64,000 nt of DNA. It comes from Trichlorobacter ammonificans. Lineage in GTDB: Bacteria > Desulfobacterota > Desulfuromonadia > Geobacterales > Pseudopelobacteraceae. The notes below the pieces were generated by a model. The model had not been told where the DNA came from. It made no database searches and worked only from the letters and a program-made list of their open reading frames with translations. The number at the start of each line of letters is the position of its first letter. The first letter of the stretch is position 1. The stretch covers positions 2,530,001-2,594,000 of the forward strand of contig NZ_OW150024.1 in the NCBI RefSeq assembly GCF_933509905.1, in the 5' to 3' direction. This document shows, piece by piece, positions 1-64,000 of the stretch. Both the position numbers and the translations under genes were made by a program.

Positions 1-778
1 CCGGCGTTCCGCTTCCGCCGGCCACGCCGGTACGAAAAAGCTTCAGGGGCTCACCGCCGCAGGTGGTGACCGCACCGGGCCAGAGCGAGAACCCGCGAAC
101 CAGGTTGTGAATGGTGTGAGCCGACTTACCCCAGTCTATCACCCCATCCTCCTTTTTCAGGAGCGGCGCATAGCAGCTCTGCTGGTCGTCCTGGGGCTCC
201 GGCACGACGGTTCCCGCCTTGAGCCCGTCCAGTGTTTCAGCGAGAAGCTCGGCCCCCAACAGCGCCATCCGGTCGTGCAAACCGGCAATATCCTCATTGG
301 AGCCGATGGGGGTAGCGCGTTTCAGCAGCATGGGACCGGTATCAAGACCGACATCCATCAGCATGGTGGTGACCCCCGTTTCCGTTTCGCCGTTGACGAT
401 ACACCAGTTCAGCGGCGCCGCCCCCCGATAGCGGGGCAGCAGGGAGGCATGGACATTGACGCAGCCTTGGGGGGGGATGTCCAGCAGCGACTTGGGCAGG
501 ATCTGCCCAAAGGCGACCACTACGATCAGGTCGGGACGCAACTCCCTGATCTGCTCGACCACCTCAGGACTGCGGACCTTGGGGGGCTGATAGACCGGAA
601 TGCCGTGCCGCAGGGCAAGCTCCTTGACCGGCGGATGCTGCAGCTTCTGGCCACGTCCCCTGGGGCGGTCAGGCTGGGTGTAAACGGCGACAACCTCTTC
701 GCCGCGCTGCAGGAGGGTCTGCAATGTAGGACAGGCAAACGCCGGGGTCCCCATGAACACGATGCGCCAGCCGGTCAT
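1..778 (-). CDS. fmt: methionyl-tRNA formyltransferase, C-terminus cut by window edge
   Basis: Transfers a formyl group from 10-formyl-tetrahydrofolate to initiator Met-tRNA in the cytosol. About 259 codons are visible, from the ATG at 778 to the left edge; roughly the last 55 residues of the tRNA-binding C-terminal domain lie outside. My translation shows a Rossmann-type start (MTGWRIVFMGTPAFACPTL), the VAFGQILPKSLL segment, NVHASLLPRYRGAAP with the family's catalytic Asn and His, and DVGLDTGPML with the catalytic Asp. The ATG overlaps the stop codon of def by four bases (ATGA), so the two genes are translationally coupled, the usual def-fmt arrangement. Identity is secure; only completeness is unknown. 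Confidence 0.95.
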   Translation of the reverse strand, partial: MTGWRIVFMGTPAFACPTLQTLLQRGEEVVAVYTQPDRPRGRGQKLQHPPVKELALRHGIPVYQPPKVRSPEVVEQIRELRPDLIVVVAFGQILPKSLLDIPPQGCVNVHASLLPRYRGAAPLNWCIVNGETETGVTTMLMDVGLDTGPMLLKRATPIGSNEDIAGLHDRMALLGAELLAETLDGLKAGTVVPEPQDDQQSCYAPLLKKEDGVIDWGKSAHTIHNLVRGFSLWPGAVTTCGGEPLKLFRTGVAGGSGTP

Positions 779-1275
779 AGCACTCCTTTTTTCTTGCATT
801 TTTTCAGATACAGCTCCCGCTTGAGCGGCGAGAGCCGATCAACGAAGAGAATGCCATCCAGGTGATCGATCTCATGCTGGAAGGCAATGGCCAGCAAGCC
901 GTCGGCCTGCCAGATCCGCTCCTGCCCTTCCAGCGACAGGCCCTTCACCGTCACCCGCTCATGGCGGCTGACACTTGCCGAATAGTCAGGAACCGACAGG
1001 CACCCTTCCTCTTCGTAGACCGATCCCTCGGCATGGGTGATGACCGGATTGATTACCGTGATCAGGCGTGGCGCTTCCTCCTTGCCGGAAACATCCACGA
1101 CGATGATCCGCTGCAACACTCCCACCTGCGGTGCGGCCAGCCCGACGCCGGGTGCCGCATACATGGTCTCGGCCATGTCGCGGGCCAGCTGAACAACTTC
1201 GTCGGTGACGGCTTCGACCGGAGCGGATTTCTGCTTGAGAAGCGGATCAGGAAAAGAGAGAATAGGGCGTATCAT
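775..1275 (-). CDS. def: peptide deformylase
   Basis: Removes the N-formyl group from nascent polypeptides, the partner reaction to Fmt, whose gene overlaps its stop codon. All three metal-site motifs are present in a 166-residue protein of normal length: GVGLAAPQ at about 43-50, EEGCLS with the metal-ligand Cys at about 92, and QHEIDHLDG with the HExxH pair at about 134-138. An in-frame ATG 33 bases upstream (1308) would add 11 residues. I prefer 1275 because AAAGGAC lies just upstream and family members start at the MIRPILSFPDPLL segment. Upstream, a small plus-strand gene starts 64 bases away, so the two are divergent. Confidence 0.96.
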   Translation of the reverse strand: MIRPILSFPDPLLKQKSAPVEAVTDEVVQLARDMAETMYAAPGVGLAAPQVGVLQRIIVVDVSGKEEAPRLITVINPVITHAEGSVYEEEGCLSVPDYSASVSRHERVTVKGLSLEGQERIWQADGLLAIAFQHEIDHLDGILFVDRLSPLKRELYLKKCKKKGVL

Positions 1276-1338
1276 AATACTGTCCTTTATAGCAATTTCT
1301 TCATCCATTAATCAATACGCTTGCGGGGAGCATCCAAG

Positions 1339-1545
1339 ATGACCGAACCGGTGCAAAGAATCGGCAGGACGACAGAGATCGGGCAGCGCAAAGGATACCG
1401 CGACCGGCTGAACCAGGGTTACGGCGAGGGTGCAAAGCGGGAACCCGACCACGAAGACGATCAGGTGGATATCTCGGAAGAAGCGCGCAGCCGAGCGGAA
1501 GGACGGTACAAAAAAAGTATCCTGGAGCATGTAGAAGGCAGTTGA
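1339..1545 (+). CDS. small charged hypothetical protein (68 aa)
   Basis: I do not recognise this as a named family. It is a very hydrophilic 68-residue protein, MTEPVQRIGRTTEIGQRK at the start and VDISEEARSRAEGRYKKS near the end. The 'VDIS.EA' phrase recalls short FlgM-like regulatory peptides, but that is only a resemblance. The ATG at 1339 has GGGGAG eight bases upstream; a TTG at 1321 is in frame but is less likely. It sits between divergent def and convergent HDOD genes, in a gap otherwise free of genes. No signal peptide or membrane segment is visible. Coding status is likely but not certain; conservation in relatives would settle it. Confidence 0.55.
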   Translation: MTEPVQRIGRTTEIGQRKGYRDRLNQGYGEGAKREPDHEDDQVDISEEARSRAEGRYKKSILEHVEGS

Positions 1546-1599
1546 TCTATCTTCCGCACCTGTTCTGCGTGGCGGAGCGCCCCGGCGCCGATAGGAGGA

Positions 1600-2445
1600 C
1601 TAGGTAAACAACTCATTGTCCTTTCGAAAGGTCTCGATAAACGACGACAGCAGATACTGCACCTGTTCCTCCGCCAGTCCCAGCGTTTGAACCTGCCGGC
1701 TACCGACGATATCCAGCTCCTCCCTGTGGATGGTTCCCACGCCGAACCAACGACAGAACAGGTCAGCCAGACTGACGATGTGCACCAGGTGCACCAGGTA
1801 GGGATCCTCGTCCTCGGGAAGCTCAAGGGTGTGGTGATACCTGACCGCATGGATCAGGTTTTCGGGGAAATTCCACTTACGGATGACCAGCGCCCCGGCC
1901 TCCTCGTGGGTGTAGGGAAACAGCTGCTGCTCGGCATCCTCAAATGACGCCCCCTCATTGTAGCAACGCTGTATCGCTTCCTGAAAACGCTCCTTGTCAA
2001 TGAAGTTCATGATCTGTTTGCCCAGATCGTGAAACAGCCCGCCGAGAAACGCCTCGTCCGGGTTGACCACCCGGGTTTCCGAGGCAATGATGCGTGCCGC
2101 GAGCCCCGCACCGAACGAATGTTCCCACAACAGTTTCTCGGTCAACCCGAAGGGATGGTAGACCTGCTTGGCCGACGCGGCGACGACAACGCTTTTCAGC
2201 GTGACGAACCCCAACATCATGACGGCGTGGGGCAGGGTCTGAATCTGACGCTGACACCCGTAAAAGGACGAGTTGGATATTTTCAGCACGCGGGCAGCAA
2301 CGGCGGGATCAGAGGCCACAACCCGGGCCAGGTCGTCGGCAGTGGCATTTTCCTCCTGCATCAACTGCATGACCCTGGTTGCCACCACCGGAATGGTGGG
2401 CAGGTCACCGGCCGACATGATCAGCCGTTCCAGATCCTTGTTCAT
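1600..2445 (-). CDS. HDOD domain signalling protein
   Basis: A 281-residue protein made almost entirely of one HDOD domain, a degenerate relative of HD phosphohydrolases used in bacterial signalling as a protein-interaction module. Visible features are the opening LPTIPVVATRVMQLM helix, KISNSSFYG, and GGLFHDLGKQ, where HD remains but the fuller HD-GYP signature is absent. No receiver, GGDEF or EAL domain is attached, so its input and output partners are not encoded in the same protein. The start has GAGGACAGG immediately upstream. It is transcribed divergently from the exported TPR protein, and the two share the promoter region at 2498-2572. Role in the cell unknown. Confidence 0.88.
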   Translation of the reverse strand: MNKDLERLIMSAGDLPTIPVVATRVMQLMQEENATADDLARVVASDPAVAARVLKISNSSFYGCQRQIQTLPHAVMMLGFVTLKSVVVAASAKQVYHPFGLTEKLLWEHSFGAGLAARIIASETRVVNPDEAFLGGLFHDLGKQIMNFIDKERFQEAIQRCYNEGASFEDAEQQLFPYTHEEAGALVIRKWNFPENLIHAVRYHHTLELPEDEDPYLVHLVHIVSLADLFCRWFGVGTIHREELDIVGSRQVQTLGLAEEQVQYLLSSFIETFRKDNELFT

Positions 2446-2497
2446 CCTGTCCTCGCTTTCTCCACCCGGCTCTCGCAGGCGCCGGAGCGGGGTTCAT

Positions 2498-2525
2498 ACT
2501 ATGCCATCCGCTTCCGGATAATCAA
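2498..2525 (-). promoter_or_regulatory. putative sigma70-type promoter for the HDOD gene
   Basis: On the minus strand a -35 TTGATT (2525-2520) and a -10 CATAGT (2503-2498) are separated by 16 bases, about 50 bases upstream of the HDOD start. The -10 is a moderate match. Inference from motif only. Confidence 0.4.
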
Positions 2526-2543
2526 GCAGTTAGGCCGATTTAT

Positions 2544-2572
2544 TTGAATTTTTACCCTATGGCGTGTATAGT
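2544..2572 (+). promoter_or_regulatory. sigma70-type promoter for the TPR gene
   Basis: TTGAAT (2544-2549) and TATAGT (2567-2572) with 17-base spacing give transcription starting near 2579. This rules out the upstream in-frame ATG at 2544 as the TPR start, because it lies inside the -35 element. Confidence 0.6.
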
Positions 2573-2621
2573 GCTTCCATTTTTCCGTCCCACTCACACT
2601 CGCAAAAGGACATACAACGTC

Positions 2622-4538
2622 ATGCATAGATGCCTCAAATCCGTTCTCGTCCTGCCGGCTCTTGCCGCTGCCAGCCTGCTGCTCACCGGCTTTACCTGGA
2701 GTTTCGGCAAGGACAAATGCGCCTCAGCCATCGAGCTTGCCCAGAAACTACCTGCTACAACAGACGAACTCCAGCGCAGCCGCACCGAAACCGAAATCCT
2801 GTCTCTATGCTCCGATGGGGCCGCCGCAACCTACGTTCAGGGTGTCCAGGCGGAACGGGCCGGCAATCTCGACGGCGCCATTGCAGCCTACCGTCGCGCA
2901 CTGCAGCAGGAGCCGAACCTGGCGGCCGCCAACGGCAGCCTCGGCATGCTGTATCAGCACAAGGGGCTGACGGATGATGCCGCCGTCGAGCTGACCAAGG
3001 CCCTGACAAGCCTCCGCATTCCCGCCTACCATAAGGCACTGGGCAAAGTCATGACCGAACGGCGTTTTTACGCGCTTGCCCTCTACCATTACGGCGAGGT
3101 GCTCCGGCAAGCTCCCGACGATGCCGGCGCCATTGCCGGCCAGGCAGAAGTCTATGCCGCCCAGGGCCAGATCGACCGGGCCATGGACGAATACCGCCGC
3201 GCCCTGCTGCTCGTACCCGCTCACGAACAGGCGTCCCTTGATCTTTCCCGCCTGTACCTTCAGCAGAATCAGCCGGACAAGGCGCTCGACACCCTCAAGA
3301 AAGCAGTTACCGCCAATCCCCGCAGCGCCCCGCTGCACCTGGCACTGGGCGATCTCTATGACAAGCGCGGCGACAAACAACAGGCGGAATATGAGTGGCT
3401 GCTCGGTGGAAAGAAGTCCGCTGCCGCCGGCACGCCGGCAGCCCAGCCGGGCGGTATTGCCCGCGGCGACCAGCTTGCGGCCCTTGGTGAGATCGAGCGG
3501 GCGGCCGAGGCTTACCAGTCGGTCCTGACTGAACAGCCTGACGCGGTGATTCCCTACGAACGCCTCGGCACGCTCTACTTCAAGGCAGGTCGCGACGGCG
3601 ACGCCATTACCGCCTACCGCGAGGCGAGCTACCGCAACTCCCTGAACGCCGATGTTTATTACAACCTCGGCCGGCTTTACGAAAAGCGCAGCCAACTGGA
3701 CGAAGCAATCGTATCCTACAAACGGGCCATCGAACGCAAGCCGGACCATGCCGACGCACGCCTGAAAATGGCGGACCTGCGCCTTTCCCGCGGCAATGTG
3801 CCGGAAGCGATCGAACAGTATGTGGAATTTCTGAAGCTGAAGCCGGAAAGCGCCGACATCCACCTGAAACTTGCCCGCATTTTCCTGAAAAACAAGCAAC
3901 CCAGCTATGCCGAGGACTCCTACAAGGCCGTTCTCAAGCTGGCCCCCGACAACCTGGAGGCTAACCGGGACCTCGCCTCCATCTATCGGAACAAGGGAGA
4001 AAACGACAAGGCGATTGCCCTCTACAAAAAGGCATTGCAACTCCAGAAGGACGACGCAGAAACCCGTAACGCGCTCATCGCCCTCTATGTCAAGGAGAAG
4101 CAGTACGACGATCTTACCGTCCTGCTCAAGCAGGCCGTGGAAATCGCTCCCGACGACCCGAACAATCATTATAAGCTTGGTCTGATCTACGACTTCAACA
4201 AGGACTACGAAAATGCCATCGCCAGCTACAAGAGCGCCATCGACCTCAAGGCGGACCATGCCCGTGCCCTGAACGCCCTGGGCAGGGTCTACATGAAGTC
4301 AGGACGTCTTTCCGAGGCACGGGAAGCGCTGGAGGCGGCCAAAAATGCCGATCCCAACCTGGTCGAGGCTTCGGTACTGCTCAACAACATCCAGGATGAC
4401 TTCAACCCGGAACCGCGTAAACTGACCAAGAAAAAAGGCAAGAGCAGCAAGAAGAGCACGGCTAAAAAAGGCTCCAGGACGACAAAGTCGAAAGCTCCGG
4501 CAAAAGCGGCCACCAAGCCAAAGAAGAAAAATCAGTAG
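2622..4538 (+). CDS. exported TPR repeat protein with Lys/Ala-rich tail
   Basis: A 638-residue protein with an N-terminal signal sequence (basic MHRCLK, then a hydrophobic stretch to about residue 28). There is no lipobox Cys, so it is probably a periplasmic soluble or peripherally bound protein. The body from about residue 60 to 590 is at least a dozen tetratricopeptide repeats, for example 'AIAAYRRALQQEPNLAAAN', a scaffold for protein contacts. The last 40 or so residues are almost only Lys, Ala, Ser, Thr and Arg, resembling a histone H1 tail. The ATG at 2622 has AAAAGGA upstream and lies downstream of the promoter at 2544-2572. Binding partners are unknown. It is followed by the GH13 gene after 81 bases, possibly one transcript. 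Confidence 0.85.
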   Translation: MHRCLKSVLVLPALAAASLLLTGFTWSFGKDKCASAIELAQKLPATTDELQRSRTETEILSLCSDGAAATYVQGVQAERAGNLDGAIAAYRRALQQEPNLAAANGSLGMLYQHKGLTDDAAVELTKALTSLRIPAYHKALGKVMTERRFYALALYHYGEVLRQAPDDAGAIAGQAEVYAAQGQIDRAMDEYRRALLLVPAHEQASLDLSRLYLQQNQPDKALDTLKKAVTANPRSAPLHLALGDLYDKRGDKQQAEYEWLLGGKKSAAAGTPAAQPGGIARGDQLAALGEIERAAEAYQSVLTEQPDAVIPYERLGTLYFKAGRDGDAITAYREASYRNSLNADVYYNLGRLYEKRSQLDEAIVSYKRAIERKPDHADARLKMADLRLSRGNVPEAIEQYVEFLKLKPESADIHLKLARIFLKNKQPSYAEDSYKAVLKLAPDNLEANRDLASIYRNKGENDKAIALYKKALQLQKDDAETRNALIALYVKEKQYDDLTVLLKQAVEIAPDDPNNHYKLGLIYDFNKDYENAIASYKSAIDLKADHARALNALGRVYMKSGRLSEAREALEAAKNADPNLVEASVLLNNIQDDFNPEPRKLTKKKGKSSKKSTAKKGSRTTKSKAPAKAATKPKKKNQ

Positions 4539-4619
4539 CCATTTCCGGACCGGAGGCACGGGGGGCAGCGGCCCTCAGCCTCCGGTCGTTCGTCAGCGCA
4601 GCATGAGGGTCCCCTCTCC

Positions 4620-7600
4620 ATGACCATCCCTTCCGCCATGACGTCCTATTTTCCCCTCTCCTTTCCCCTGTCAGCAGCGGCACGACACATCCTGAACCTA
4701 GCCCCTTTCCTGGACGACTTCGGGCGACATACCTATCCGCAGATCATCGCCTGCCGCCGTATCGCCGCCGCCCTCAGCGCCGGTTCCGCCAACGGGGAAC
4801 GCCCGGTATCGGCGGCTACCCTGCTGCTGTACGGCACCCTGCTGGACATCTGGCGCTACCTGATCGACGAGATTGTTGCCGGAGAGCAGCGGGAGCCCCT
4901 GCTCACGGCACTGAAGCAGTGCGGACTGCCGCCGGATGATGGGGCGGTGCAGGTCACCTGCCGGACCTTTCTTCACCTGTTTCCTCCCCGCCCGGAACTC
5001 GTCGCAAGCCCCCGTCAGCACTTGCTGCTGCGGGAACTGTTGCTGCTGCATATCAGCGCCGACAATCGCGCCGTTGATCCGTTCCGCCTGCTGCAGGACG
5101 ACCGCGAGCTTGCCGCCACCTCTCCCTACCGCCAGGTTGCCGGCCATCTTGAGCAAAGCCTCGCCACTGGCCCACTCCTGCCCGGTTTCGGCATGACCCT
5201 GCCGGAAGTACTGCGGGCGCCGCTCAGAGCCGCCCCCGATTCCCTGGCAGCCCAACTGGGCTTCGTCCGCGATCACTGGGGTGAACTGCTGCCACCGGAG
5301 CTGCTGGAAGAGTTGCTGGTATCCTTCGACATCCTTGAAGAAGAGCGGCGAAGCCGGAGTGCCGGTGGGCCGGGACCGAGCCCCGTACTCAGCTTCGGCA
5401 AAGCCGGGAGTGACGGAGCTGCTGGTGGCGGGTTAGCGCCGGAGCATCTGGCCGGGTATGACCAGCCGGAATATGAGGCCTTTTCCCGGGATGCCGACTG
5501 GATGTCCAACGTGGTGATGATGGCCAAAATGACCCATGTCTGGCTTGACCAGCTTTCCCGCAGCCACAGTTACCCGATCACCCGCCTCGACCAGGTTCCC
5601 GATGCCGAACTGGACCGGCTCGCCTCTTGGGGCTTCAGCGGTCTCTGGCTGATCGGGCTCTGGGAGCGCTCGCCGGCTTCCCGGCGCATCAAGGAGCTGT
5701 GCGGCAATCCCGATGCCCACGCCTCGGCCTACTCGCTGTTCGATTACACCATCGCCGCAGACCTGGGAGGGGAATCAGCCTTTCTCAACCTGAAGGAGCG
5801 TGCCTGGCAGCGCGGCATCCGGCTGGCCAGCGACATGGTGCCCAACCACACCGGCATCTACTCCCGCTGGGTGCTGGAGCATCCCCACTGGTTCATCCAG
5901 AGCGATCACTGTCCGTTTCCCACCTACCAGTTCACCGGTGAAGACCTCTCCCACGAGCCCTCGGTCACCCTCCAGATCGAGGACGGCTACTGGACCAGGC
6001 GCGATGCAGCGGTGGTCTTCCGGATGATCGACCGTCGGGACGGCCGCACCCGCTACATCTACCACGGCAACGACGGCACCAGCATCCCCTGGAACGATAC
6101 GGCCCAGCTCAACTACCTGCTGGCCGAGGTGCGGGAGGCGGTGATCCGTACCATTCTGCACGTGGCGCGCCTGACCCCGATCATCCGCTTCGACGCCGCC
6201 ATGACCCTGGCGAAAAAGCATTATCAGCGGCTCTGGTTCCCCCAGCGGGGACTGGGAGGCGGCATCCCGTCCCGCGCGGAACATGCCATGGGTCGGGACG
6301 AGTTCGACGCCGTCTTTCCCGTGGAGTTCTGGCGCGAGGTGGTGGACCGGATGGCGGTGGAAGCGCCGGACACCCTGCTGCTCGCTGAGGCGTTCTGGAT
6401 GATGGAGGGCTACTTCGTCCGCACCCTGGGGATGCACCGGGTCTACAACTCCGCCTTCATGAACATGCTCAAGCAGGAGGAAAACCACAAGTACCGTCAG
6501 ACCATCAGAAACGTGCTCGAGTTCAACCCCGAGATCCTCAAGCGCTTCGTCAACTTCATGAACAACCCCGACGAAAAGACCGCCGTCGAGCAGTTCGGCA
6601 GCCAAGGCAAGTACTTCGGCGTCTGCGTCCTGCTGGCCACCATGCCGGGACTGCCGATGTTCGGTCACGGCCAGATCGAGGGGTTCAAGGAAAAGTACGG
6701 CATGGAATACCGTCGGGCCTACTGGCAGGAAGCGGTGGACGACGGACTGCTCAGGGGGCATGAACTCTGGATATTCCCGCTGCTGAAGCGTCGCTGGCTC
6801 TTTTCCGGTTCCGAACATTTCATCTTCTACGATTTCGTCACCCATGACGGCGGAGTGGACGACAACGTCTTCGCCTACAGTAACCGCGCCGGCAACGACC
6901 GTGTTCTTGTTCTGTATCATAACCGCTTCGACCGCACCGCCGGTTGGCTGCGCGACTCCGTTCCCTTCTCCACCGACACCGGCACGGGCGGGCGCGAACT
7001 GCGCTCTACCACCCTGGCGGCTGCCCTGGGAGTCGAGCAGCAGCATGACGGCTACCTGCTGTTCCGGGACCTTGCCCGCGACCTGGAATTCATCCGGCCA
7101 GTTGCGGAAGTGCGGGAGAAGGGGCTTTTTGCCGACCTTGGCGACTATGAATTCCACGTCTTCCTTGATTTCCGCCACCGCATTGAGGAGGAGGACGGAT
7201 ACTGGGGCAAGCTCTGCGCCCACCTCGGGGGACGGGGAGTTGCAAGTCTCGATGAGGAGCGTATCCAGCTTGAGTACGCTACGCTGATTACCGCATTCGA
7301 GGGGCTCCTGCACCTGCTGCCCAGCGCAACCGGTACGCCGCTCCCCGCCGATGAACTGAGCGTTGCCCTCGGCCGTTACCAGGATGAACTGCTCTCCGTT
7401 GCCGACCAAGCGGAGACGGATGCCATCATCACCACCCTGCGCGACGCCTGCAGACCGGCCCTCTGCCGCAAAGCCGTGCGCCTGCTGCGGAACCAGGGGG
7501 TTACGCGCACGCAGCTGGTGCTGTCGCCGCGGGAACGGCGCCTGGCGCTGGCCACGTCACTGCTCCGGAAGCTGTTTACCCCCCCCAGCAGTGACCTGTT

Positions 7601-8009
7601 GCATCACCACGGTCTGGACAGGCCGCTCGCCGCTTTCATCACCGACGACCCCCTCGCCGAACGGGCTTGGGGCAGATGGAATGCCGCGCTTTGCAGTGCC
7701 ACGGCAACGGCATGCAGCGCCTGGTCTGCCTCGTCCCTCCCCACGACCGGGGGCCGGTGCAGCGCGGTGCTGGCGACCGAAGAGGTACGCAGCTTCCTGT
7801 TGGTGCACGAAGATAACGGTATTCTCTGGTTCAACAAGGAGCGGTTCGAAGAGCTGTTCTGCCGGCTGACACTGCACACCGCCTTCGACGCCGCCCGGAA
7901 GCTCCCCGTACCCGTGGTACCGGCCGCAAAACTGCTCGATCTCGCGGCGGCGGCCGGTTACCGCCTGCGCAGCCTTCTCCACCTGCTGGCGGGGGGTGCG
8001 GCAGAATGA
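4620..8009 (+). CDS. large GH13 alpha-amylase family protein (1129 aa)
   Basis: Predicted alpha-glucan hydrolase or glucanosyltransferase. The central TIM-barrel carries the GH13 regions: SDMVPNHTG (region I), IRFDAAM with the nucleophile Asp near residue 524, LLLAEAFWMMEG with the acid/base Glu near 589, and VNFMNNPDEKT with the transition-state Asp near 651, where the usual His before the Asp is Pro. About 280 residues precede the barrel and about 400 follow it; neither flank matches a domain I can name. No signal peptide is evident, so it probably acts on cytoplasmic glucan such as glycogen. The start has GAGGG about ten bases upstream; ATG at 4638 is an alternative. Its stop overlaps the next start (ATGA). 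Substrate is not predictable from sequence alone. Confidence 0.85.
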   Translation: MTIPSAMTSYFPLSFPLSAAARHILNLAPFLDDFGRHTYPQIIACRRIAAALSAGSANGERPVSAATLLLYGTLLDIWRYLIDEIVAGEQREPLLTALKQCGLPPDDGAVQVTCRTFLHLFPPRPELVASPRQHLLLRELLLLHISADNRAVDPFRLLQDDRELAATSPYRQVAGHLEQSLATGPLLPGFGMTLPEVLRAPLRAAPDSLAAQLGFVRDHWGELLPPELLEELLVSFDILEEERRSRSAGGPGPSPVLSFGKAGSDGAAGGGLAPEHLAGYDQPEYEAFSRDADWMSNVVMMAKMTHVWLDQLSRSHSYPITRLDQVPDAELDRLASWGFSGLWLIGLWERSPASRRIKELCGNPDAHASAYSLFDYTIAADLGGESAFLNLKERAWQRGIRLASDMVPNHTGIYSRWVLEHPHWFIQSDHCPFPTYQFTGEDLSHEPSVTLQIEDGYWTRRDAAVVFRMIDRRDGRTRYIYHGNDGTSIPWNDTAQLNYLLAEVREAVIRTILHVARLTPIIRFDAAMTLAKKHYQRLWFPQRGLGGGIPSRAEHAMGRDEFDAVFPVEFWREVVDRMAVEAPDTLLLAEAFWMMEGYFVRTLGMHRVYNSAFMNMLKQEENHKYRQTIRNVLEFNPEILKRFVNFMNNPDEKTAVEQFGSQGKYFGVCVLLATMPGLPMFGHGQIEGFKEKYGMEYRRAYWQEAVDDGLLRGHELWIFPLLKRRWLFSGSEHFIFYDFVTHDGGVDDNVFAYSNRAGNDRVLVLYHNRFDRTAGWLRDSVPFSTDTGTGGRELRSTTLAAALGVEQQHDGYLLFRDLARDLEFIRPVAEVREKGLFADLGDYEFHVFLDFRHRIEEEDGYWGKLCAHLGGRGVASLDEERIQLEYATLITAFEGLLHLLPSATGTPLPADELSVALGRYQDELLSVADQAETDAIITTLRDACRPALCRKAVRLLRNQGVTRTQLVLSPRERRLALATSLLRKLFTPPSSDLLHHHGLDRPLAAFITDDPLAERAWGRWNAALCSATATACSAWSASSLPTTGGRCSAVLATEEVRSFLLVHEDNGILWFNKERFEELFCRLTLHTAFDAARKLPVPVVPAAKLLDLAAAAGYRLRSLLHLLAGGAAE

Positions 8010-8995
8010 ACCTGCCGGGCGCCATACTTACCCTCCTGCTGGTACTGGCACCGGCTTTCCTCCGCCCCGCAGTTGCAGAGCCGCAGACGACTGCCACACC
8101 CCACGAGGCTGTCGTTGAAAAGCCGCTCAAGGAGCATCTTTTCGGCTCGCACCCCCTGGGGTGGGCCGATCTCGACTGGGAAGTCGATCTCTACTACAGC
8201 AACCTTTCCCTGAATATCCCCCTTACCGATCAGCCGCTGCGGCATATCCATGAGGCCGGAGAGCTGGAGGTCTACAGCAAACTGTTCGTGGATTCCCTGA
8301 TCCCTCGCTTTATGATGGTCGAGGCAGCGGTAATGCCGCTGCCGTTAGCCGGCGCCGGATTGAAGGAATACGCCCGCGATCTCTACAAGGCTGCCGATAT
8401 CGGCAGAGAGCAGAATGTCATCCAGTGGGTCACCGCGGGCTTTGAAGAACCGTGGGCGTTTTCCTTCTTTGTAGGCGACATGGTCCGGTTCGATCGACCC
8501 GGAGAAAGCAGGCTTTCCTCAAACAAGGGATACATGGGCTACCTGCTCAGCTACTCCAACCAGCATATCAAGAACAACGTCCTGGTTCCCGATCACTCCC
8601 TGGAAGCCGAATGGAAACTGAAAGGCGAGCGCAGCTTCAGGGATGAAAAACTCTCCTGGAGCTTCCGGGTCGGCGCGAAGATTCACGACAACACCAACAT
8701 CAGCAACACCGTCTACCTGGGGGCACGCCGCAGCGACCTGGATTTTCGGGTCAACCCTTTCGAGTTCCTGAAAAACAGCACCTTTGATCTGCGCATTGAC
8801 TTTTCCCAGAAAAACGGGCGGTTAATCCGCCAGGAATACGTGTTGGGGAAGAAATTCCCGATCACATCCTGGGGAGTCGCCCTGAAGCTGGACATCGGCC
8901 TGATCTGGGAAGATCCGGCACGATATGCCGGTACGCTGCGGGACCGGGATTTCCAGAACCTTACGCTGGTACTGCGTCCCAACATCCAGTTCTGA
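8006..8995 (+). CDS. predicted outer-membrane beta-barrel-like protein
   Basis: A 329-residue protein of unrecognised family. It has a clear Sec signal peptide (MNLPGAILTLLLVLAPAFL, cleavage near AVAEP at about 24). The mature region shows alternating polar and hydrophobic residues and many aromatics, for example WSFRVGAKIHDNTNISNTVY and FDLRIDFSQKNGRLIRQEYV, and it ends in a C-terminal Phe (NIQF). These are typical of outer-membrane barrels recognised by BamA. The start codon overlaps the GH13 stop by four bases, so its translation is coupled to an apparently cytoplasmic enzyme, an odd pairing. Function unknown; the barrel assignment is inference from pattern. Confidence 0.65.
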   Translation: MNLPGAILTLLLVLAPAFLRPAVAEPQTTATPHEAVVEKPLKEHLFGSHPLGWADLDWEVDLYYSNLSLNIPLTDQPLRHIHEAGELEVYSKLFVDSLIPRFMMVEAAVMPLPLAGAGLKEYARDLYKAADIGREQNVIQWVTAGFEEPWAFSFFVGDMVRFDRPGESRLSSNKGYMGYLLSYSNQHIKNNVLVPDHSLEAEWKLKGERSFRDEKLSWSFRVGAKIHDNTNISNTVYLGARRSDLDFRVNPFEFLKNSTFDLRIDFSQKNGRLIRQEYVLGKKFPITSWGVALKLDIGLIWEDPARYAGTLRDRDFQNLTLVLRPNIQF

Positions 8996-9344
8996 GAGCG
9001 CCCGCGCCCACACCGCCGGCAGCGTGCCCGATGTTGTCCGTTTCCCGGTGGCAAAGCCGGCAAAGGTGTGCTATAAGAGACACCATGTCGAACACCTCCG
9101 AGGTCGGCAGGTATCCATGATCGAGCAGGCTGCGGACATTTCATCGCCCCACCCTCTGGCGGAACGGCCTGACAGCAGAATGCCGGTCGTTTCCGCCGGA
9201 TCATCATGTCACGTTTCGTACTGCGCACCTTCGTGCTTCACCCCATCCCCTTTTGCTATCTATCTCACGTCAACAGCACCATTGAACGAGTCAGCGCCTC
9301 GCATGCGGCGTTGCCGGCAACTCGACCGACAGGAGGAAATATCC
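8996..9344. other. 349-base intergenic stretch, no gene supported
   Basis: The reading frame that spans this region upstream of the ankyrin protein has no ribosome site and reads through low-complexity residues, so I treat it as non-coding. A TATAAG at 9072-9077 could be a -10 element but lacks a convincing -35. No structured RNA family is recognisable. Confidence 0.5.
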
Positions 9345-9767
9345 ATGGAGAATGTCAATGTCAAAGACCGTAACGGCCATACCCCACTGATCAGCGCCTC
9401 CAAGGAAGGACGTGTTGACAGTGTCCTGGATCTGCTCCACCGTGGAGCCGACATCACCGCCTCCAGCGAAAAAGGCAAAACCGCTCTGCATTACGCGGCA
9501 GCCAATGGACAGACCCAGATTGCGAAGATGCTGATTGAAAAGGGAGCCGAAGTCGACGCACGGGACCGTGACGGTCATACCCCGCTGATGCTGGCCGCCA
9601 TTTACGGCTGTAACCAGACGGTACAGGCACTGCTCGAAGCAGGAGCCGACCCCCGTGCAAAGACCAAGAGTGGTAACACGGCGGTCATGTACGCGGAAAA
9701 CAACAGCCATCCCGTAGCCGCAACCTTGCTCAAAAAAGCTGAACGCACCAAACCCGGCAATGCCTGA
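9345..9767 (+). CDS. small ankyrin-repeat protein
   Basis: A 140-residue protein consisting of about four ankyrin repeats and little else. Canonical phrases are DRNGHTPLISASKEGR, KGKTALHYAAANGQ, DRDGHTPLMLAAIYGCN and SGNTAVMYAENN. Such repeats bind other proteins; there is no signal peptide or membrane segment, so it is probably cytosolic. The ATG at 9345 follows a strong AGGAGGAAA. A longer in-frame ORF begins at 8925 inside the previous gene but has no support. It is a single-gene unit closed by the hairpin at 9772-9817. Partner unknown. Confidence 0.85.
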   Translation: MENVNVKDRNGHTPLISASKEGRVDSVLDLLHRGADITASSEKGKTALHYAAANGQTQIAKMLIEKGAEVDARDRDGHTPLMLAAIYGCNQTVQALLEAGADPRAKTKSGNTAVMYAENNSHPVAATLLKKAERTKPGNA

Positions 9768-9771
9768 CTGT

Positions 9772-9817
9772 CGTCCTCCGCGCTTCCGCGTGCTCGTAGC
9801 GGGAGCGCGGAGGGACG
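9772..9817 (+). terminator. intrinsic terminator of the ankyrin gene
   Basis: Long GC-rich inverted repeat starting five bases after the ankyrin stop: CGTCCTCCGCGCTTCCGC against GCGGGAGCGCGGAGGGACG, with a bulge and a 9-base loop, followed by TCTTCATTT. Confidence 0.6.
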
Positions 9818-9932
9818 TCTTCATTTCGCCCCCGGCGCACCACGGTCTGATCAACTACCCGCCGGAAGCGACCGATAGCGGTTGCCTCCGGCCTTTTACA
9901 CGAACCATGCTGTTTTCGAGGAGAGTTGTTTG

Positions 9933-10496
9933 ATGGTCAGTACGTCCGACTTCAAAAAAGGTATCGTCGTACAGTTGGATGGCGCCCCCTGCCTGATTCT
10001 GGATGTCGTGTTCCAGTCTCCTACGGCACGTGGCGCCAACACCATGGTCAAGACCCGCTACCGCAACCTGCTCACCGCCCAGGTGCTCGACCGTACCTTC
10101 CGCTCCGGCGACAAGGTCGACGAGGCCGACTTCGAGCGTCACAAGGGGCAGTATCTTTACGCCGATGGTGGGCGGGGCGTTTTCATGGACCTGGAAACGT
10201 TTGAACAGTTCGAAATGGAGGAGGAGGCATTCTCAGCCCTTGCCCCCTACCTGCTGGACGGCACGGAGGTAACGCTGGGACTCTTCGAGGGCCGACTGGT
10301 CACCACGGAGCTTCCGCTGACCGTTGAACTGACCGTTACCGAAACCGCACCGGTCATCAAGCATGCCACGGCCACCGCCGAAAACAAGGACGCCATCCTT
10401 GAGACCGGCCTGAAGCTCAAGGTTCCCGCCTACCTGGAAACCGGGCAGCGCATCAAGGTTGATACCCGTGACGGACGCTTCATCGGCAGAGTGTGA
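9933..10496 (+). CDS. yeiP: EF-P-like translation factor of the YeiP/EfpL type
   Basis: A 187-residue, three-domain elongation factor P paralogue that relieves ribosome stalling at proline-containing and related motifs. The loop that enters the peptidyl-transferase centre reads QSPTARGAN, with Arg at about residue 33 where classical EF-P has PGKG and a modified Lys. I recall this 'SPTARGA' loop as diagnostic of E. coli YeiP, recently renamed EfpL. The C-terminal KVPAYLETGQRIKVDT matches the EF-P OB domain. The ATG at 9933 has GAGGAGAG eight bases upstream; an in-frame ATG at 9882 is unsupported. No modification enzyme lies nearby and it is a single-gene unit. A canonical efp should exist elsewhere. 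Confidence 0.85.
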   Translation: MVSTSDFKKGIVVQLDGAPCLILDVVFQSPTARGANTMVKTRYRNLLTAQVLDRTFRSGDKVDEADFERHKGQYLYADGGRGVFMDLETFEQFEMEEEAFSALAPYLLDGTEVTLGLFEGRLVTTELPLTVELTVTETAPVIKHATATAENKDAILETGLKLKVPAYLETGQRIKVDTRDGRFIGRV

Positions 10497-10527
10497 GCCG
10501 ATTAGCGCCTTCCGTGCCTGAAATAGC

Positions 10528-10557
10528 TTGACACCTGCCGTAAAATACCGGTAAGTT
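10528..10557 (+). promoter_or_regulatory. putative sigma70-type promoter of the tRNA gene
   Basis: TTGACA (10528-10533) and TAAGTT (10552-10557) with an 18-base spacer; the expected start near 10564 is about ten bases before the mature tRNA. Confidence 0.5.
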
Positions 10558-10572
10558 TCAATCTTCCTGCAG

Positions 10573-10649
10573 GGGCCTATAGCTCAGTTGGCTAGAGCCA
10601 CCGGCTCATAACCGGTTGGTCCCAGGTTCGAGTCCTGGTGGGCCCACCA
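10573..10649 (+). tRNA. tRNA with anticodon CAU, probably tRNA-Ile2
   Basis: A 77-base cloverleaf with encoded CCA. The acceptor GGGCCTA pairs with TGGGCCC, the D arm is GCTC..GAGC, the anticodon stem ACCGG/CCGGT closes the loop CTCATAA (anticodon 10607-10609), and the T arm is CCAGG-TTCGAGT-CCTGG. CAU can mean elongator Met, initiator Met or Ile2 (C34 converted to lysidine by TilS). The GGCTCATAACC anticodon arm and the GGGCC acceptor resemble bacterial Ile2 and Ile tRNAs more than Met, and the initiator is excluded by the paired first base. Ile2 is my preferred but not certain call. Confidence 0.9.
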
Positions 10650-10722
10650 TTTACTAACCAAGCATGACAGAGGACCGGATGCGGTCAGATCACACCAACC
10701 CTTCATTGTTCCCTCACCGTTC

Positions 10723-10755
10723 AAAGAGTGCATGCCATCGGGGTGCACTCTTTTT
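10723..10755 (+). terminator. intrinsic terminator after the tRNA
   Basis: Perfect 10-bp stem AAAGAGTGCA (10723-10732) / TGCACTCTTT (10744-10753) with an 11-base loop and a T run. It covers an in-frame upstream ATG (10728) of the next gene, supporting the later start at 10767. Confidence 0.75.
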
Positions 10756-10766
10756 GTTTCCGCTCC

Positions 10767-11897
10767 ATGAACGCACCAAAAGTTTCTGACATCATTGGAA
10801 TAATCAACAAAAAATTTCCATTTGCCCTGGCCGAGCAGTGGGATAACACCGGATTCCAACTGGGGGACGCTGCAGCACCGGCCGACAGCATCATGGTAGC
10901 GCTTGATCCGCTACCGTCAGTCATCGAGCAGGCGCTCGCCAACCAGTGTCGCCTGCTGATCACCCACCATCCCCTCATTTTCTCCCCACTTCGCCAAATC
11001 ACGACTGCCACCGCCATCGGCCGCTTACTGCTGAGAGCCGCAACCGGCGGCCTTGCCCTGCTGTCGATGCACACCAACTACGACATTGCCCGGGACGGCC
11101 TCAATGATCTCCTGGCGGCGCGTATCGGACTGCAGGATATACGTCCGCTGAAAATCACCGGCCATGACGAGCTGGTAAAATTTGTCGTATTCGTACCAAC
11201 TGACCACCTGGAAGCGGTGCGGGAGGCACTGTTCGAGCACGCCGCGTCGCTGGGGAACTACCGTAACTGCTCCTTTGCCGCTTCCGGAACCGGTACCTTT
11301 CTGCCCCTTGCCGGAGCACAGCCGGCATTCGGCAGTGTCGGCGCCTTGGAAGCGGTTGCCGAGCACCGTCTTGAACTACTGGTGCACAAGGATCGGCTCC
11401 CCCGCCTGATTCGCACCCTCCGTTCGGTTCACCCCTATGAAGAGCCGGCGTTTGACAGCTATCCCCTGCTGAACAATGCCCCTGTCGTCGGACTCGGACG
11501 GATCGGAACCCTCGCCGAGCCCCAACACCTGGAGGCACTGGCACAGCAGGTTGCACGGGACTTGGGGTGCCCCACCGTGCGCACCGTTGGTGACCCGTCC
11601 CGTCCGGTCCGCACCGTTGCCGTCTGTGGCGGCAGTGGCGCCTCTTTGCTGCGGGAAGCGGCTCGTGCGGGTGCGGACGTGCTCATTACGGGCGATGTCA
11701 AGTACCACGACGCCCGTGAGGCCCAAACGCTGGGTGTAGCCCTGCTTGATGCGGGACACTTCGGCACGGAACGCCTGATGGTTGCCGCAGTGACATCCTT
11801 TCTCGAAGATTCCCTTGCCCGCAACGGGTTTGCCGCCGTGGTCACGGCGGCAAACACTGAAACCGATCCGTTCACCACGGTTCAGGCCTCGCCATAA
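10767..11897 (+). CDS. NIF3-like dinuclear metal-centre protein
   Basis: A 376-residue member of the NIF3/YbgI/YqfO family, which binds two metal ions; some are annotated as GTP cyclohydrolase I type 2, but the true role is unsettled. LLITHHPLIFSP in the N-terminal half and DAGHFGTE near the end carry the metal-ligand His and Glu residues. Between them (about 125-230) is the inserted PII/CutA-like domain of the long YqfO form, with HPYEEPAFDSYPL. The start at 10767 (MNAPKVSDII) is chosen because the longer frame begins inside the upstream terminator. There is no strong ribosome site. It precedes the zinc-ribbon gene by 26 bases, probably one operon. Confidence 0.88.
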   Translation: MNAPKVSDIIGIINKKFPFALAEQWDNTGFQLGDAAAPADSIMVALDPLPSVIEQALANQCRLLITHHPLIFSPLRQITTATAIGRLLLRAATGGLALLSMHTNYDIARDGLNDLLAARIGLQDIRPLKITGHDELVKFVVFVPTDHLEAVREALFEHAASLGNYRNCSFAASGTGTFLPLAGAQPAFGSVGALEAVAEHRLELLVHKDRLPRLIRTLRSVHPYEEPAFDSYPLLNNAPVVGLGRIGTLAEPQHLEALAQQVARDLGCPTVRTVGDPSRPVRTVAVCGGSGASLLREAARAGADVLITGDVKYHDAREAQTLGVALLDAGHFGTERLMVAAVTSFLEDSLARNGFAAVVTAANTETDPFTTVQASP

Positions 11898-11923
11898 ACC
11901 GGCATCACCACGAAGGAGAAGCA

Positions 11924-12643
11924 ATGAAAAAGAAACTGTCCCTGTTGGAAGAGCTGCAGACCCTTGACCGCACCATTGACGACAAGTGTCTTGCCCAGAC
12001 AGCGCTGCGTGCAGAAATTGCCGGGAATGAGCAGGACGTCGCTGCCTTCAGACAGGCACACGAAACGAACCTGGCGCAGATGGCCGACCTCGAACGCCAG
12101 AAGAACGAGCTGGAAAACGCGCTGGCAACGGAGCTGGACAACATCAAGCGCTCGGAATCCCACGTCAAGGAGATTCGGACCAACAAGGAGTTTCAAGCGG
12201 TCGGCCGTGAGATCAGTACCGCCCGCAAGCAGGTCGGGGAGCTGGAGGAGCAGATCCTTGGCCTCACGACACGTACTGACGAACTACGCGCCGTTCTGGA
12301 GGCCCAGCAGGCCGAACTGCTGTCTCGCGAGGAAAGCGGCAGGGCTGTTGCCACCGAGAAGAGCGACATGATCGATTCACTGCAACGCGAAGTTGACGCC
12401 GCAACCGCCGGCCGGGAGGCGATCGTCAGCCAGCTTCCCGCGAACCTGGTCCGGCGGTACCAGCAGCTGCGCGAACAGCGACGCGGCCAAGCACTGGCCG
12501 AAGTGCAGGGCGGCTCCTGCCTGGGGTGCAACATGCACCTGCCGCCGCAACTCTACAATACCCTGTTCAGGGGTGACGAACTGCTGTTCTGTCCCCACTG
12601 CCAGCGGATACTGATTCTCAAGCAGGAACAAGCGCAACAATAG
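11924..12643 (+). CDS. coiled-coil protein with C-terminal C4 zinc ribbon (DUF164-like)
   Basis: A 239-residue cytosolic protein. Residues about 5-190 are a long heptad-rich coiled coil (many Glu, Gln, Leu, Lys). The C-terminus has a zinc ribbon with CLGC and CPHC pairs about 25 residues apart. This matches the conserved bacterial family with a putative zinc ribbon, often encoded next to NIF3 homologues as here; its molecular role is unclear, with nucleic-acid or ribosome association suggested only by the fold. AAGGAGAAGC precedes the ATG. The RNase P RNA starts five bases after its stop, so both may share a transcript or the rnpB promoter may lie within this gene. Confidence 0.82.
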   Translation: MKKKLSLLEELQTLDRTIDDKCLAQTALRAEIAGNEQDVAAFRQAHETNLAQMADLERQKNELENALATELDNIKRSESHVKEIRTNKEFQAVGREISTARKQVGELEEQILGLTTRTDELRAVLEAQQAELLSREESGRAVATEKSDMIDSLQREVDAATAGREAIVSQLPANLVRRYQQLREQRRGQALAEVQGGSCLGCNMHLPPQLYNTLFRGDELLFCPHCQRILILKQEQAQQ

Positions 12644-12647
12644 AAAG

Positions 12648-13025
12648 ATTGGCTGGAGCAGGACAGACGATCGCTGCCGCTGCACGGCGGTGGAGGAAAG
12701 TCCGGGCTCCGCAGGGCAAGGCGCTGGATAACGTCCAGCGGGGGCGACCCCAGGGAAAGTGCCACAGAGAGAAGTCCGCCTGTCACGACAGGTAAGGGTG
12801 AAAGGGTGAGGTAAGAGCTCACCGGGTTCGGCGGTGACGTCGAATGCCAGGTAAACCCCGCCAGGAGCAAGATCGAATAGGGAGACGTCAAGGGTGGCCC
12901 GCCCGTGTCTCCGGGTTGATCGCTCGAGGTCGTCGGTAACGGCGATCCCAGATGAATGATCGTCACCCGCTGACGGGTAACCGTCCGCGGGAACAGAACC
13001 CGGCTTACGGACTGCTCCAGCCAAT
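12648..13025 (+). ncRNA. rnpB: RNase P RNA, bacterial class A
   Basis: Catalytic RNA of RNase P, which cuts tRNA 5' leaders. The ends pair perfectly as helix P1 (ATTGGCTGGAGCAG at 12648, CTGCTCCAGCCAAT ending at 13025). Internal landmarks are GGAGGAAAGTCCGGGCTCC, CAGGGAAAGTGCCACAGAGA, GGTAAACCCC and the ending GAACAGAACCCGGCTTA. Length of about 378 bases is typical. No terminator is obvious before the next gene. Confidence 0.97.
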
Positions 13026-13061
13026 AACGTTTCTACCACCTACGAAAACAAGGGATTCATC

Positions 13062-13412
13062 ATGGCCATAGCAAACGACCTCGTCCTGGTGCATGTCGAC
13101 GACAAGCCGGGGTTTTACGCACGTATCGAAGACATTACCCCCGACGTCAAGCCGGGCTGGTGGCAGGTCAAGCTGCTGGTGCTGACCTTTCCGTTGCAGG
13201 TTTTTACCTGGATACTTGACGACAACCAGCTTGAGGGACACCCCTTCACCATGGGCGGCACCCCGTTGCAACTGGAAAAGCTGATTTCCCCCGTTGAAAA
13301 AGAGCTGCCGCCCCCCCTGGACGCACCGGAAGTCCCCGTGAAACAGGCCCCTGCAGGCAGCAGCAAAGTGGTGTCCCTGGCGGAACGCCGAAAGAAGCAG
13401 CCGCACACCTGA
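13062..13412 (+). CDS. conserved-looking hypothetical protein (116 aa)
   Basis: I do not recognise a named domain. The first 80 residues are compact and hydrophobic with aromatic residues (PGWWQVKLLVLTFPLQVFTW, then HPFTMGGTPLQLEKL), and look like a small beta-rich domain. The last 35 are Pro/Ala-rich and then basic (SLAERRKKQPHT), probably disordered. There is no signal peptide. AAGGGAT lies about nine bases before the ATG. It lies between rnpB and the dcw operon and ends at the terminator at 13425. Good codon structure and ribosome site make it a real gene; function unknown. Confidence 0.75.
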   Translation: MAIANDLVLVHVDDKPGFYARIEDITPDVKPGWWQVKLLVLTFPLQVFTWILDDNQLEGHPFTMGGTPLQLEKLISPVEKELPPPLDAPEVPVKQAPAGSSKVVSLAERRKKQPHT

Positions 13413-13424
13413 TCCCCCTTCAGG

Positions 13425-13449
13425 CGCCTCCGTTCAGCGGGGGCGTTTT
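13425..13449 (+). terminator. intrinsic terminator before the dcw operon
   Basis: CGCCTCCG (13425-13432) / CGGGGGCG (13438-13445) stem with a 5-base loop, followed by TTTT; it insulates the dcw operon from upstream transcription. Confidence 0.65.
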
Positions 13450-13542
13450 CCGTTCGCTCCACCTCCTTGCTGCAGCCCCCATACTGCCGAAACCCAGCCC
13501 CTCCGCCGTCACAGCCGCTGTGGAAACAATGCCGTTTTGTGC

Positions 13543-13570
13543 TTGACAGCCTCTTGCCCTCTGCTATAGT
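13543..13570 (+). promoter_or_regulatory. promoter of the dcw (mraZ) operon
   Basis: Consensus -35 TTGACA (13543-13548) and -10 TATAGT (13565-13570) with a 16-base spacer. Start is expected near 13577, giving a leader of about 45 bases that consists almost wholly of the MraZ boxes. Confidence 0.8.
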
Positions 13571-13580
13571 TTGCCCCGAA

Positions 13581-13620
13581 GTGGAAAAAAGTGGGAAATT
13601 TTGGCATAACGTGGAAAATC
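13581..13620 (+). promoter_or_regulatory. four tandem MraZ-binding 10-bp repeats
   Basis: Four consecutive 10-mers, GTGGAAAAAA, GTGGGAAATT, TTGGCATAAC, GTGGAAAATC, each starting GTGG or TTGG, one helical turn apart. Known MraZ binds direct repeats of a GTGGG-type box upstream of its own operon. Here they lie between the expected transcription start and the ATG, so bound MraZ should block RNA polymerase. Three boxes match well; the third is weaker. Confidence 0.85.
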
Positions 13621-13621
13621 T

Positions 13622-14101
13622 ATGTTCAGCGGCGAATGCCTGACAACCATCGACAGCAAAGGGCGCACCAGCATTCCGGCTAAATTCCGGGACGTGTTGC
13701 TGCAGGCTTTCGGCGACGAACGGTTTGTCATTACGAAATCATCGCCGGTGGATTTCGACGACGGCAGCTTTGGCCGCGGACTTTCGGTCTACCCTCTCAG
13801 GGAATGGCGCGACGTGGAACGCCGCATACAGACCAATGAAGACGGTTTTGCTCTTGCCCAACTGAACAGCCTGAAGCGCTTGGTGCTGGGGCCGGCTCAG
13901 GAGTGTTGTCCGGACAAGCTGGGACGGGTGCTGATCCCGCCATCCCTGCGTCTCCATGCCGAGCTGGAGCGGGATCTCTACCTGGTCGGCATGGGCAAGC
14001 GCTTTGATGTCTGGTCGCGTGAAACCTATGCCCGCGTCAACAGCCAGGATGAACGCAACTTCCCGCAGGATTCCGCGGCACTGGCCGCCATCGGTCTGTA
14101 G
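13622..14101 (+). CDS. mraZ: transcriptional regulator MraZ
   Basis: First gene of the division/cell wall operon: a DNA-binding autorepressor built of two AbrB-like SpoVT folds that assembles into rings. The 159 residues contain the opening [20 protein letters not shown], where the conserved DxKGR motif is seen, and a second copy, [10 protein letters not shown], near residue 100, the expected duplicated half. The ATG directly follows the last of four MraZ boxes; only a weak GTGGA serves as ribosome site, so repressor binding and translation initiation share sequence in the leader. Two bases separate it from rsmH. Confidence 0.95.
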
Positions 14102-14103
14102 TC

Positions 14104-15042
14104 GTGGCCTCCTTTCAACACAGGTCGGTCATGGCGGCTGAGGTTCTGCAGCATCTCGCCCCCCGCTCTGGCGGCATGTATGTTGACGGCACCCTGGGCG
14201 GCGGCGGACACAGCGAACAGCTCCTTGAAGCCAGCGCCCCCGATGGCAGGGTACTCGGCATTGACCGGGATCCGGCCGCACTGGCGGCTGCCGGGGAGCG
14301 TCTCAACCGTTTCGGCGACCGCTTCCATTCGGTCCGGGGTAGCTTCGGCAACCTGGCGGAGATTCTGCGCCAGGCAGGTATCGGAGCCATCGACGGCTTC
14401 CTGCTGGACCTGGGCGTTTCCTCCCACCAACTGGACAGCCCGGAACGGGGGTTCAGCTTCCGCACTAACGGCCCCCTGGATATGCGGATGGACCCTGCGG
14501 CGGGCGAGAGTGCCGCTGAACTGGTCAACCGGGCGTCGGAGCAGGAGCTGGAACGGATCATCCGTGACTACGGCGAAGAGCGCTGGGCACGCAAGATCGC
14601 AACACGGATCGTTGCCGCTCGGAGCGAGCGGGCATTTACCTCAACCCTCGAACTGGCGGAGCTGGTCGAAAGGACCATTCCGCGCCGGTTTCACGAGGAG
14701 CGTATTCACCCCGCCACCCGTACCTTTCAGGCACTGCGGATGGCGGTCAACAGCGAATTGGAGCAGGTACGGCAGGGGGTGGTGGCCGGCATCGAGCTGC
14801 TGGCCCCGGGAGGACGTCTGGTGGTGATTTCCTTCCACTCCCTTGAGGACCGGATCGTCAAGCAGTTGTTCCGGGAAGCGGCAACCGGCTGCGTTTGTCC
14901 TCCCCGCTTTCCGCACTGCACCTGTGGCAGAACGCCGCGGGGACGTCTGATCACCGGCAAGCCGGTTATCGCCGGAACCGAGGAGCGCAGCGAGAACCCG
15001 CGCGCACGGAGTGCAAAGCTGAGAGCCCTGGAAAAACTCTGA
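14104..15042 (+). CDS. rsmH: 16S rRNA (cytosine-1402-N4)-methyltransferase RsmH
   Basis: SAM-dependent N4-methylation of C1402 in the 16S rRNA decoding site (older name MraW). The 312-residue protein has the SAM-binding [11 protein letters not shown] motif near residue 25, [14 protein letters not shown] near 100, and the family's [13 protein letters not shown] near 245, followed by a Cys/Arg-rich tail. It starts GTG (gtggcctcctttcaac, 14104), two bases after mraZ stops, so it is translated from the same message. Normal length and position in the dcw cluster. Confidence 0.95.
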
Positions 15043-15054
15043 CAGGAGGCGCCG

Positions 15055-15396
15055 ATGGGCACCGCAAAAACCGATTATGGCAAAGTACTGCTGCCTCAGC
15101 AGGTTGGTCGCGGGTTTTCCGTCCGCCGGCTGGATGTTGCCCGTTTCCTGATGATCTGCATGATCCTGTTGACCATCGTTTCCATTTTTCACGTCTGGTC
15201 CCGCTTTCGCCTGATAGAGCTGAACCTCCAGGTGAGCGAGGCAAGCCGCAAACTGAAGAGTCTCGAACAGGAGCAGAAACAACTGCAACTGGAGGTGGCG
15301 TCGCTGAAAACACCGGCCAGGATCGAGACCATTGCCAAACGGGATCTTGGCATGGCCGTCCCCCGGGAAGAACAGATCATCCTGGTCCGGGAATAA
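15055..15396 (+). CDS. ftsL: cell division protein FtsL
   Basis: Small bitopic division protein that, with FtsQ and FtsB, activates FtsW-FtsI septal peptidoglycan synthesis. The 113 residues show a short cytoplasmic N-terminus, one membrane helix (about 30-50, FLMICMILLTIVSIFHVW) and a periplasmic leucine-zipper-like coiled coil (about 55-90) ending in the typical TPARIETIAKRDLGM segment. Sequence is poorly conserved in this family, so the call rests on size, topology, that terminal motif and the place between rsmH and ftsI. AGGAGG precedes the ATG. Confidence 0.88.
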   Translation: MGTAKTDYGKVLLPQQVGRGFSVRRLDVARFLMICMILLTIVSIFHVWSRFRLIELNLQVSEASRKLKSLEQEQKQLQLEVASLKTPARIETIAKRDLGMAVPREEQIILVRE

Positions 15397-15426
15397 CGCA
15401 CCCATCGCCCGACAGGGGAGCACGCA

Positions 15427-17442
15427 ATGACGAACGAACGGGAAAAGTGGGCCAGAATCCGGATCCTCATGGTCGCGGGCCTTTTTTCCTGTGCCTTCGT
15501 AGCGGTTGCCGTCAGGACCTTTTCCCTGCAGGTGCTCCAGCACGAGCACTTAGTCAAGATGGCCGAGCGCCAGCACCAGCGCACGGTTCCCCTGACCCCT
15601 GCCCGGGGCGGCATCTACGACCGCAGTGGCGCCTCCCTGGCAGTGTCGCTGGAAATGGACTCCCTCTACGCCGAGCCGCGACGAATCAAAAATCCCGAAA
15701 CCGTTGCCGCCATTCTGGCGCCACTTCTGGACATTTCCGAACAGGAGCTGCTCAGGAAGCTATCTTCAGATCGCGGATTTATCTGGATCGAACGGCAGAT
15801 CAGCCCGGAAACTGCGGCACGTATCCGCCAGATGAAACTGACCGGTATCGGCTTTGCCAAAGAAAGCAAACGCTTCTACCCCAACTACGAGGTGGCCGCC
15901 CATGTTTTAGGCTTTACGGGACTGGACCCGGAAGGACTGGAAGGGCTGGAGCGCCGCTACGACAGCACCATTTTGGGCAAGGGGGGCTACCTGGTGACGG
16001 AGCGCGACGCCCTCGGTCGCGATGTTGCCGTCAAGAGTGCCGTGGTGACCGACGCTTCACCGGGGAAAAACCTGATCCTGACTCTGGACAAGAACATACA
16101 GTACCTTGCCGAGAAGGAGCTGACCAAGGCGGTCCAGTCCAGTGGGGCCAAAAGCGGCATGGTCATCGTGGCCGAGCCGGCGACCGGCAAGATACTGGCC
16201 ATGGCCAATTATCCGACCTTCAACCCCAACTCCTACAACCAGTATCAGCCGTTCCAGCTACGCAACCGAGCCGTGGCGGACAGCTTTGAGCCCGGCTCAA
16301 CCCTCAAGATATTTCTGCTGGCCGCTGCCCTTGAGGAGAAGATCGTCTCTCCCCAGAACAGCATCAACTGCGAGAACGGCAGATATTCCTTCGGCGGCAG
16401 GATCATCCGGGACGACCACCCCAAGGGACGGCTGACGGTTGCCGAAGTGCTCAAGTATTCAAGCAACATCGGTTCGGCCAAAATCGGCCTGAAACTGGGT
16501 GACGACCGTCTGCACCGCTACCTTACCTCCTTCGGCTTCGGCCAGAAGACCGGTATCGACCTGCCCGGCGAGGTCAGCGGCTCACTGCGCCCGGTCAACC
16601 GCTGGTACGGCAGCGACATCGCCACCATCTCATTTGGTCAGGGAATATCGGTCTCCGCCCTGCAACTGGTCGCCGCAACGTCCGCCGTCGCCAACGGCGG
16701 AACCTTAATGAAACCGTACCTAGTGGAGCGGATAACCGACACGAATGGCCAGACCATCCAGAGTTTTTCACCGCAGGCGCTGCGGCGGATAGTCTCCCCC
16801 TCCACTGCCGCCAGCGTGACCCGTATGATGGAGGGAGTGGTCGCCGCCGGCGGCACCGGCACCAATGCCGCCCTCGAGGAGATCAAGGTGGCCGGCAAGA
16901 CCGGTACCGCCCAGAAGGCCGACTCTCACGGCAAAGGGTACTCCAGCACCCGGCGTACCGCCTCCTTCATCGGCTTCGTTCCCAGCGACAAGCCGCTGAT
17001 GACGATTCTGGTGGTGATCGACGAACCGCGTACCAGTCCGTATGGTGGTGTGGTGGCTGCACCGGTATTTCGGGAGGTGGCCATCAACTCGCTCTGTTAC
17101 CTGAAGGCCATCTCGGGCAGCAGTCATGGAAGTGCCGAAGTATGTGCACCGGTAAAAAAAGCCGCCCAGGTCAAAGGCAGTGAAGAGACGGCTCAGCCGG
17201 TTATTCCACGCGCAGCCGGCATCACCCTGGTGGATACCGACACCGACCGGGGGCCGGTGTCGGTGCTGCTCATGCCGGACTTTACGGGCATGAGCATGCG
17301 CCGGGTTCTGCAGGTGATGGAAAAACACCAATTGAATATCCAGGTACGGGGAAACGGTCGGGTTGTGGAGCAGCATCCGCAGCCGGGCCAGAAGATTCAG
17401 GGATCGGACGGGGTCTGGGTTCGTTTGGCACCAGCGACATAG
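15427..17442 (+). CDS. ftsI: septal peptidoglycan transpeptidase FtsI (PBP3) with PASTA domain
   Basis: Class B penicillin-binding protein that cross-links septal peptidoglycan with FtsW. One N-terminal membrane helix (about 10-32), a dimerisation/pedestal region including PARGGIYDRSG near 60, and a transpeptidase domain with FEPGSTLKIF (active Ser, SxxK) near 285, YSSNIGS (SxN) near 345, and VAGKTGTAQ (KTG) near 490. Residues about 610-671 form a PASTA-type domain (VSVLLMPDFTGMSMRRVLQV). At 671 residues it is longer than the E. coli enzyme (588) because of this domain, which resembles SpoVD/PBP2x-type proteins. GGGGAG precedes the ATG. Confidence 0.95.
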   Translation: MTNEREKWARIRILMVAGLFSCAFVAVAVRTFSLQVLQHEHLVKMAERQHQRTVPLTPARGGIYDRSGASLAVSLEMDSLYAEPRRIKNPETVAAILAPLLDISEQELLRKLSSDRGFIWIERQISPETAARIRQMKLTGIGFAKESKRFYPNYEVAAHVLGFTGLDPEGLEGLERRYDSTILGKGGYLVTERDALGRDVAVKSAVVTDASPGKNLILTLDKNIQYLAEKELTKAVQSSGAKSGMVIVAEPATGKILAMANYPTFNPNSYNQYQPFQLRNRAVADSFEPGSTLKIFLLAAALEEKIVSPQNSINCENGRYSFGGRIIRDDHPKGRLTVAEVLKYSSNIGSAKIGLKLGDDRLHRYLTSFGFGQKTGIDLPGEVSGSLRPVNRWYGSDIATISFGQGISVSALQLVAATSAVANGGTLMKPYLVERITDTNGQTIQSFSPQALRRIVSPSTAASVTRMMEGVVAAGGTGTNAALEEIKVAGKTGTAQKADSHGKGYSSTRRTASFIGFVPSDKPLMTILVVIDEPRTSPYGGVVAAPVFREVAINSLCYLKAISGSSHGSAEVCAPVKKAAQVKGSEETAQPVIPRAAGITLVDTDTDRGPVSVLLMPDFTGMSMRRVLQVMEKHQLNIQVRGNGRVVEQHPQPGQKIQGSDGVWVRLAPAT

Positions 17443-17451
17443 GAAACGCAC

Positions 17452-18972
17452 ATGAAACTCGCAGAGCTGATAGACGGTAGTACCCTTCTCGCGACTGGCG
17501 GCGACCTGGCAACGGAAATCCGTGCGCTCGCCTGCGATTCCCGTGCAGTGACGCCGGGTACGCTCTTTTTTGCCCTGCGCGGAACCACAGCGGACGGTCA
17601 TGACTATATCGACCGTGCGATAGCCGCCGGAGCTGCGGCCATTGTCCTTGAAGACGATTCCGCTGCCCCCGCCGACCGTCCCTGGGTCCAGGTGGCTGAC
17701 GGCCGGGAGAGTATGGCACGGATAGCTGCACGCTTCCACGGATCCCCCACGGACCGGCTGCCGCTGGTGGGAATCACCGGCACTAACGGCAAGACCACTA
17801 CCACCTACATCGTGGAGGGCATACTGGCAGCGGCCGGCATCCCCTGCGCCGTATTGGGGACCGTCAGCTACCGGTTCGGCGAAACAACGCTTGAAGCCAG
17901 CCATACCACGCCCGAGTCGATCGAGTTGCAGGGGCTGTTCAGCCGTTTGGCCGGACTGGGGGCACGGGGCTTCATCATGGAAGTCTCCTCCCATGCCCTG
18001 GAACAGCACCGGGTTGATGGCTGTCGTTTCGACGTGGGCGTCTTTACCAACCTGACCCGGGACCACCTGGACTACCACGGTGACATGGAAAGCTACAAAC
18101 AGGCCAAGCTACGGCTGTTCAGCGACCTGCTGCAACCGGACTCCCTCAAGCCGTTGCGCCGTGCGGTCGTCAACCTGGACGATCCCGCAGGACAGGAGTT
18201 CATGGCTGCCGCATCCTGTCCCGCCATTGGCTACGGACTGCATCCCGAGGCCGTCGTCACCGCACGGGATCTGCAGGTCTCCGTACAGGGAACCCGTGGG
18301 CTGCTGGTAACCCCTGCGGGAGAACGCCCCTTCAATTCGCGGCTGCTGGGCAGCTACAACCTTTCCAACCTGCTGGCCGCCGCCGGGGTGGGCCATGCCC
18401 TCGGCATCCCGCTGGAGGCTATCGTCCGGGGGATCGCCTCCCATGCCACCGTACCGGGACGCCTGGAAAGCGTGGCAAACAACCGGGGTGTTACCTGCCT
18501 GGTGGATTACGCCCACACCGGCGACGCCCTGGAGAATGTACTCAAGACCCTGAAGGCACTGGCTACCGGCCGGATCATCTCGGTCTTCGGCTGCGGCGGC
18601 GACCGCGATCCCGGCAAGCGACCGATCATGGGTGAAATTGCCGCACGCTACTCCGACCTTGCCGTGGTCACTTCCGACAACCCCCGCACCGAGGATCCGG
18701 CACAGATTATCAGTCAGATCAGAAACGGCATCCTGCCACTGGGCTTGCGGGAATACGCGCCCGAGGCACTGCAGGACGGTTTCAGCGAGCAAGGATTCAC
18801 CTGCCTGGAAAACCGTCGCGCGGCGATCCGCTGTGCCGCACGCCTGGCCAGCCCGGGCGATATCCTGCTGCTGGCCGGTAAAGGGCACGAGGATTACCAG
18901 ATCATCGGCCGCACCAAACATCATTTCGACGATCGGGAGGAAGCTGCCGCCGCCCTCGGGGAGTGCGCCTGA
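17452..18972 (+). CDS. murE: UDP-MurNAc-L-Ala-D-Glu:meso-diaminopimelate ligase
   Basis: Adds the third residue to the peptidoglycan stem peptide in the cytoplasm using ATP. The 506-residue protein has the Mur-ligase ATP-binding [13 protein letters not shown] near residue 105. It also has the DNPR motif (VVTSDNPRTEDP near 408), which marks preference for meso-diaminopimelate over lysine. This agrees with a Gram-negative cell wall. It begins nine bases after ftsI and ends one base before murF; its normal length and intact motifs leave little doubt. Confidence 0.96.
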   Translation: MKLAELIDGSTLLATGGDLATEIRALACDSRAVTPGTLFFALRGTTADGHDYIDRAIAAGAAAIVLEDDSAAPADRPWVQVADGRESMARIAARFHGSPTDRLPLVGITGTNGKTTTTYIVEGILAAAGIPCAVLGTVSYRFGETTLEASHTTPESIELQGLFSRLAGLGARGFIMEVSSHALEQHRVDGCRFDVGVFTNLTRDHLDYHGDMESYKQAKLRLFSDLLQPDSLKPLRRAVVNLDDPAGQEFMAAASCPAIGYGLHPEAVVTARDLQVSVQGTRGLLVTPAGERPFNSRLLGSYNLSNLLAAAGVGHALGIPLEAIVRGIASHATVPGRLESVANNRGVTCLVDYAHTGDALENVLKTLKALATGRIISVFGCGGDRDPGKRPIMGEIAARYSDLAVVTSDNPRTEDPAQIISQIRNGILPLGLREYAPEALQDGFSEQGFTCLENRRAAIRCAARLASPGDILLLAGKGHEDYQIIGRTKHHFDDREEAAAALGECA

Positions 18973-18973
18973 C

Positions 18974-20359
18974 ATGTTCAGCGTTACCGAGATAGCCGCT
19001 GCCGTGGGTGGCCGGATCGTCGGGCCGTCGGACCGTACTGTACGCGGCGTCTCCACTGACTCGCGCGTCGTTGCGATGGACGAACTGTTCGTTCCGCTGC
19101 GTGGCGCCACCTTCGACGGCCACCGCTTTCTGGAGGAGGTCACCGCCAAAGGCGTACGGGTGGTGCTCGCGGAAGAGCGGTACCTGAAAACGCATCCTTT
19201 GCACGCCGACTGTAGTTGCGTTGCCGTCAAAAACAGCCTGCAGGCCCTGGGAGACTTGGCCGCGGCCTACCGGCGGCGCTTCAGTCTGCCGGTGATCGGC
19301 GTTACCGGCAGCAACGGCAAAACCACCACCAAGGAGATGCTGGCTGCGGTGCTGGCACGTACCGGAGCCGGCTTGAAAACCGAGGGGAATCTGAACAATC
19401 TGATCGGTCTGCCCCGGATGATCTTCCAGCTGGTTCCTGAGCACCGCTGGGCCGTGCTGGAGATGGGAATGAGCGAACCGGGGGAGATCGACCGGCTTGC
19501 CGAGATCGCTCTTCCGCTGGTGGGTATCGTACTCAATGCCTTTCCGGCCCACTTGGCCAGTATGGGCAGTGTTGAGGCAGTGGCACGGGCCAAGGGCGAA
19601 CTGCTGCACCGCATTCAGGATAACGGCTTGGCGGTGGTGAACGCCGATGACCCGCGGGTGGCATCCCTGCCTCAGAATTCATCGGCCCGCCGGATCAGTT
19701 TCGGCATCCGCCGCGGCGAAGTGCGGGCGGAAGGGATCGTATCACTGGGACTGGCAGGCCAGCAGTTCCAGCTGGTCACCCCCCGGGGCAACAGGGAAAT
19801 AACCCTGGCCGCCTTCGGCAGCCACGCGGTGTACAATGCCCTGGCCACGGCAGCGGCTTTGCTGGAGCTGGTTCCCCTGGATACCATCGCCGCCGGACTT
19901 GCCGATTTCAGGCCCTACAACGGGCGGTTCCAACTGGAAACCGCGCATGCGCTGGTACTGATCGATGACAGCTATAACGCCAACCCTGCTTCCTGCGCCG
20001 CTGCCCTGGCAACGCTGGCTGAGCTGAAGGATGGCCGGCAAGCTTTCGTGGCGCTGGGAGACATGCTGGAGCTGGGAGCGGATGAAGTGGACCTGCACCG
20101 TCGCCTGGGAGCCCAGGCAGCGCAGGTCGCCGACCGGCTCTACCTGTTCGGTGATCTGACCGCCCACACCGCCGAGACAGCCATTGCCGCCGGCATGGCC
20201 CCGGATGCCGTAGTCAGGGCGCCGGATCACGACACGGTCATCCGGGACATCCTGAAACGGGCAAAAAGCGGCGACCTGGTACTGGTCAAGGGATCGCGGG
20301 GGATGAACATGGAACGAATTGCACACGGCATACGGCTCGGCGGCCGTCAGGAGAACTGA
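18974..20359 (+). CDS. murF: UDP-MurNAc-tripeptide:D-Ala-D-Ala ligase
   Basis: Last cytoplasmic Mur ligase, adding D-Ala-D-Ala to make the pentapeptide. The start at 18974 ([13 protein letters not shown]) is right after the murE stop; the reading frame stays open further upstream but that part is antisense-free shadow of murE. The 461 residues contain [14 protein letters not shown] near 110, the IDDSYNANP motif near 335, and a C-terminal domain ending in [12 protein letters not shown], all typical. One base separates it from mraY. The ligand D-Ala-D-Ala comes from Ddl, encoded later in this operon. Confidence 0.96.
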
Positions 20360-20360
20360 C

Positions 20361-21437
20361 ATGCTGTATCACATTTTTTATCCGCTGGCATCGGACCTTA
20401 AGATCCTTAACATCTTCAAGTACCTGACCTTCCGCACTATCTATGCCATGATCACCGCCCTGATTGTCTGCTTCGTCCTGGGGCCCTGGATCATCCGCAA
20501 ACTGGAAGGGCTGCGTGCCCGGCAAGTGATCCGTACCGACGGACCGGAATCCCACCTGGAAAAGCAGGGAACCCCCACCATGGGGGGGCTGATCATCCTG
20601 GCAGCCATCGTCATTCCCACCCTTCTCTGGGCAGACCTGCGCAACTCGTACGTCTGGATCACCCTCACCATCCTGGGGGGCTACGGCCTGATCGGTTTTG
20701 TGGACGACTACAAGAAAGTGGTGGAAAAAAACCCGAAAGGTCTCTCAGCTCGCCAGAAAATGTTCTGGCAGGTGGTGCTGGCCGGCGGCGTGGCGGTGTA
20801 TCTCTACCTGACCCCTGGATTCAACGAGATGCTGTACGTCCCGTTCTTCAAAAATTTCCATCCCGATCTCGGCATCTTCTTCATACCCTTTGCCGCCCTG
20901 GTCATCGTTGGCGCCAGTAATGCCGTCAACCTGACCGACGGCCTGGACGGCCTGGCCATCGGGCCGGTGGCCATCAACGCCGCCACCTACATGCTCTTTG
21001 CTTACATCGCCGGCCACGCCACCCTGTCCAGCTACCTGCAGATTCCGCGGGTGCCCGGTGCCGGGGAGCTGGCAGTCATCTGCGGTGCCATGGTGGGGGC
21101 CGGGCTGGGCTTTCTCTGGTTCAACTCCTACCCGGCCGAAGTATTCATGGGGGATGTGGGGTCCCTTTCGCTGGGGGGGACCCTGGGCATCATCGCGGTG
21201 CTGACCAAGCAGGAGATTCTGCTGGTGATCGTGGGCGGCATTTTCGTCGTGGAGGCTCTCTCCGTGATCTTCCAGGTGGGGTCCTACAAATACCGGGGCA
21301 AGCGGATTTTCCGCATGGCGCCGATCCACCACCATTTTGAACTGAAAGGGGTGGCGGAACCCAAGATCATCGTCCGCTTCTGGATCATCACCATCATCCT
21401 GGCCCTGGTCGCCATTTCCACCCTGAAGATGCGCTGA
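20361..21437 (+). CDS. mraY: phospho-MurNAc-pentapeptide transferase MraY
   Basis: Integral membrane enzyme that makes lipid I from UDP-MurNAc-pentapeptide and undecaprenyl phosphate. The 358 residues span about ten membrane helices. Catalytic motifs are GFVDDYKK (Asp pair near 115), [10 protein letters not shown] near 192 and [12 protein letters not shown] near 325. The ATG at 20361 has CAGGAGAAC upstream and follows the murF stop by one base; an upstream in-frame ATG at 20319 lies inside murF and is rejected. Length is almost identical to the 360-residue E. coli enzyme. Confidence 0.97.
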
Positions 21438-21438
21438 C

Positions 21439-22779
21439 ATGGATCTGACCAACCGCCATACCGTTGTCATGGGGCTTGCCAGAACCGGCGTGGCCTGTGC
21501 CCGCTTCCTGGCTCTGCGGGGAGCGCGGGTCGTTGCCACCGATCTGCGGGACGCCGTTACTTTGGCAGCAGTGCTGAACGAGTTGCAGGAGTATGACATC
21601 CGCTTCGTGCTGGGGCGTCACGACGAGCAGGACTTCCTGCTGGCCGATCTGATCGTGGTTTCTCCCGGCGTGCCGATGGACCACCCCCTACTGACGGCGG
21701 CAAAAGCGGCCGGACGGGAGATCGTCAGCGAGATCGAGCTGGCCGCACGTTTCATCGATGCGCCGCTGGTGGCCATCACCGGTACCAACGGCAAAACCAC
21801 CACCACCACTCTGGCCGGGGAGCTGTTTACGGCCTGCGGTTTTACTACCTATGTGGGAGGCAACATCGGCAATCCCCTCATCGAGCTGCCGGAATCGGGA
21901 ACGGCCGTACAGCGGGTTGTCGCTGAAATCAGTTCGTTTCAGCTTGAGTGGATCGCCACATTCCGGCCCCGGGTGGCGGCCCTGCTCAACATCTCCGAAG
22001 ACCACCTGGACCGCTACGCCGGCTACCAGGAGTATATCGACGCCAAGCTGCGCATCTTCGAGAACCAGACCTCCGAGGATTACGCGGTCGTGAACCGCGA
22101 CGACGACCTGGTCTGGCAGGCGGCCCGCTCCCTCAAGGCCCGCCTCATCCCCTTCAGCCGGAAGCGGGAGCTTGAGGAGGGCATCTTCTGCCAGGGCGAC
22201 GAGATCGTGTTCCGGCACCAGGATGCTGAGTGTCGCTTTCCCGTGGCCGGTTTCAAGCTGCAGGGGGTGCATAACCTGGAGAACATCATGGCGGCCCTGG
22301 CCTGCGCCCTGCTTCTGGGCTGCGAGCGCGAGCCCTGCCTGGCGCTGCTCAACCGTTTCGAACCCCTGCACCACCGGATGGAATTCGTCCGCGAGGTAAA
22401 CGGCGTGCGGTACTTTGAAGACAGCAAGGCCACCAATGTGGGCAGCGTGGCCAAGGCACTGGAAAGCTTCGACAACATCACGCTGATCGCCGGCGGCAAG
22501 GATAAGGGGGGCAGCTACGCCCCGTTGGCGGAGCTGGTACGGAGCCGGGTCCGCCAGCTGGTGCTGATCGGCGAGGCGGCCGACCGCATTGCCGCAGAGT
22601 TGGGGAGTCTCACCGCCACCTGCAAGGCGGCCAGCCTTGAAGAGGCGGTAGCCCTGGCGGCGGCCCGCAGCCGCCCCGGCGGCGTAGTGCTGCTCTCTCC
22701 CGCCTGCTCCAGCTTCGATATGTTCCGGGACTACGAAGAGCGGGCACAGCGGTTCATCGCCGCGGTCAAGGCGCTGTAG
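21439..22779 (+). CDS. murD: UDP-MurNAc-L-alanine:D-glutamate ligase
   Basis: Cytoplasmic ATP-dependent ligase that adds D-Glu to UDP-MurNAc-L-Ala. The 446 residues show the N-terminal UDP-binding region ([15 protein letters not shown]), the ATP loop [13 protein letters not shown] near 112, EISSFQLE near 158 and DSKATNVGS near 330 with the typical SKATN phrase. It begins one base after mraY. A 9-bp inverted repeat follows its stop before ftsW, the only appreciable gap in this part of the operon. Confidence 0.96.
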
Positions 22780-22790
22780 AGGGTCGAACA

Positions 22791-22817
22791 TGTCGGACCG
22801 GCCAGAGTGGTCCGACA
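22791..22817. repeat. perfect 9-bp inverted repeat between murD and ftsW
   Basis: TGTCGGACC (22791-22799) and GGTCCGACA (22809-22817) flank a 9-base spacer. No T run follows, so it is not an intrinsic terminator. Could be an RNA hairpin for processing or attenuation, or an operator. It overlaps a possible ftsW start at 22790, which argues for the downstream start. Confidence 0.7.
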
Positions 22818-22837
22818 ACAGCGTAAGGAAACAACCC

Positions 22838-23965
22838 ATGCTGAGAAAACTGGAAGGATACGACCTGGTTCTGTTGCTGATGGTGGTGGCGCTTACCTCT
22901 TTCGGGGTCGTCATGGTCTATTCCGCCTCGTCGGTGATGGCAGCCAAAAACTTCCAGGACAGCGCATTTTTCCTCAAGCGCCAGGGGACCTTCGCGCTGG
23001 TCGGCTTTATCATCGCCGCCGTTGCCATGCGGATCGACTATCGTTACTGGCAACGACTGGCGGTACCGCTGTTGCTGGTCAGTCTGGTACTGCTGGTGCT
23101 GGTGCTGATCCCCGGCATCGGCGGCAAGGTCAAGGGGGCCTCCCGCTGGATCAGGCTGCCCGGTTTCAACCTGCAACCGTCGGAGTTCGCCAAGATCGCC
23201 CTGATCATGTATCTGGCCTACTCCATCGCCAAGAAGCAGGACCGGATCAAGCTGCTCTCCGCCGGTTTCCTCCCCTACATGGTCGTGTTGATGGTGCTGT
23301 TGGGGCTGATTCTCAAGCAGCCGGACCTGGGGGCGGCCCTGACCCTGGCCGGCGTCACCATCCTGATGCTTTTTACCGCCGGCACCCGGCTGGTCTTCAT
23401 CATCGGCACCATGATGGTGGCGGCCCCCTTCGTCTGGTACCTGATCTACACCTCCGCCTATCGTTGGCGCAGGATCAAGGCGTTTATGAATCCGGAACTG
23501 GATCCCACCGGTATCGGCTGGCAGATTACCCAGTCCAAGTACGCCTTCGGGGCTGGCGGCCTGTTGGGCCAAGGACTGGGCGAGGGCAAGCAGAAACTGT
23601 TCTACCTGCCGGAGGCCCACACCGACTTCATCCTCTCCGTGGTGGGCGAAGAACTGGGCTTCATAGGGGTGTTGATCATTATCGGCATGTTCTTCATCCT
23701 GGTGCAACGGGCGATGCGGATCGCCCTGGCCACCCAGGAACCCTTCGGACGCTTCCTGGCCATGGGGATCGCCATCCTGTTCGCCATTGAGGCCAGCGTC
23801 AACATGGGGGTGGTTACCGGCATCCTTCCCACCAAGGGGCTGGCCCTGCCGTTTTTGAGCTACGGCGGCAGTTCGCTGCTGATCAGCCTGTTCGCAGTGG
23901 GGGTGCTGCTGAACATCTCCAGCACGCTGAAGGAAACCGTACCAGCGGAGAGGAAAAACGGATGA
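22838..23965 (+). CDS. ftsW: septal peptidoglycan glycosyltransferase FtsW
   Basis: SEDS-family membrane polymerase that builds septal glycan strands together with FtsI. About ten membrane helices are visible in 375 residues. Signatures include MVYSASSV near 25, NLQPSEFAKI near 112, the periplasmic QPDLGAALTL near 165, and GLALPFLSYGGSSLL near 340. Two starts are possible: ATG 22838 with AAGGAAA upstream (MLRKLEGYDLVLLL, where relatives begin) or ATG 22790, adding 16 residues but running through a perfect hairpin. I prefer 22838. The stop overlaps the murG start (ATGA). Confidence 0.94.
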   Translation: MLRKLEGYDLVLLLMVVALTSFGVVMVYSASSVMAAKNFQDSAFFLKRQGTFALVGFIIAAVAMRIDYRYWQRLAVPLLLVSLVLLVLVLIPGIGGKVKGASRWIRLPGFNLQPSEFAKIALIMYLAYSIAKKQDRIKLLSAGFLPYMVVLMVLLGLILKQPDLGAALTLAGVTILMLFTAGTRLVFIIGTMMVAAPFVWYLIYTSAYRWRRIKAFMNPELDPTGIGWQITQSKYAFGAGGLLGQGLGEGKQKLFYLPEAHTDFILSVVGEELGFIGVLIIIGMFFILVQRAMRIALATQEPFGRFLAMGIAILFAIEASVNMGVVTGILPTKGLALPFLSYGGSSLLISLFAVGVLLNISSTLKETVPAERKNG

Positions 23966-25068
23966 AACTGATCGTGGCCGGCGGCGGTACCGGCGGACAT
24001 CTCTTTCCCGGCATCGCCGTGGCCGAAGAGTTCCTCTCCCGCGACAGCTCCAACCAAGTGCTGTTCGTGGGAAGCGAACGGGGGATCGAGGCACGGGTCA
24101 TCCCAAGCCTGGGCTATCCCCTGGAACTGGTCTCCGCTGCCGGCATCAAGGGCAAGGGGTTCACGGCCAAGGTGACGGGAGCCCTGCAGCTTCTGTACGG
24201 CTATGCGCAGTCACGCACCATCTTGAAACGCTACCGGCCGGACCTGGTGCTGGGGGTGGGGGGCTATGCCTCGCTGCCGATGGTGCTGGCGGCCAGGGGG
24301 CTGGATATTCCCCGCTTCATCCACGAGCAAAATGCCCTGCCCGGCATGACCAACAAACTCCTGTCCCGGTTTGCGGACCGGGTGTTTATCTCCCTCGAGG
24401 AAGCGCGACAGTTCTTTCCGGAAGAACGCACCCTGCTCACCGGCAACCCGCTGCGCACGCAGATTCTGGAAAGCCTGCAGCATGCCGCCGTCACCCGTGA
24501 GCGCACACCGGATGCACCGTTCCATCTGTTCGTTTTCGGAGGTAGCCAAGGGGCACGCCCCCTGAACGAAGTATTGCCCCGCACCATGGCCCTGCTCAAT
24601 GAGCGGGCCGGGCATTTGCGCATCGTTCACCAGACCGGTGAACAGGATCTGGCCGCAGTGCGGCAGGGATACCGGGAGGCCGGTATCGACGCCGACGTGC
24701 GGCCGTTCATTGACGACATGGCCCGTGAGTACCGCCGGGCCGACCTGATCGTCTGCCGTGCCGGTGCCACCACCATTGCCGAGGTGACGGCTATCGGCAA
24801 GGCGTGCCTGTTCATCCCCTTCCCCCACGCCACGGACGATCACCAGCGCAAGAATGCCGAGGCGCTACTGAAAAATGAAGCCTGCGAACTGATGCTGGAG
24901 CGGCATATGACGCCGGAAACCCTGGCTGGCACCATTGCGGGATTGATGGATGATCGGGAACGACTGGAGCGGATCGGCAGGAATGCCGCCGGGATGGCCC
25001 GGCTGGAGGCGGCGCGGGTCATTGTTGACGAGATGCTGAAAGGATTGCAGCCATGTACGGAAACATAG
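23962..25068 (+). CDS. murG: lipid II synthase MurG
   Basis: Peripheral inner-membrane GT28 glycosyltransferase that transfers GlcNAc from UDP-GlcNAc to lipid I. The 368 residues begin with the glycine-rich [13 protein letters not shown] loop, continue with [14 protein letters not shown] and [10 protein letters not shown], and have the C-terminal UDP-GlcNAc site [16 protein letters not shown] and [13 protein letters not shown]. Start overlaps ftsW by four bases and its end overlaps murC by sixteen, implying tight translational coupling. Typical length. Confidence 0.96.
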
Positions 25069-26426
25069 AAAAAATTCACTTCGTCGGCATCGGCGGCATC
25101 GGCATGAGCGGCATCGCCGAGGTGCTGCTGAACCTGGGCTACGCCGTATCCGGCTCCGACCTGCGCGGTTCCGAGATCACGGAGCGGCTGACCGGCTTCG
25201 GCGCCGAAATCGGCATCGGGCACCGGGCGGAAAACCTGAAAAACGTGGATGTGGTGGTGATCTCATCCGCAGTGCACGACGACAATCCGGAAGTGGTGGA
25301 GGCCCGGCGTCTGCATATCCCGGTGATCCCCCGGGCCGAAATGCTGGCGGAGCTGATGCGGATGAAGCACGGCATCGCCATTGCCGGCACCCACGGCAAG
25401 ACCACCACCACCTCCATGGCCGCTTCCATCCTCGGCCATGCCGGCATGGACCCCACCATCGTGATCGGCGGCAAGCTGAACGCCATCGGCACCAACGCCC
25501 GGCTGGGCCAGGGAAAGTTCCTGGTGGCCGAGGCGGACGAGTCGGACGGTTCCTTTCTGGTGCTCTCCCCCACCATCGCCGTGGTGACCAACATCGACGC
25601 CGACCACCTGGATCATTACGCCGGTATCGAGGAGATCAAGGATACGTTCGTCGAGTTCATCAACAAGGTGCCGTTCTACGGTCTGGCGGTGCTCTGCCTG
25701 GATGACCCCAACATCCGGAGCATTCTGCCCCGGGTCAAGAAGCGCTACATGACCTACGGCCTTTCCTCCCAGGCCGATATCCGGGCCACCCACGTCCGGC
25801 ACGAAGGGTTCCAGACCTCCTTTGTCGCCCACTACAAGGGGTACCGGCTGGGAGAAGTTTCCTTTCCGATGCCCGGTCCCCACAACGTGCTGAACGCCAT
25901 GGCCTGCATCGCCGTGGCACTGGAGCTGGATATCCCGTTTTCCGCCATCCAGGAGGGGTTTGCCGGCTTCAGCGGCGTGGGGCGGCGCTTCACCGTCAAG
26001 GGGCAGCCGCGGGGGATCATGGTGGTGGACGACTACGGCCACCATCCGGCCGAGATCAAGGCCACCCTGGCCGCGGCGCGGCAGGGATGGCCGGAACGCA
26101 GGATCGTGGCGGTCTTTCAGCCCCACCGCTACACCCGCACCCATGAACTGTTCGGAGAATTCGTCACTGCCTTCTATGATGCCGACCTGCTGGTACTGAC
26201 CGATGTGTATGCGGCCGGTGAGCAGCCGATCGAAGGAGCCACGGCGGAACGGCTCGCCCACGAGATTCGTCGCCACGGCCAGAAGGATGTCACCTGGATC
26301 GGTACTCGGGAGTTGATTCCCGAACACCTGGCCGGGGTGGTGAAAGAGGGCGATATCGTCATCACCCTGGGAGCGGGGAATATCTGGCAGCAGGGTGAAG
26401 CCCTGGTGAAACTTCTGGAGAGCTGA
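25053..26426 (+). CDS. murC: UDP-N-acetylmuramate:L-alanine ligase
   Basis: First Mur ligase of the stem peptide pathway, adding L-Ala to UDP-MurNAc. The 457 residues show [14 protein letters not shown] at the N-terminus (UDP-binding Rossmann motif), [11 protein letters not shown] near 110 (ATP), [12 protein letters not shown] near 155 and [14 protein letters not shown] near 325, which is characteristic of MurC. It starts 16 bases inside murG and its stop directly abuts the murB TTG start. Complete and unremarkable. Confidence 0.96.
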
Positions 26427-27317
26427 TTGAGTCTCGATGGCATGTGCATACGCGGCACACTGCTGCGCAATGAGCCGATGAGCCGGCATACCTCCCTGAA
26501 GGTGGGGGGACCGGCCGACTTGTACGCCGTGCCCCAGGATGCGGACGATCTGCAGCAGTTGGTGCGCCAACTTCATGAACGGCAGATCCCCTGGCTGGCC
26601 ATCGGCCGGGGCTACAACCTGCTGGTGCGGGATGGCGGCATCCGCGGCGCGGTGATCTCGCTGGAACGATTCAACCGGATCGAGTCCCTGGACGAGGTCA
26701 CCATCCGGGCCGGAGCCGGCGCAGAAAACCTGACCGTGGTCCGTTTCGGCCAGGCCCTTGGCTTGGGAGGGATCGGTTTTATTGCCGGTATTCCCGGTAC
26801 CATCGGCGGCGCCATCCGGATGAACGCCGGTGCTTACGGTGAAGGGATTCTGCAGCGTACCGTCTGCATGAGCCTGCTGCGGGACGGCACGGTGCGGGAG
26901 TTCTGCATTGACGAGTTGGACTACGGCTACCGCCGCCTGGACCTGCTGCCGGGCGACCTGGTGCTGGCGGCCACGCTGCGTCTGGAACCACGAGACCCGG
27001 CAGAGACCGAGGAGGAGATTCGCAAGGATACCGAACTGCGGCGCAGCAAGCACAACGTGGGTCACCCCAGTGCCGGCTCGTTTTTTAAAAATCCGCCGGG
27101 ACAGGCTGCCTGGAAGCTGATCGATGCTGCCGGCATGCGGGGCTGCCGGGTGGGCGGAGCACTGGTCTCCGAGGTACACAGCAACTTTCTGGTCAATGCC
27201 GGCGGTGCCACGGCGGCTGATTTCCTGGCCCTGTCGGCCCGGGTCAAACAGGCGGTGTCGGCGGCATGCGGCATCACGCTGGAAGAAGAGGTCAGGATCG
27301 TGGGGGATGAGCCATGA
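26427..27317 (+). CDS. murB: UDP-N-acetylenolpyruvoylglucosamine reductase, type II
   Basis: FAD- and NADPH-dependent enzyme forming UDP-MurNAc, the substrate of MurC. The 296-residue protein has the PCMH-type FAD region ([47 protein letters not shown]) and the active-site SAGSFFKNP with its Ser proton donor; this short form matches the type II (Bacillus-like) enzymes rather than the longer E. coli type I. The TTG at 26427 is taken as start because GGAGAG lies at the right distance; ATG at 26442 is an alternative. Overlaps ddl by four bases. Confidence 0.94.
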
Positions 27318-28240
27318 AGGATAAGCGGATCGGAGTATTGATGGGAGGGTTGTCCGCCGAGCGCGACGTGTCGATCAAAAGCGGCATGGCGGTTCACCAG
27401 GCACTGCTCAAGCGGGGGTACGACAGCACCGCCATCGACGTACGCCACTCGGTGGCCGACGTGCTGCGGGAAGAGCGGATCGAGGTGGCCTTTGTGGCCC
27501 TCCATGGCCGGTACGGCGAGGATGGCTGCATCCAGGGGTTGCTGGAGCTGATGCAGATCCCCTACACCGGCTCCGGGGTGCTGGCCAGCGCCCTGGCCAT
27601 GCACAAACTGTACGCCAAGCAGGCGTTCAGCGCCGCCGGACTGCTCACCACCCCCTTCGTTGCCGTGCAGCGGGGAGCCACGATCACCCCGGAGCAGCTT
27701 CCCTTCGGCCTGCCGGCAGTAGTCAAGCCGGTGCAGGAGGGGTCGTCGGTGGGAGTGGCCATCGTCAAGCAGGCAGCCGAGCTTGCGCCGTCCCTGGACG
27801 AGGCGTTTCGTTACGACCGGATCGCCCTGGTGGAGCAGTACGTCAAGGGGCAGGAGGTACAGGTCGGCATCCTGAACGATCGGGCCATCGGCGCCATCGA
27901 GATCATCCCCAAGAAGGAGTTCTACGACTACGAGGCCAAGTATGCCGACGGCATGGCCGAACATGTTTTCCCGGCCCGTCTCGCTGCGGAGTTGTACGAA
28001 ACGGTGCAGCAGCTGGGGGTACAGGCCCACCGGGCCCTGGGCTGCTCCGGTTACAGCCGGGTGGATTTTCTGGTGACCGAGCAGGGTGACTGCTACGTGC
28101 TGGAGGTGAACACGCTGCCGGGGATGACCGCCCTGTCACTGTTGCCGGAAATCGCTCTCAAAGGAGCTGGCTTGAGTTTCGAGGATCTGGTGGAAGAGAT
28201 CCTCAGTACCGCCGGCCTGAAAACGGGCTCCGGCGCATGA
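27314..28240 (+). CDS. ddl: D-alanine:D-alanine ligase
   Basis: ATP-grasp enzyme making the D-Ala-D-Ala dipeptide used by MurF. The 308 residues include the N-terminal [30 protein letters not shown] near 62, [11 protein letters not shown] near 140 and the metal-binding [15 protein letters not shown] near 265. Its place between murB and ftsQ is the standard dcw order. Both ends overlap neighbours by four bases (ATGA), so translation is coupled with murB and ftsQ. Confidence 0.96.
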
Positions 28241-29070
28241 TGGCGGATCTGCGCCATCTCGACGGTTCCCGCGGTCGCAGCAAGGTTGCGCAGAACCGTA
28301 TGAAGGTCAAGAAGGAGCCCATTGACCTGCGTACCTACGTGCTGCCGCTGGTGCGGGTCGGCAGCCGGGCGATGCTGGTGCTGCTGCTGGGTGGCCTGTT
28401 GGCCGCTTCCGTGCACCGTTTGACCAAAACAACTTCGTTTCCGGTACAGAAGATCGATATTACCGGCACCCAACGGTTGACCCGCGCAGAAGTCCTGGCT
28501 TTGGGCGGCGTCTCCATCGGGGAAAACATGCTCGCCCTGCGGCTGAAGTCCATCGGCGGGCAGATCGCCGCCAACCCCTGGGTAGCCGATGTCAGGGTGC
28601 AACGCTTCTTTCCGGGCACGCTGGCGGTCAGCATCACGGAACGGGAACCGGTGGCAGTGGTCAACCTGGGACTGCTCTACTACCTGGACGCCCAGGGAGA
28701 ACCGTTCAAGCCGCTCAACTTCGGTGACAAGCTGGACTACCCGGTGGTCTCCGGCTTCACCGAGGAGGATCTGGGCAGCGATCCGGCGGGAACCCGCGAA
28801 GCGTTGAAAAACGCCTGTGAACTGCTTGCCGCGCTACAACGGCAGGGAGCTTTTCTCCTTGCGGATGTATCGGAGATTCATTACGATAAGGGCCACGGTT
28901 TTACCCTGTACACCACCTCCGGCGCAGTTCCCGTCAGAATCGGCATGTCGGATTTCACAGAAAAACTGAACCGTTTTGCCCGTATCTACGAACACCTGAA
29001 GGACCGGCACCCCGACCTGCGCCGGATCGACCTGGATTACAGCGACAGAATCGTCGTCACCAAGAGCTGA
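28237..29070 (+). CDS. ftsQ: cell division protein FtsQ
   Basis: Bitopic inner-membrane protein of the FtsQBL complex that links early and late division proteins. The 277 residues comprise a basic cytoplasmic N-terminus (about 1-40), a membrane helix (about 42-65, including [13 protein letters not shown]), a POTRA domain starting [20 protein letters not shown] near 68, and a beta domain to the end ([13 protein letters not shown]). It is coupled to ddl by an ATGA overlap and followed by ftsA after 38 bases. Confidence 0.92.
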
Positions 29071-29108
29071 ACGGAACACCGTACTAATTTCCCACGGAGG
29101 GGAACGCT

Positions 29109-30344
29109 ATGTCCGCCAAGAGAGACAACCTGATTGTCGGCCTCGACATCGGGACCACTAAAATCTGCGCCATTGTCGGTAATGTTACCGAGGACGGCAT
29201 TGAGATCGTCGGCATCGGCACCAGTCCTTCCAGTGGTCTGCGCAAAGGGGTTGTCATCAACATCGAGAGCACGGTGACCGCGATCCGCAAAGCGATCGAC
29301 GAAGCCGAGCTGATGGCCGGCTGCGAGATCAAGTCGGTCTACGCCGGCATCGCCGGCGGCCATATCAAGGGGATCAACTCCCAGGGGGTGATCGCCATCA
29401 AGAACCGTGAAGTCTCCCCCGAGGACGTGCGCCGGGTCATCGACGCCGCCAAGGCCATCGCCATCCCGATGGACCGGGAAGTGATCCATATTCTTCCCCA
29501 GGAATTCATCATCGACGAGCAGGACGGCATCCGCGAGCCGCTGGGAATGAGCGGTGTCCGCCTGGAGGCCAAGGTCCATATCGTCACCGGCGCCGTGGCC
29601 AGCGCCCAGAACATCGTCAAATCCTGCAACCGGGCCGGCCTGGACGTGGCCGACATCGTCCTGGAGCAACTCGCCTCTTCCGAGGCGGTCCTCTCGCCGG
29701 ACGAGAAGGAACTGGGGGTCTGCCTGGTGGATATCGGCGGCGGCACCACTGATATCGCCATCTTCTCCGAAGGTGCCATCAAGTACACCTCAGTGTTGGG
29801 ACTGGGGGGGAACCATCTGACCAACGATATCGCCGTCGGCCTGCGCACCCCCATGGCCGAGGCGGAAAAAATCAAGCGCAACCACGGCTGCTGCCTCTCT
29901 TCCCTGGTGGGCAAGGATGACAAGATCGAAGTCCCCAGCGTCGGCGGCCGTAAGCCGCGGGAACTTTCCCGTACGGTTTTATGCGAAATCCTGGGCCCCC
30001 GGGTCGAAGAATTGTTCACCCTGGTAAACCGTGAAATCGTCAAATCGGGACTTGAAGATTCCATTGCATCCGGGGTTGTAATTACCGGCGGATCGAGTAT
30101 ACTTGACGGGATGCCGGAGCTGGCAGAACAGATTTTCAACCTGCCGGTACGCCGCGGAATCCCCCAGAAGATCGGCGGACTTATTGACGTCGTCAACTCT
30201 CCGGTTTATTCAACGGGTGTGGGCCTGATCATTTACGGCAGTCGAAATCTCGGCCCCCGTGAGTTTCCGGCCACCAAGTCGGAAGACAGTATCTTCAACA
30301 CGGCAGCCCGCCGCATGAAGAGTTGGTTCCGGGAGTTCTTCTGA
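29109..30344 (+). CDS. ftsA: cell division protein FtsA
   Basis: Actin-like ATPase that tethers FtsZ filaments to the membrane. The 411 residues show the phosphate-1 loop VGLDIGTTKICAIVG, the SHS2/1C subdomain (about 85-165), phosphate-2 VDIGGGTTDIAIF near 205, and VITGGSSILDGM near 330. The C-terminal AARRMKSWFREFF is an amphipathic membrane-targeting helix. CGGAGGGG lies about eight bases before the ATG. It is the penultimate operon gene, 78 bases before ftsZ. Confidence 0.96.
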   Translation: MSAKRDNLIVGLDIGTTKICAIVGNVTEDGIEIVGIGTSPSSGLRKGVVINIESTVTAIRKAIDEAELMAGCEIKSVYAGIAGGHIKGINSQGVIAIKNREVSPEDVRRVIDAAKAIAIPMDREVIHILPQEFIIDEQDGIREPLGMSGVRLEAKVHIVTGAVASAQNIVKSCNRAGLDVADIVLEQLASSEAVLSPDEKELGVCLVDIGGGTTDIAIFSEGAIKYTSVLGLGGNHLTNDIAVGLRTPMAEAEKIKRNHGCCLSSLVGKDDKIEVPSVGGRKPRELSRTVLCEILGPRVEELFTLVNREIVKSGLEDSIASGVVITGGSSILDGMPELAEQIFNLPVRRGIPQKIGGLIDVVNSPVYSTGVGLIIYGSRNLGPREFPATKSEDSIFNTAARRMKSWFREFF

Positions 30345-30422
30345 GAGCCGGACCCTGACGCATCATCAAGGCAACAACCTCTTACAACACTACATTAATT
30401 TACTTGAAAAAGGGGGGGGCGG

Positions 30423-31589
30423 ATGTTCGAGTTTGACGAATCCATCGAGCAGAGCGCAGTGATCAAGGTTATCGGGGTCGGTGGTGGCGGCGGCAATGCC
30501 GTCAACACCATGGTGGCCTGCGGCATGAACAAGGTGGAATTCATCGTTGCCAACACTGATTCCCAGGCGCTCCGCTCCTCCAAAGCCCCCGTCAAAATTC
30601 CGTTGGGCGGCCAGCTCACCAAAGGGCTCGGCGCCGGCGCCAACCCCAACATCGGACGTGATGCGGCACTCGAGGACCGCGAACGCCTCACCGACATCGT
30701 CAAAGGGGCCGACATGGTCTTCATCGCCGCCGGCATGGGCGGCGGCACCGGTACCGGCGCCGCGCCGGTCATTGCTGAAGTGGCCCGCGAGGCCGGGGTG
30801 CTCACCGTCGGCATCGTCACCAAGCCGTTTTCCCGCGAAGGCAAGCAGCGGATGGCCAAGGCCGAGGAAGGTATCCGCGCCCTCAAGCAGCATGTCGACT
30901 CGCTCATCATCATCCCCAACGACCGTCTGATCAGCATCGCCCCCCGCTCCCTCGGCATTCTCGACGCCTTCAAGCCCTCCGATGACGTGCTCCGTCAGGC
31001 GGTCCAAGGCATCTCCGATCTGATCACCACCTCCGGTTTCATCAACGTCGACTTTGCCGACGTGAAAGCGATCATGAGCGAGCGCGGCATGGCCATGATG
31101 GGCATCGGCATTGCCACCGGCGACAACCGGGCCGCCGAGGCCGCCACCAAGGCGATTTCCTCGCCGCTGCTGGAAGATATCGACGTTTCCGGCGCCCGCG
31201 GCGTACTGGTCAACATCACCGGCTCCTCCGCCATGACCATGGACGACTTCGACGCCGTCAACAAGACCATCCACGAGAAAGTCCACGAAGACGCCAACAT
31301 CATCATCGGTGTGGTCATCGACGAATCCCTGGGGGAAACCGTCAAGGTCACCGCCATTGTCACCGGGTTCGGCGACCGTTTCGACGCTACCGGCCATGTC
31401 CGCACCATGTCGCCCCTCACCACCCTGCATAAACCGGTGACACCGGTGACCAGCATCGACACCCCCACCTTTATCAGAGACCGTCAGAAGAGCGAGGGGG
31501 GACGTCCGGTCCGCCACGTCGGCTCGGTCTCCTTCGACGATGAGGATACCTACGACATCCCCACGTTCCTGCGCAAGTCGGTTGACTGA
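30423..31589 (+). CDS. ftsZ: cell division protein FtsZ
   Basis: Tubulin-like GTPase that forms the Z ring. The 388 residues include the N-terminal [13 protein letters not shown], the tubulin signature [14 protein letters not shown] near 105, and [15 protein letters not shown] near 205 with the catalytic T7-loop Asp residues. A short variable linker precedes the conserved C-terminal peptide DIPTFLRKS, the FtsA/ZipA docking site. A run of eight Gs precedes the ATG and serves as ribosome site. A strong terminator 25 bases after the stop ends the operon. Confidence 0.98.
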
Positions 31590-31613
31590 ACCCGACCAGC
31601 TGCCTGAACCAGC

Positions 31614-31650
31614 ACGGCCTCCGGAGCAATCCGGAGGCCGTTTCAATTTG
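31614..31650 (+). terminator. terminator of the dcw operon
   Basis: Perfect 11-bp stem ACGGCCTCCGG (31614-31624) / CCGGAGGCCGT (31631-31641) with a 6-base loop, then TTCAATTT. Also near the 3' end of the convergent minus-strand gene at 31734. Confidence 0.85.
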
Positions 31651-31733
31651 AACGATCTTTTTTGCTTCGCCCACCACCAAGTCAGCAAGCAGGCATTAAC
31701 GGGGCAATCAAAGCACCGCTGCCGGAACAGGAC

Positions 31734-31916
31734 TCAGGTGTTGCAGTCATGGGCGTACATCATCACCAACCGCGCCCGGTTCTCCAGGCAACGGGGGCAG
31801 AGCTCCCCGCCATCCCTCCAGACCTCCTCAGCCAACCAGGCACCGGCTTCCTGAAAGATGGACGACACCGGCACGGTTTCGTCGAACTCTTCACGACAGA
31901 GCGTACACCGCTTCAT
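31734..31916 (-). CDS. small four-cysteine zinc-finger-like protein (60 aa)
   Basis: A 60-residue protein starting MKRCTLCREEFDE and holding a second CxxC, GELCPRCLENRARL, about 35 residues later. Two CxxC pairs suggest one bound zinc. The ATG at 31916 overlaps the stop of the radical SAM gene (ATGA) and has GGAG seven bases upstream; a longer in-frame start at 31997 lies within the radical SAM gene and lacks support. Tight coupling to a radical SAM enzyme suggests a shared task, but I cannot name a family. A lone Cys sits just before the C-terminus (HDCNT). Confidence 0.6.
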   Translation of the reverse strand: MKRCTLCREEFDETVPVSSIFQEAGAWLAEEVWRDGGELCPRCLENRARLVMMYAHDCNT

Positions 31917-33544
31917 ACCGGCACTCCGACAACCGCCATGGCGGCCCGGTACTCCGTTGCCAGTGTTGCCGTATCGGCGCTGCTGACCGCGTCCCATGGC
32001 AACGACTCATCAAGCGCCAGCGTGGCAGTGACGCGGCTCTCCACGTCGAGAGCACACTGCTTGGCAGCCTTACGCAGATTCAGCCCTTGGGACATGGCCT
32101 GCAGCAACGGCGTCAACTCCCGGCCGCCGCGGGAGAGCAGCGCCTGCAGTACGGCACCGTGCAGCTCCTCAACCTTGAGCCGCACGTTGGGGATCGGCCG
32201 CACTCCTTTTTCCAGCAGAGCGACCCGGCGTTGCAACTCCTTCAGGGGACACATGCCGGCCCATTGCAGCGGCGTGAACGGCTTGGGAATAAACGGGTTG
32301 ACCGACAGGGTGATCTCCCCCAGACGTTTGTGACGCCGCGCCTGGGCCACCACCGTTGCCTGCACGGCAGCGGTGAGCCGGATCAGTTCTTCCAGATCTT
32401 CGTCGGTCTCACCCGGCAGGCCGATAATTACGTACAGTTTCAGGTTAAGGATACCGGCGTCGGCCACCAGCTCGACAGCACGCAGAATCTGCTCCTCGGT
32501 CAGATTCTTGCGGATCATGTCCCGCATCCGCTGGGAGCCGCCTTCAGGTGCCAGAGAGACGGTCTTATGGCCGCTGCGGGCCAGCAGCTCCAACAGCTCC
32601 GGGGTCAGCCGGTCGATCCGCAGGGACGAGAGCGAGGGCGCTCCCCCTTCTGCCACGATAAAATGGCACACCTCCGTGATGGCGGGATGGTCGGATACCG
32701 CAGCCCCCACCAGGCCGATGGTACCACGTTGCCGCAGCCCTTCCCGACAGGCCTCCAGCAGCCGCTCCAGCGGCTGCCAGCGAAACGGCTGCCAGACAAA
32801 GCCCGCGGCGCAGAAGCGACAGCCCCGGGGGCAGCCCCGGCTCACCTCCACCAGGAACATGTTCCCGAATTCGGTGTCCTCGGTCAGGATCGTTGAGCAG
32901 GAGGGTGGAGCATCCACGGGGGCGCAGAGCCTGGCCACCGGCTGGCGGAACGGCAGAGAGGGTACGTACATGCCGGGCAGCTCCGCTGCGGCGGTCAGCA
33001 GTTCGGTGCGGGAGCTGCTGGCCTGAGCACGCAGGAACCTGCAGAGGGGCGGGATCAACGTTTCCCCCTCCCCCACCGCGATCAGGTCGAAAAACGGGGC
33101 CGCTGGTTCGGGATTGAGGAAACAGGCGGCGCCGCCGCCGATGATCAGCGGGTCGGCCGCCCCCCGGTCGGCTGCCAGCTCCGGGATACGGGCCAGGCGG
33201 AGTATCTGGGGGATAGCGATGAAGTCGGGCTCAAAGGAGACCGAGAAGGCGATCACGGCGAAGTCGGACAACGGTCGCCCCGACTCCAGGGAGAGCAGCG
33301 TGGCACCGCTTTTGGCGTACTCGGCCAATTCCTCCCGGTCCGGGAGAAAGGCCCGTTCGCAGACCGTGTCAGGCTGGTCGTTGAACAACCGGTGGACCGC
33401 CTGAAATCCCAGGCTGCTCATGGCGGTATGGTACCGGTTGGGATAGACCAGGCAGACCGACAGCGCCCCACCCCGACCGGAGGGGGCGGTTTCCGCTTCA
33501 GCAGCGCGGCGGCGGCGCTGTATTTCCCTGATGACGCGGCTCAC
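31913..33544 (-). CDS. B12-binding-like radical SAM protein
   Basis: A 543-residue radical SAM enzyme of unknown substrate. The N-terminal 200 residues look like a cobalamin-binding-type Rossmann domain (LIIGGGAACFLNPEPAAPFF, IAVGEGETLIPPL), as in YgiQ/TIGR03960-like proteins, though the DxHxxG cobalamin motif is not evident. The cluster motif SRGCPRGCRFCAAG (CxxxCxxC) is near residue 240, followed by SLAPEGGSQRMRD near 330 and YVIIGLPGETDEDLEELIR near 370. It is coupled to the 60-residue zinc-finger-like protein by an ATGA overlap. Confidence 0.82.
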   Translation of the reverse strand: MSRVIREIQRRRRAAEAETAPSGRGGALSVCLVYPNRYHTAMSSLGFQAVHRLFNDQPDTVCERAFLPDREELAEYAKSGATLLSLESGRPLSDFAVIAFSVSFEPDFIAIPQILRLARIPELAADRGAADPLIIGGGAACFLNPEPAAPFFDLIAVGEGETLIPPLCRFLRAQASSSRTELLTAAAELPGMYVPSLPFRQPVARLCAPVDAPPSCSTILTEDTEFGNMFLVEVSRGCPRGCRFCAAGFVWQPFRWQPLERLLEACREGLRQRGTIGLVGAAVSDHPAITEVCHFIVAEGGAPSLSSLRIDRLTPELLELLARSGHKTVSLAPEGGSQRMRDMIRKNLTEEQILRAVELVADAGILNLKLYVIIGLPGETDEDLEELIRLTAAVQATVVAQARRHKRLGEITLSVNPFIPKPFTPLQWAGMCPLKELQRRVALLEKGVRPIPNVRLKVEELHGAVLQALLSRGGRELTPLLQAMSQGLNLRKAAKQCALDVESRVTATLALDESLPWDAVSSADTATLATEYRAAMAVVGVPV

Positions 33545-33662
33545 CGTGCCGGTTCCGTTCCCACCCTCGGCGGCCGGTTGCTGTTGTCATTGCACATGAT
33601 CACGGACTCGTCACCGCTGCGGCGGACGTTGCCATGGTATTCTCCCCAGTATGAAACATCAC

Positions 33663-33708
33663 GGGTATCCCGCAGTCCGGCGGCGTCAGGCCGCCCACTG
33701 CGGTACCC
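33663..33708 (+). promoter_or_regulatory. long composite hairpin in the Nramp leader
   Basis: Nested pairing GGGTA (33663-33667) / TACCC (33704-33708), CCGCAGT (33670-33676) / ACTGCGG (33697-33703), and GGCGGC (33679-33684) / GCCGCC (33690-33695) with loop GTCAG. There is no T run, so it is not a simple terminator. It does not match the yybP-ykoY manganese riboswitch consensus I know. A weak -10-like TATGAA at 33650 would place it at the very 5' end of the transcript. Confidence 0.5.
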
Positions 33709-33747
33709 CCTCGACAGCCCCCGGCAGATGGAGTATGACTACTGTCC

Positions 33748-35013
33748 ATGAAATGGCTTGAGCATATAGGGCAGCAGGCATCACGACTGGCATCGCTGGA
33801 ACTCTTCCGCTTCATCGGCCCCGGTTTCTTCGTCACGGTCGGCTTCATTGACCCCGGCAACTGGGTCACCAACGTGGCGGCCGGCGCCCAGTTCGGCTAC
33901 GCACTGCTCTGGGTCGTCACCTTGTCCACCATCATCCTGATCATCATCCAGCACAACGCAGCCCACCTGGGGATCGTCACCGGCCTCTGCCTGTCGGAGG
34001 CAGCCTCGAAGTTTTTCCGTCCCTGGCTCCGCTTTATCATGCTGGGCAGCGCCATGGCCGCCTGCATCTCCACCGCCCTGGCAGAGCTGCTGGGGGCAGC
34101 CATCGGGCTCACCATGCTGACCGGCCTTCCCCTCCCGTTCGGCGCTCTGCTTTCCGCCCTCTTTTCGGCCTGGATGCTTTTTTCCAAGAACTATCAGCGG
34201 CTGGAGAAGTGGATCATGGGGTTCATTTCCCTGATCGGTCTCTCCTTCATCTTCGAACTCTGCCTGGCCGACATTTCCTGGAACAACGTGGTGACCGGCT
34301 GGGTAACCCCTACGGTGCCCCACGGCGCCCTGCCGGTCATCATGGGGGTACTGGGGGCGGTGGTCATGCCCCACAACATTTTTCTGCATTCCGAAGTGAT
34401 CCAGAGCCGCCAGTGGCACCAGCAGGGGGATGACATCATCAGGAAGCAGCTCAAGTTCGAGTTTTTCGATACCCTGTTCAGCATGGGGGTCGGCTGGGCC
34501 ATCAACAGCGCCATGATCATCATGGCGGCGGCGGTATTTTTCAGTCACGGCATCACGGTCACGGAGCTGCCCCAGGTGATGACCACCCTGCAACCGATCT
34601 TCGGCCGCCTCGCGGCGGTGGTGTTTGCGTTGGGGCTTCTGTTCGCCGGCCTGGCCTCGTCGGTCACCGCCGCCATGGCGGGAGGCAGCGTTTTTGCCGG
34701 CATCTACCGCGAGCCGTTCGACATGGCCGATCCCCACTCACGAACCGGACTGGCCATGACCCTCGGCGGCGCCCTGCTGGCAATTCTGCTCCTGGGCGAC
34801 CCCTTCAAGGGGATTCTCTGGAGTCAGATCGCCCTGTCGCTGCAACTCCCCCTGACCATCGTACCGCTGATCATGCTGACTTCATCCCGGGAGGTGATGG
34901 GGGAGTATGCCAACACCCGCTACGGCGCCGCAGTACTCTGGATCGTCGGCCTGGTCGTGATCGCCCTGAATGTGGCGCTGCTGGCCGACATGGCCGGATT
35001 TCCCCTCATCTGA
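33748..35013 (+). CDS. Nramp family divalent metal transporter
   Basis: Proton-coupled importer of Mn2+, Fe2+ or related ions in the inner membrane. The 421 residues span about eleven helices. Metal-site motifs are FIDPGNWVTN in helix 1 (the DPGN signature) near residue 35 and VVMPHNIFLHSE in helix 6 (the MPH signature) near residue 207, both intact. The start has only a distant GGAG. A long hairpin lies in the leader. The 3' end overlaps the convergent mlaE by eight bases. Which metal is carried is not readable from sequence; the Met in MPH favours transition metals over Mg2+. Confidence 0.92.
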   Translation: MKWLEHIGQQASRLASLELFRFIGPGFFVTVGFIDPGNWVTNVAAGAQFGYALLWVVTLSTIILIIIQHNAAHLGIVTGLCLSEAASKFFRPWLRFIMLGSAMAACISTALAELLGAAIGLTMLTGLPLPFGALLSALFSAWMLFSKNYQRLEKWIMGFISLIGLSFIFELCLADISWNNVVTGWVTPTVPHGALPVIMGVLGAVVMPHNIFLHSEVIQSRQWHQQGDDIIRKQLKFEFFDTLFSMGVGWAINSAMIIMAAAVFFSHGITVTELPQVMTTLQPIFGRLAAVVFALGLLFAGLASSVTAAMAGGSVFAGIYREPFDMADPHSRTGLAMTLGGALLAILLLGDPFKGILWSQIALSLQLPLTIVPLIMLTSSREVMGEYANTRYGAAVLWIVGLVVIALNVALLADMAGFPLI

Positions 35014-35776
35014 ACACCACGAACAGCTTGGCGATAAAGAAGTCGCACATCAGCACCATCACCGAGGAGATCACCACCGCCCGCTTGGCCGAGGCCCCCA
35101 CCCCTTCCGCCCCGCCGGCGGTATTCAGCCCCACGTAGCAGCCGGTCATGGTGATCAGACAGGCAAACACCAGCGGCTTGAATACCCCCTCCAGGTAGTC
35201 CAGCGGCACCATGAACTGGGTAAAGGTGGACAGGTACATGATCGGGCTGATGTCGTAGCCGGTGGCAATCAGGTAGCCGCCGAACATGGCGATGGCGTCG
35301 GTGATGACGGTCAGAAGCGGCAAGGCCAGCAGCATCGCCTTGAGCCGCGGGGTCACCAGCCGCTGGATGATATCGGTCCCTTCGACCCGCATGGCATCCA
35401 CCTGCTCGGTCACCACCATGGTCCCCAGTTCGGCGGTGATGGCGGAGCCCACCCGGCCGGCCACCATCAGGGCCGCCAGTACCGGCCCCAGCTCCTTGAT
35501 CATGGTGACCGCCACCATGCCGCCCACATAGCTGGTGGCGGCAAACGGCTTGAGCTGGATCAGGGCCTGCAGGGCCATGACCATGCCGGTGAACAGGCCG
35601 GTCAACAGGCAGATGAACAGGGAGGAAAAGCCCAGTTTATCGAACTGGATGGCAAAATCGCGGTAATAGGATGGTTTGCGAAATATCCTGACCAGGGCCT
35701 GGCCGGTGAGAAAGAACCAGGCCTGGAACCCGGCCAGGAAGCGGAGCACGCGCTGGTCGATCAGGGCCAGCTTCAT
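35006..35776 (-). CDS. mlaE: MlaE-type ABC transporter permease
   Basis: Inner-membrane permease of the Mla phospholipid transport system, which maintains outer-membrane lipid asymmetry. The 256 residues show five or six helices, the family hallmarks IKELGPVLAALMVAGRVGSA and AELGTMVVTEQVDAM near 95-125, and MTGCYVGLNTAGGAEGVG near 215. It begins three bases after lon ends. Unusually, the partner ATPase (mlaF) and MCE protein (mlaD) are not next to it; downstream is the convergent Nramp gene, which it overlaps by eight bases. Confidence 0.92.
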   Translation of the reverse strand: MKLALIDQRVLRFLAGFQAWFFLTGQALVRIFRKPSYYRDFAIQFDKLGFSSLFICLLTGLFTGMVMALQALIQLKPFAATSYVGGMVAVTMIKELGPVLAALMVAGRVGSAITAELGTMVVTEQVDAMRVEGTDIIQRLVTPRLKAMLLALPLLTVITDAIAMFGGYLIATGYDISPIMYLSTFTQFMVPLDYLEGVFKPLVFACLITMTGCYVGLNTAGGAEGVGASAKRAVVISSVMVLMCDFFIAKLFVVFR

Positions 35777-35779
35777 GGA

Positions 35780-38095
35780 TCAGAGTACCGCGGCCACGGC
35801 TTCCGCCGCTTCGTCGATGAACCGGAACTCCAGTTCCTGGCGGACATTTTCCGGAATATCTTCCAGATCGTCCCGGTTGCGGCTGGGAGCCAGCACCGTG
35901 GTGACGCCGGCCCGGTGGGCGGCCAGCACCTTCTCCTTCAGACCGCCGATGGCCAGCACCCGGCCGGTCAGGGTGATCTCGCCGGTCATGGCCACGTTGC
36001 GACGGGCCGGCTTGCCGGTGAGAAGCGACACCAGCGCCGCCACCATGGTTACCCCGGCGGAAGGGCCATCCTTGGGAATGGCCCCGGACGGCACATGGAT
36101 ATGCACGGTACGGCTCTCGAACATATCGCCACTGAGACCGAAATCGGCGGCATGGGCCTGGATGTAGGAAAGGGCCGCCCGGGCCGACTCCTTCATCACC
36201 TCTCCCAGGGAGCCGGTCAGGATCAGCTCCGTCTTGCCCGGCATGCTGGTGGCCTCCACAAAGAGGATATCCCCGCCGGTCTCGGTCCAGGCCAGCCCGG
36301 TCACCACCCCGACGCGGTCAGACTCCGCCGCCACTTCGTTATGGAACTTCCGCGGCCCCAGCAGTTCCGCCACCACCTCCGGAGTGATCTGCTCCCGCAG
36401 CGGCTTTCCCTGGGTGATTTCCTTGGCGACCTTGCGCAGCACCTGGCCGATGGTGCGCTGCAGGTTACGCACCCCTGCCTCCCTGGTGTAGTCGCGGATC
36501 ACCTTGACCAGCCCCTCCTCCGTAAAGGCGGGAGGGGTCTTGGCAAGGCCGTTCTCCTCGATCTCCCGGGGGATGATGAAGTTACGGGCGATATGCAGCT
36601 TCTCCTCGCCGGAATACCCGGCCAGCCGGATGATCTCCATCCGGTCCTTGAGGGGGCCGGGGATCGGGTCCATCTGGTTGGCGGTGGTGATGAACATCAC
36701 CTTGGAGAGGTCAAAGGGGACATCCAGGTAATGATCCTGGAAGGAGAAATTCTGCTCGGGATCCAGCACCTCCAGCAGGGCCGAGGAGGGGTCGCCGCGG
36801 AAATCGTGGGACAGCTTGTCGATTTCGTCCAGCATCAGCACCGGGTTATTGGAGCCGCAGCGGTAGATTTCCTTGATGATCCGCCCCGGCAGGGCGCCGA
36901 TGTAGGTCCGGCGGTGTCCGCGGATCTCCGCTTCGTCCCGTACCCCGCCCAGGGAAACCCGCACAAACTTGCGTCCCAGGCTGCGGGCGATGGAACGGCC
37001 AAGCGACGTCTTGCCCACCCCCGGCGGTCCCACGAAGCAGAGCACCGGCCCCTTCATGGTCTCCTTCAGGGAGCGGACCGCCAGAAATTCGAGAATCCGT
37101 TCCTTGACTTTTTTAAGGTTGTAGTGGTCTTCGTCCAGCACCTCTTCCGCCTTGACGATATCCAGCGAATCAATGGTGGAGATGTTCCAGGGCATGCCGG
37201 CCAGGTAATCCAGGTAGGTGCGGGAGACGTTGTACTCAGGTGACGCCTGGTTGATCCGCTCCAGCCGTTTCAGCTCCTTCAGGGCGATCTTGCGCACCTC
37301 CTCCGGCATCTCCGCTTCGTCGATCCGTTTGCGGAGATCGGTCACATCGGCGTTGCGGGGGTCCTCCTCACCCAGCTCCTCCTGAATCTGTTTCAACTGC
37401 TCCCGCAACAGGTAGTCCTTCTGGTTCTTGCCGACCCGCCGGTTCACCTCGGTCTTCAACTCGGTGTTGACCTGCAGCTTCTGCACCTCGTTGGTCAGCA
37501 CCACGTAGACCTTCTTCAGCCGCTCCAGCGGATCGAGGGTTTCCAGCAAATCCTGCAGGTCCGGCAGCGGCAGGTTGACGTACAGCGCCACCAGGTCGGA
37601 AAGCCGTGCCGGGTTGTCGATGTAGTCGATCATCTTCATCACATCGTCCGGCAGCGGCTTGCCGTAGGAGAGGGAAATCTTGAGCAGGCCGATCAGGCTC
37701 TGCACCAGGGCGTCGGACACCAGCCCCCGCTCCACGAACTCCCGCACCACCTCCGTCTCCACCACCGGAAAGGGGGTGGTCTGCTCAAGGTTGCCGATGG
37801 TGATCCGGTTGATTCCCTCCAGGGTGATTTTGAGGCGGTTGCCGGAAACCCGCTTGATCTGGGTCACCCGGCAGACGGTACCGATGGGGCTGATGGTCTC
37901 CTTGAGCGGCGCCTCTGCGTCGGCATGCTGATACACCACGGCAATGAAGCTGTCGTACTGCTTCTGGGCAACGGTGAACCGCTCCGCCTCCTCCTCGCTC
38001 TGGTAAACGGGGAACACCATATAGGGAAATGCCACCATATCCTTGAGGGGGTACAGCGGAAGGGTCTCGGGAATGGTCAGTTCTGCATGGGGCAT
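35780..38095 (-). CDS. lon: ATP-dependent protease Lon
   Basis: Cytosolic AAA+ serine protease that degrades misfolded and regulatory proteins. With the start at 38095 (MPHAELTIPETLPLYPL) it has 771 residues. Visible are the N-terminal LON domain to about 200, coiled coil, Walker A GPPGVGKTSLGR near 355, Walker B PVLMLDEIDKL near 420, and the catalytic dyad: Ser near 679 (PKDGPSAGVTM) and Lys near 722 (GGLKEKVLAAHRAG), matching the E. coli numbering. AAGGATC lies upstream; the frame extends to 38185 but its promoter lies there. mlaE follows after three bases. Confidence 0.96.
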   Translation of the reverse strand: MPHAELTIPETLPLYPLKDMVAFPYMVFPVYQSEEEAERFTVAQKQYDSFIAVVYQHADAEAPLKETISPIGTVCRVTQIKRVSGNRLKITLEGINRITIGNLEQTTPFPVVETEVVREFVERGLVSDALVQSLIGLLKISLSYGKPLPDDVMKMIDYIDNPARLSDLVALYVNLPLPDLQDLLETLDPLERLKKVYVVLTNEVQKLQVNTELKTEVNRRVGKNQKDYLLREQLKQIQEELGEEDPRNADVTDLRKRIDEAEMPEEVRKIALKELKRLERINQASPEYNVSRTYLDYLAGMPWNISTIDSLDIVKAEEVLDEDHYNLKKVKERILEFLAVRSLKETMKGPVLCFVGPPGVGKTSLGRSIARSLGRKFVRVSLGGVRDEAEIRGHRRTYIGALPGRIIKEIYRCGSNNPVLMLDEIDKLSHDFRGDPSSALLEVLDPEQNFSFQDHYLDVPFDLSKVMFITTANQMDPIPGPLKDRMEIIRLAGYSGEEKLHIARNFIIPREIEENGLAKTPPAFTEEGLVKVIRDYTREAGVRNLQRTIGQVLRKVAKEITQGKPLREQITPEVVAELLGPRKFHNEVAAESDRVGVVTGLAWTETGGDILFVEATSMPGKTELILTGSLGEVMKESARAALSYIQAHAADFGLSGDMFESRTVHIHVPSGAIPKDGPSAGVTMVAALVSLLTGKPARRNVAMTGEITLTGRVLAIGGLKEKVLAAHRAGVTTVLAPSRNRDDLEDIPENVRQELEFRFIDEAAEAVAAVL

Positions 38096-38138
38096 GGCAT
38101 TACGATCCTTGTTATGCTCGAGATCATCCAGTGGAAAC

Positions 38139-38167
38139 ATCGTAACACGGCAGCGATTGTTCTTCAA
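38139..38167 (-). promoter_or_regulatory. putative sigma70-type promoter of lon
   Basis: Minus-strand TTGAAG (38167-38162) and TACGAT (38144-38139) with 17 bases between, giving a leader of about 37 bases to the ATG at 38095. It excludes longer lon starts. No heat-shock (sigma32) consensus is apparent. Confidence 0.5.
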
Positions 38168-38191
38168 TCGGGAGCTTGACTGCACCTTCCC

Positions 38192-38809
38192 TCAGGTCGG
38201 GCGTCCTTCTCTGACCTTTACTCGCAGGAGCCGGACACAGGCATCGGCACCGGCCAGTTCGCGGTAGAGTCCGACAAGAAAACGGACCGTCACCAGGCGG
38301 TGGATGGCGGCCTGGGTCAGCCGGTACAACCAGCGCCTGAACAAGGACGGACGGCGGCTCCCCAGCAGTAGGGGGCAGTAGTCGGAAAGCTGCAACGTTA
38401 CCCTGCTGCCGCCGTCGGGCAACGGCTCTACCCGAAAGAGCAGCTCCCCACGCCTGCAGGCGTCGGACTGCACCAGCAAACCGCCACGGATACGCAGGCA
38501 CAGCTCGTCATGCTCCGTGGAGCCGTACGCGATGGGCAGCTCAAAGACAAGCAGGGGGTAGCGTCCCATGAGCCGGAAGGAGAGCTCTCCTTCCCACTCC
38601 CGATGACGGATCAGCCCCCAGGTCTGGCGGTCTATCGCTGCCAGGTAGCTGCGGCAGACCGTCTTCGCCGTTACTCCTGCCGCACAGGCTGCCGGCAGAT
38701 CGGTCCATTGCACGGAAAAGACGGAAGAGTCCTCCAGCAGCACCTGCTGGCAGGCAATCTGCTGCAGCGGTTTGTCGTGGGCAGTCGCAGGCTTCATGAT
38801 ACCGGACAT
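38192..38809 (-). CDS. hypothetical protein, possibly SRPBCC-like
   Basis: About 205 residues from the ATG at 38809 (38797 is an alternative). I cannot assign a family firmly. The alternation of strands around AIDRQTWGLIRHREWEGELS, FRLMGRYPLLVFELPIAYG and GSRVTLQLSDYCPLL would suit a helix-grip (SRPBCC/START-like) lipid- or ligand-binding fold, with a basic helical tail (RRWLYRLTQAAIHRLVTVRF). Its start lies 55 bases from the divergent NAD(P)-binding protein at 38865. In some bacteria an SRPBCC-type domain is fused to such an NAD(P)-binding protein, so the pair may cooperate; that is inference. Neither start has a clear ribosome site. Confidence 0.6.
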   Translation of the reverse strand: MSGIMKPATAHDKPLQQIACQQVLLEDSSVFSVQWTDLPAACAAGVTAKTVCRSYLAAIDRQTWGLIRHREWEGELSFRLMGRYPLLVFELPIAYGSTEHDELCLRIRGGLLVQSDACRRGELLFRVEPLPDGGSRVTLQLSDYCPLLLGSRRPSLFRRWLYRLTQAAIHRLVTVRFLVGLYRELAGADACVRLLRVKVREGRPT

Positions 38810-38864
38810 TGTACCGATATGGACAGGGCTTGCAAGGCCATTCGGGCTATGGCACACTTGCCCC

Positions 38865-39782
38865 ATGGCTGACCGCAGCGACAGAATAGTCCTGGTAACC
38901 GGGGCATCCGGCTTCATCGGGGCACGACTGGTGCGCAACCTGCTTGACCGGGGATACCGGGTGCGCTGCGCCCTGCGCCGCCCCGCACCGCTGCCGACGG
39001 GCGCGGAGCCGGTCATGGCGGACCTGCTCAGGCCGGAAACCCTGCATGCGGCGTTGCGTGGCGTGGATACCGCCTACTATCTGGTACACTCCATGGGAGC
39101 CGGCCACAGCCGCTTTGCCGAGCAGGACCGCCGGGCAGCCGGAAACTTTGTCGAAGCCGCTAACGTCTGCGGCCTGCGTCGGGCCATCTACCTGGGGGGG
39201 CTGGGAGAAACCGGCGACAACCTCTCCCACCATCTGGCCAGCCGCCTTGAGGTTGCCGACATCCTGAGAAGCGGCCGCTTCGCCACCACCTTTCTGCGGG
39301 CAGCGGTGATCATCGGTGCCGGCGGGGCCTCCTACGAAATGGTACGGGCCCTGGTACGACGCCTGCCGGTCATGATTACGCCCCGCTGGGTGACCACCCG
39401 CAACCAGCCGATCGCAGTGGCCGACGTGATCGGCTACCTGGCCGGATGCCTGGAAGAGGAGCGGACCACCGGCGGCACCTTTGATATCGGCGGCCCCGAC
39501 ATCATGACCTATCGGGAAATGATGGAGCGGTTCGCGCACCTCATGGGCAGACGGCTGCTGATCATCCCGGTGCCGGTGCTCAGCCCCCGTCTCTCCTCCT
39601 ACTGGGTCGGACTGGTCACGCCGGTGCAGCCGTCCATTGCAATCGCCCTGATCGAAGGACTGAAAAACGAAGTGATCTGCCGGGAAAACAGGATACGGGA
39701 GCTGCTTCCGATCCCCCTGACTCCCTATGATGACGCGATCAAAACGGCCCTGGCCGAAAACAGACAGTATGGAGGGAGCTGA
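38865..39782 (+). CDS. NAD(P)-binding protein, atypical SDR (NmrA/complex I subunit-like)
   Basis: A 305-residue Rossmann-fold protein with VLVTGASGFIGARLVRNLL at the N-terminus (TGxxGxxG nucleotide loop). The canonical catalytic YxxxK of extended SDRs is not clear, so it is an atypical SDR, perhaps binding NAD(P)H or acting on a hydrophobic substrate. Other phrases are TAYYLVHSMGAG near 78 and TTFLRAAVIIGAGG near 145. The start at 38865 (MADRSDRIVLV) is favoured over 38772, which lies within the divergent gene. No good ribosome site is seen. It is followed one base later by elbB, so the two form an operon. Confidence 0.8.
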   Translation: MADRSDRIVLVTGASGFIGARLVRNLLDRGYRVRCALRRPAPLPTGAEPVMADLLRPETLHAALRGVDTAYYLVHSMGAGHSRFAEQDRRAAGNFVEAANVCGLRRAIYLGGLGETGDNLSHHLASRLEVADILRSGRFATTFLRAAVIIGAGGASYEMVRALVRRLPVMITPRWVTTRNQPIAVADVIGYLAGCLEEERTTGGTFDIGGPDIMTYREMMERFAHLMGRRLLIIPVPVLSPRLSSYWVGLVTPVQPSIAIALIEGLKNEVICRENRIRELLPIPLTPYDDAIKTALAENRQYGGS

Positions 39783-39783
39783 C

Positions 39784-40440
39784 ATGAGCAAGAAGATCGG
39801 TGTTGTACTTTCAGGCTGCGGCGTCCGGGACGGCAGCGAAATTCACGAGGCGGTACTGACCCTGCTGGCCATCGACCGGGCCGGTTGCGTGGCGGTCTGC
39901 ATGGCCCCCGACATGGAACTGGCCGAGGTGAACCACGTAACCTCCGAGCCCACCGGCGCCACCCGCAACGTGCTGGTGGAATCGGCCCGCATCGCCCGTG
40001 GCAACATCAAGGATATCGCCGGCGTCACGGCAGGGGAACTGGATGCCCTGGTCTTTCCCGGCGGGTTCGGCGCCGCCCTTAACCTGTGCGACTTCGGCAA
40101 GGTGGGCGCCGCCGCCTCGGTCAACCCGCAGGTGGCTCGGCTGGTGCGGGAGGTCCATGCCGCCGGGAAGCCGATCGGCGCCATCTGCATCGCCCCGGCC
40201 CTGATCGCCGCCATCCTGGGCAAGGAAGCCGCCCCCACCGTTACCATCGGCACCGACGCCGGTACCGCCGCCGAGATCGACAAGACCGGGGCTAAGCACC
40301 AGGACTGCCCGGTTACCGAGTTTGTGGTGGATCAGAAGAACAGGGTCGTCACGACGCCTGCCTATATGCTGGGCCAGCGGATCAGCGACGTGGCAACCGG
40401 TATCGAGAAGTGCGTTGCCGCGGTCATTGCCATGGCGTAA
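39784..40440 (+). CDS. elbB: glyoxalase/ES1-family protein ElbB
   Basis: A 218-residue member of the DJ-1/PfpI superfamily, related to E. coli ElbB (isoprenoid biosynthesis protein with amidotransferase-like domain, weak glyoxalase activity) and eukaryotic ES1. Motifs: VVLSGCGVRDGSEIHEAVL, DALVFPGGFGAALNL, and the nucleophile-elbow-like GAICIAPALIAAIL with Cys near residue 137. A strong GGAGGGAG precedes the ATG and its start follows the SDR stop by one base. The 15-bp hairpin at 40468 ends the unit. Confidence 0.92.
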   Translation: MSKKIGVVLSGCGVRDGSEIHEAVLTLLAIDRAGCVAVCMAPDMELAEVNHVTSEPTGATRNVLVESARIARGNIKDIAGVTAGELDALVFPGGFGAALNLCDFGKVGAAASVNPQVARLVREVHAAGKPIGAICIAPALIAAILGKEAAPTVTIGTDAGTAAEIDKTGAKHQDCPVTEFVVDQKNRVVTTPAYMLGQRISDVATGIEKCVAAVIAMA

Positions 40441-40467
40441 CGACGATTCCACGATTCCGGAGAAACG

Positions 40468-40504
40468 ACAAGGGCCCTCCCGGTGACAACGGGAGGGCCC
40501 TTGT
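40468..40504. terminator. perfect 15-bp hairpin between convergent genes
   Basis: ACAAGGGCCCTCCCG (40468-40482) / CGGGAGGGCCCTTGT (40490-40504), 7-base loop. It lies between the 3' ends of elbB and the minus-strand gene at 40533; T tracts are poor on both sides but the stem is very stable, so it is probably a shared bidirectional terminator. Confidence 0.7.
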
Positions 40505-40532
40505 GATGTAATGCTTCGTCATCCGGCAGGGC

Positions 40533-41333
40533 CTAGTTCCAGGCCAGCGCTTCCCCTACCTTCAGTCGGCGCATCAACAGTTCCAGTCCATAGGTTCTGA
40601 GGGACTTGGAAAACTGCTCCGCCGTGCCGGTCAGCACCGGGAAGGTCTCAAAGTGCATCGGCACCGCCAGCTTCGGCCGGATCATCTCCACGGCCCGGGC
40701 GGCCCGCTGCGGCCCCATGGTGAACTTGTCGCCGATGCAGAGCAGCATCAGGTCCACCTGTCCCTTCAACAGCGCCATGTCACCGAACAGGTCGGTATCG
40801 CCGGTGTGGTAGATACGGGGACCGTTCTTCACCGAAATCAGGAGGCCCCCGGGAGGCCCACCGTAGACCGGCCCCTTCTCGGTATCCATACCGCCACCAT
40901 GCACCGCCGGCACGAACATGACCGTCACCTCGCCGTCCAGCAGGCTGATGGTACCGCCGAAGCTGCCGGTCGTGGCGCGATCGATCTGCTTTTCAGGAAA
41001 TCCCTTGTGCGCCACCATCGCCTTTTGCAGCTCCGGCACCGCCACCAGCCGCGCACCGCTCTTCTTTGCAATCTCAACGGTATCGCCGATATGGTCGCCA
41101 TGGCCGTGGGTCAGCAGGATCAGGTCAACCTTCTGCAATGACTCCAAATCTTTCTGGGCATTGGGATTCGCCGGGTTGCTGATCCAGGGGTCCACCAGCA
41201 GCACCTTGCCGGAGGGGGTAACCACCTTGAAGGCGGCGTGTCCGTACCAGGTGATCTGCGCCTGGGCAGCCAGGGCCGGGGCAGCGGACACCAGCAACAT
41301 CAGGGTGGTGAACAGCAGGCACAGTCGTTTCAT
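40533..41333 (-). CDS. exported metallo-beta-lactamase-fold hydrolase (UPF0173-like)
   Basis: A 266-residue protein with a cleavable signal peptide ([22 protein letters not shown], cut after AQA or ALA near 22-25) followed by a compact metallo-beta-lactamase domain. [11 protein letters not shown] opens the fold as in UPF0173/RomA-like hydrolases; the metal-binding [11 protein letters not shown] (HxHxDH) is near residue 76, PAVHGGGM and [10 protein letters not shown] near 175 supply further ligands, and [10 protein letters not shown] ends the site. Relatives are usually cytosolic; the signal peptide here points to the periplasm. Substrate unknown. The mscL gene lies 12 bases upstream on the same strand. 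Confidence 0.87.
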
Positions 41334-41345
41334 GGCAATTCCTTC

Positions 41346-41777
41346 CTACAGTTGGGAGGTGCAGTGGGGGCAGCGGGTGGCGTCATCGTGCACCGCCGAC
41401 TTGCAGAACGGGCACTCCCGTGCCGGAGGGGCGGGTGCGGCTGTTTCGGCCTTGCGCACCTTGTTTGCTGCCTTGACGATCATGAAGATCACCAGCGCCA
41501 TGATCAGAAAATCAATGGTGGTGTTCAGGAAGATACCGTAATTGAGCGTCGGTGCCCCGGCGGCCTTGGCAGCGGCCAGGGTGGGATAACTGCTGCCGGA
41601 CAGGCTGATGAACAGGTTGCTGAAGTCCACCTTGCCCATCACCAGACCTGCCAGCGGCATGATCAGGTCAGTGACCGCCGAATTGACGATCTTGCCGAAG
41701 GCGGCACCGATGATGACGCCAACCGCCAGGTCCAGCACGTTCCCCTTCATCACAAACGCCTTGAACTCCTTCAGCAT
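41346..41777 (-). CDS. mscL: large-conductance mechanosensitive channel with C-terminal zinc ribbon
   Basis: Pentameric inner-membrane channel that opens on hypo-osmotic shock. The 143 residues begin [20 protein letters not shown] (N-terminal amphipathic helix and the pore helix with [12 protein letters not shown]), a periplasmic loop and a second helix [17 protein letters not shown]. After about residue 115, where MscL normally ends in a short helical bundle, there is a 23-residue tail with ECPFC and RCPHC, a likely zinc ribbon. The ATG at 41777 has a strong GAGGAGG upstream; the frame reaches 41804 without support. Confidence 0.93.
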
Positions 41778-41800
41778 GGCTACCTCCTCATACCTTGATG

Positions 41801-42013
41801 TCAACCGACCACGGCACTACCGCGGCCGGCTACCTCCACCCGGTCGCCCGCATACAGCTTGCGGCCCCGACGGGTCTCAATCTCCCCGTTTACCTTCAAC
41901 TGCCCCTCCTGAATCAGCAGCTTGGCCTCGCCACCGCTCATCACCAGGTTGGCAAGCTTCAGAAAACTGTCCAGCTTGATGTAGTCGCTGTCTATCTTGA
42001 TAGTTTCGGACAT
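41801..42013 (-). CDS. S4-domain RNA-binding protein (YbcJ-like)
   Basis: A 70-residue protein that is essentially one S4 domain: [21 protein letters not shown] followed by [20 protein letters not shown] and a C-terminal GDRVEV. It resembles YbcJ/RqcP-like small S4 proteins that bind structured RNA such as rRNA or tRNA in stalled ribosomes; a particular role cannot be read from sequence. The start at 42013 ([13 protein letters not shown]) is chosen, though the ribosome site is weak; longer frames to 42100 lack support. Twenty-three bases before mscL, same strand. Confidence 0.8.
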
Positions 42014-42207
42014 GAACGCATCTCTAACCATTATTTTTGAAAAAGCATAGCGCAACCTTGACCAGGATACAGCCTGTCCGTTTGAAAACCAATACGGCAA
42101 CTCTTTACCTCGTCAAGCAGAAGTATACTATACCCGTTTTTTTGCCACGTCATCTATCTGCTTTGGAAGTGGCATGGTGTTAGAAGCAAAATAGACGGCT
42201 GTCATAG

Positions 42208-43050
42208 TTATGCCCTATCGAAACCATTACGTACGTCTGGCCTCTGCTCACCAGCCGGCGATGCCGCCGTACCGGCGAGAAGGCCGCCGTCAATGGTCAG
42301 TTCACTGCCGGTCATGTAGGCTGCTTCGTCCGAGGCAAGAAGGAGGGCAACCGCGGCAACCTCCTCGGGGGTGCCGAATCTTCTGAGTGGCGTATCCCGG
42401 ACAAACTCCTGCAGCCGCACCTCACGTTCCGGCCCCGGAGGTCCGATCAGCGGCTCCCACATCGGGGTGAGAATGGCGGCGGGGTGTATCGAGTTGCAGC
42501 GAACGGCGAGTCCCTGCTCCGCACAATAGAGCGCCACTGTTTTGGTGTGGTTGCGCACCGCCGCCTTGGAGGAGGCATAGGCGGCCGCAGCCGGGATGCC
42601 CACCAGTCCGGAGCGGGAGGAGATGTTGATGATCGAACCGGTGCCTGTCCTGCGCATGGTCCGGATGGCGTATTTGCATCCCAGGAAAACGCCGTCAAGG
42701 TTGGTGCGGTGAACGGCATGCCAGTCCGCCAGAGCGGCATGCTCCGGGTCGTGCGCTACCATCCCCTCCTCGAAGCCGGTGATTCCCGCATTGTTGACCA
42801 CGATAGCAAGTCGGCCGTGGCGGTCGACAATCTCCGCGGTGACCCGCTGCCAGTCAGATTCGCTCCTGACGTCCAAGCGGCGATACGTTGCTGCCGCGCC
42901 GATCTCTGCGGCAACGGCCGTTCCCCTCTCATCATCGATGTCGGTGAGATAGACGAATGCTCCCGCAGTTGCAAAGGCGCGGGCTATCGCCTCGCCTATC
43001 CCCCGTGCCGCGCCGGTGACCAGCGCAGATTTCCCTTCCAGCCGTCTCAT
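42208..43050 (-). CDS. classical short-chain dehydrogenase/reductase
   Basis: A 280-residue NAD(P)-dependent oxidoreductase with all classical SDR motifs: [13 protein letters not shown] (TGxxxGxG) at about 10, VVNNAGITG near 85, catalytic Ser in [11 protein letters not shown] near 145 and YASSKAAV (YxxxK) near 160, then [10 protein letters not shown]. The Asp at the end of the second strand ([10 protein letters not shown]) favours NAD over NADP. The C-terminal tail after about 255 is Ala/Gly-rich and non-conserved. Substrate unknown. It is the last gene of a minus-strand series running from the GrpB fusion at 46170. Confidence 0.88.
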
Positions 43051-43101
43051 GGAGTCCCCTTTCTCGTGATGCCAGCAGATTTTTGTCGCACACGCAGCTG
43101 T

Positions 43102-44136
43102 TCATGCTACCCGACCCGCCGTCAGCACCGCAAAGATCCTGAAGACAAGCCGCTCCGCCAGGTCGGGAGATTCGCTGGCGCACATGGCGCAGACGGTTAT
43201 CGGCCGGCCATTGCTGCAGTGCAGGTGGAAAACGCTGGCCTGGTACCCCGGTCCGGCGCCGTTATGCCCCATGATGATTCCATAGGGTGATGCCGTGTCG
43301 GCCATGATGCCGAGACCATAGCCGGGGGCGCGGTACCGGGGCGGGGCAGCCGGTACCGGCGTCAGGGCCGTCAGCGCTGTACGCGACCCGGATGACAGGA
43401 CTTCCCCCGTGAAGAGCCGGTGGTAGAAAGAGGCCAGCTCGGCAGGGGTAGAGGCGAGAACCCCGTGGGAGACCCAGCCGGGGTGGTAGACCTCCGGGAC
43501 CGGTGCTTCACCGCTCTCTGCAAGGAGCGCAGAGCAGGCCGGCTGCAGGGCCGAAAGGTCCGCCACCGATTCGGGGACAAAGCTTTCTGTGATCCCAAGC
43601 GGAGCGCAGATTCTCGCGGAGACTACCGACGCAAGGGACTGGCCGGTCTCCTCCGTTATGATCCGCCTGAGCAGGAGATAGCCGATATTGGAGTAGGCCC
43701 ACCCGGTTCCCGGCACGAACAGCATCCCCGAGGCCAGGGTTCGCTCCAGAAATTCCGTATCGGTCCACGGCCGGGAAGGCGAACGTCGTACCTCCCGGTG
43801 GTAGTCGGCAAGTCCCCCGTAATCGGGGATACCCGAGGTATGATTGAGAAGATGGCGGATGGTCATGGCCGAAGCCTGGGGCAGTTCCGGGAACCAGCGG
43901 TCAAGTGACGTCTCCGGAGTAAAGCCCCCCTCTTCCCACAGCATCAGGACAAGCGTGGCGATAATCGTCTTGGTGCAACTGTAGGCGAGAAAGAGCGGCG
44001 GATTGCCGGGCGCACAGTTGACCGCGGTCGCGTAGCGTTGATCATCCGTCATCAGGGCGAGCGCAACGGGGGTGGCATCGGTGATTTCCCGGGCTGTCAC
44101 AGCATCAACGAACTGCCTGAGAGAGTTTTCGCTCAT
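43102..44136 (-). CDS. serine hydrolase of the beta-lactamase/esterase family
   Basis: A 344-residue class C beta-lactamase-like protein (Pfam beta-lactamase fold). Motifs are YSCTKTI with the nucleophile Ser in SxxK near residue 53, GWAYSNIGYLL with the YxN element near 145, and IMGHNGAGPG with HxG near 290. No signal peptide is seen, so an esterase or peptidase role in the cytosol is more likely than resistance. The stop overlaps nothing downstream, while its ATG overlaps the stop of the CPBP gene upstream (ATGA), making a coupled pair. Confidence 0.85.
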   Translation of the reverse strand: MSENSLRQFVDAVTAREITDATPVALALMTDDQRYATAVNCAPGNPPLFLAYSCTKTIIATLVLMLWEEGGFTPETSLDRWFPELPQASAMTIRHLLNHTSGIPDYGGLADYHREVRRSPSRPWTDTEFLERTLASGMLFVPGTGWAYSNIGYLLLRRIITEETGQSLASVVSARICAPLGITESFVPESVADLSALQPACSALLAESGEAPVPEVYHPGWVSHGVLASTPAELASFYHRLFTGEVLSSGSRTALTALTPVPAAPPRYRAPGYGLGIMADTASPYGIIMGHNGAGPGYQASVFHLHCSNGRPITVCAMCASESPDLAERLVFRIFAVLTAGRVA

Positions 44137-45008
44137 GTCGGCCGGGCTCCCGTGCTACGATAAACAGAGAGCCCAAGGTTCAGCGCTGCCAGCACCGCGA
44201 TCCCCGGAATGCCGAGGATGCCGGTGGTCAGGCTGTCGCCGCCGGTCAGCATGGCGGCAGGCGCCATTGACACGCCGTTCAGGCTGCCGTGCATCATCGC
44301 CGCCGCAAGTACCGATCCTGACTTCAGGCGGACATACCCGATCAAGGGCGAAAACAGGATGGCCCAGAGTGTCATGGCGATTGCCCCCGCCACGGGATGG
44401 CCGGGGTAATTGTAGCCGTAGACAATAAGCGGCAGATGCCAGATTCCCCAGATCAAGCCGATCAGCCACGAGGAGCGCCAGAAGCCGAGGTGGGCAAGCT
44501 CTTCCTGCAGCAGGCCGCGCCATCCCGCCTCCTCGCCCAGGGCGGCCATCCCATTAACGGTCGCTCCGGCAAGGGTTCCTCCGGCAAGGATCAGCCAAGC
44601 CGGATGCACGGGAAGAATCGCGATCTGGTGGTGTATCCGGGTGAGCTGTTCCGGCGGAACAACTGACTCCAGAGAAAGCATGAGATTCGAGGCCAGAATG
44701 TTGTTGCTGAACGATACACCGGGCAGCAGCAGGCTTGCGGCTGCCGCAAGCAGGACAATCAAGGGCGGTAGCAGCAGCCCTGCTGCGTACCAGCGGTTGG
44801 GACGCAGCATCACTCCCAGCGGTTTCAGAAACGGCTGGCGGCAGACGAGGCGCTGCACGATGAGGGCAGCCAGCGACGGAGTAAACATCACCGCCACCGA
44901 CATGGCGTAGAAAAGAGGATGGGAGAGTCTTCCTCCCAGCCCGAAATAACAGAAGACCAGCGACCAGCTCACGGCAAAGGTCAGTAGCAGAAACAGCCTG
45001 ATTTTCAA
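44133..45008 (-). CDS. CPBP-family intramembrane metalloprotease
   Basis: A 291-residue membrane protein with about eight helices and the CPBP (CaaX protease/bacteriocin-processing) signatures: GEEAGWRGLLQEEL near residue 172 (EExxxR), GLIWGIWHLPLIVYG with the His near 205, and AAMMHGSLNGVS near 245. I take TTG at 45008 as start because AAGGGAATA lies nine bases upstream and the first membrane helix (LKIRLFLLLTF) begins right there; the open frame to 45098 has no good start. Its stop overlaps the serine hydrolase start. Relatives process or give immunity to peptides. Confidence 0.82.
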   Translation of the reverse strand: MKIRLFLLLTFAVSWSLVFCYFGLGGRLSHPLFYAMSVAVMFTPSLAALIVQRLVCRQPFLKPLGVMLRPNRWYAAGLLLPPLIVLLAAAASLLLPGVSFSNNILASNLMLSLESVVPPEQLTRIHHQIAILPVHPAWLILAGGTLAGATVNGMAALGEEAGWRGLLQEELAHLGFWRSSWLIGLIWGIWHLPLIVYGYNYPGHPVAGAIAMTLWAILFSPLIGYVRLKSGSVLAAAMMHGSLNGVSMAPAAMLTGGDSLTTGILGIPGIAVLAALNLGLSVYRSTGARPT

Positions 45009-45063
45009 AGCATTATTCCCTTCAACTACTGAGTAACAAGAGAGTGGCACCCTGCCGCATCGT

Positions 45064-46170
45064 CTATTGCAATCCGGTCGCGTGCCCGAGCACCTCAACG
45101 TCGCCGTTCACCAGCAATTCCGGAAATTCCGGTGCATGGGCGCGGTGCCAGTAACGAAGCGCCCGCTGGCGCACCCTCCTCACTTCGTCCGCCAGGGCTG
45201 ACTGATTCGGTACGTCCAGGTTGATCCCCGGCGGCAACAGAGCGCCGTCGCAGTCAAGGGCCGAGCCGGACCGGATCACGCAGCGGTGGATGATCCCGCC
45301 GGGGACGTAGGCATCCCTGAAGCGGTGCGCCAGCTCCCGTTCCGGCCAGGTAAAAATGCTCTTCAACCGGCTCGGCAGATGGGGAGCTTCATGTCGCCGC
45401 ACCAACTCGAACAGCGCCTCCAGCACGATCATCATGGTGAGCTGTTCAGGACCCAGCGCCGGAAATTCATGCGGCAGCGGCAGCCGGCGCCCCCCCTCTG
45501 CCGAGCAATGGTCAAGGAGTGCATCTTCGCCGGCGGCGATTGCCGCCATGGCCGCCTCGATTTCCTCTGTATACCGCTGCAGGTAGTAGGGCCGCAACTG
45601 GTCACCGGCTGCCAGCGGGATCGTGGAGACCTGGTAGACCACCCGCCCGGTCGCGTCGTCCGGATCAAGCCGACCGGCTGCCAGGGCAGCGCGGATGAAT
45701 TCACCCTTGGCGGCGGCGTAGTCGTTTCCCGACGGCCACTCCTGCTTTGCCAGTTCTTTCTTCAGGGCTTCGTAAGCGGTGTGCAACTCCGGCTTGTTAC
45801 GCAGCAGATCGCGGAAGAGCAGGTGGTCTTGCCAGAAAAGCGTATCCCCGGCCACCGCGTGCAGGTGAAACGACATCCCGCCTTCGCCGTTGCGCCGGAA
45901 AAAGCGACGGAACGGCATCATCGCCTTGTACTCGCGAACGTACTCGTAGCCGAGAGCGGTGACCGGGCCGATCAGCGCATCCAGCCCAGATTCCCGGCCA
46001 AGGCCGATCATGATGTCGATGACCGGCTTGGCCGCCAGGCCGGGAACCGCCGTGCTGCCGATGTGTTCGATGCGGCTCTTCAGCGAATGCAGGGCAACGG
46101 CGAGGCGATGCCGTTCGGACCGGAAAGCACGGTCCCAGGCTGCTGAGTACTCGAGAATGGAGATTTTCAT
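45064..46170 (-). CDS. GrpB-domain nucleotidyltransferase-like protein fused to a second domain
   Basis: A 368-residue two-part protein. Residues 1 to about 165 are a GrpB domain (distant Pol-beta-type nucleotidyltransferase) with IEHIGSTAVPGLAAKPVIDI near 34-53, the family hallmark whose GS and following Asp are the expected catalytic core. From about 175 on there is a separate domain (VVYQVSTIPLAAGDQL, then PSRLKSIFTWPERELAHRF, then GDVEVLG) resembling DUF2441/ADP-ribosyltransferase-like modules; this part is tentative. The ATG at 46170 has GGGGAGAG upstream. GrpB proteins are usually stand-alone, so the fusion is unusual. It heads the minus-strand accessory cluster. Confidence 0.72.
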   Translation of the reverse strand: MKISILEYSAAWDRAFRSERHRLAVALHSLKSRIEHIGSTAVPGLAAKPVIDIMIGLGRESGLDALIGPVTALGYEYVREYKAMMPFRRFFRRNGEGGMSFHLHAVAGDTLFWQDHLLFRDLLRNKPELHTAYEALKKELAKQEWPSGNDYAAAKGEFIRAALAAGRLDPDDATGRVVYQVSTIPLAAGDQLRPYYLQRYTEEIEAAMAAIAAGEDALLDHCSAEGGRRLPLPHEFPALGPEQLTMMIVLEALFELVRRHEAPHLPSRLKSIFTWPERELAHRFRDAYVPGGIIHRCVIRSGSALDCDGALLPPGINLDVPNQSALADEVRRVRQRALRYWHRAHAPEFPELLVNGDVEVLGHATGLQ

Positions 46171-46323
46171 GTCTGATGGTCTCTCCCCAGTGATTATCGC
46201 CGGTATGTGCTCTATGCCGCTGCTCTGTGATCCCGGGTATGCCGGAAGATTATCCGTCGTGCGGGGGATGCCCGCCGGTTCAGGGCGGACCAACGAAGAG
46301 AGTTCCTTGAAATGGAACCGGAA

Positions 46324-47853
46324 TTACACCACCTTCCGGTCCAGGTTGCGGTACTGTATCGCCTCGGCAAGGTGGGGGGTACGGATGGCGGCGGAGCCGT
46401 CCAGGTCGGCCACGGTGCGGGCCACCTTGAGGATGCGGGAGTAGCTGCGGGCGGAGAAGCCCAGCTTGTCGCCGGCCAGCTCCAGCATACGGTGCCCATC
46501 CGCATCCAGCTCGCAATGTTTCTTGATCAGCCGGGCGTTCATCTGGGCGTTGCAATGTACTTTTGTCCCCTGAAAACGCTGTTGCTGTATCTGCCGTGCG
46601 CTTTGCACCCGGCCGGCAATGGCGGCGGAGGACTCCGCCGGTTGATTGCCGGAGAGGTCGCGGTAGGCCACAGCCGGAACTTCGACATGCAGGTCGATCC
46701 GGTCCAGCAGCGGTCCGGAAATACGGGAGCGGTAGCGCTTGATGGCGATGGGGGTGCAGGAGCAGGTGTGCCCCGGATCGCCGAGGTAGCCACAAGGACA
46801 GGGATTCATGGCAGCCACCAGCATGAAGCGGGAAGGGTAGGTCAGTGACTGCAAGGCACGGGAGATGGTTACTTTTCCATCTTCCAGAGGCTGGCGAAGT
46901 ACTTCAAGGGCGTTTTTCTTGAATTCAGGCAGTTCGTCAAGAAATAAAATGCCATTTGTTGCTAATGAAACCTCGCCTGGTCGAGGTGATGAACCTCCGC
47001 CGATAAGAGCAATATCTGACGTAGAATTATGAGGTGCCCTGAAAGGCCGTGTTGTAACCAGTGCCCGTCCCGGCTCCAACATGCCACCAACACTGAATAC
47101 AGCCGTGGTTTCTATGGCTTCGGCGAAATTAAGAGGAGGGAGTATCGAGGGTATGCGGCGGGCCAGCATGGTCTTGCCCGAGCCCGGAGGTCCGATCATC
47201 AACAGGTTATGGCCGCCGGCAGCGGCAACCTCAATGGCACGTTTGGCATGGTCTTGTCCCCGTACCTCGCAGAAGTCGTCGCCATGTTCGTTCTGCTGAC
47301 TGAAAAGTTGCTGCAGGTCAACCCGAGCTGGAGCCATCTCCGTCTCGCCGCGCAGAAACTGCACCACTTCTGCAAGTGTGGATGCCGGCAGGATGTCGAT
47401 CCCTTCAACAACGGCGGCCTCATCGGCATTTTCCCTGGGCAGGATCATGCCGTCAAGACCCGCGTTGCGAGCGGCCACCGCCACCGGCAGGGCGCCACGT
47501 ACCGGCTTGAGGCTGCCGTCCAGGGAGAGTTCTCCCAGCAGGATGTACCGGTTGAGCCGCTCTCCCTTGATGACACCGGTGGCGGCAAGGATGCCGATGG
47601 ACATCGGCAGGTCGAAGGCGGCTCCCTCCTTTTTGAGGTCTGCCGGAGCCAGGTTGGCGGTGATGCGGCGAGCCGGAAAATCGTATCCCGAGTTCTTGAG
47701 GGCCGCCTTGACCCGGTCCTTGCTTTCCTTGACCGCGCCGTCCGGCAGCCCCACCGTGGCGAACTGCGGCAGCCCTTGGGCGATGTCCACTTCCACATCC
47801 ACCAGGACCGCATCGATGCCCACAACCGCGGCACTCAGGACCTTGGCCAGCAT
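46324..47853 (-). CDS. comM: YifB/ComM family Mg-chelatase-like AAA+ ATPase
   Basis: A 509-residue AAA+ protein; ComM of naturally transformable bacteria is a branch-migration helicase that widens recombination during DNA uptake. Domain order is typical: N-terminal Lon-protease-like region (GLPQFATVGLPDGAVKESKD near 30), Walker A MIGPPGSGKTMLARR near 220, Walker B ILFLDELPEF near 293, and a C-terminal region with a Cys-rich NPCPCGYLGDPGHTCSC insert near 350. The start at 47853 has CAAGGAGG upstream. About 300 bases over the AAA+ core (46860-47160) are much AT-richer than the rest. It is the last gene of dedA-pgeF-comM. Confidence 0.92.
   Translation of the reverse strand: MLAKVLSAAVVGIDAVLVDVEVDIAQGLPQFATVGLPDGAVKESKDRVKAALKNSGYDFPARRITANLAPADLKKEGAAFDLPMSIGILAATGVIKGERLNRYILLGELSLDGSLKPVRGALPVAVAARNAGLDGMILPRENADEAAVVEGIDILPASTLAEVVQFLRGETEMAPARVDLQQLFSQQNEHGDDFCEVRGQDHAKRAIEVAAAGGHNLLMIGPPGSGKTMLARRIPSILPPLNFAEAIETTAVFSVGGMLEPGRALVTTRPFRAPHNSTSDIALIGGGSSPRPGEVSLATNGILFLDELPEFKKNALEVLRQPLEDGKVTISRALQSLTYPSRFMLVAAMNPCPCGYLGDPGHTCSCTPIAIKRYRSRISGPLLDRIDLHVEVPAVAYRDLSGNQPAESSAAIAGRVQSARQIQQQRFQGTKVHCNAQMNARLIKKHCELDADGHRMLELAGDKLGFSARSYSRILKVARTVADLDGSAAIRTPHLAEAIQYRNLDRKVV
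46860..47160. other. AT-rich patch inside comM
   Basis: Between about 46860 and 47160 composition drops; 46921-47040 has about 45% GC by count against clearly higher GC around it. Codons such as TTA, CTT and ATT appear in the Walker B region, while the protein remains intact. Confidence 0.6.
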
Positions 47854-47855
47854 TC

Positions 47856-48665
47856 TCAGGCCTCCTTGAGCGTGATGAACCCCATTTGTCTCCCAGTTTC
47901 CCCGGCATCGCGCCGATAGGAGAAGTACAGTTCCTTGTGGCAGCACACACACTGGGAGGCGGTTTTGATGGAAGTACCGGCGACACCGGCTGCCTCGAGC
48001 TGCATCCGGTTCGCAAGCGCCATATCCAGCTGCCACTTGCCGGGAGCGCGGCTTTCCGCCACTGCGTCCCACGGCGAAACGTCGTTGGCGGCAAACCCCT
48101 CCCGCACCGGCTGATCCACCTCATAACAGCAGGGGCCGATGCAGGGGCCGATGGCGGCCCGGATATCAGCGGGCCGGCTGTCAAACAACCGAACCATCCC
48201 CTGTACCGCCTGCAGGGCGATCTGTGCTGCAGTTCCCTGCCAACCCGCATGAACCGCGCCGATCACCCGTTTGACCGGGTCAAGCAGCAGGACCGGCACA
48301 CAATCGGCCACGGTGACGCCGATCATGATGCCGGGCTGATTGGTGATGATCGCGTCGGCTTCGATTTCCAGAAAATGAGCCAGGTCGTCGTTCGGCGCGT
48401 CGATGACCAGAATGTCGTTGCCGTGATTCTGCCGTACCGTCACCAGGCGATCCTGGGTAAGCCCGAAGGTACGAGCCAGAATGCTGCGATTGCCTTCGAC
48501 GTTATGGGGCGAGTCGTCGGTATTCGTTCCCAGGTTCAGGGAGTTGTAGGGCGGACGGGAAACCCCCTCGTGGCGGGTGCTGAATCCCATCACCGCCGTA
48601 GCTGCGGCTGCTGTGTCGAGTTGCGGGGCCAGATAGTGAACACGTCCCGAACGAATGATCTCCAT
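47856..48665 (-). CDS. pgeF: multicopper polyphenol oxidase-fold protein PgeF (YfiH)
   Basis: A 269-residue cytosolic protein of the laccase-domain DUF152 family; E. coli PgeF is a peptidoglycan-editing enzyme that prevents L-Ser being used in place of L-Ala, and other members act on purine nucleosides. Motifs are FSTRHEGVSRPPYNSLNLG near 28, VTVADCVPVLLLDP near 118, GAVHAGWQGTAA near 140, and AAIGPCIGPCCYEV, with the conserved Cys and His that bind zinc. It is encoded two bases before comM and 19 after dedA, one operon. Relevant to the stem-peptide quality of the Mur pathway seen earlier in the window. Confidence 0.92.
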   Translation of the reverse strand: MEIIRSGRVHYLAPQLDTAAAATAVMGFSTRHEGVSRPPYNSLNLGTNTDDSPHNVEGNRSILARTFGLTQDRLVTVRQNHGNDILVIDAPNDDLAHFLEIEADAIITNQPGIMIGVTVADCVPVLLLDPVKRVIGAVHAGWQGTAAQIALQAVQGMVRLFDSRPADIRAAIGPCIGPCCYEVDQPVREGFAANDVSPWDAVAESRAPGKWQLDMALANRMQLEAAGVAGTSIKTASQCVCCHKELYFSYRRDAGETGRQMGFITLKEA

Positions 48666-48684
48666 GGGGATTTTCCTTTGCTTT

Positions 48685-49302
48685 TCAGTACTCGTTGCGT
48701 TTTAATGTCCTGCGTCGGTGCCACCAGGCGTAGGCCCCCACCAGAGCGCAGCTCGCCAGCAGCACCCAGATCAGTGCACGGTGGGACCATGCCATGACCA
48801 GCTCACGGTTCTGGCCGATGACGTAGCCGATCCAGGTCAGAATGCTGCACCAGATGCCGGCCCCCAGCAGGGTGTAGAGGGAGAAGCGCAGGTGGTTCAT
48901 GCCGGCGAGTCCCGCCGGTATGGAGATGAGGTGGCGTACCACCGGCAACAGCCGCCCGATGAAGGTCGATATTTCGCCGTGACGCAGAAAGAAGGCCTCC
49001 ACCCGCTCGAACTTGTCGGGAGGGATCAACACGTAGCGGCCGTATTTCAGGATCAGGGGGCGCCCCAGGTAGTGGGCGGCAAAGTAATTGGCGTAGGCCC
49101 CCACCAAGCTGCCTGCGGTTCCGGCCAGAATGGCAATCCACGGGTTCATCCGCCCTTGCTGGGCCAAATACCCGGCCGGCGGCATGACCAGTTCGCTGGG
49201 AACCGGAATGATGGAACTCTCCATGGCCATCAACAGGAAGATGCCGGGATACCCCATGGCGCCGATGGTTTCCACCAGCTTTTCAATCAGTTCATGCAGC
49301 AT
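48685..49302 (-). CDS. DedA-family membrane protein
   Basis: A 205-residue inner-membrane protein of the DedA/VTT superfamily, thought to be a lipid transporter or scramblase (flippases for undecaprenyl phosphate and phosphatidylethanolamine have been assigned to this family). Motifs include ESSIIPVPSELVMPPAGYLA near 28, with the conserved acid residue and proline-rich re-entrant loop, GSLVGAYANYFAAHYLG near 65, and GRLLPVVRHLISIPAGLAGM near 110. Four to five helices are visible. Upstream, a lipoprotein gene starts divergently 90 bases away; downstream pgeF and comM follow in the same unit. Confidence 0.92.
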   Translation of the reverse strand: MLHELIEKLVETIGAMGYPGIFLLMAMESSIIPVPSELVMPPAGYLAQQGRMNPWIAILAGTAGSLVGAYANYFAAHYLGRPLILKYGRYVLIPPDKFERVEAFFLRHGEISTFIGRLLPVVRHLISIPAGLAGMNHLRFSLYTLLGAGIWCSILTWIGYVIGQNRELVMAWSHRALIWVLLASCALVGAYAWWHRRRTLKRNEY

Positions 49303-49392
49303 GCAGTTGTACGACCTTTGCTGAAAATAGGTTTCACTTTATACTCCAAAACGTTCGGCGGCACAACCGCCCCAATGAAAAGGACGGTCCCC

Positions 49393-49830
49393 ATGCGTGT
49401 CAGTACCGTTTGCCTGTTCTGCGGTCTGTTGCTGTTTCTCAGTGGCTGTGCCGGTTACCGGACCATGAACCGCCAGGAAGCGTGCGATAAAGTCATCAAG
49501 ACTTACAACCGCATGATCCGCTGGCAGGAGGCGGAGAAGGCCGCCCTGACCTACGTCGACCGCTCACAGCGGGACCGTTTCGTCGGCGCTGCGGAATCAC
49601 TGCGCCGCCGTAATGTCACCATGGCCGACATGCGTATCCTGGCCAGTGAGTGCCGGGCCGAACACAGGTCGGCGGAAGCGGTGGTTGAATTCGACTATTT
49701 CGTGCTGCCGGACAACCGCCTGAAAACCGTCACCGACCGCCAAAAATGGCTGTTCCGCGAAGAGTCCTCCGACCTGCCCGACCAGACGGAGGGCTGGAAG
49801 CTGACCACACCGCTCCCCGAATTCAAGTAA
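49393..49830 (+). CDS. small lipoprotein of unknown function
   Basis: A 145-residue protein with a type II signal: [21 protein letters not shown], whose LSGC lipobox gives a lipidated Cys near residue 19. The mature part (about 125 residues) is helical then strand-rich, with a WKL near the end ([11 protein letters not shown]); it may belong to the small DUF-type periplasmic lipoproteins that resemble NTF2-like folds, but I recognise no family. The ATG at 49393 has AAAGGAC eight bases upstream; 49375 is an alternative without ribosome site. xerC follows after eight bases. Confidence 0.85.
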
Positions 49831-49838
49831 GTGCCGCC

Positions 49839-50789
49839 ATGGTCCTCCTCCTTGACGTCCTGGTCAGCCGATTCCTTACCTCTCTGGCAACGGAACGGAA
49901 CTGCTCACCCCATACCATCGCCGCCTACCGCAACGACCTTTGCGGTTTTGCAGCCTTTGTCCGCAGCCGGCGCGGCGAGGGGGCAACGGTTACGGACCTC
50001 GACCACCTGCTGATCAGGCTCTGGCTGGCCGAGCTGGCGGTCCCGACGCCCGCTCCTGGCAACAGAACAGCGGCCACTCCTCTCCGCAAAAGCACTCTGG
50101 GACGCAAGCTTGCAGCGATACGGGCTTTCTGCGGCTGGCTGGTGAAAACGGGAGCCGCTACCGTCAACCCGGCCGAGCTGATCGCCACCCCCAAAAAAGA
50201 ACAGCGCCTCCCCTTTCATCTGAACATCGACCAGGTCACCACCCTGGTGGAAGCCCCCGACAACACCGAGTTCAACCAACGGGACCGGGCAATCCTCGAA
50301 CTACTCTACTCCAGCGGCCTGCGGGTCTCCGAGTTGACCGGTCTGGCCATTGCCGACCTTGACCTGACCGACGGCATGGTGCGCGTCATGGGCAAGGGGA
50401 GCAAGGAGCGGATCGTGCCGCTGGGCAGCAGGGCGGCGGCAGCTGTTACCGCCTATCTCAACGAACGCGGCCCCTGTCCGCCGGATGCGCCGCTCTTCCT
50501 CAACACCCGCGGCAACCGGATCAGCCGTCAGAGCGTGGACTCCCTGGTCAAGCGCTGGTCCCTGAGGATCGATACCTTTCGCCGCATCTCACCCCATACC
50601 CTGCGTCACACCTTTGCCACCCATCTGCTGGAGGGAGGTGCCGACCTGCGCTCCATCCAGGAACTGCTGGGCCATGCCTCGCTCTCCACCACCCAGAAGT
50701 ACACCCATGTCGGCCTTGATCGGCTTCTGGAGGTGTATGACAAGGCCCATCCCCGGGCACGCCGGCCGCAACAGGATGACCCGACATAA
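49839..50789 (+). CDS. xerC: tyrosine recombinase XerC
   Basis: A 316-residue site-specific recombinase, XerC/XerD type, that resolves chromosome dimers at dif with FtsK. The N-terminal SAM-like DNA-binding domain spans about 1-105 ([20 protein letters not shown]). Catalytic residues sit in [15 protein letters not shown] (first Arg near 165), [13 protein letters not shown] (Lys), [15 protein letters not shown] (HxxR near 265), [15 protein letters not shown] (His and the nucleophile Tyr near 295). The start at 49839 is taken; GTG at 49831 is possible. It belongs with a lipoprotein upstream; the terminator follows. Confidence 0.93.
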
Positions 50790-50825
50790 CCGGCCTAGAA
50801 GCACACGCCGGAAACAGCACAAAAC

Positions 50826-50857
50826 AGAAGGCCCGCCGGAAACCCGGCGGGCCTTCT
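50826..50857. terminator. bidirectional terminator between xerC and the CoA-transferase
   Basis: Stem AGAAGGCCCGCCGG (50826-50839) / CCGGCGGGCCTTCT (50844-50857), 14 bp, 4-base loop. On the minus strand it is followed by a T-rich stretch, fitting the CoA-transferase 3' end; on plus by TGTGAG. Confidence 0.8.
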
Positions 50858-50883
50858 TGTGAGACAGGTCTGAAGTATGGCCC

Positions 50884-52479
50884 CTATTCGCAGAGGTCGA
50901 TCTTCACATCCCAGTTCTTGATCTTCATGGTGCCGTTCTGTGCCAGGTTGAGGTGCATCTTGAAGGCGCGGTCCCACAGTTGCGGCTCGTGACCGATACC
51001 CTTGGCCAGGGTGTCCTTCAGTGCCATCTCGTAGTACTCGGTCAGGATCGGCTTGTAATCCGGGTGGGCGCACTTCTCGATGATGACCTTGGCGCGGTCG
51101 CGGGGGCAGAGACCCCGCAGGTCGGCCAGCCCCTGCTCGGTGATGACCACGTCCAGGTCGTGCTCGGTGTGGTCGATGTGGGAGCAGTGCGGCACCACGC
51201 AGGAGATACCGGTCGGGTCGGTCTTAGTGGGGCGGGCCGACGGCGTGTGCATCATCTTCAGATAGCCGTTGCGCAGGAAGTCGCCGGACCCTCCGAGACC
51301 GTTGATCATCCGGGTACCGCCAACCAGGGTGGAGTTGGCATGGGCGTAAATGTCGATCTCGACCGGGGTGTTCATGGCGATGCAGCCCAGACGGCGGATC
51401 GGCTCCGGTGCGTTGGAGATGGAGAGCGGACGCAGGGTGCACTTACCGAAGTACTTGTCCCAGTTGGCGAAGAAGCGGGGGAAACCGGGGCTCTCCGACA
51501 GAGAGAGGGAACAGGCGGAAGCGGCGTCGCACTTGCCGGCGTCGAACAGGTCGAGGATGGTGTCCTGCAACACTTCGGTGAAAACGGTCAGGTTGGTGAA
51601 GGGCCCCTTCGCCAGACCGCCGATAACGGCGTTGGCAATGGAACCGACGCCGGACTGGATCGGCAGCAGGTTCTTGGGCAGGCGGCCTGCCTTCACTTCA
51701 GCCTGGAAGAACTCGATGATATGGTTGGCGATCGCCTCGGAGGTGTCGTCCTGCTCGGCAAAAGCGCGACCCTTGTCCCGCAGTTTGGACTCCACCACGG
51801 CGATGATCTTGCTGGGATCGCAGGGAACGTAGGTGGTGCCCACGCGCTCGCCGGCGCTGGTGATCGGGATGATCTGGCGCTGGGGCGGATGGTTGCAGAC
51901 GATGATGTCGTGGATCCCTTCGAAGGAGGGCTGTCCGGTGTTCACTTCCACGATGATCTTGTCGCACTGCATCAGGATCTCGGGAATCACGCCGCAGGAG
52001 GTGGTGGGCACCAGGCCGCCGTCTTCGGTGATGGCGGAAACTTCGATGATGGCCAGGTCCAGCCTGCCGGTTTCGGAATCCTTGGTATAGAAGCCGTAGC
52101 CCAGGTCCTGAGCGAACAGGGAGAGGTGCTTGTCACCCATCCGGATGCGGCCGGCGTTGATACCGGCAGCAATGTCCTTGCCGGTCTGATACGGCCAGCG
52201 GCGGTCGATCATGTCCAGCTGTGCCCAACGGTTTTCGGTCTCGGCACCGACGGAGGCACCGATGAACAGGTTGAATTTCCACTTGCCCTGCAGACCGTTC
52301 TTCTCAACGTGATCGGCAAGAGCAATGGGTACCACTTTCGGGTAACCAGCCGGGGTAAAGCCGGACCAGCCCAGGTTCATGCCGGGCTTGAAGTACTCAA
52401 TGCACTGCTCCGGGGTCTTTACCTTGTCCAGCAGGGCCTTGCAGCGAACGCGGTCTTGTAATGTTCCATACTCTGACAT
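50884..52479 (-). CDS. acetyl-CoA hydrolase/succinyl-CoA:acetate CoA-transferase
   Basis: A 531-residue class I CoA-transferase family enzyme. In Geobacter such enzymes move CoA from succinyl-CoA to acetate, replacing succinyl-CoA synthetase in the TCA cycle; that physiological role here is inference. The catalytic Glu is in LTVFTEVLQD near residue 300, and the C-terminal domain has GGSGDFLRNGYL near 404 and VITEQGLADLRGL, typical of this family. AAGGAGGT precedes the ATG by eight bases, and a sigma70-type promoter (52615-52643) drives a leader of about 130 bases that contains a T-rich stretch. Normal length and no anomalies. Confidence 0.93.
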   Translation of the reverse strand: MSEYGTLQDRVRCKALLDKVKTPEQCIEYFKPGMNLGWSGFTPAGYPKVVPIALADHVEKNGLQGKWKFNLFIGASVGAETENRWAQLDMIDRRWPYQTGKDIAAGINAGRIRMGDKHLSLFAQDLGYGFYTKDSETGRLDLAIIEVSAITEDGGLVPTTSCGVIPEILMQCDKIIVEVNTGQPSFEGIHDIIVCNHPPQRQIIPITSAGERVGTTYVPCDPSKIIAVVESKLRDKGRAFAEQDDTSEAIANHIIEFFQAEVKAGRLPKNLLPIQSGVGSIANAVIGGLAKGPFTNLTVFTEVLQDTILDLFDAGKCDAASACSLSLSESPGFPRFFANWDKYFGKCTLRPLSISNAPEPIRRLGCIAMNTPVEIDIYAHANSTLVGGTRMINGLGGSGDFLRNGYLKMMHTPSARPTKTDPTGISCVVPHCSHIDHTEHDLDVVITEQGLADLRGLCPRDRAKVIIEKCAHPDYKPILTEYYEMALKDTLAKGIGHEPQLWDRAFKMHLNLAQNGTMKIKNWDVKIDLCE

Positions 52480-52614
52480 TGGTACTACCTCCTTGTTTTT
52501 TTTTGCTGTCTACGTGTTGCAGAAGCTTTATCGCGCGCGGCGACAAAAACACAAAAACACAAGCAAAATCAGACTTCTACACCAAAACAGCCACTCCACG
52601 CAAAGTAGAACCGG

Positions 52615-52643
52615 ATTTTACTCAAGCACCTATCGAGAGTCAA
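52615..52643 (-). promoter_or_regulatory. promoter of the CoA-transferase gene
   Basis: Minus-strand TTGACT (52643-52638) and TAAAAT (52620-52615) with 17 bases between; transcription expected near 52608. Its -35 lies just beyond the truA stop. Confidence 0.65.
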
Positions 52644-52650
52644 GGAATAT

Positions 52651-53409
52651 TCAGTATTCACTATGATTTTCTCCGGGATAACGTACTTTCAGCAAGCAGA
52701 GCCCCTGGGGCGGAGCGGTCACGCCCCCCAGCCTGCGGTCAGGCCGCGCCAGCAACAGGGCAATATGATCCGGGGCAAACCGGCGACGGCCGATATCCAC
52801 CAGGGTGCCGACCATGATCCGTACCATGTGCTTGAGAAACCCGCCACCGGTGACGTCGATGGTGATCAGCGGCTGTTCATGGGTGACCGTTACCGCATCA
52901 ATGCGGCGGCGGCTGGTGACGGCGGTGCAGTTCTGTCCCCGGAAGGCGGCAAAATCATGCTCGCCGACAAAATACTCGGCAGCCAGACACATGGCATCGA
53001 CATCAAGGGGAACCGGCACATGCCAGGAGGTGCGACGATGGAGGGGGGATCGGAGGCGGGCGTTGTAGATGGTGTAGCGGTAGGTTTTGTCGCTGGCGCC
53101 GCCGATAACGCGAAAATCAACGGGAACCTCTTCGGCCCCCTGCACCGCGATATCCTCCGGCAGATGGCTATTCACGCCGGCGACGAAGGCCGTGAGCGGC
53201 AGCGTACTTTCGGTGCGGAATACGGCCGGCATGGCCAAGGCATGCACCCCCGCATCGGTGCGCCCTGCTGCCTGCACTCGCATCCGCTGCCCCAGAATTT
53301 TGGCCAGGGCCAGCTCCACCGTCTCCTGCACTGAGGGGCCGTTCGCCTGCTCCTGCCAGCCGCAGTAATTGGTGCCGTCGTATTGAAGAATCAGCTTTAT
53401 CGTGCGCAT
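52651..53409 (-). CDS. truA: tRNA pseudouridine synthase A
   Basis: Forms pseudouridine at positions 38-40 of tRNA anticodon arms. The 252 residues start MRTIKLILQYDGTNYCGWQ, contain the catalytic Asp in AGRTDAGVHALAM near 52, and have the RNA-contacting KTYRYTIYNARLRSP near 110 and GGGFLKHMVRIMVGTLVDIG near 202. It follows asd on the same strand after a hairpin, so it may have its own start; no promoter is clear. Normal length. Confidence 0.95.
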   Translation of the reverse strand: MRTIKLILQYDGTNYCGWQEQANGPSVQETVELALAKILGQRMRVQAAGRTDAGVHALAMPAVFRTESTLPLTAFVAGVNSHLPEDIAVQGAEEVPVDFRVIGGASDKTYRYTIYNARLRSPLHRRTSWHVPVPLDVDAMCLAAEYFVGEHDFAAFRGQNCTAVTSRRRIDAVTVTHEQPLITIDVTGGGFLKHMVRIMVGTLVDIGRRRFAPDHIALLLARPDRRLGGVTAPPQGLCLLKVRYPGENHSEY

Positions 53410-53461
53410 AGAAAAGGGAGCGGACTCTTTCCGCAGAGGCTCCTGAAATGGGTGGATAACA

Positions 53462-53492
53462 AAGCCCCCGGCCGGAGACGGCGCAGGGGCTT
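53462..53492 (-). terminator. intrinsic terminator downstream of asd
   Basis: On the minus strand, AAGCCCC (53492-53486) and GGGGCTT (53468-53462) flank a 17-base GC-rich spacer that can pair further (CGCCGTCTCCGGCCG), followed by TGTTATCC after the last T's. May partially end leuB-asd transcription before truA. Confidence 0.55.
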
Positions 53493-53546
53493 ACAGTCAC
53501 AAGGCATTCCGCAGCTTGGCAGGGTCAGGGCGGAAAAAGACCGTTT

Positions 53547-54647
53547 CTACTTCTCCAGCAGGATGCGCAACATCCGCCGCAACGGCTCCGCCGCCCCCCA
53601 CAGCAACTGGTCGCCGCAGGTGAATGCCTGGACGTACTGCGGCCCCATCTTCATCTTGCGCACCCGTCCCACCGGCACGGTCAGGGTGCCGGACACCGCC
53701 GCCGGCGTCAGGCCGGCCAGGGAGTCGGCCTTGGTGTTGGGGATCAGCTTGACCCACTCGTTGTCGTTGGCGATCAACTGCTCGATATCGGCAATGGGCA
53801 GATCCTTGTTCAGCTTGATGGTGATGGCCTGGCTGTGGCAGCGCATGGCACCGACCCGCACGCAGATGCCGTCCACCGGGATCGGCGTCGCGACGCCCAG
53901 GATCTTGTTGGTTTCGGAAAACCCTTTCCACTCCTCGCGACTCTGTCCATCCTCCACCTCACGGTCGATCCAGGGAAGCAGGTTGCCGGCCAGCGGGAAG
54001 CCGAACTCCTTGGTTGGCAGGGAGCCGTTGCGCAGGGTCTCGGTCACCTTTTTGTCGATTTCCAGAATGGCGGAACCGGGGTTTTTCAGCTCTTCGGCCA
54101 CCACACCGTGCAGGCCCCCCATCTGGGAGAGCAATTCCCGCATGTTGGGGGCACCGGCACCGGAAGCCGCCTGATAGGTCATGGAAGACATCCATTCCAC
54201 CAGCCCGGCCCTGAACAGCCCTCCCAACCCCATCAGCATCAGACTGACCGTACAGTTGCCGCCGATGAAATCTTTCTGGCCATTCTGCAGGGCCGCGTCG
54301 ATCACGTTGCGGTTGATCGGGTCGAGGATGATGACGGCATCCTTTTCCATCCGCAGGGTGGAGGCGGCATCGATCCAGTAACCGTTCCAGCCCTGCTTGC
54401 GCAGCTCGGGATGCACGGCCTTGGTATAGTCCCCCCCCTGGCAGGTCAGGATGACGTCCAGCTTCTTCAATTCAGCGATGTCGTCCGCGTTCTTTAGGGT
54501 GCCGCCCCCCATCGGTGCGGCTTGTCCCGCCTGGGAGGTGGAGAAAAAGACCGGTTCAAAGCCAAGGGAGAAGTCGTTCTCCTCCTGCATCCGCTGCATC
54601 AGGACCGAGCCGACCATGCCGCGCCAACCGACGATTCCTACTTTCAT
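53547..54647 (-). CDS. asd: aspartate-semialdehyde dehydrogenase
   Basis: NADPH-dependent reduction of aspartyl phosphate to aspartate semialdehyde, the branch point to lysine, threonine, methionine and diaminopimelate (needed by MurE). The 366 residues begin [20 protein letters not shown] (nucleotide loop). The active-site Cys is in [15 protein letters not shown] near residue 135, and a catalytic His and acidic residues follow ([13 protein letters not shown] near 275). Longer Cys-region sequence fits the Gram-negative type. The ATG at 54647 has AAAGGA eight bases upstream; the longer frame to 54683 has no support. Confidence 0.95.
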
Positions 54648-54719
54648 ATGCGAAATCCTTTCATGACTGGGATAACGTCTCAACCAAAGAAAATCAACAC
54701 GCGGATACCCTCTGCTCTT

Positions 54720-54790
54720 TGTGGATTTTCACGGATCAAACCCCAAAATTGAAATCAGCAAAAATCCGCTCAATCCGCGTCATCCGCGGG
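54720..54790. repeat. three tandem 9-bp ATCCGCG-type repeats plus inverted arm
   Basis: On the plus strand, ATCCGCTCA, ATCCGCGTC and ATCCGCGGG lie head to tail at 54764, 54773 and 54782. A degenerate inverse arm, GTGGATTTTCACGGATCAAA, lies at 54720-54740 about 25 bases away, so the whole is an imperfect hairpin between leuB and asd. Possibly an interspersed repeat or an mRNA stabiliser. Confidence 0.55.
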
Positions 54791-54807
54791 CTATTCATGG
54801 TGTTGCA

Positions 54808-55899
54808 TTACTTGAGTGCTGCAATAATCGCGTCGCCCATCTCTTTCGTGTTCACCAGCTTCTCACCCGGCTTGTTCTGGAAAATGTCGCGGGTGCGATA
54901 CCCCTGCTCCAGCACTGTGGCCACGGCCGTGTCGATGGCATCAGCCGCCTCCACCATGCCGCAGGAGAACTTCAGCATCATGCCGGCGGAGAGAATCTGG
55001 GCGATGGGGTTGGCGATCCCCTGCCCCGCGATGTCCGGTGCCGAGCCGCCGGACGGCTCGTACATGCCGAACGTTCCCTCGGCCAGGGAGGCCGACGGCA
55101 ACATGCCTAGGGAGCCGGTCAGCATGGCCGCCTCATCGGAGAGGATGTCGCCGAACATGTTCTCGCACAGGATCACGTCGAACTGCTTGGGCCAGCGGAC
55201 CAGCTGCATGGCGGCATTGTCCACGTACATGTGGGACAGCTCCACATCCGGATATTCCTTGGCAATAGCGGTGACCACCTCGCGCCAGAGCACCGAGGAG
55301 GACAGCACATTAGCCTTGTCGATGGAACAGACCTTCTTGCCCCGCTTCCGGGCGGCCTGAAAGGCAACGTGGGTAATCCGCTCGATCTCCGGCACGGAGT
55401 AGCGCATGGTGTCGAAACCGACCCGCTCGCGCCCCTGTCCTTCGATCCCCTTGGGCTGGGCAAAGTAGATACCGCCGGTCAACTCCCGGATCACCAGCAC
55501 GTTGAAGCCGCCGGAGATCACCTCTTCCTTAAGGGAGGAGGCACCGGTCAGCGACGGGAAGATGATGGCCGGCCGGAGGTTGGCATACAGGCCGAAAATT
55601 TTACGCAACGGCAGCAGCGCGCCCCGCTCCGGCTGCTCGTCCGGCGGCAGGGACTCCCACTTGGGGCCGCCCACGGAACCGAACAGGATCGCATCGCTGG
55701 CCTTGCAGATATCGATGGTGGTCTGGGGCAGGGCCTTGCCCTCATGATCGATACCGGCACCACCGACGTTGGCAAAGGTGCCGTCAAACACCGCATCATA
55801 CTTCCGGCCGATCGCATCCAGCACCCTGATCGCTTCGGCCATCACCTCCGGTCCGATGCCGTCACCGGGCAGAACCGCAATCTTGAATGTTTTTGCCAT
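54808..55899 (-). CDS. leuB: 3-isopropylmalate dehydrogenase
   Basis: Oxidative decarboxylation of 3-isopropylmalate, the third step of leucine synthesis, in the cytosol. The 363 residues start [20 protein letters not shown], contain the substrate-specificity region [14 protein letters not shown]-like ([20 protein letters not shown]) near 137, and the NAD-binding [18 protein letters not shown] near 240, with SGTAPDIAG replaced by [18 protein letters not shown] precedes the ATG. Together with asd downstream it forms an amino-acid synthesis unit; the terminator of metK lies upstream, so leuB starts its own transcript. Confidence 0.96.
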
Positions 55900-55977
55900 G
55901 ATTCACCTCACGTAAAATATTCGCTTCACTACTACGGCATGCAAAAGACCGCTTGTTGACGGATCATCAGCCACCAC

Positions 55978-56006
55978 AAAAAAGGGGCGGTCCCTGAGGC
56001 CGCCCC
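55978..56006 (-). terminator. intrinsic terminator of metK
   Basis: Minus strand GGGGCGG (56006-56000) / CCGCCCC (55990-55984) with a 9-base loop followed by TTTTTT: a textbook rho-independent terminator, closing the metK unit. Confidence 0.9.
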
Positions 56007-56037
56007 GTATGAAACTCTCACCGTGAACGGTCTCCGC

Positions 56038-57204
56038 CTACAGCCCTGCCTTTTGTTTCAGGATAGCAGCCTTGTCGGTCTTCTCCCAGGAAAACTCCGG
56101 CAGTTCGCGGCCGAAGTGGCCGTAAGCAGCGGTCTTGCGGTAGATGGGGCGCAGCAGGTCGAGCTGCTCGGTAATGGCGCGGGGCCGCAGGTCGAACACC
56201 TCCCGAACCAGCTCTGAAAGCCGGCTCTCGCTGACGACACCGGTACCGAAAGCGTTGACCATGACCGAAACCGGCTCGGCCACACCGATGGCGTAGGCAA
56301 CCTGCACTTCGCAGCGCTCGCAGAGACCGGCCGCCACCAGGTTTTTGGCAACGTAGCGCCCCATATAGGCAGCGGAACGGTCCACCTTGGAGGGGTCCTT
56401 GCCGGAAAAGGCACCACCGCCGTGGCGTCCCATGCCGCCGTAGGTGTCGACAATGATCTTGCGGCCGGTCAGACCGCAGTCCCCCATCGGTCCCCCCACC
56501 ACGAAGCGGCCGGTGGGGTTGATGAAGTAGCGGGTGTTGGCATCCAGCAGGTTGGCGGGAATGACCTTTTTGATCACCTCGTCCATCACGCCTTCCACGA
56601 TAGTCTCATGGGAAACATCAGGAGTATGCTGGGTAGAGATAACCACGGTATTGACGCGCACCGGCTTACCATTGTCGTATTCGACGGAAACCTGGGATTT
56701 GGAATCGGGGCGCAGGAACTTGAGCAGGCCGGACTTGCGCACATCGGCCAGACGCTTGACCAGCTGATGGGAGAGCTGGATCGGCATCGGCATCAGCTCC
56801 GGCGTTTCGTTGCAGGCGTAGCCGAACATCAGCCCCTGGTCGCCGGCCCCCTGTTCCTTGAACATCCCCTCCCCTTCGGTTACCCCCTGGGAGATGTCGG
56901 GAGACTGGCGGTCAAGGGACACCAACACGGAGCAGGTTTCGTAGTCAAATCCCATGTCCGAACCGCAATAACCGATATCCTTGATGACGTTCCGCACGAT
57001 CTCGGCGTAGTTGACCACCGCGCTGGTGGTGATCTCACCGGCGATCACCGCCATACCGGTGGTGATCATCGTTTCGCAGGCAACCCGTGCCTTGGGATCC
57101 TGAGCCAGGATGGCATCCAGAATTCCGTCGGAAATCTGGTCGGCCATCTTGTCGGGGTGGCCCTCGGAAACGGACTCGGAGGTAAAGATAAACTTCTCGG
57201 CCAT
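56038..57204 (-). CDS. metK: S-adenosylmethionine synthetase
   Basis: Makes SAM from methionine and ATP in the cytosol. The 388 residues include [20 protein letters not shown] near 8, [16 protein letters not shown] near 118 and [19 protein letters not shown] near 258, covering the ATP, phosphate and methionine sites with catalytic His and Lys residues. The start at 57204 (MAEKFIF) has AAGGAGAA upstream; a frame to 57246 is unsupported. A promoter lies at 57270-57298. No SAM riboswitch is seen in the 60-base leader, unlike metX. Confidence 0.97.
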
Positions 57205-57269
57205 TGCGGGATTCTCCTTCGTACGCATTAAATTACAGCAAAACAATCAAGAACTCAAATAGACTAAAA

Positions 57270-57298
57270 AATTTATAAGTTTCGCCCGTCACTGTCAA
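57270..57298 (-). promoter_or_regulatory. promoter of metK
   Basis: Minus-strand TTGACA (57298-57293) and TAAATT (57275-57270), spacing 17; the transcript begins near 57263 with a leader of about 60 bases. Confidence 0.6.
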
Positions 57299-57326
57299 TC
57301 AAAATAAAGGGTGCCCGCGGTTTGTC

Positions 57327-58166
57327 TCACAGCAGGAGTGTGTAATGGAGCGGTTGCTGCGCCAGCAATCGAAGAAAATCGGCATCCAGCTCCTGTCGCT
57401 GTCGGGCGATCTGCTGCCGGACGGCGTCATCCAGTTCTTCGGCTAGCTCTGCCCGGGCGCAGAGTGCTTCGAAGACGGCAAGATCGTTCAGCCTGCCCAG
57501 CACGGTCTGGTAGCTTCGGAGTTGTTCCAGCAAGACAGCGGTATCGGCGCCGGTCACCCGCCCCAGCAGTTCGTTGAAGTAACGCCATTTCTTGAGGGCA
57601 ATGCGCAGGGCATGACGGTCATCGTCGTGCTCCGGCAGCACGACACGGGGCGCCAGGTTAGCAATCGGCAGGTAGAGCTGCAGGCTGCGCTCCGCCAGCA
57701 GCGCCAGCGCTTGCTCGGCAGACGTATCGCTGCTGTTGGCAAGACCACGTATCGCAACGGCAACGTGGCGGCCCGCGTCATCGATTGAAGGCTTGGCCAG
57801 CCAGTGTAGCAGGTCGGCCACTTCCCGCTCCCGCCGTCGCTGCAGCCGGTTGCAAAGCGGCTCCAGACCGGAGAAACCGAGCCCGGAAAAGTACTGCAAC
57901 GCCTCATCATGATCACGGATACCGCCCAGTCGGCGGGTCAGACGACGTATCGATCGCGTCACCCGCCCCCCCACCTTCGCCTCCTGAAACAACCGGAGTT
58001 GATCGAGCACGGCCCGCAACCGGCGACTGGCAACCCGCAGGTCATGAATCGCCTCCGGGTGTGGCTGACGCAGCACCCGCTGACGCTCATCCAGGAGAAG
58101 CTTCCAGCGTTCCGCCACGTACGCGGACAGCACGCGCAGCACCTCCCGGCCCGAAGGGAGTACCAT
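57327..58166 (-). CDS. CHAD domain protein
   Basis: A 279-residue protein consisting of one CHAD domain, an all-helical fold rich in conserved His and Arg/Lys residues that binds inorganic polyphosphate in characterised members. Seen here: HDLRVASRRLRAVLDQLRLF near 43, LGGIRDHDEALQYF near 82, DRHALRIALKKWRYFNELLG near 190, and VLGRLNDLAVFEAL near 225, with the alternating basic-helix pattern of the family. No catalytic triphosphate tunnel (CYTH) domain is attached. It starts eight bases after sixA ends. The ATG at 58166 has no clear ribosome site, so coupling to sixA is likely. Confidence 0.88.
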   Translation of the reverse strand: MVLPSGREVLRVLSAYVAERWKLLLDERQRVLRQPHPEAIHDLRVASRRLRAVLDQLRLFQEAKVGGRVTRSIRRLTRRLGGIRDHDEALQYFSGLGFSGLEPLCNRLQRRREREVADLLHWLAKPSIDDAGRHVAVAIRGLANSSDTSAEQALALLAERSLQLYLPIANLAPRVVLPEHDDDRHALRIALKKWRYFNELLGRVTGADTAVLLEQLRSYQTVLGRLNDLAVFEALCARAELAEELDDAVRQQIARQRQELDADFLRLLAQQPLHYTLLL

Positions 58167-58173
58167 GGAATGG

Positions 58174-58695
58174 CTATGCCGCGGCAGGTGCTGGATCAAG
58201 AAGCTTCTTGGCAGTGGGGGAGAATTTGCTGCCGGGAACGGCATACCAGAGCACCCGGGCCGGCTTGCCCGACTTCGCGGACAGCTCCAGAGCCAGACAG
58301 CTTCCCTTGGCCAGAGCATTTACCCGGGGCCTGCCCAGCAACTCAGCCGCCACGCGGCTCAACAGCGGTTCATGCCCCACCAGCATCAGGGCATCGATCC
58401 TATTCTGCCCCCGGATCAGCGCAAGCACCTGCTCCACGTTACCGCCCGGCGACAGTGCAGCGTCGGCCCGCAGGTCTCCCCGGCGGGCCACGTCAGCCGC
58501 CAGCAGCTCAGCAGTCTGCACCGCACGGGTCAAGGGGCTGCTGATGAGCAGGTCGGGACGTACCCGCCGCTTGCGCAGCCGGCCGGCCGCCTTGGTCATC
58601 CCCTTTCTTCCCTTCGCTGTCAGCCAGCGTACCTCGTCGTCGATCCCGTCAGTCCGCTCTACGGCCTCACCGTGCCGTACCAGGTAGAGTGTCAT
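58174..58695 (-). CDS. sixA: phosphohistidine phosphatase SixA
   Basis: A 173-residue small histidine phosphatase that removes phosphate from histidine of signalling or phosphotransfer proteins such as PTS or hybrid sensor kinases. The phosphate-binding LVRHGEA at residues 5-11 holds the nucleophile His; DALMLVGHEPLLSRV near 118 holds the second His. There is no signal peptide. It is directly followed by the CHAD gene, a combination that recurs in some bacteria around polyphosphate or phosphotransfer metabolism; the shared role is inference. Confidence 0.9.
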   Translation of the reverse strand: MTLYLVRHGEAVERTDGIDDEVRWLTAKGRKGMTKAAGRLRKRRVRPDLLISSPLTRAVQTAELLAADVARRGDLRADAALSPGGNVEQVLALIRGQNRIDALMLVGHEPLLSRVAAELLGRPRVNALAKGSCLALELSAKSGKPARVLWYAVPGSKFSPTAKKLLDPAPAAA

Positions 58696-58809
58696 GCCGC
58701 TTCCCTCCGCTCGCAGAATCTATTGAGTGCAACACGAGGCCATTTTATACCGGAATCAGCGCACCGCCCCCTGCGTCATCAACATGGTACCAACTGGTAA
58801 CAAGCAACG

Positions 58810-59292
58810 TCAGTCCTGCCCGGTAGCCTGCATCAGCACCACGGCATGGGCGGAGATTCCCTCGCCGGAACCGGTGAAGCCCAGCCCTTCTTCAGTGGTA
58901 GCCTTAACGTTGATCCGATCCAGCTCCACGCCGCAGACACGCGCAATGTTCATCCGCATGGCTGCAATATGCGGCGCCATCTTCGGTTTCTGAGCAATAA
59001 TGGTGGCATCCAGGTTACCTACCCGGTACCCCCGCCCCCTGACCAGATTCACCACATGCTCCAGCAGCTTCAGGGAATCGGCCCCTTTGAAAGCCGGGTC
59101 GGTATCGGGAAAATGCTTGCCGATATCCCCCAGGGCCAGGGCGCCCAGGATGGCGTCGGCAATGGCATGCAGCAGCACGTCGGCATCGGAGTGGCCCAAC
59201 AGCCCCTTTTCCCACGGGATATCCACCCCACCCATGATCAGTTTGCGGCCCTCCACCAGTCGGTGAACATCGTAGCCGTGACCTATGCGCAT
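58810..59292 (-). CDS. ispF: 2-C-methyl-D-erythritol 2,4-cyclodiphosphate synthase
   Basis: Enzyme of the MEP isoprenoid pathway, cyclising CDP-ME-2-phosphate. The 160-residue homotrimer subunit shows [15 protein letters not shown] (metal ligands D and H), [20 protein letters not shown] near 35, [12 protein letters not shown] near 55, and [20 protein letters not shown] near 133. It overlaps the 3' end of ttcA by ten bases and is the last gene of metX-ttcA-ispF. Isoprenoids are also needed for the undecaprenyl carrier used by MraY and MurG. Confidence 0.97.
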
Positions 59293-60068
59293 GATTCCTC
59301 CTCCGTCTCTGTCCGGGACAACGCGCCATCCAGCAGGTGGCGCGGATGCACGTTGCCCAGAGCAGTCAGCAATGAACTTTTAATGTGCGGAATTTCCTGC
59401 TCCAGCTCCTTCAACAGGCTTTTCATTCGCCGACGGCGCAAGTCGGCGGTGCCGCAGACCGGACAGCGGCAGCAAACCACCGGCAGCTTCGCCTGCAGGG
59501 AAAACTGGACGATGTCGGCCTCGGCCAGATAGACCAGGGGGCGGATCACCGTGGTCTGGCCATTGTCGGCCAGCATGGAGGCGGCCATGGACTTAAGTGA
59601 GCCGACAAAAAACTGGTTTAAGAGCAGGGTTTCGATGAAATCGTCGCGGTGGTGTCCCAGGGCCAGCTTGTTGCAGCCCATCTCCTGCACCGCCGTGTAA
59701 AGCGCCCCCCGCTTGAGGCGGGCGCAGATGGAGCAGTAGGAGGAGCCGGGACGCCGTTTGTCCGTGATGATGGCGTAATGCTCGGTGGGCACCATCCGGT
59801 ACTCCACCTGCTGCTCCTTCAGAAATCCCTCGATGATATCGGTGCGGTAGCCGGGATAGCCGGAATCGATGTTGACGGCGCAGACCTGGAAGTTGACCGG
59901 TGCCCGCCGCTGCAGCTCCTTCAGCAGCAACAGCAGGGTGTAGGAGTCCTTGCCGCCGGAGATACCCACCGCGATCCGGTCCCCCTCGCCGATCAGGCCA
60001 AAATCCCCCACGGCCCGACCGAAATCGCGGCGCAGCCGCTGCCAGAGTCGCTGGTCGATACCGCTCAC
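59283..60068 (-). CDS. ttcA: tRNA 2-thiocytidine biosynthesis-type ATPase TtcA
   Basis: A 261-residue PP-loop enzyme that adenylates and thiolates C32 of tRNA. The PP-loop is [16 protein letters not shown] near residue 35. The CSIC pair near 112 and RCPVC near 205 supply the cysteines of the iron-sulphur cluster type of Ttc[15 protein letters not shown] near 132 completes the fold. Its ATG overlaps the metX stop by four bases and ispF overlaps its end, so all three are translated from one message. Normal length. Confidence 0.9.
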
Positions 60069-61180
60069 AGCCGCTGCCGGGCTGCTGCCCGCTCCAGAAA
60101 ATCCCGCACCAGGGGGTCAAAGGTTTCGTGTTCCAGCAGAAAGGCGTCGTGACCGTAGGCGGAGGTGATCAGGTGATACTCGGCCTCCTTGCCCTGTTCC
60201 CGCAGACAGAGGGCCATTTCCTCGGTCTGGTAGGGCGGGTAGAGCCAGTCGGAGGTAAAAGCAAAAAACTGGACCGGTGCGGTCACCGGGGCAAAAGCCT
60301 CGGCCATCGACTCGCATCCCCAGGCAACATCGTAGAGATCCAGGGCCTTGGCCAGGTAGAGGAAGGAGTTGGCATCGAAGCGGTCCACGAAGTTATAGCC
60401 GTTGTAGTTCAGATAGCGCTCCACCTCGAACTGGCCGAAGAAGTCGAACAAACCATCCTTGGCCGAGTAGCGCCGGCCGAACTTCTGCCACATGGACTCG
60501 TCGGACAGGAAGGTAATATGGCCGATCCCCCGGGCCAGGGCCAGACCGTCCTTGGGGTTCTGCTTGTACTCTCCCTTTTTCCAGGTGGGGTCGTTGAAGA
60601 TGGCCCAGCGGGCCACGGCATTCAGCGAAATGGCCTGGGGCGAGGGGCGGGGCGTGGCGGCCAGCACAATGGCCGAGGCGATCCGTCCCGGGTACTGGGT
60701 GGCCCACTCCAGGGCCTGCATCCCCCCCATGCTCCCCCCCATCACCGTCAGCAGCCGCTCGATCCCCAGGTGGGAGATCAGCAACTCCTGGGCCCGGACC
60801 ATGTCGCGGACCGTGATCACGGGAAAACTCAGGTTGTAGCGCTTGCCGGTGCGGGGATTGATGGAGGCGGGACCGGTGGAACCGTAGCAGGAGCCGATCA
60901 CGTTGGAACAGATCACGAAGTAGCGGTCGGTGTCCAGCAGCCGACCGGGGCCGACAATGGCGTCCCACCACCCCGGCTTGGTATCGCTTTCGCTCCGCTT
61001 GCCCGCCAGGTGGGCGTCGCCGGTCCAGGCGTGCTCAACCAGGATGGCGTTGGAACGCTCGGCGTTCAGGCTGCCGTAGGTTTCATACACCAGGGTGATC
61101 GGCCCCAGCAACCGGCCGCTCTCCAGGCGCAGCTCCCGGTCGAAGGTTATGGACTGCTGTTCGACGATCCCCACGGACAT
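60065..61180 (-). CDS. metX: homoserine O-acetyltransferase
   Basis: Acetylates homoserine with acetyl-CoA, committing it to methionine synthesis. The 371-residue alpha/beta hydrolase has the nucleophile Ser in [15 protein letters not shown] near residue 145, an Asp in [11 protein letters not shown] near 302 and a His in [11 protein letters not shown] near 335, the triad of MetX. The ATG at 61180 follows GGGAG and lies just after a SAM-I riboswitch, so it should be shut off when SAM is high. Frames to 61252 run through the riboswitch terminator and are rejected. It overlaps ttcA by four bases. Confidence 0.96.
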
Positions 61181-61203
61181 GACACAAAACTCCCGAAACG
61201 GAT

Positions 61204-61237
61204 AAGGCCCCTGCCGGTGTATATGAGCAGGGGCCTT
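61204..61237 (-). terminator. regulated terminator hairpin in the metX leader
   Basis: AAGGCCCCTGC / GCAGGGGCCTT stem with a 12-base loop directly after the SAM-I aptamer. Its 3' side is followed by a weak T tract (TTATCCGTTTC). It would form when SAM is bound. Confidence 0.75.
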
Positions 61238-61260
61238 GCACGGTGGTGTCAAGATCCTCG

Positions 61261-61358
61261 CTCATCTTCGCCTTGCGGCAGGAATTAGCACCTGGCGCCC
61301 CCTCGGGGCCGGTTGCTGTGGCTTCGCAGGGCCTTGTCCCTCCACCACTCTTGATAAG
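61261..61358 (-). promoter_or_regulatory. SAM-I (S-box) riboswitch of metX
   Basis: On the minus strand from 61358 the order CTTATCAAGAG-TGGTGGAGGGAC, AAGCCACAGCAACC, GGTGCTAATTCC, then AAGATGAG (end 61261) reproduces the SAM-I consensus. P1 closes as CTTATC/GATGAG. A terminator hairpin follows. It senses SAM and turns off metX-ttcA-ispF transcription. Confidence 0.95.
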
Positions 61359-61373
61359 CAGGTTGTTTGGGAG

Positions 61374-61402
61374 AGAGTACGTGAAGCCCCGGCCGGAGTC
61401 AA
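61374..61402 (-). promoter_or_regulatory. promoter of the metX operon
   Basis: Minus-strand TTGACT (61402-61397) and TACTCT (61379-61374) with 17 bases between, placing the start near 61367, just before the SAM-I aptamer. It lies right after the end of the polymerase gene. Confidence 0.55.
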
Positions 61403-61417
61403 TGCAAAAGAAACGGA

Positions 61418-63526
61418 TCAGAACAGGCCGGGCTCGGCGGCCAGAAAGCCGGTGAGCCGCCGGTACAGCCGATGGAGCCGTTCAGCGTACCAGGCGACGT
61501 TGAAATCCGGATGGCGGGGGTCGTAGTCGGCCAGCAGCCGGCACTGCTCATGCACCCTGATATGGCTGCCGCTGCCGGTGACGTAGTAGCTGACCCGGTC
61601 GCCGGCATGGAACGGCGCCTCGCTCCGTAATGCCAGCTCGCCCACGGCGCTGTGGTGCCGTTTTCCCTCCCGCACCTCGCGACGATACTGCTCCGACGAA
61701 AGGGGCAGCGTCTCGGTCCGGGCCAGCTGTTCCACCGGCACCTGCCGGGTCGAGAGCTGCTGCAGCCGCTCCTCGTACAGCGCGGCAACCCGTCCGGCGC
61801 CGTCCTCCAGCAGCAGGCGCAGGGCATCGTGCAGAAACTGCCGCAGGAATGGCTCCAGCCCTCCGGAGGTGAGACTGCTCCCCTTTATCACCAGGGTACC
61901 GTCGTAGCCCAGCAGGGCATAATTGCCCGGCTTGTAGCGGACCATGGCCCGGTAGCGGCTGTCGCAGGAAAGGGTCATTTCCCCCGGCAGCAGTTCCGTC
62001 AGGCGACGCAGCAGGTGGGACACCTCCTGGGTGCCGTCATGTCCCGGCGGCGGAATGAAATAGATGCCGTCCCGGTCAAGCTCCAGCGGCTCCGCCCCCT
62101 GCTCCCGCAGCCAGGTCAGCAGATCGCCGGTCAGCACCCGGCCCAGACGCTCGGTTTCGGCGGCTGTCTGCTGATCGGCAAACAGGAGGTGTGACGAAGC
62201 CAGCAGGCCATAAAACCCCCGCGCCAGACTGCCCAGCACTACCCGGCGGCTGTCCGCCGCGGCAAACCCGTCCCCGGCCCCGAGGGTCTCCGCTTCGAGG
62301 CGCGCCTCCCGCTTCAGGCGGGTCAGCCGATGCAGCAGCGACTGAAACATAGCCAGGTCGTCACTGCGCGGCGCAAGACGATAGGCCAGCAGGATAGCGG
62401 GCAGCAGAGCCCGCAACTCGCAGTGCACCACCGGACCATGGGGGCCGGGCCGCAGTTGCGGCGTCCAACCGCGCAGGCCCGTGCCGTGCTGGTGAGAATG
62501 GGGATGTGGCGGCAACGGCGGCATGCTGTGCCGGTGATGGAGATACGCCCTGACCAGCAGGGCGGACGCCACGTCGGCACGGCTGCGGTGCTGGCAGACC
62601 TGGGGCGGATAGGGAACCATGCCAGACAGCTGCAGAAACGCCGGCGCCAGTACGCGATACTCGCTACGGAGAACCCCAAGCTGCTGCCGCAGCCCCTCCT
62701 CATCCTTGCCCCTGTCGCGACTGAGCCCGCCGGGCCGGGGACGGTCGGCCAAGCGGAGCAGATGGCGCAGATCGACAACCGAGCGTCCGAAGATCCGGCA
62801 CCATCCTGCCGCTCTCCCGCTCTCCTGCCTGGACGGGGAGAACTCCTTCACGCGGGGGCTGCTGCCATCCCGCCCCCAGGCAAGCCTCACTCCGGCGTTC
62901 CGGGCACGCCTGAGCAATGCCGGCAACTGCTGCGCCAGACCATACCCCACCAGCAGATCGGGATCATCACGACGCAGAATGCGGGACAACTCCTCAAACA
63001 TGGCCCGCTCCGACATCCGGTCGGATGCGAGCAGCAGATCCCCCTGACGACGGTCACTGATCGCCAGACGGAACACAGCCCCGTCGCTGCTGTGGGTTAC
63101 TTCGCTGGCCAGAAAGGTCACGACAACCTGCTCCTGCGTCAAGCCACGAAAAAAGGTGACGCCGCTGGACAGCAGAAACTGCTGCTCCCGCTCGGGGAAG
63201 AACAGGGGGGGCGGTCCCGTCGTGCTGCGATGCAAATGAGCATAGGCGAGGCAGCAGTCATGCCAAGTGTCGAAAGTGAGCAGATAGCGGTACTCCCCCT
63301 CCCCTGTCAGCATTTTGATTACGCAGGAAAGTGGCAGTTCCCGAAGGACGGGAGGTGTTGCCGTCAGCAGGAAAGGGTGAAAAGGAACCTCTTGGGTTGT
63401 CAGACCGTCTTCGGTGCGCAGGAAGAGCCGGAAACCATGTCCGAGCGGCTCCACCGCCACAACCCCGCGGAACGGGGCATGACCGAAGAGTGACGGTTCA
63501 GTATTCGTGGCGGCATCCGGTTTCAT
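61418..63526 (-). CDS. divergent, probably inactivated family B DNA polymerase
   Basis: A 702-residue protein alignable by eye with family B DNA polymerases but with eroded active sites. Exonuclease motif I (DIET) reads FLASEV near 138, motif II (NxxxFD) reads VGYGLAQQL near 190, so proofreading residues are lost. Motif A (DxxSLYPS) is CELRALLPAIL with Glu at about 370 in place of Asp. Motif B retains only FYG (ARGFYGLLAS near 438), lacking Lys and Asn-Ser. Motif C keeps two Asp (LDRDGIYF, about 484 and 486). Archaea have inactivated B-family polymerases (PolB2), an analogy only. A single gene, with no RNA or repair partner adjacent. Confidence 0.72.
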   Translation of the reverse strand: MKPDAATNTEPSLFGHAPFRGVVAVEPLGHGFRLFLRTEDGLTTQEVPFHPFLLTATPPVLRELPLSCVIKMLTGEGEYRYLLTFDTWHDCCLAYAHLHRSTTGPPPLFFPEREQQFLLSSGVTFFRGLTQEQVVVTFLASEVTHSSDGAVFRLAISDRRQGDLLLASDRMSERAMFEELSRILRRDDPDLLVGYGLAQQLPALLRRARNAGVRLAWGRDGSSPRVKEFSPSRQESGRAAGWCRIFGRSVVDLRHLLRLADRPRPGGLSRDRGKDEEGLRQQLGVLRSEYRVLAPAFLQLSGMVPYPPQVCQHRSRADVASALLVRAYLHHRHSMPPLPPHPHSHQHGTGLRGWTPQLRPGPHGPVVHCELRALLPAILLAYRLAPRSDDLAMFQSLLHRLTRLKREARLEAETLGAGDGFAAADSRRVVLGSLARGFYGLLASSHLLFADQQTAAETERLGRVLTGDLLTWLREQGAEPLELDRDGIYFIPPPGHDGTQEVSHLLRRLTELLPGEMTLSCDSRYRAMVRYKPGNYALLGYDGTLVIKGSSLTSGGLEPFLRQFLHDALRLLLEDGAGRVAALYEERLQQLSTRQVPVEQLARTETLPLSSEQYRREVREGKRHHSAVGELALRSEAPFHAGDRVSYYVTGSGSHIRVHEQCRLLADYDPRHPDFNVAWYAERLHRLYRRLTGFLAAEPGLF

Positions 63527-63573
63527 GGTGCAGCAGACTATATCATGGCTCTGCTCTCATTTCAGCGCCACAA

Positions 63574-63607
63574 AAAGCAGCGTCGCCTGTTCAGGCGACG
63601 CTGCTTT
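63574..63607 (-). terminator. intrinsic terminator of the peroxiredoxin gene
   Basis: Perfect 14-bp stem AAAGCAGCGTCGCC (63607-63594 on minus) / GGCGACGCTGCTTT (63587-63574) with a 6-base loop and a following TTTTTG. Confidence 0.88.
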
Positions 63608-63632
63608 GGTGCCGTATCGTGGTGAGGCGTGA

Positions 63633-64000
63633 TTACTTGGCGTGCTTCGCGAGGTAGGAAGCAACACCTTCAGCAGTGGGTTTCATCGCGTCCTCCCCCT
63701 GCTTCCAGTTGGCCGGGCAGACTTCGCCATGGGTGTCGGTGAACTGCAGGGCGTCCAGCATGCGCAGGGCTTCGTCAACACTGCGGCCCAGGGGCAGGTC
63801 GTTGATCACGCAGTGGCGGACCACTCCTTTGGGGTCAATCAGGAAGAGACCGCGCAGGGCGACACTGGCAGGATGCTCGATGCCGTAGGAACGGATGATC
63901 TCCTTGTTCAGGTCGGCCACCATCGGGTACTGGACGTTGCCGATGCCGCCGTTGTCGACCGGGGTGTTCTTCCACGCCAGATGAGTAAATTTCGAATCGA
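63633..64000 (-). CDS. 2-Cys peroxiredoxin, N-terminus cut by window edge
   Basis: Thiol peroxidase that reduces hydrogen peroxide and alkyl hydroperoxides. The last 122 residues are visible: DSKFTHLAWKNTP at the edge, NVQYPMVADLNKEIIRSYG, LRGLFLIDPKGVVRHCVIND, RSVDEALRMLDALQF, then GEVCPANWKQGEDAM with the resolving Cys, as in AhpC/Prx1 enzymes. The peroxidatic-Cys part lies outside the window. The C-terminus ends shortly after (SYLAKHAK). A strong terminator follows 26 bases later. Identity is firm; the start is not visible. Confidence 0.95.
   Translation of the reverse strand, partial: DSKFTHLAWKNTPVDNGGIGNVQYPMVADLNKEIIRSYGIEHPASVALRGLFLIDPKGVVRHCVINDLPLGRSVDEALRMLDALQFTDTHGEVCPANWKQGEDAMKPTAEGVASYLAKHAK

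Follow-up and report, generated by a model that had tools for sequence, protein, structure and literature searches.

A B-family DNA polymerase of group G3 ancestry, maintained by purifying selection after the loss of most of its catalytic motifs in one clade of Trichlorobacter

The archaeal B-family polymerase PolB2 (Dpo2), initially called inactivated, has been shown to be an active polymerase (PMC8764526). Bacterial members, which make up group G2, are already known. PolB2 has a broken Exo I, no Exo III and an altered motif C in which the second, metal-binding Asp is nevertheless conserved; it is active and is predicted to work with iRadA and PPB2. The poxvirus protein F12 descends from the same polymerase family, has been inactivated and is retained for a different function, proposed to be virion morphogenesis (PMC4304020). 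The bacterial group G3, or Epsilon-N-like clade (PMC7544198, PMC12926913), has been described with conserved exonuclease and polymerase active sites (PMC12926913), and Salinibacter and Nostoc phages have been named as carriers (PMC7544198). The C-terminal half of eukaryotic Pol epsilon is a B-family exonuclease-polymerase module that was inactivated and kept for a structural role. ImuB, a dead bacterial polymerase of the Y family, is linked to the clamp and works with ImuA and DnaE2.

The gene described here (hereafter referred to as polB) is carried by a 64,000-nucleotide stretch of Trichlorobacter ammonificans DNA, the whole of which is referred to as the window. The positions of its features are listed in Table 1. 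The match of the predicted protein to the Pfam B-family polymerase model was weak (E 7e-4, under the Pfam cut-off), as was the NCBIfam match, but its B-family identity is certain, because of its relatives. Homologs were found in 18 of 38 related genomes, and there was no second B-family polymerase match elsewhere in the genome from which the window was taken. A scan of named genomes with the single window protein as the query gave no match; with the alignment as the query, T. thiogenes and Trichlorobacter/Geobacter MAGs were recovered. The AlphaFold2 (AF2) model of the window protein, based on a 32-sequence alignment, had a pLDDT of 84.7 and matched archaeal PolBs over the whole chain in Foldseek (probability 1.00, TM up to 0.75). 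The model of the most eroded copy, that of T. thiogenes, had a pLDDT of 83.3 and also matched archaeal PolBs (probability 1.00, TM up to 0.78). The B-family fold (an exonuclease-like domain plus palm, fingers and thumb) is therefore predicted to be kept over the entire chain, even in the T. thiogenes copy, a prediction that is partly a homology effect, as the input alignments contained active relatives.

Table 1. Positions in the window of polB, its motifs and its upstream neighbourhood
Feature	Coordinates	Strand	Basis
Inactivated G3-type B-family DNA polymerase (putative pseudo-polymerase), 702 aa; ATG at 63526, stop at 61418	61418..63526	-	ORF, Pfam/NCBIfam, AF2
EPGLF tail, beta-clamp-motif-like	61421..61435	-	Same position as the terminal QLGLF of E. 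coli Pol II
C-terminal palm and thumb, residues 551-695; best preserved part along with the N-terminal domain	61442..61876	-	Retention of invariant positions
Motif C, residues 483-490, LDRDGIYF; neither Asp lost	62057..62080	-	Alignment
Motif B (fingers), residues 431-441, LGSLARGFYGL	62204..62236	-	Alignment
Motif A, residues 369-377, CELRALLPA vs CDVASLYPS	62396..62422	-	Alignment
Exo III (YNLDD) deletion site, about residues 265-282	62681..62734	-	Alignment, spacing
Former Exo II, residues 193-201, VGYGLAQQL vs GHNxFRFD; Asn and Asp lost	62924..62950	-	Alignment
Former Exo I, residues 138-144, FLASEVT vs LDIET	63095..63115	-	Alignment with 63 relatives
Predicted -10 box TATAGT, 10 nt before the ATG	63537..63542	-	TATAxx common to seven inactive copies
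Hairpin and T-run, terminator of the upstream peroxiredoxin gene, between it and polB	63572..63604	-	Sequence reading
Peroxiredoxin gene, 3' part (198 aa in full, runs past the window); conserved upstream neighbour of polB	63633..64000	-	

By ancestry, the window polB belongs to group G3 (Pol-epsilon-N-like). The Glu before motif C that marks this group was present in all 63 intact orthologs and is kept in the window copy (Glu482), whereas five of the seven inactive copies lack it. Exo II read GHN, not GWN, in the 61 intact relatives covering the motif, thereby ruling out the Pol II-like group G1, which has GWN with a conserved Trp. The closest phage matches of the intact orthologs were Salinibacter phages, followed by Nostoc and Anabaena phages. 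The Trichlorobacter copies differ from G3 as described in having lost both active sites, and no earlier report of an inactivated G3 clade was found in the main texts of the openly accessible papers searched. Intact G3-type PolB genes were also observed on Deinococcus megaplasmids (L165-L168), where their annotation goes no further than "3'-5' exonuclease" or "ribonuclease H-like domain-containing protein". In a Thermoplasmata archaeon MAG (L125), the N-terminal and exonuclease part was matched weakly by tblastn (E 2e-6, 24% identity), and a simple motif scan of that locus revealed no intact B-family frame.

Alignment with the intact relatives bore out the reading of the motifs in the initial annotation, according to which the exonuclease motifs were lost, motif A had Glu for Asp, motif B lacked Lys and Asn-Ser, and motif C had both Asp residues. 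In the window copy, LDIET of Exo I has become LASEV, with loss of the catalytic Asp and retention of Glu142, GHNxFRFD of Exo II has become GYGLAQ.Q, and YNLDD of Exo III has been deleted together with adjacent residues; the spacing between Exo I and motif A is 230, versus 267 in 56 intact copies. Measured against an active polymerase, this copy has ELRALLPA for DVASLYPS in motif A, with the metal-binding Asp replaced by Glu370, has lost the Lys (G432) and Asn-Ser (R436-G437) of KxxxNSxYG in motif B, of which Tyr439 and Gly440 survive, and keeps the second Asp of motif C, where DTD has become D484-R-D486.

Seventy family members were compared, seven from Trichlorobacter and 63 from elsewhere in the family and the order. 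The 63 relatives outside the genus, a few of them from incomplete assemblies, were intact at every motif covered by their sequence (Exo I DIE, Exo II NxxxFD, Exo III YNxDD, motif A DVxSLYPS, motif B KxxxNSxYG and motif C DTD), bar isolated substitutions, including one in Exo III of G055. All seven Trichlorobacter copies, by contrast, lacked the Exo I Asp, Exo II, Exo III (deleted) and the Lys and Asn-Ser of motif B. This division between seven broken genus copies and 63 others that are intact where covered, bar those substitutions, is not due to chance. A profile of the seven gave a bimodal score distribution across the order (1013-1122 bits for the seven, ≤679 for all others). Judged by these motifs, the genus clade would qualify neither as an active proofreading exonuclease nor as an active B-family polymerase.

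The inactive copies are maintained by purifying selection, although they evolve much faster than the neighbouring genes. All seven are full length and have no internal stops. Omega was 0.175 for the inactive copies, compared with 0.094 for their active relatives, and omega = 1 was rejected for the inactive clade (lnL -14204.5 vs -14736.5, a difference of 532 log units; 2 delta lnL about 1064). The four domain blocks all gave values between 0.12 and 0.22. Pairs and the tree of inactive copies yielded an omega of 0.15-0.23, with synonymous sites saturated in most pairs; the closest pair (G014/G007), which is unsaturated, gave 0.21 at a dS of 0.82-0.84. Inactive polB copies are 35-40% identical where the neighbouring cls gene is 64-67% identical; the corresponding values for active polB are 71-77% and 63-68%. 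The initial annotation had suggested that a long open frame with eroded catalysis was under selection, and this view holds, as omega is far below one and the breakage is shared and inherited; a dN/dS near one, which would have indicated a pseudogene, was contradicted. Its further suggestion, that the protein has been retained to bind DNA or for a structural purpose, is plausible.

Constraint on the inactive clade has shifted relative to the active enzymes. Positions invariant in active copies were retained at 65-78% in the first 100 residues, the thumb and the C-terminal region, and at only 18-28% around the exonuclease loops and fingers. The last two residues, Leu701 and Phe702, were invariant in all 32 aligned sequences, active and inactive. 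They end a conserved EPxLF tail (pLDDT <50 in the AF2 model), which aligns with QLGLF of Pol II, lies at the end of the chain where a beta-clamp-binding motif would be expected in a G3 enzyme, and is only a loose fit to the canonical QLxLF clamp motif. We favour, with moderate confidence, the reading that the inactive protein is a non-catalytic pseudo-polymerase kept by selection, probably as a clamp-tethered DNA-binding factor. Its N-terminal domain and thumb would still grip DNA, and the C-terminal LF tail would tether it to the beta clamp. Sitting on the clamp or at the junction of primer and template, it would neither lengthen nor degrade the primer, and would protect the occupied site or control which polymerase can reach it. 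We infer the absence of catalysis, the retained grip on DNA, the tethering to the clamp and the protection or gating of the primer-template. Several findings count against a DNA- or clamp-bound factor: none of the seven copies keeps the second Lys of a KKRY-like DNA-contact motif (G/N534 in window numbering), the EPxLF tail fits the clamp motif loosely, no operon partner is common to all polB copies, and sister species do without the gene. The fast evolution of the inactive copies is also compatible with a role that places little demand on sequence.

The protein may instead have taken on, by exaptation, a function that has nothing to do with primer-template DNA. It might be a protein scaffold, a role put forward for F12, which resembles it in being an inactivated, retained B-family polymerase, but is viral and not orthologous. 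This precedent (PMC4304020), the rapid divergence, the loss of the KKRY-like Lys and the absence of any DNA-repair gene among the conserved neighbours of polB are consistent with such a change, as are nine positions at which the inactive clade is fixed for a state seldom or never seen among the active relatives sampled. However, preservation is best in the thumb, in the N-terminal domain and in the tail that resembles a clamp motif, which makes a DNA- and clamp-related role simpler than a scaffold role, and we consider exaptation away from DNA rather unlikely.

The seven copies differ at the two metal-binding motifs of the polymerase domain. Motif A has Glu in three copies, Asp in three and Ser in one, and motif C reads DRD in two copies, those of the window and G012; four others have DxQ, and the last has NSQ. 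At the second Asp of this motif, which is the metal ligand (PMC8764526), five of the seven therefore have Gln, and the usual active site cannot form in these five because this ligand is lost. The spacing between motifs A and C, which is 114 in all 63 intact enzymes, is 96-104 in the same five copies, with the fingers/palm region 10-18 residues shorter. These data bear on whether the protein still polymerises, as a specialised, proofreading-free enzyme like PolB2/Dpo2 with Glu370 and Asp486 as ligands. The window copy and G012, with an acidic residue in motif A, both Asp residues in motif C and the usual spacing, would fit such an enzyme, and PolB2 itself was wrongly predicted to be dead (PMC8764526). 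The loss of the motif B Lys and Asn-Ser from every copy, the Gln, Ser and Asn-Ser-Gln replacements and the truncations argue against it, and the clade has fixed no acidic residue close to the active site that might compensate; residual polymerase activity seems quite improbable.

The initial annotation had also proposed a bacterial counterpart of the inactivated archaeal PolB2, and this did not stand. The Trichlorobacter copies resemble PolB2/G2 in being B-family proteins with a broken Exo I, no Exo III and an altered motif C that were initially called inactivated. However, their ancestry lies in G3, they have lost more residues, motif B included, and the PolB2 pattern in motif C (second Asp kept, first lost) is reversed in four of the seven (D-x-Q), with both Asp residues kept in two and neither in one. 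None of the genes of the iRadA-PPB2-PolB2 operon was found in the stretches read around polB, which contained genes for a peroxiredoxin, a cardiolipin synthase-like protein, a Rieske protein and amt. Ancestry, operon and motif C pattern together rule out membership of PolB2.

The gene order amt-Rieske-cls-prx-polB, in which cls is cardiolipin synthase-like, is common to active and inactive genomes, and all seven inactive copies occupy the same locus, beside the peroxiredoxin gene (prx). Four sister-clade Trichlorobacter species have a clean deletion, with prx followed directly by the gene found beyond polB in several active genomes and no polB remnant at the locus. The species tree based on cls and prx separated the carriers of the inactive gene (support 97) from the four-species deletion clade (98); four more genomes of the genus, without polB and without a close peroxiredoxin, were left out of this tree. 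In the polB tree, the seven inactive copies formed one clade (support 100), and the branching order of the carriers was the same in both trees where taxa were shared. A single inactivation in the ancestor of one Trichlorobacter clade, followed by vertical inheritance, is well supported and accounts for these observations. In the unconstrained polB tree, the inactive clade nevertheless branched next to the active Geobacterales as a whole and outside its family, as expected if an old paralog or transferred copy, inactivated before the genus arose, had replaced the ordinary polymerase. However, placement inside the family was not rejected (AU test, p = 0.37), trees of this kind are biased by long branches, locus and gene neighbourhood are shared with the active genomes, and no genome checked had both an intact and an inactive copy; such a replacement is very doubtful.

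Other gene losses were observed at this locus. G016 (L131), from another genus of the same family, has an apparently independent clean loss of polB between the peroxiredoxin gene and the next gene, and polB is also absent from the peroxiredoxin locus of G022. Peroxiredoxin paralogs (39% identity) of G003, G006, G008 and G011 (L133, L134, L136 and L137) have one in-frame TGA in otherwise open frames of 239-301 aa and are probable selenocysteine peroxiredoxins.

Each of the seven inactive polB copies (window 63527-63560; L002-L007) has a TATACT, TATAGT or TATACA box 6-10 nt ahead of its ATG, and in five of them this box is preceded, at 16 nt, by an [A/G]TGACA hexamer; the mRNA is likely to have a short leader or to be leaderless. 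No convincing LexA box (GGTTN2CN4GN3ACC) was found within 250 bp upstream of the inactive copies, and LexA control was rejected; the single one-mismatch match was in an active relative and overlapped the start codon. The polB gene is absent from the main text of a T. lovleyi transcriptome paper. A slowly decaying pseudogene without function, with which the clean losses in the four sister-clade species and the fast evolution of the retained copies might agree, is highly improbable; over the greater part of the clade's history it is refuted by the omega values and the seven open, full-length frames, and the invariant LF tail and the TATAxx box before every ATG also stand against it.

For the pseudo-polymerase reading, a functional parallel is ImuB, a dead bacterial polymerase with a clamp-linked, non-catalytic role. 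ImuB differs in family and in its partners: each Trichlorobacter carrier showed a single match to the C-family alpha subunit (a short fragment in G014, the assembly of which is 73% complete), and a partnership with DnaE2, as in the ImuA-ImuB-DnaE2 mutasome, was rejected on the basis of this single gene. No link to the number of Y-family polymerases was apparent, with one or two IMS matches in carriers and none to two in non-carriers. The inactivated half of Pol epsilon is fused to an active polymerase, whereas the Trichlorobacter protein is stand-alone and of separate, recent origin. We tentatively suggest that it might be a PolB counterpart to ImuB, a free-standing accessory on the clamp and primer-template that would govern polymerase access, having arisen in a single genus, with the gene deleted in the sister clade.

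Earlier prokaryotic cases of conserved dead B-family polymerases rested on PolB2, later found to be active, and the Trichlorobacter case is stronger because essential ligands have been lost, not just altered. Active orthologs, inactive copies and clean deletions at one locus in close relatives constitute a natural experiment on a polymerase without catalysis, and cultured species (T. thiogenes and the related T. lovleyi) make its role testable. These findings suggest that, in one branch of the soil bacterium Trichlorobacter, an enzyme that copied and proofread DNA now has a non-copying job on DNA.
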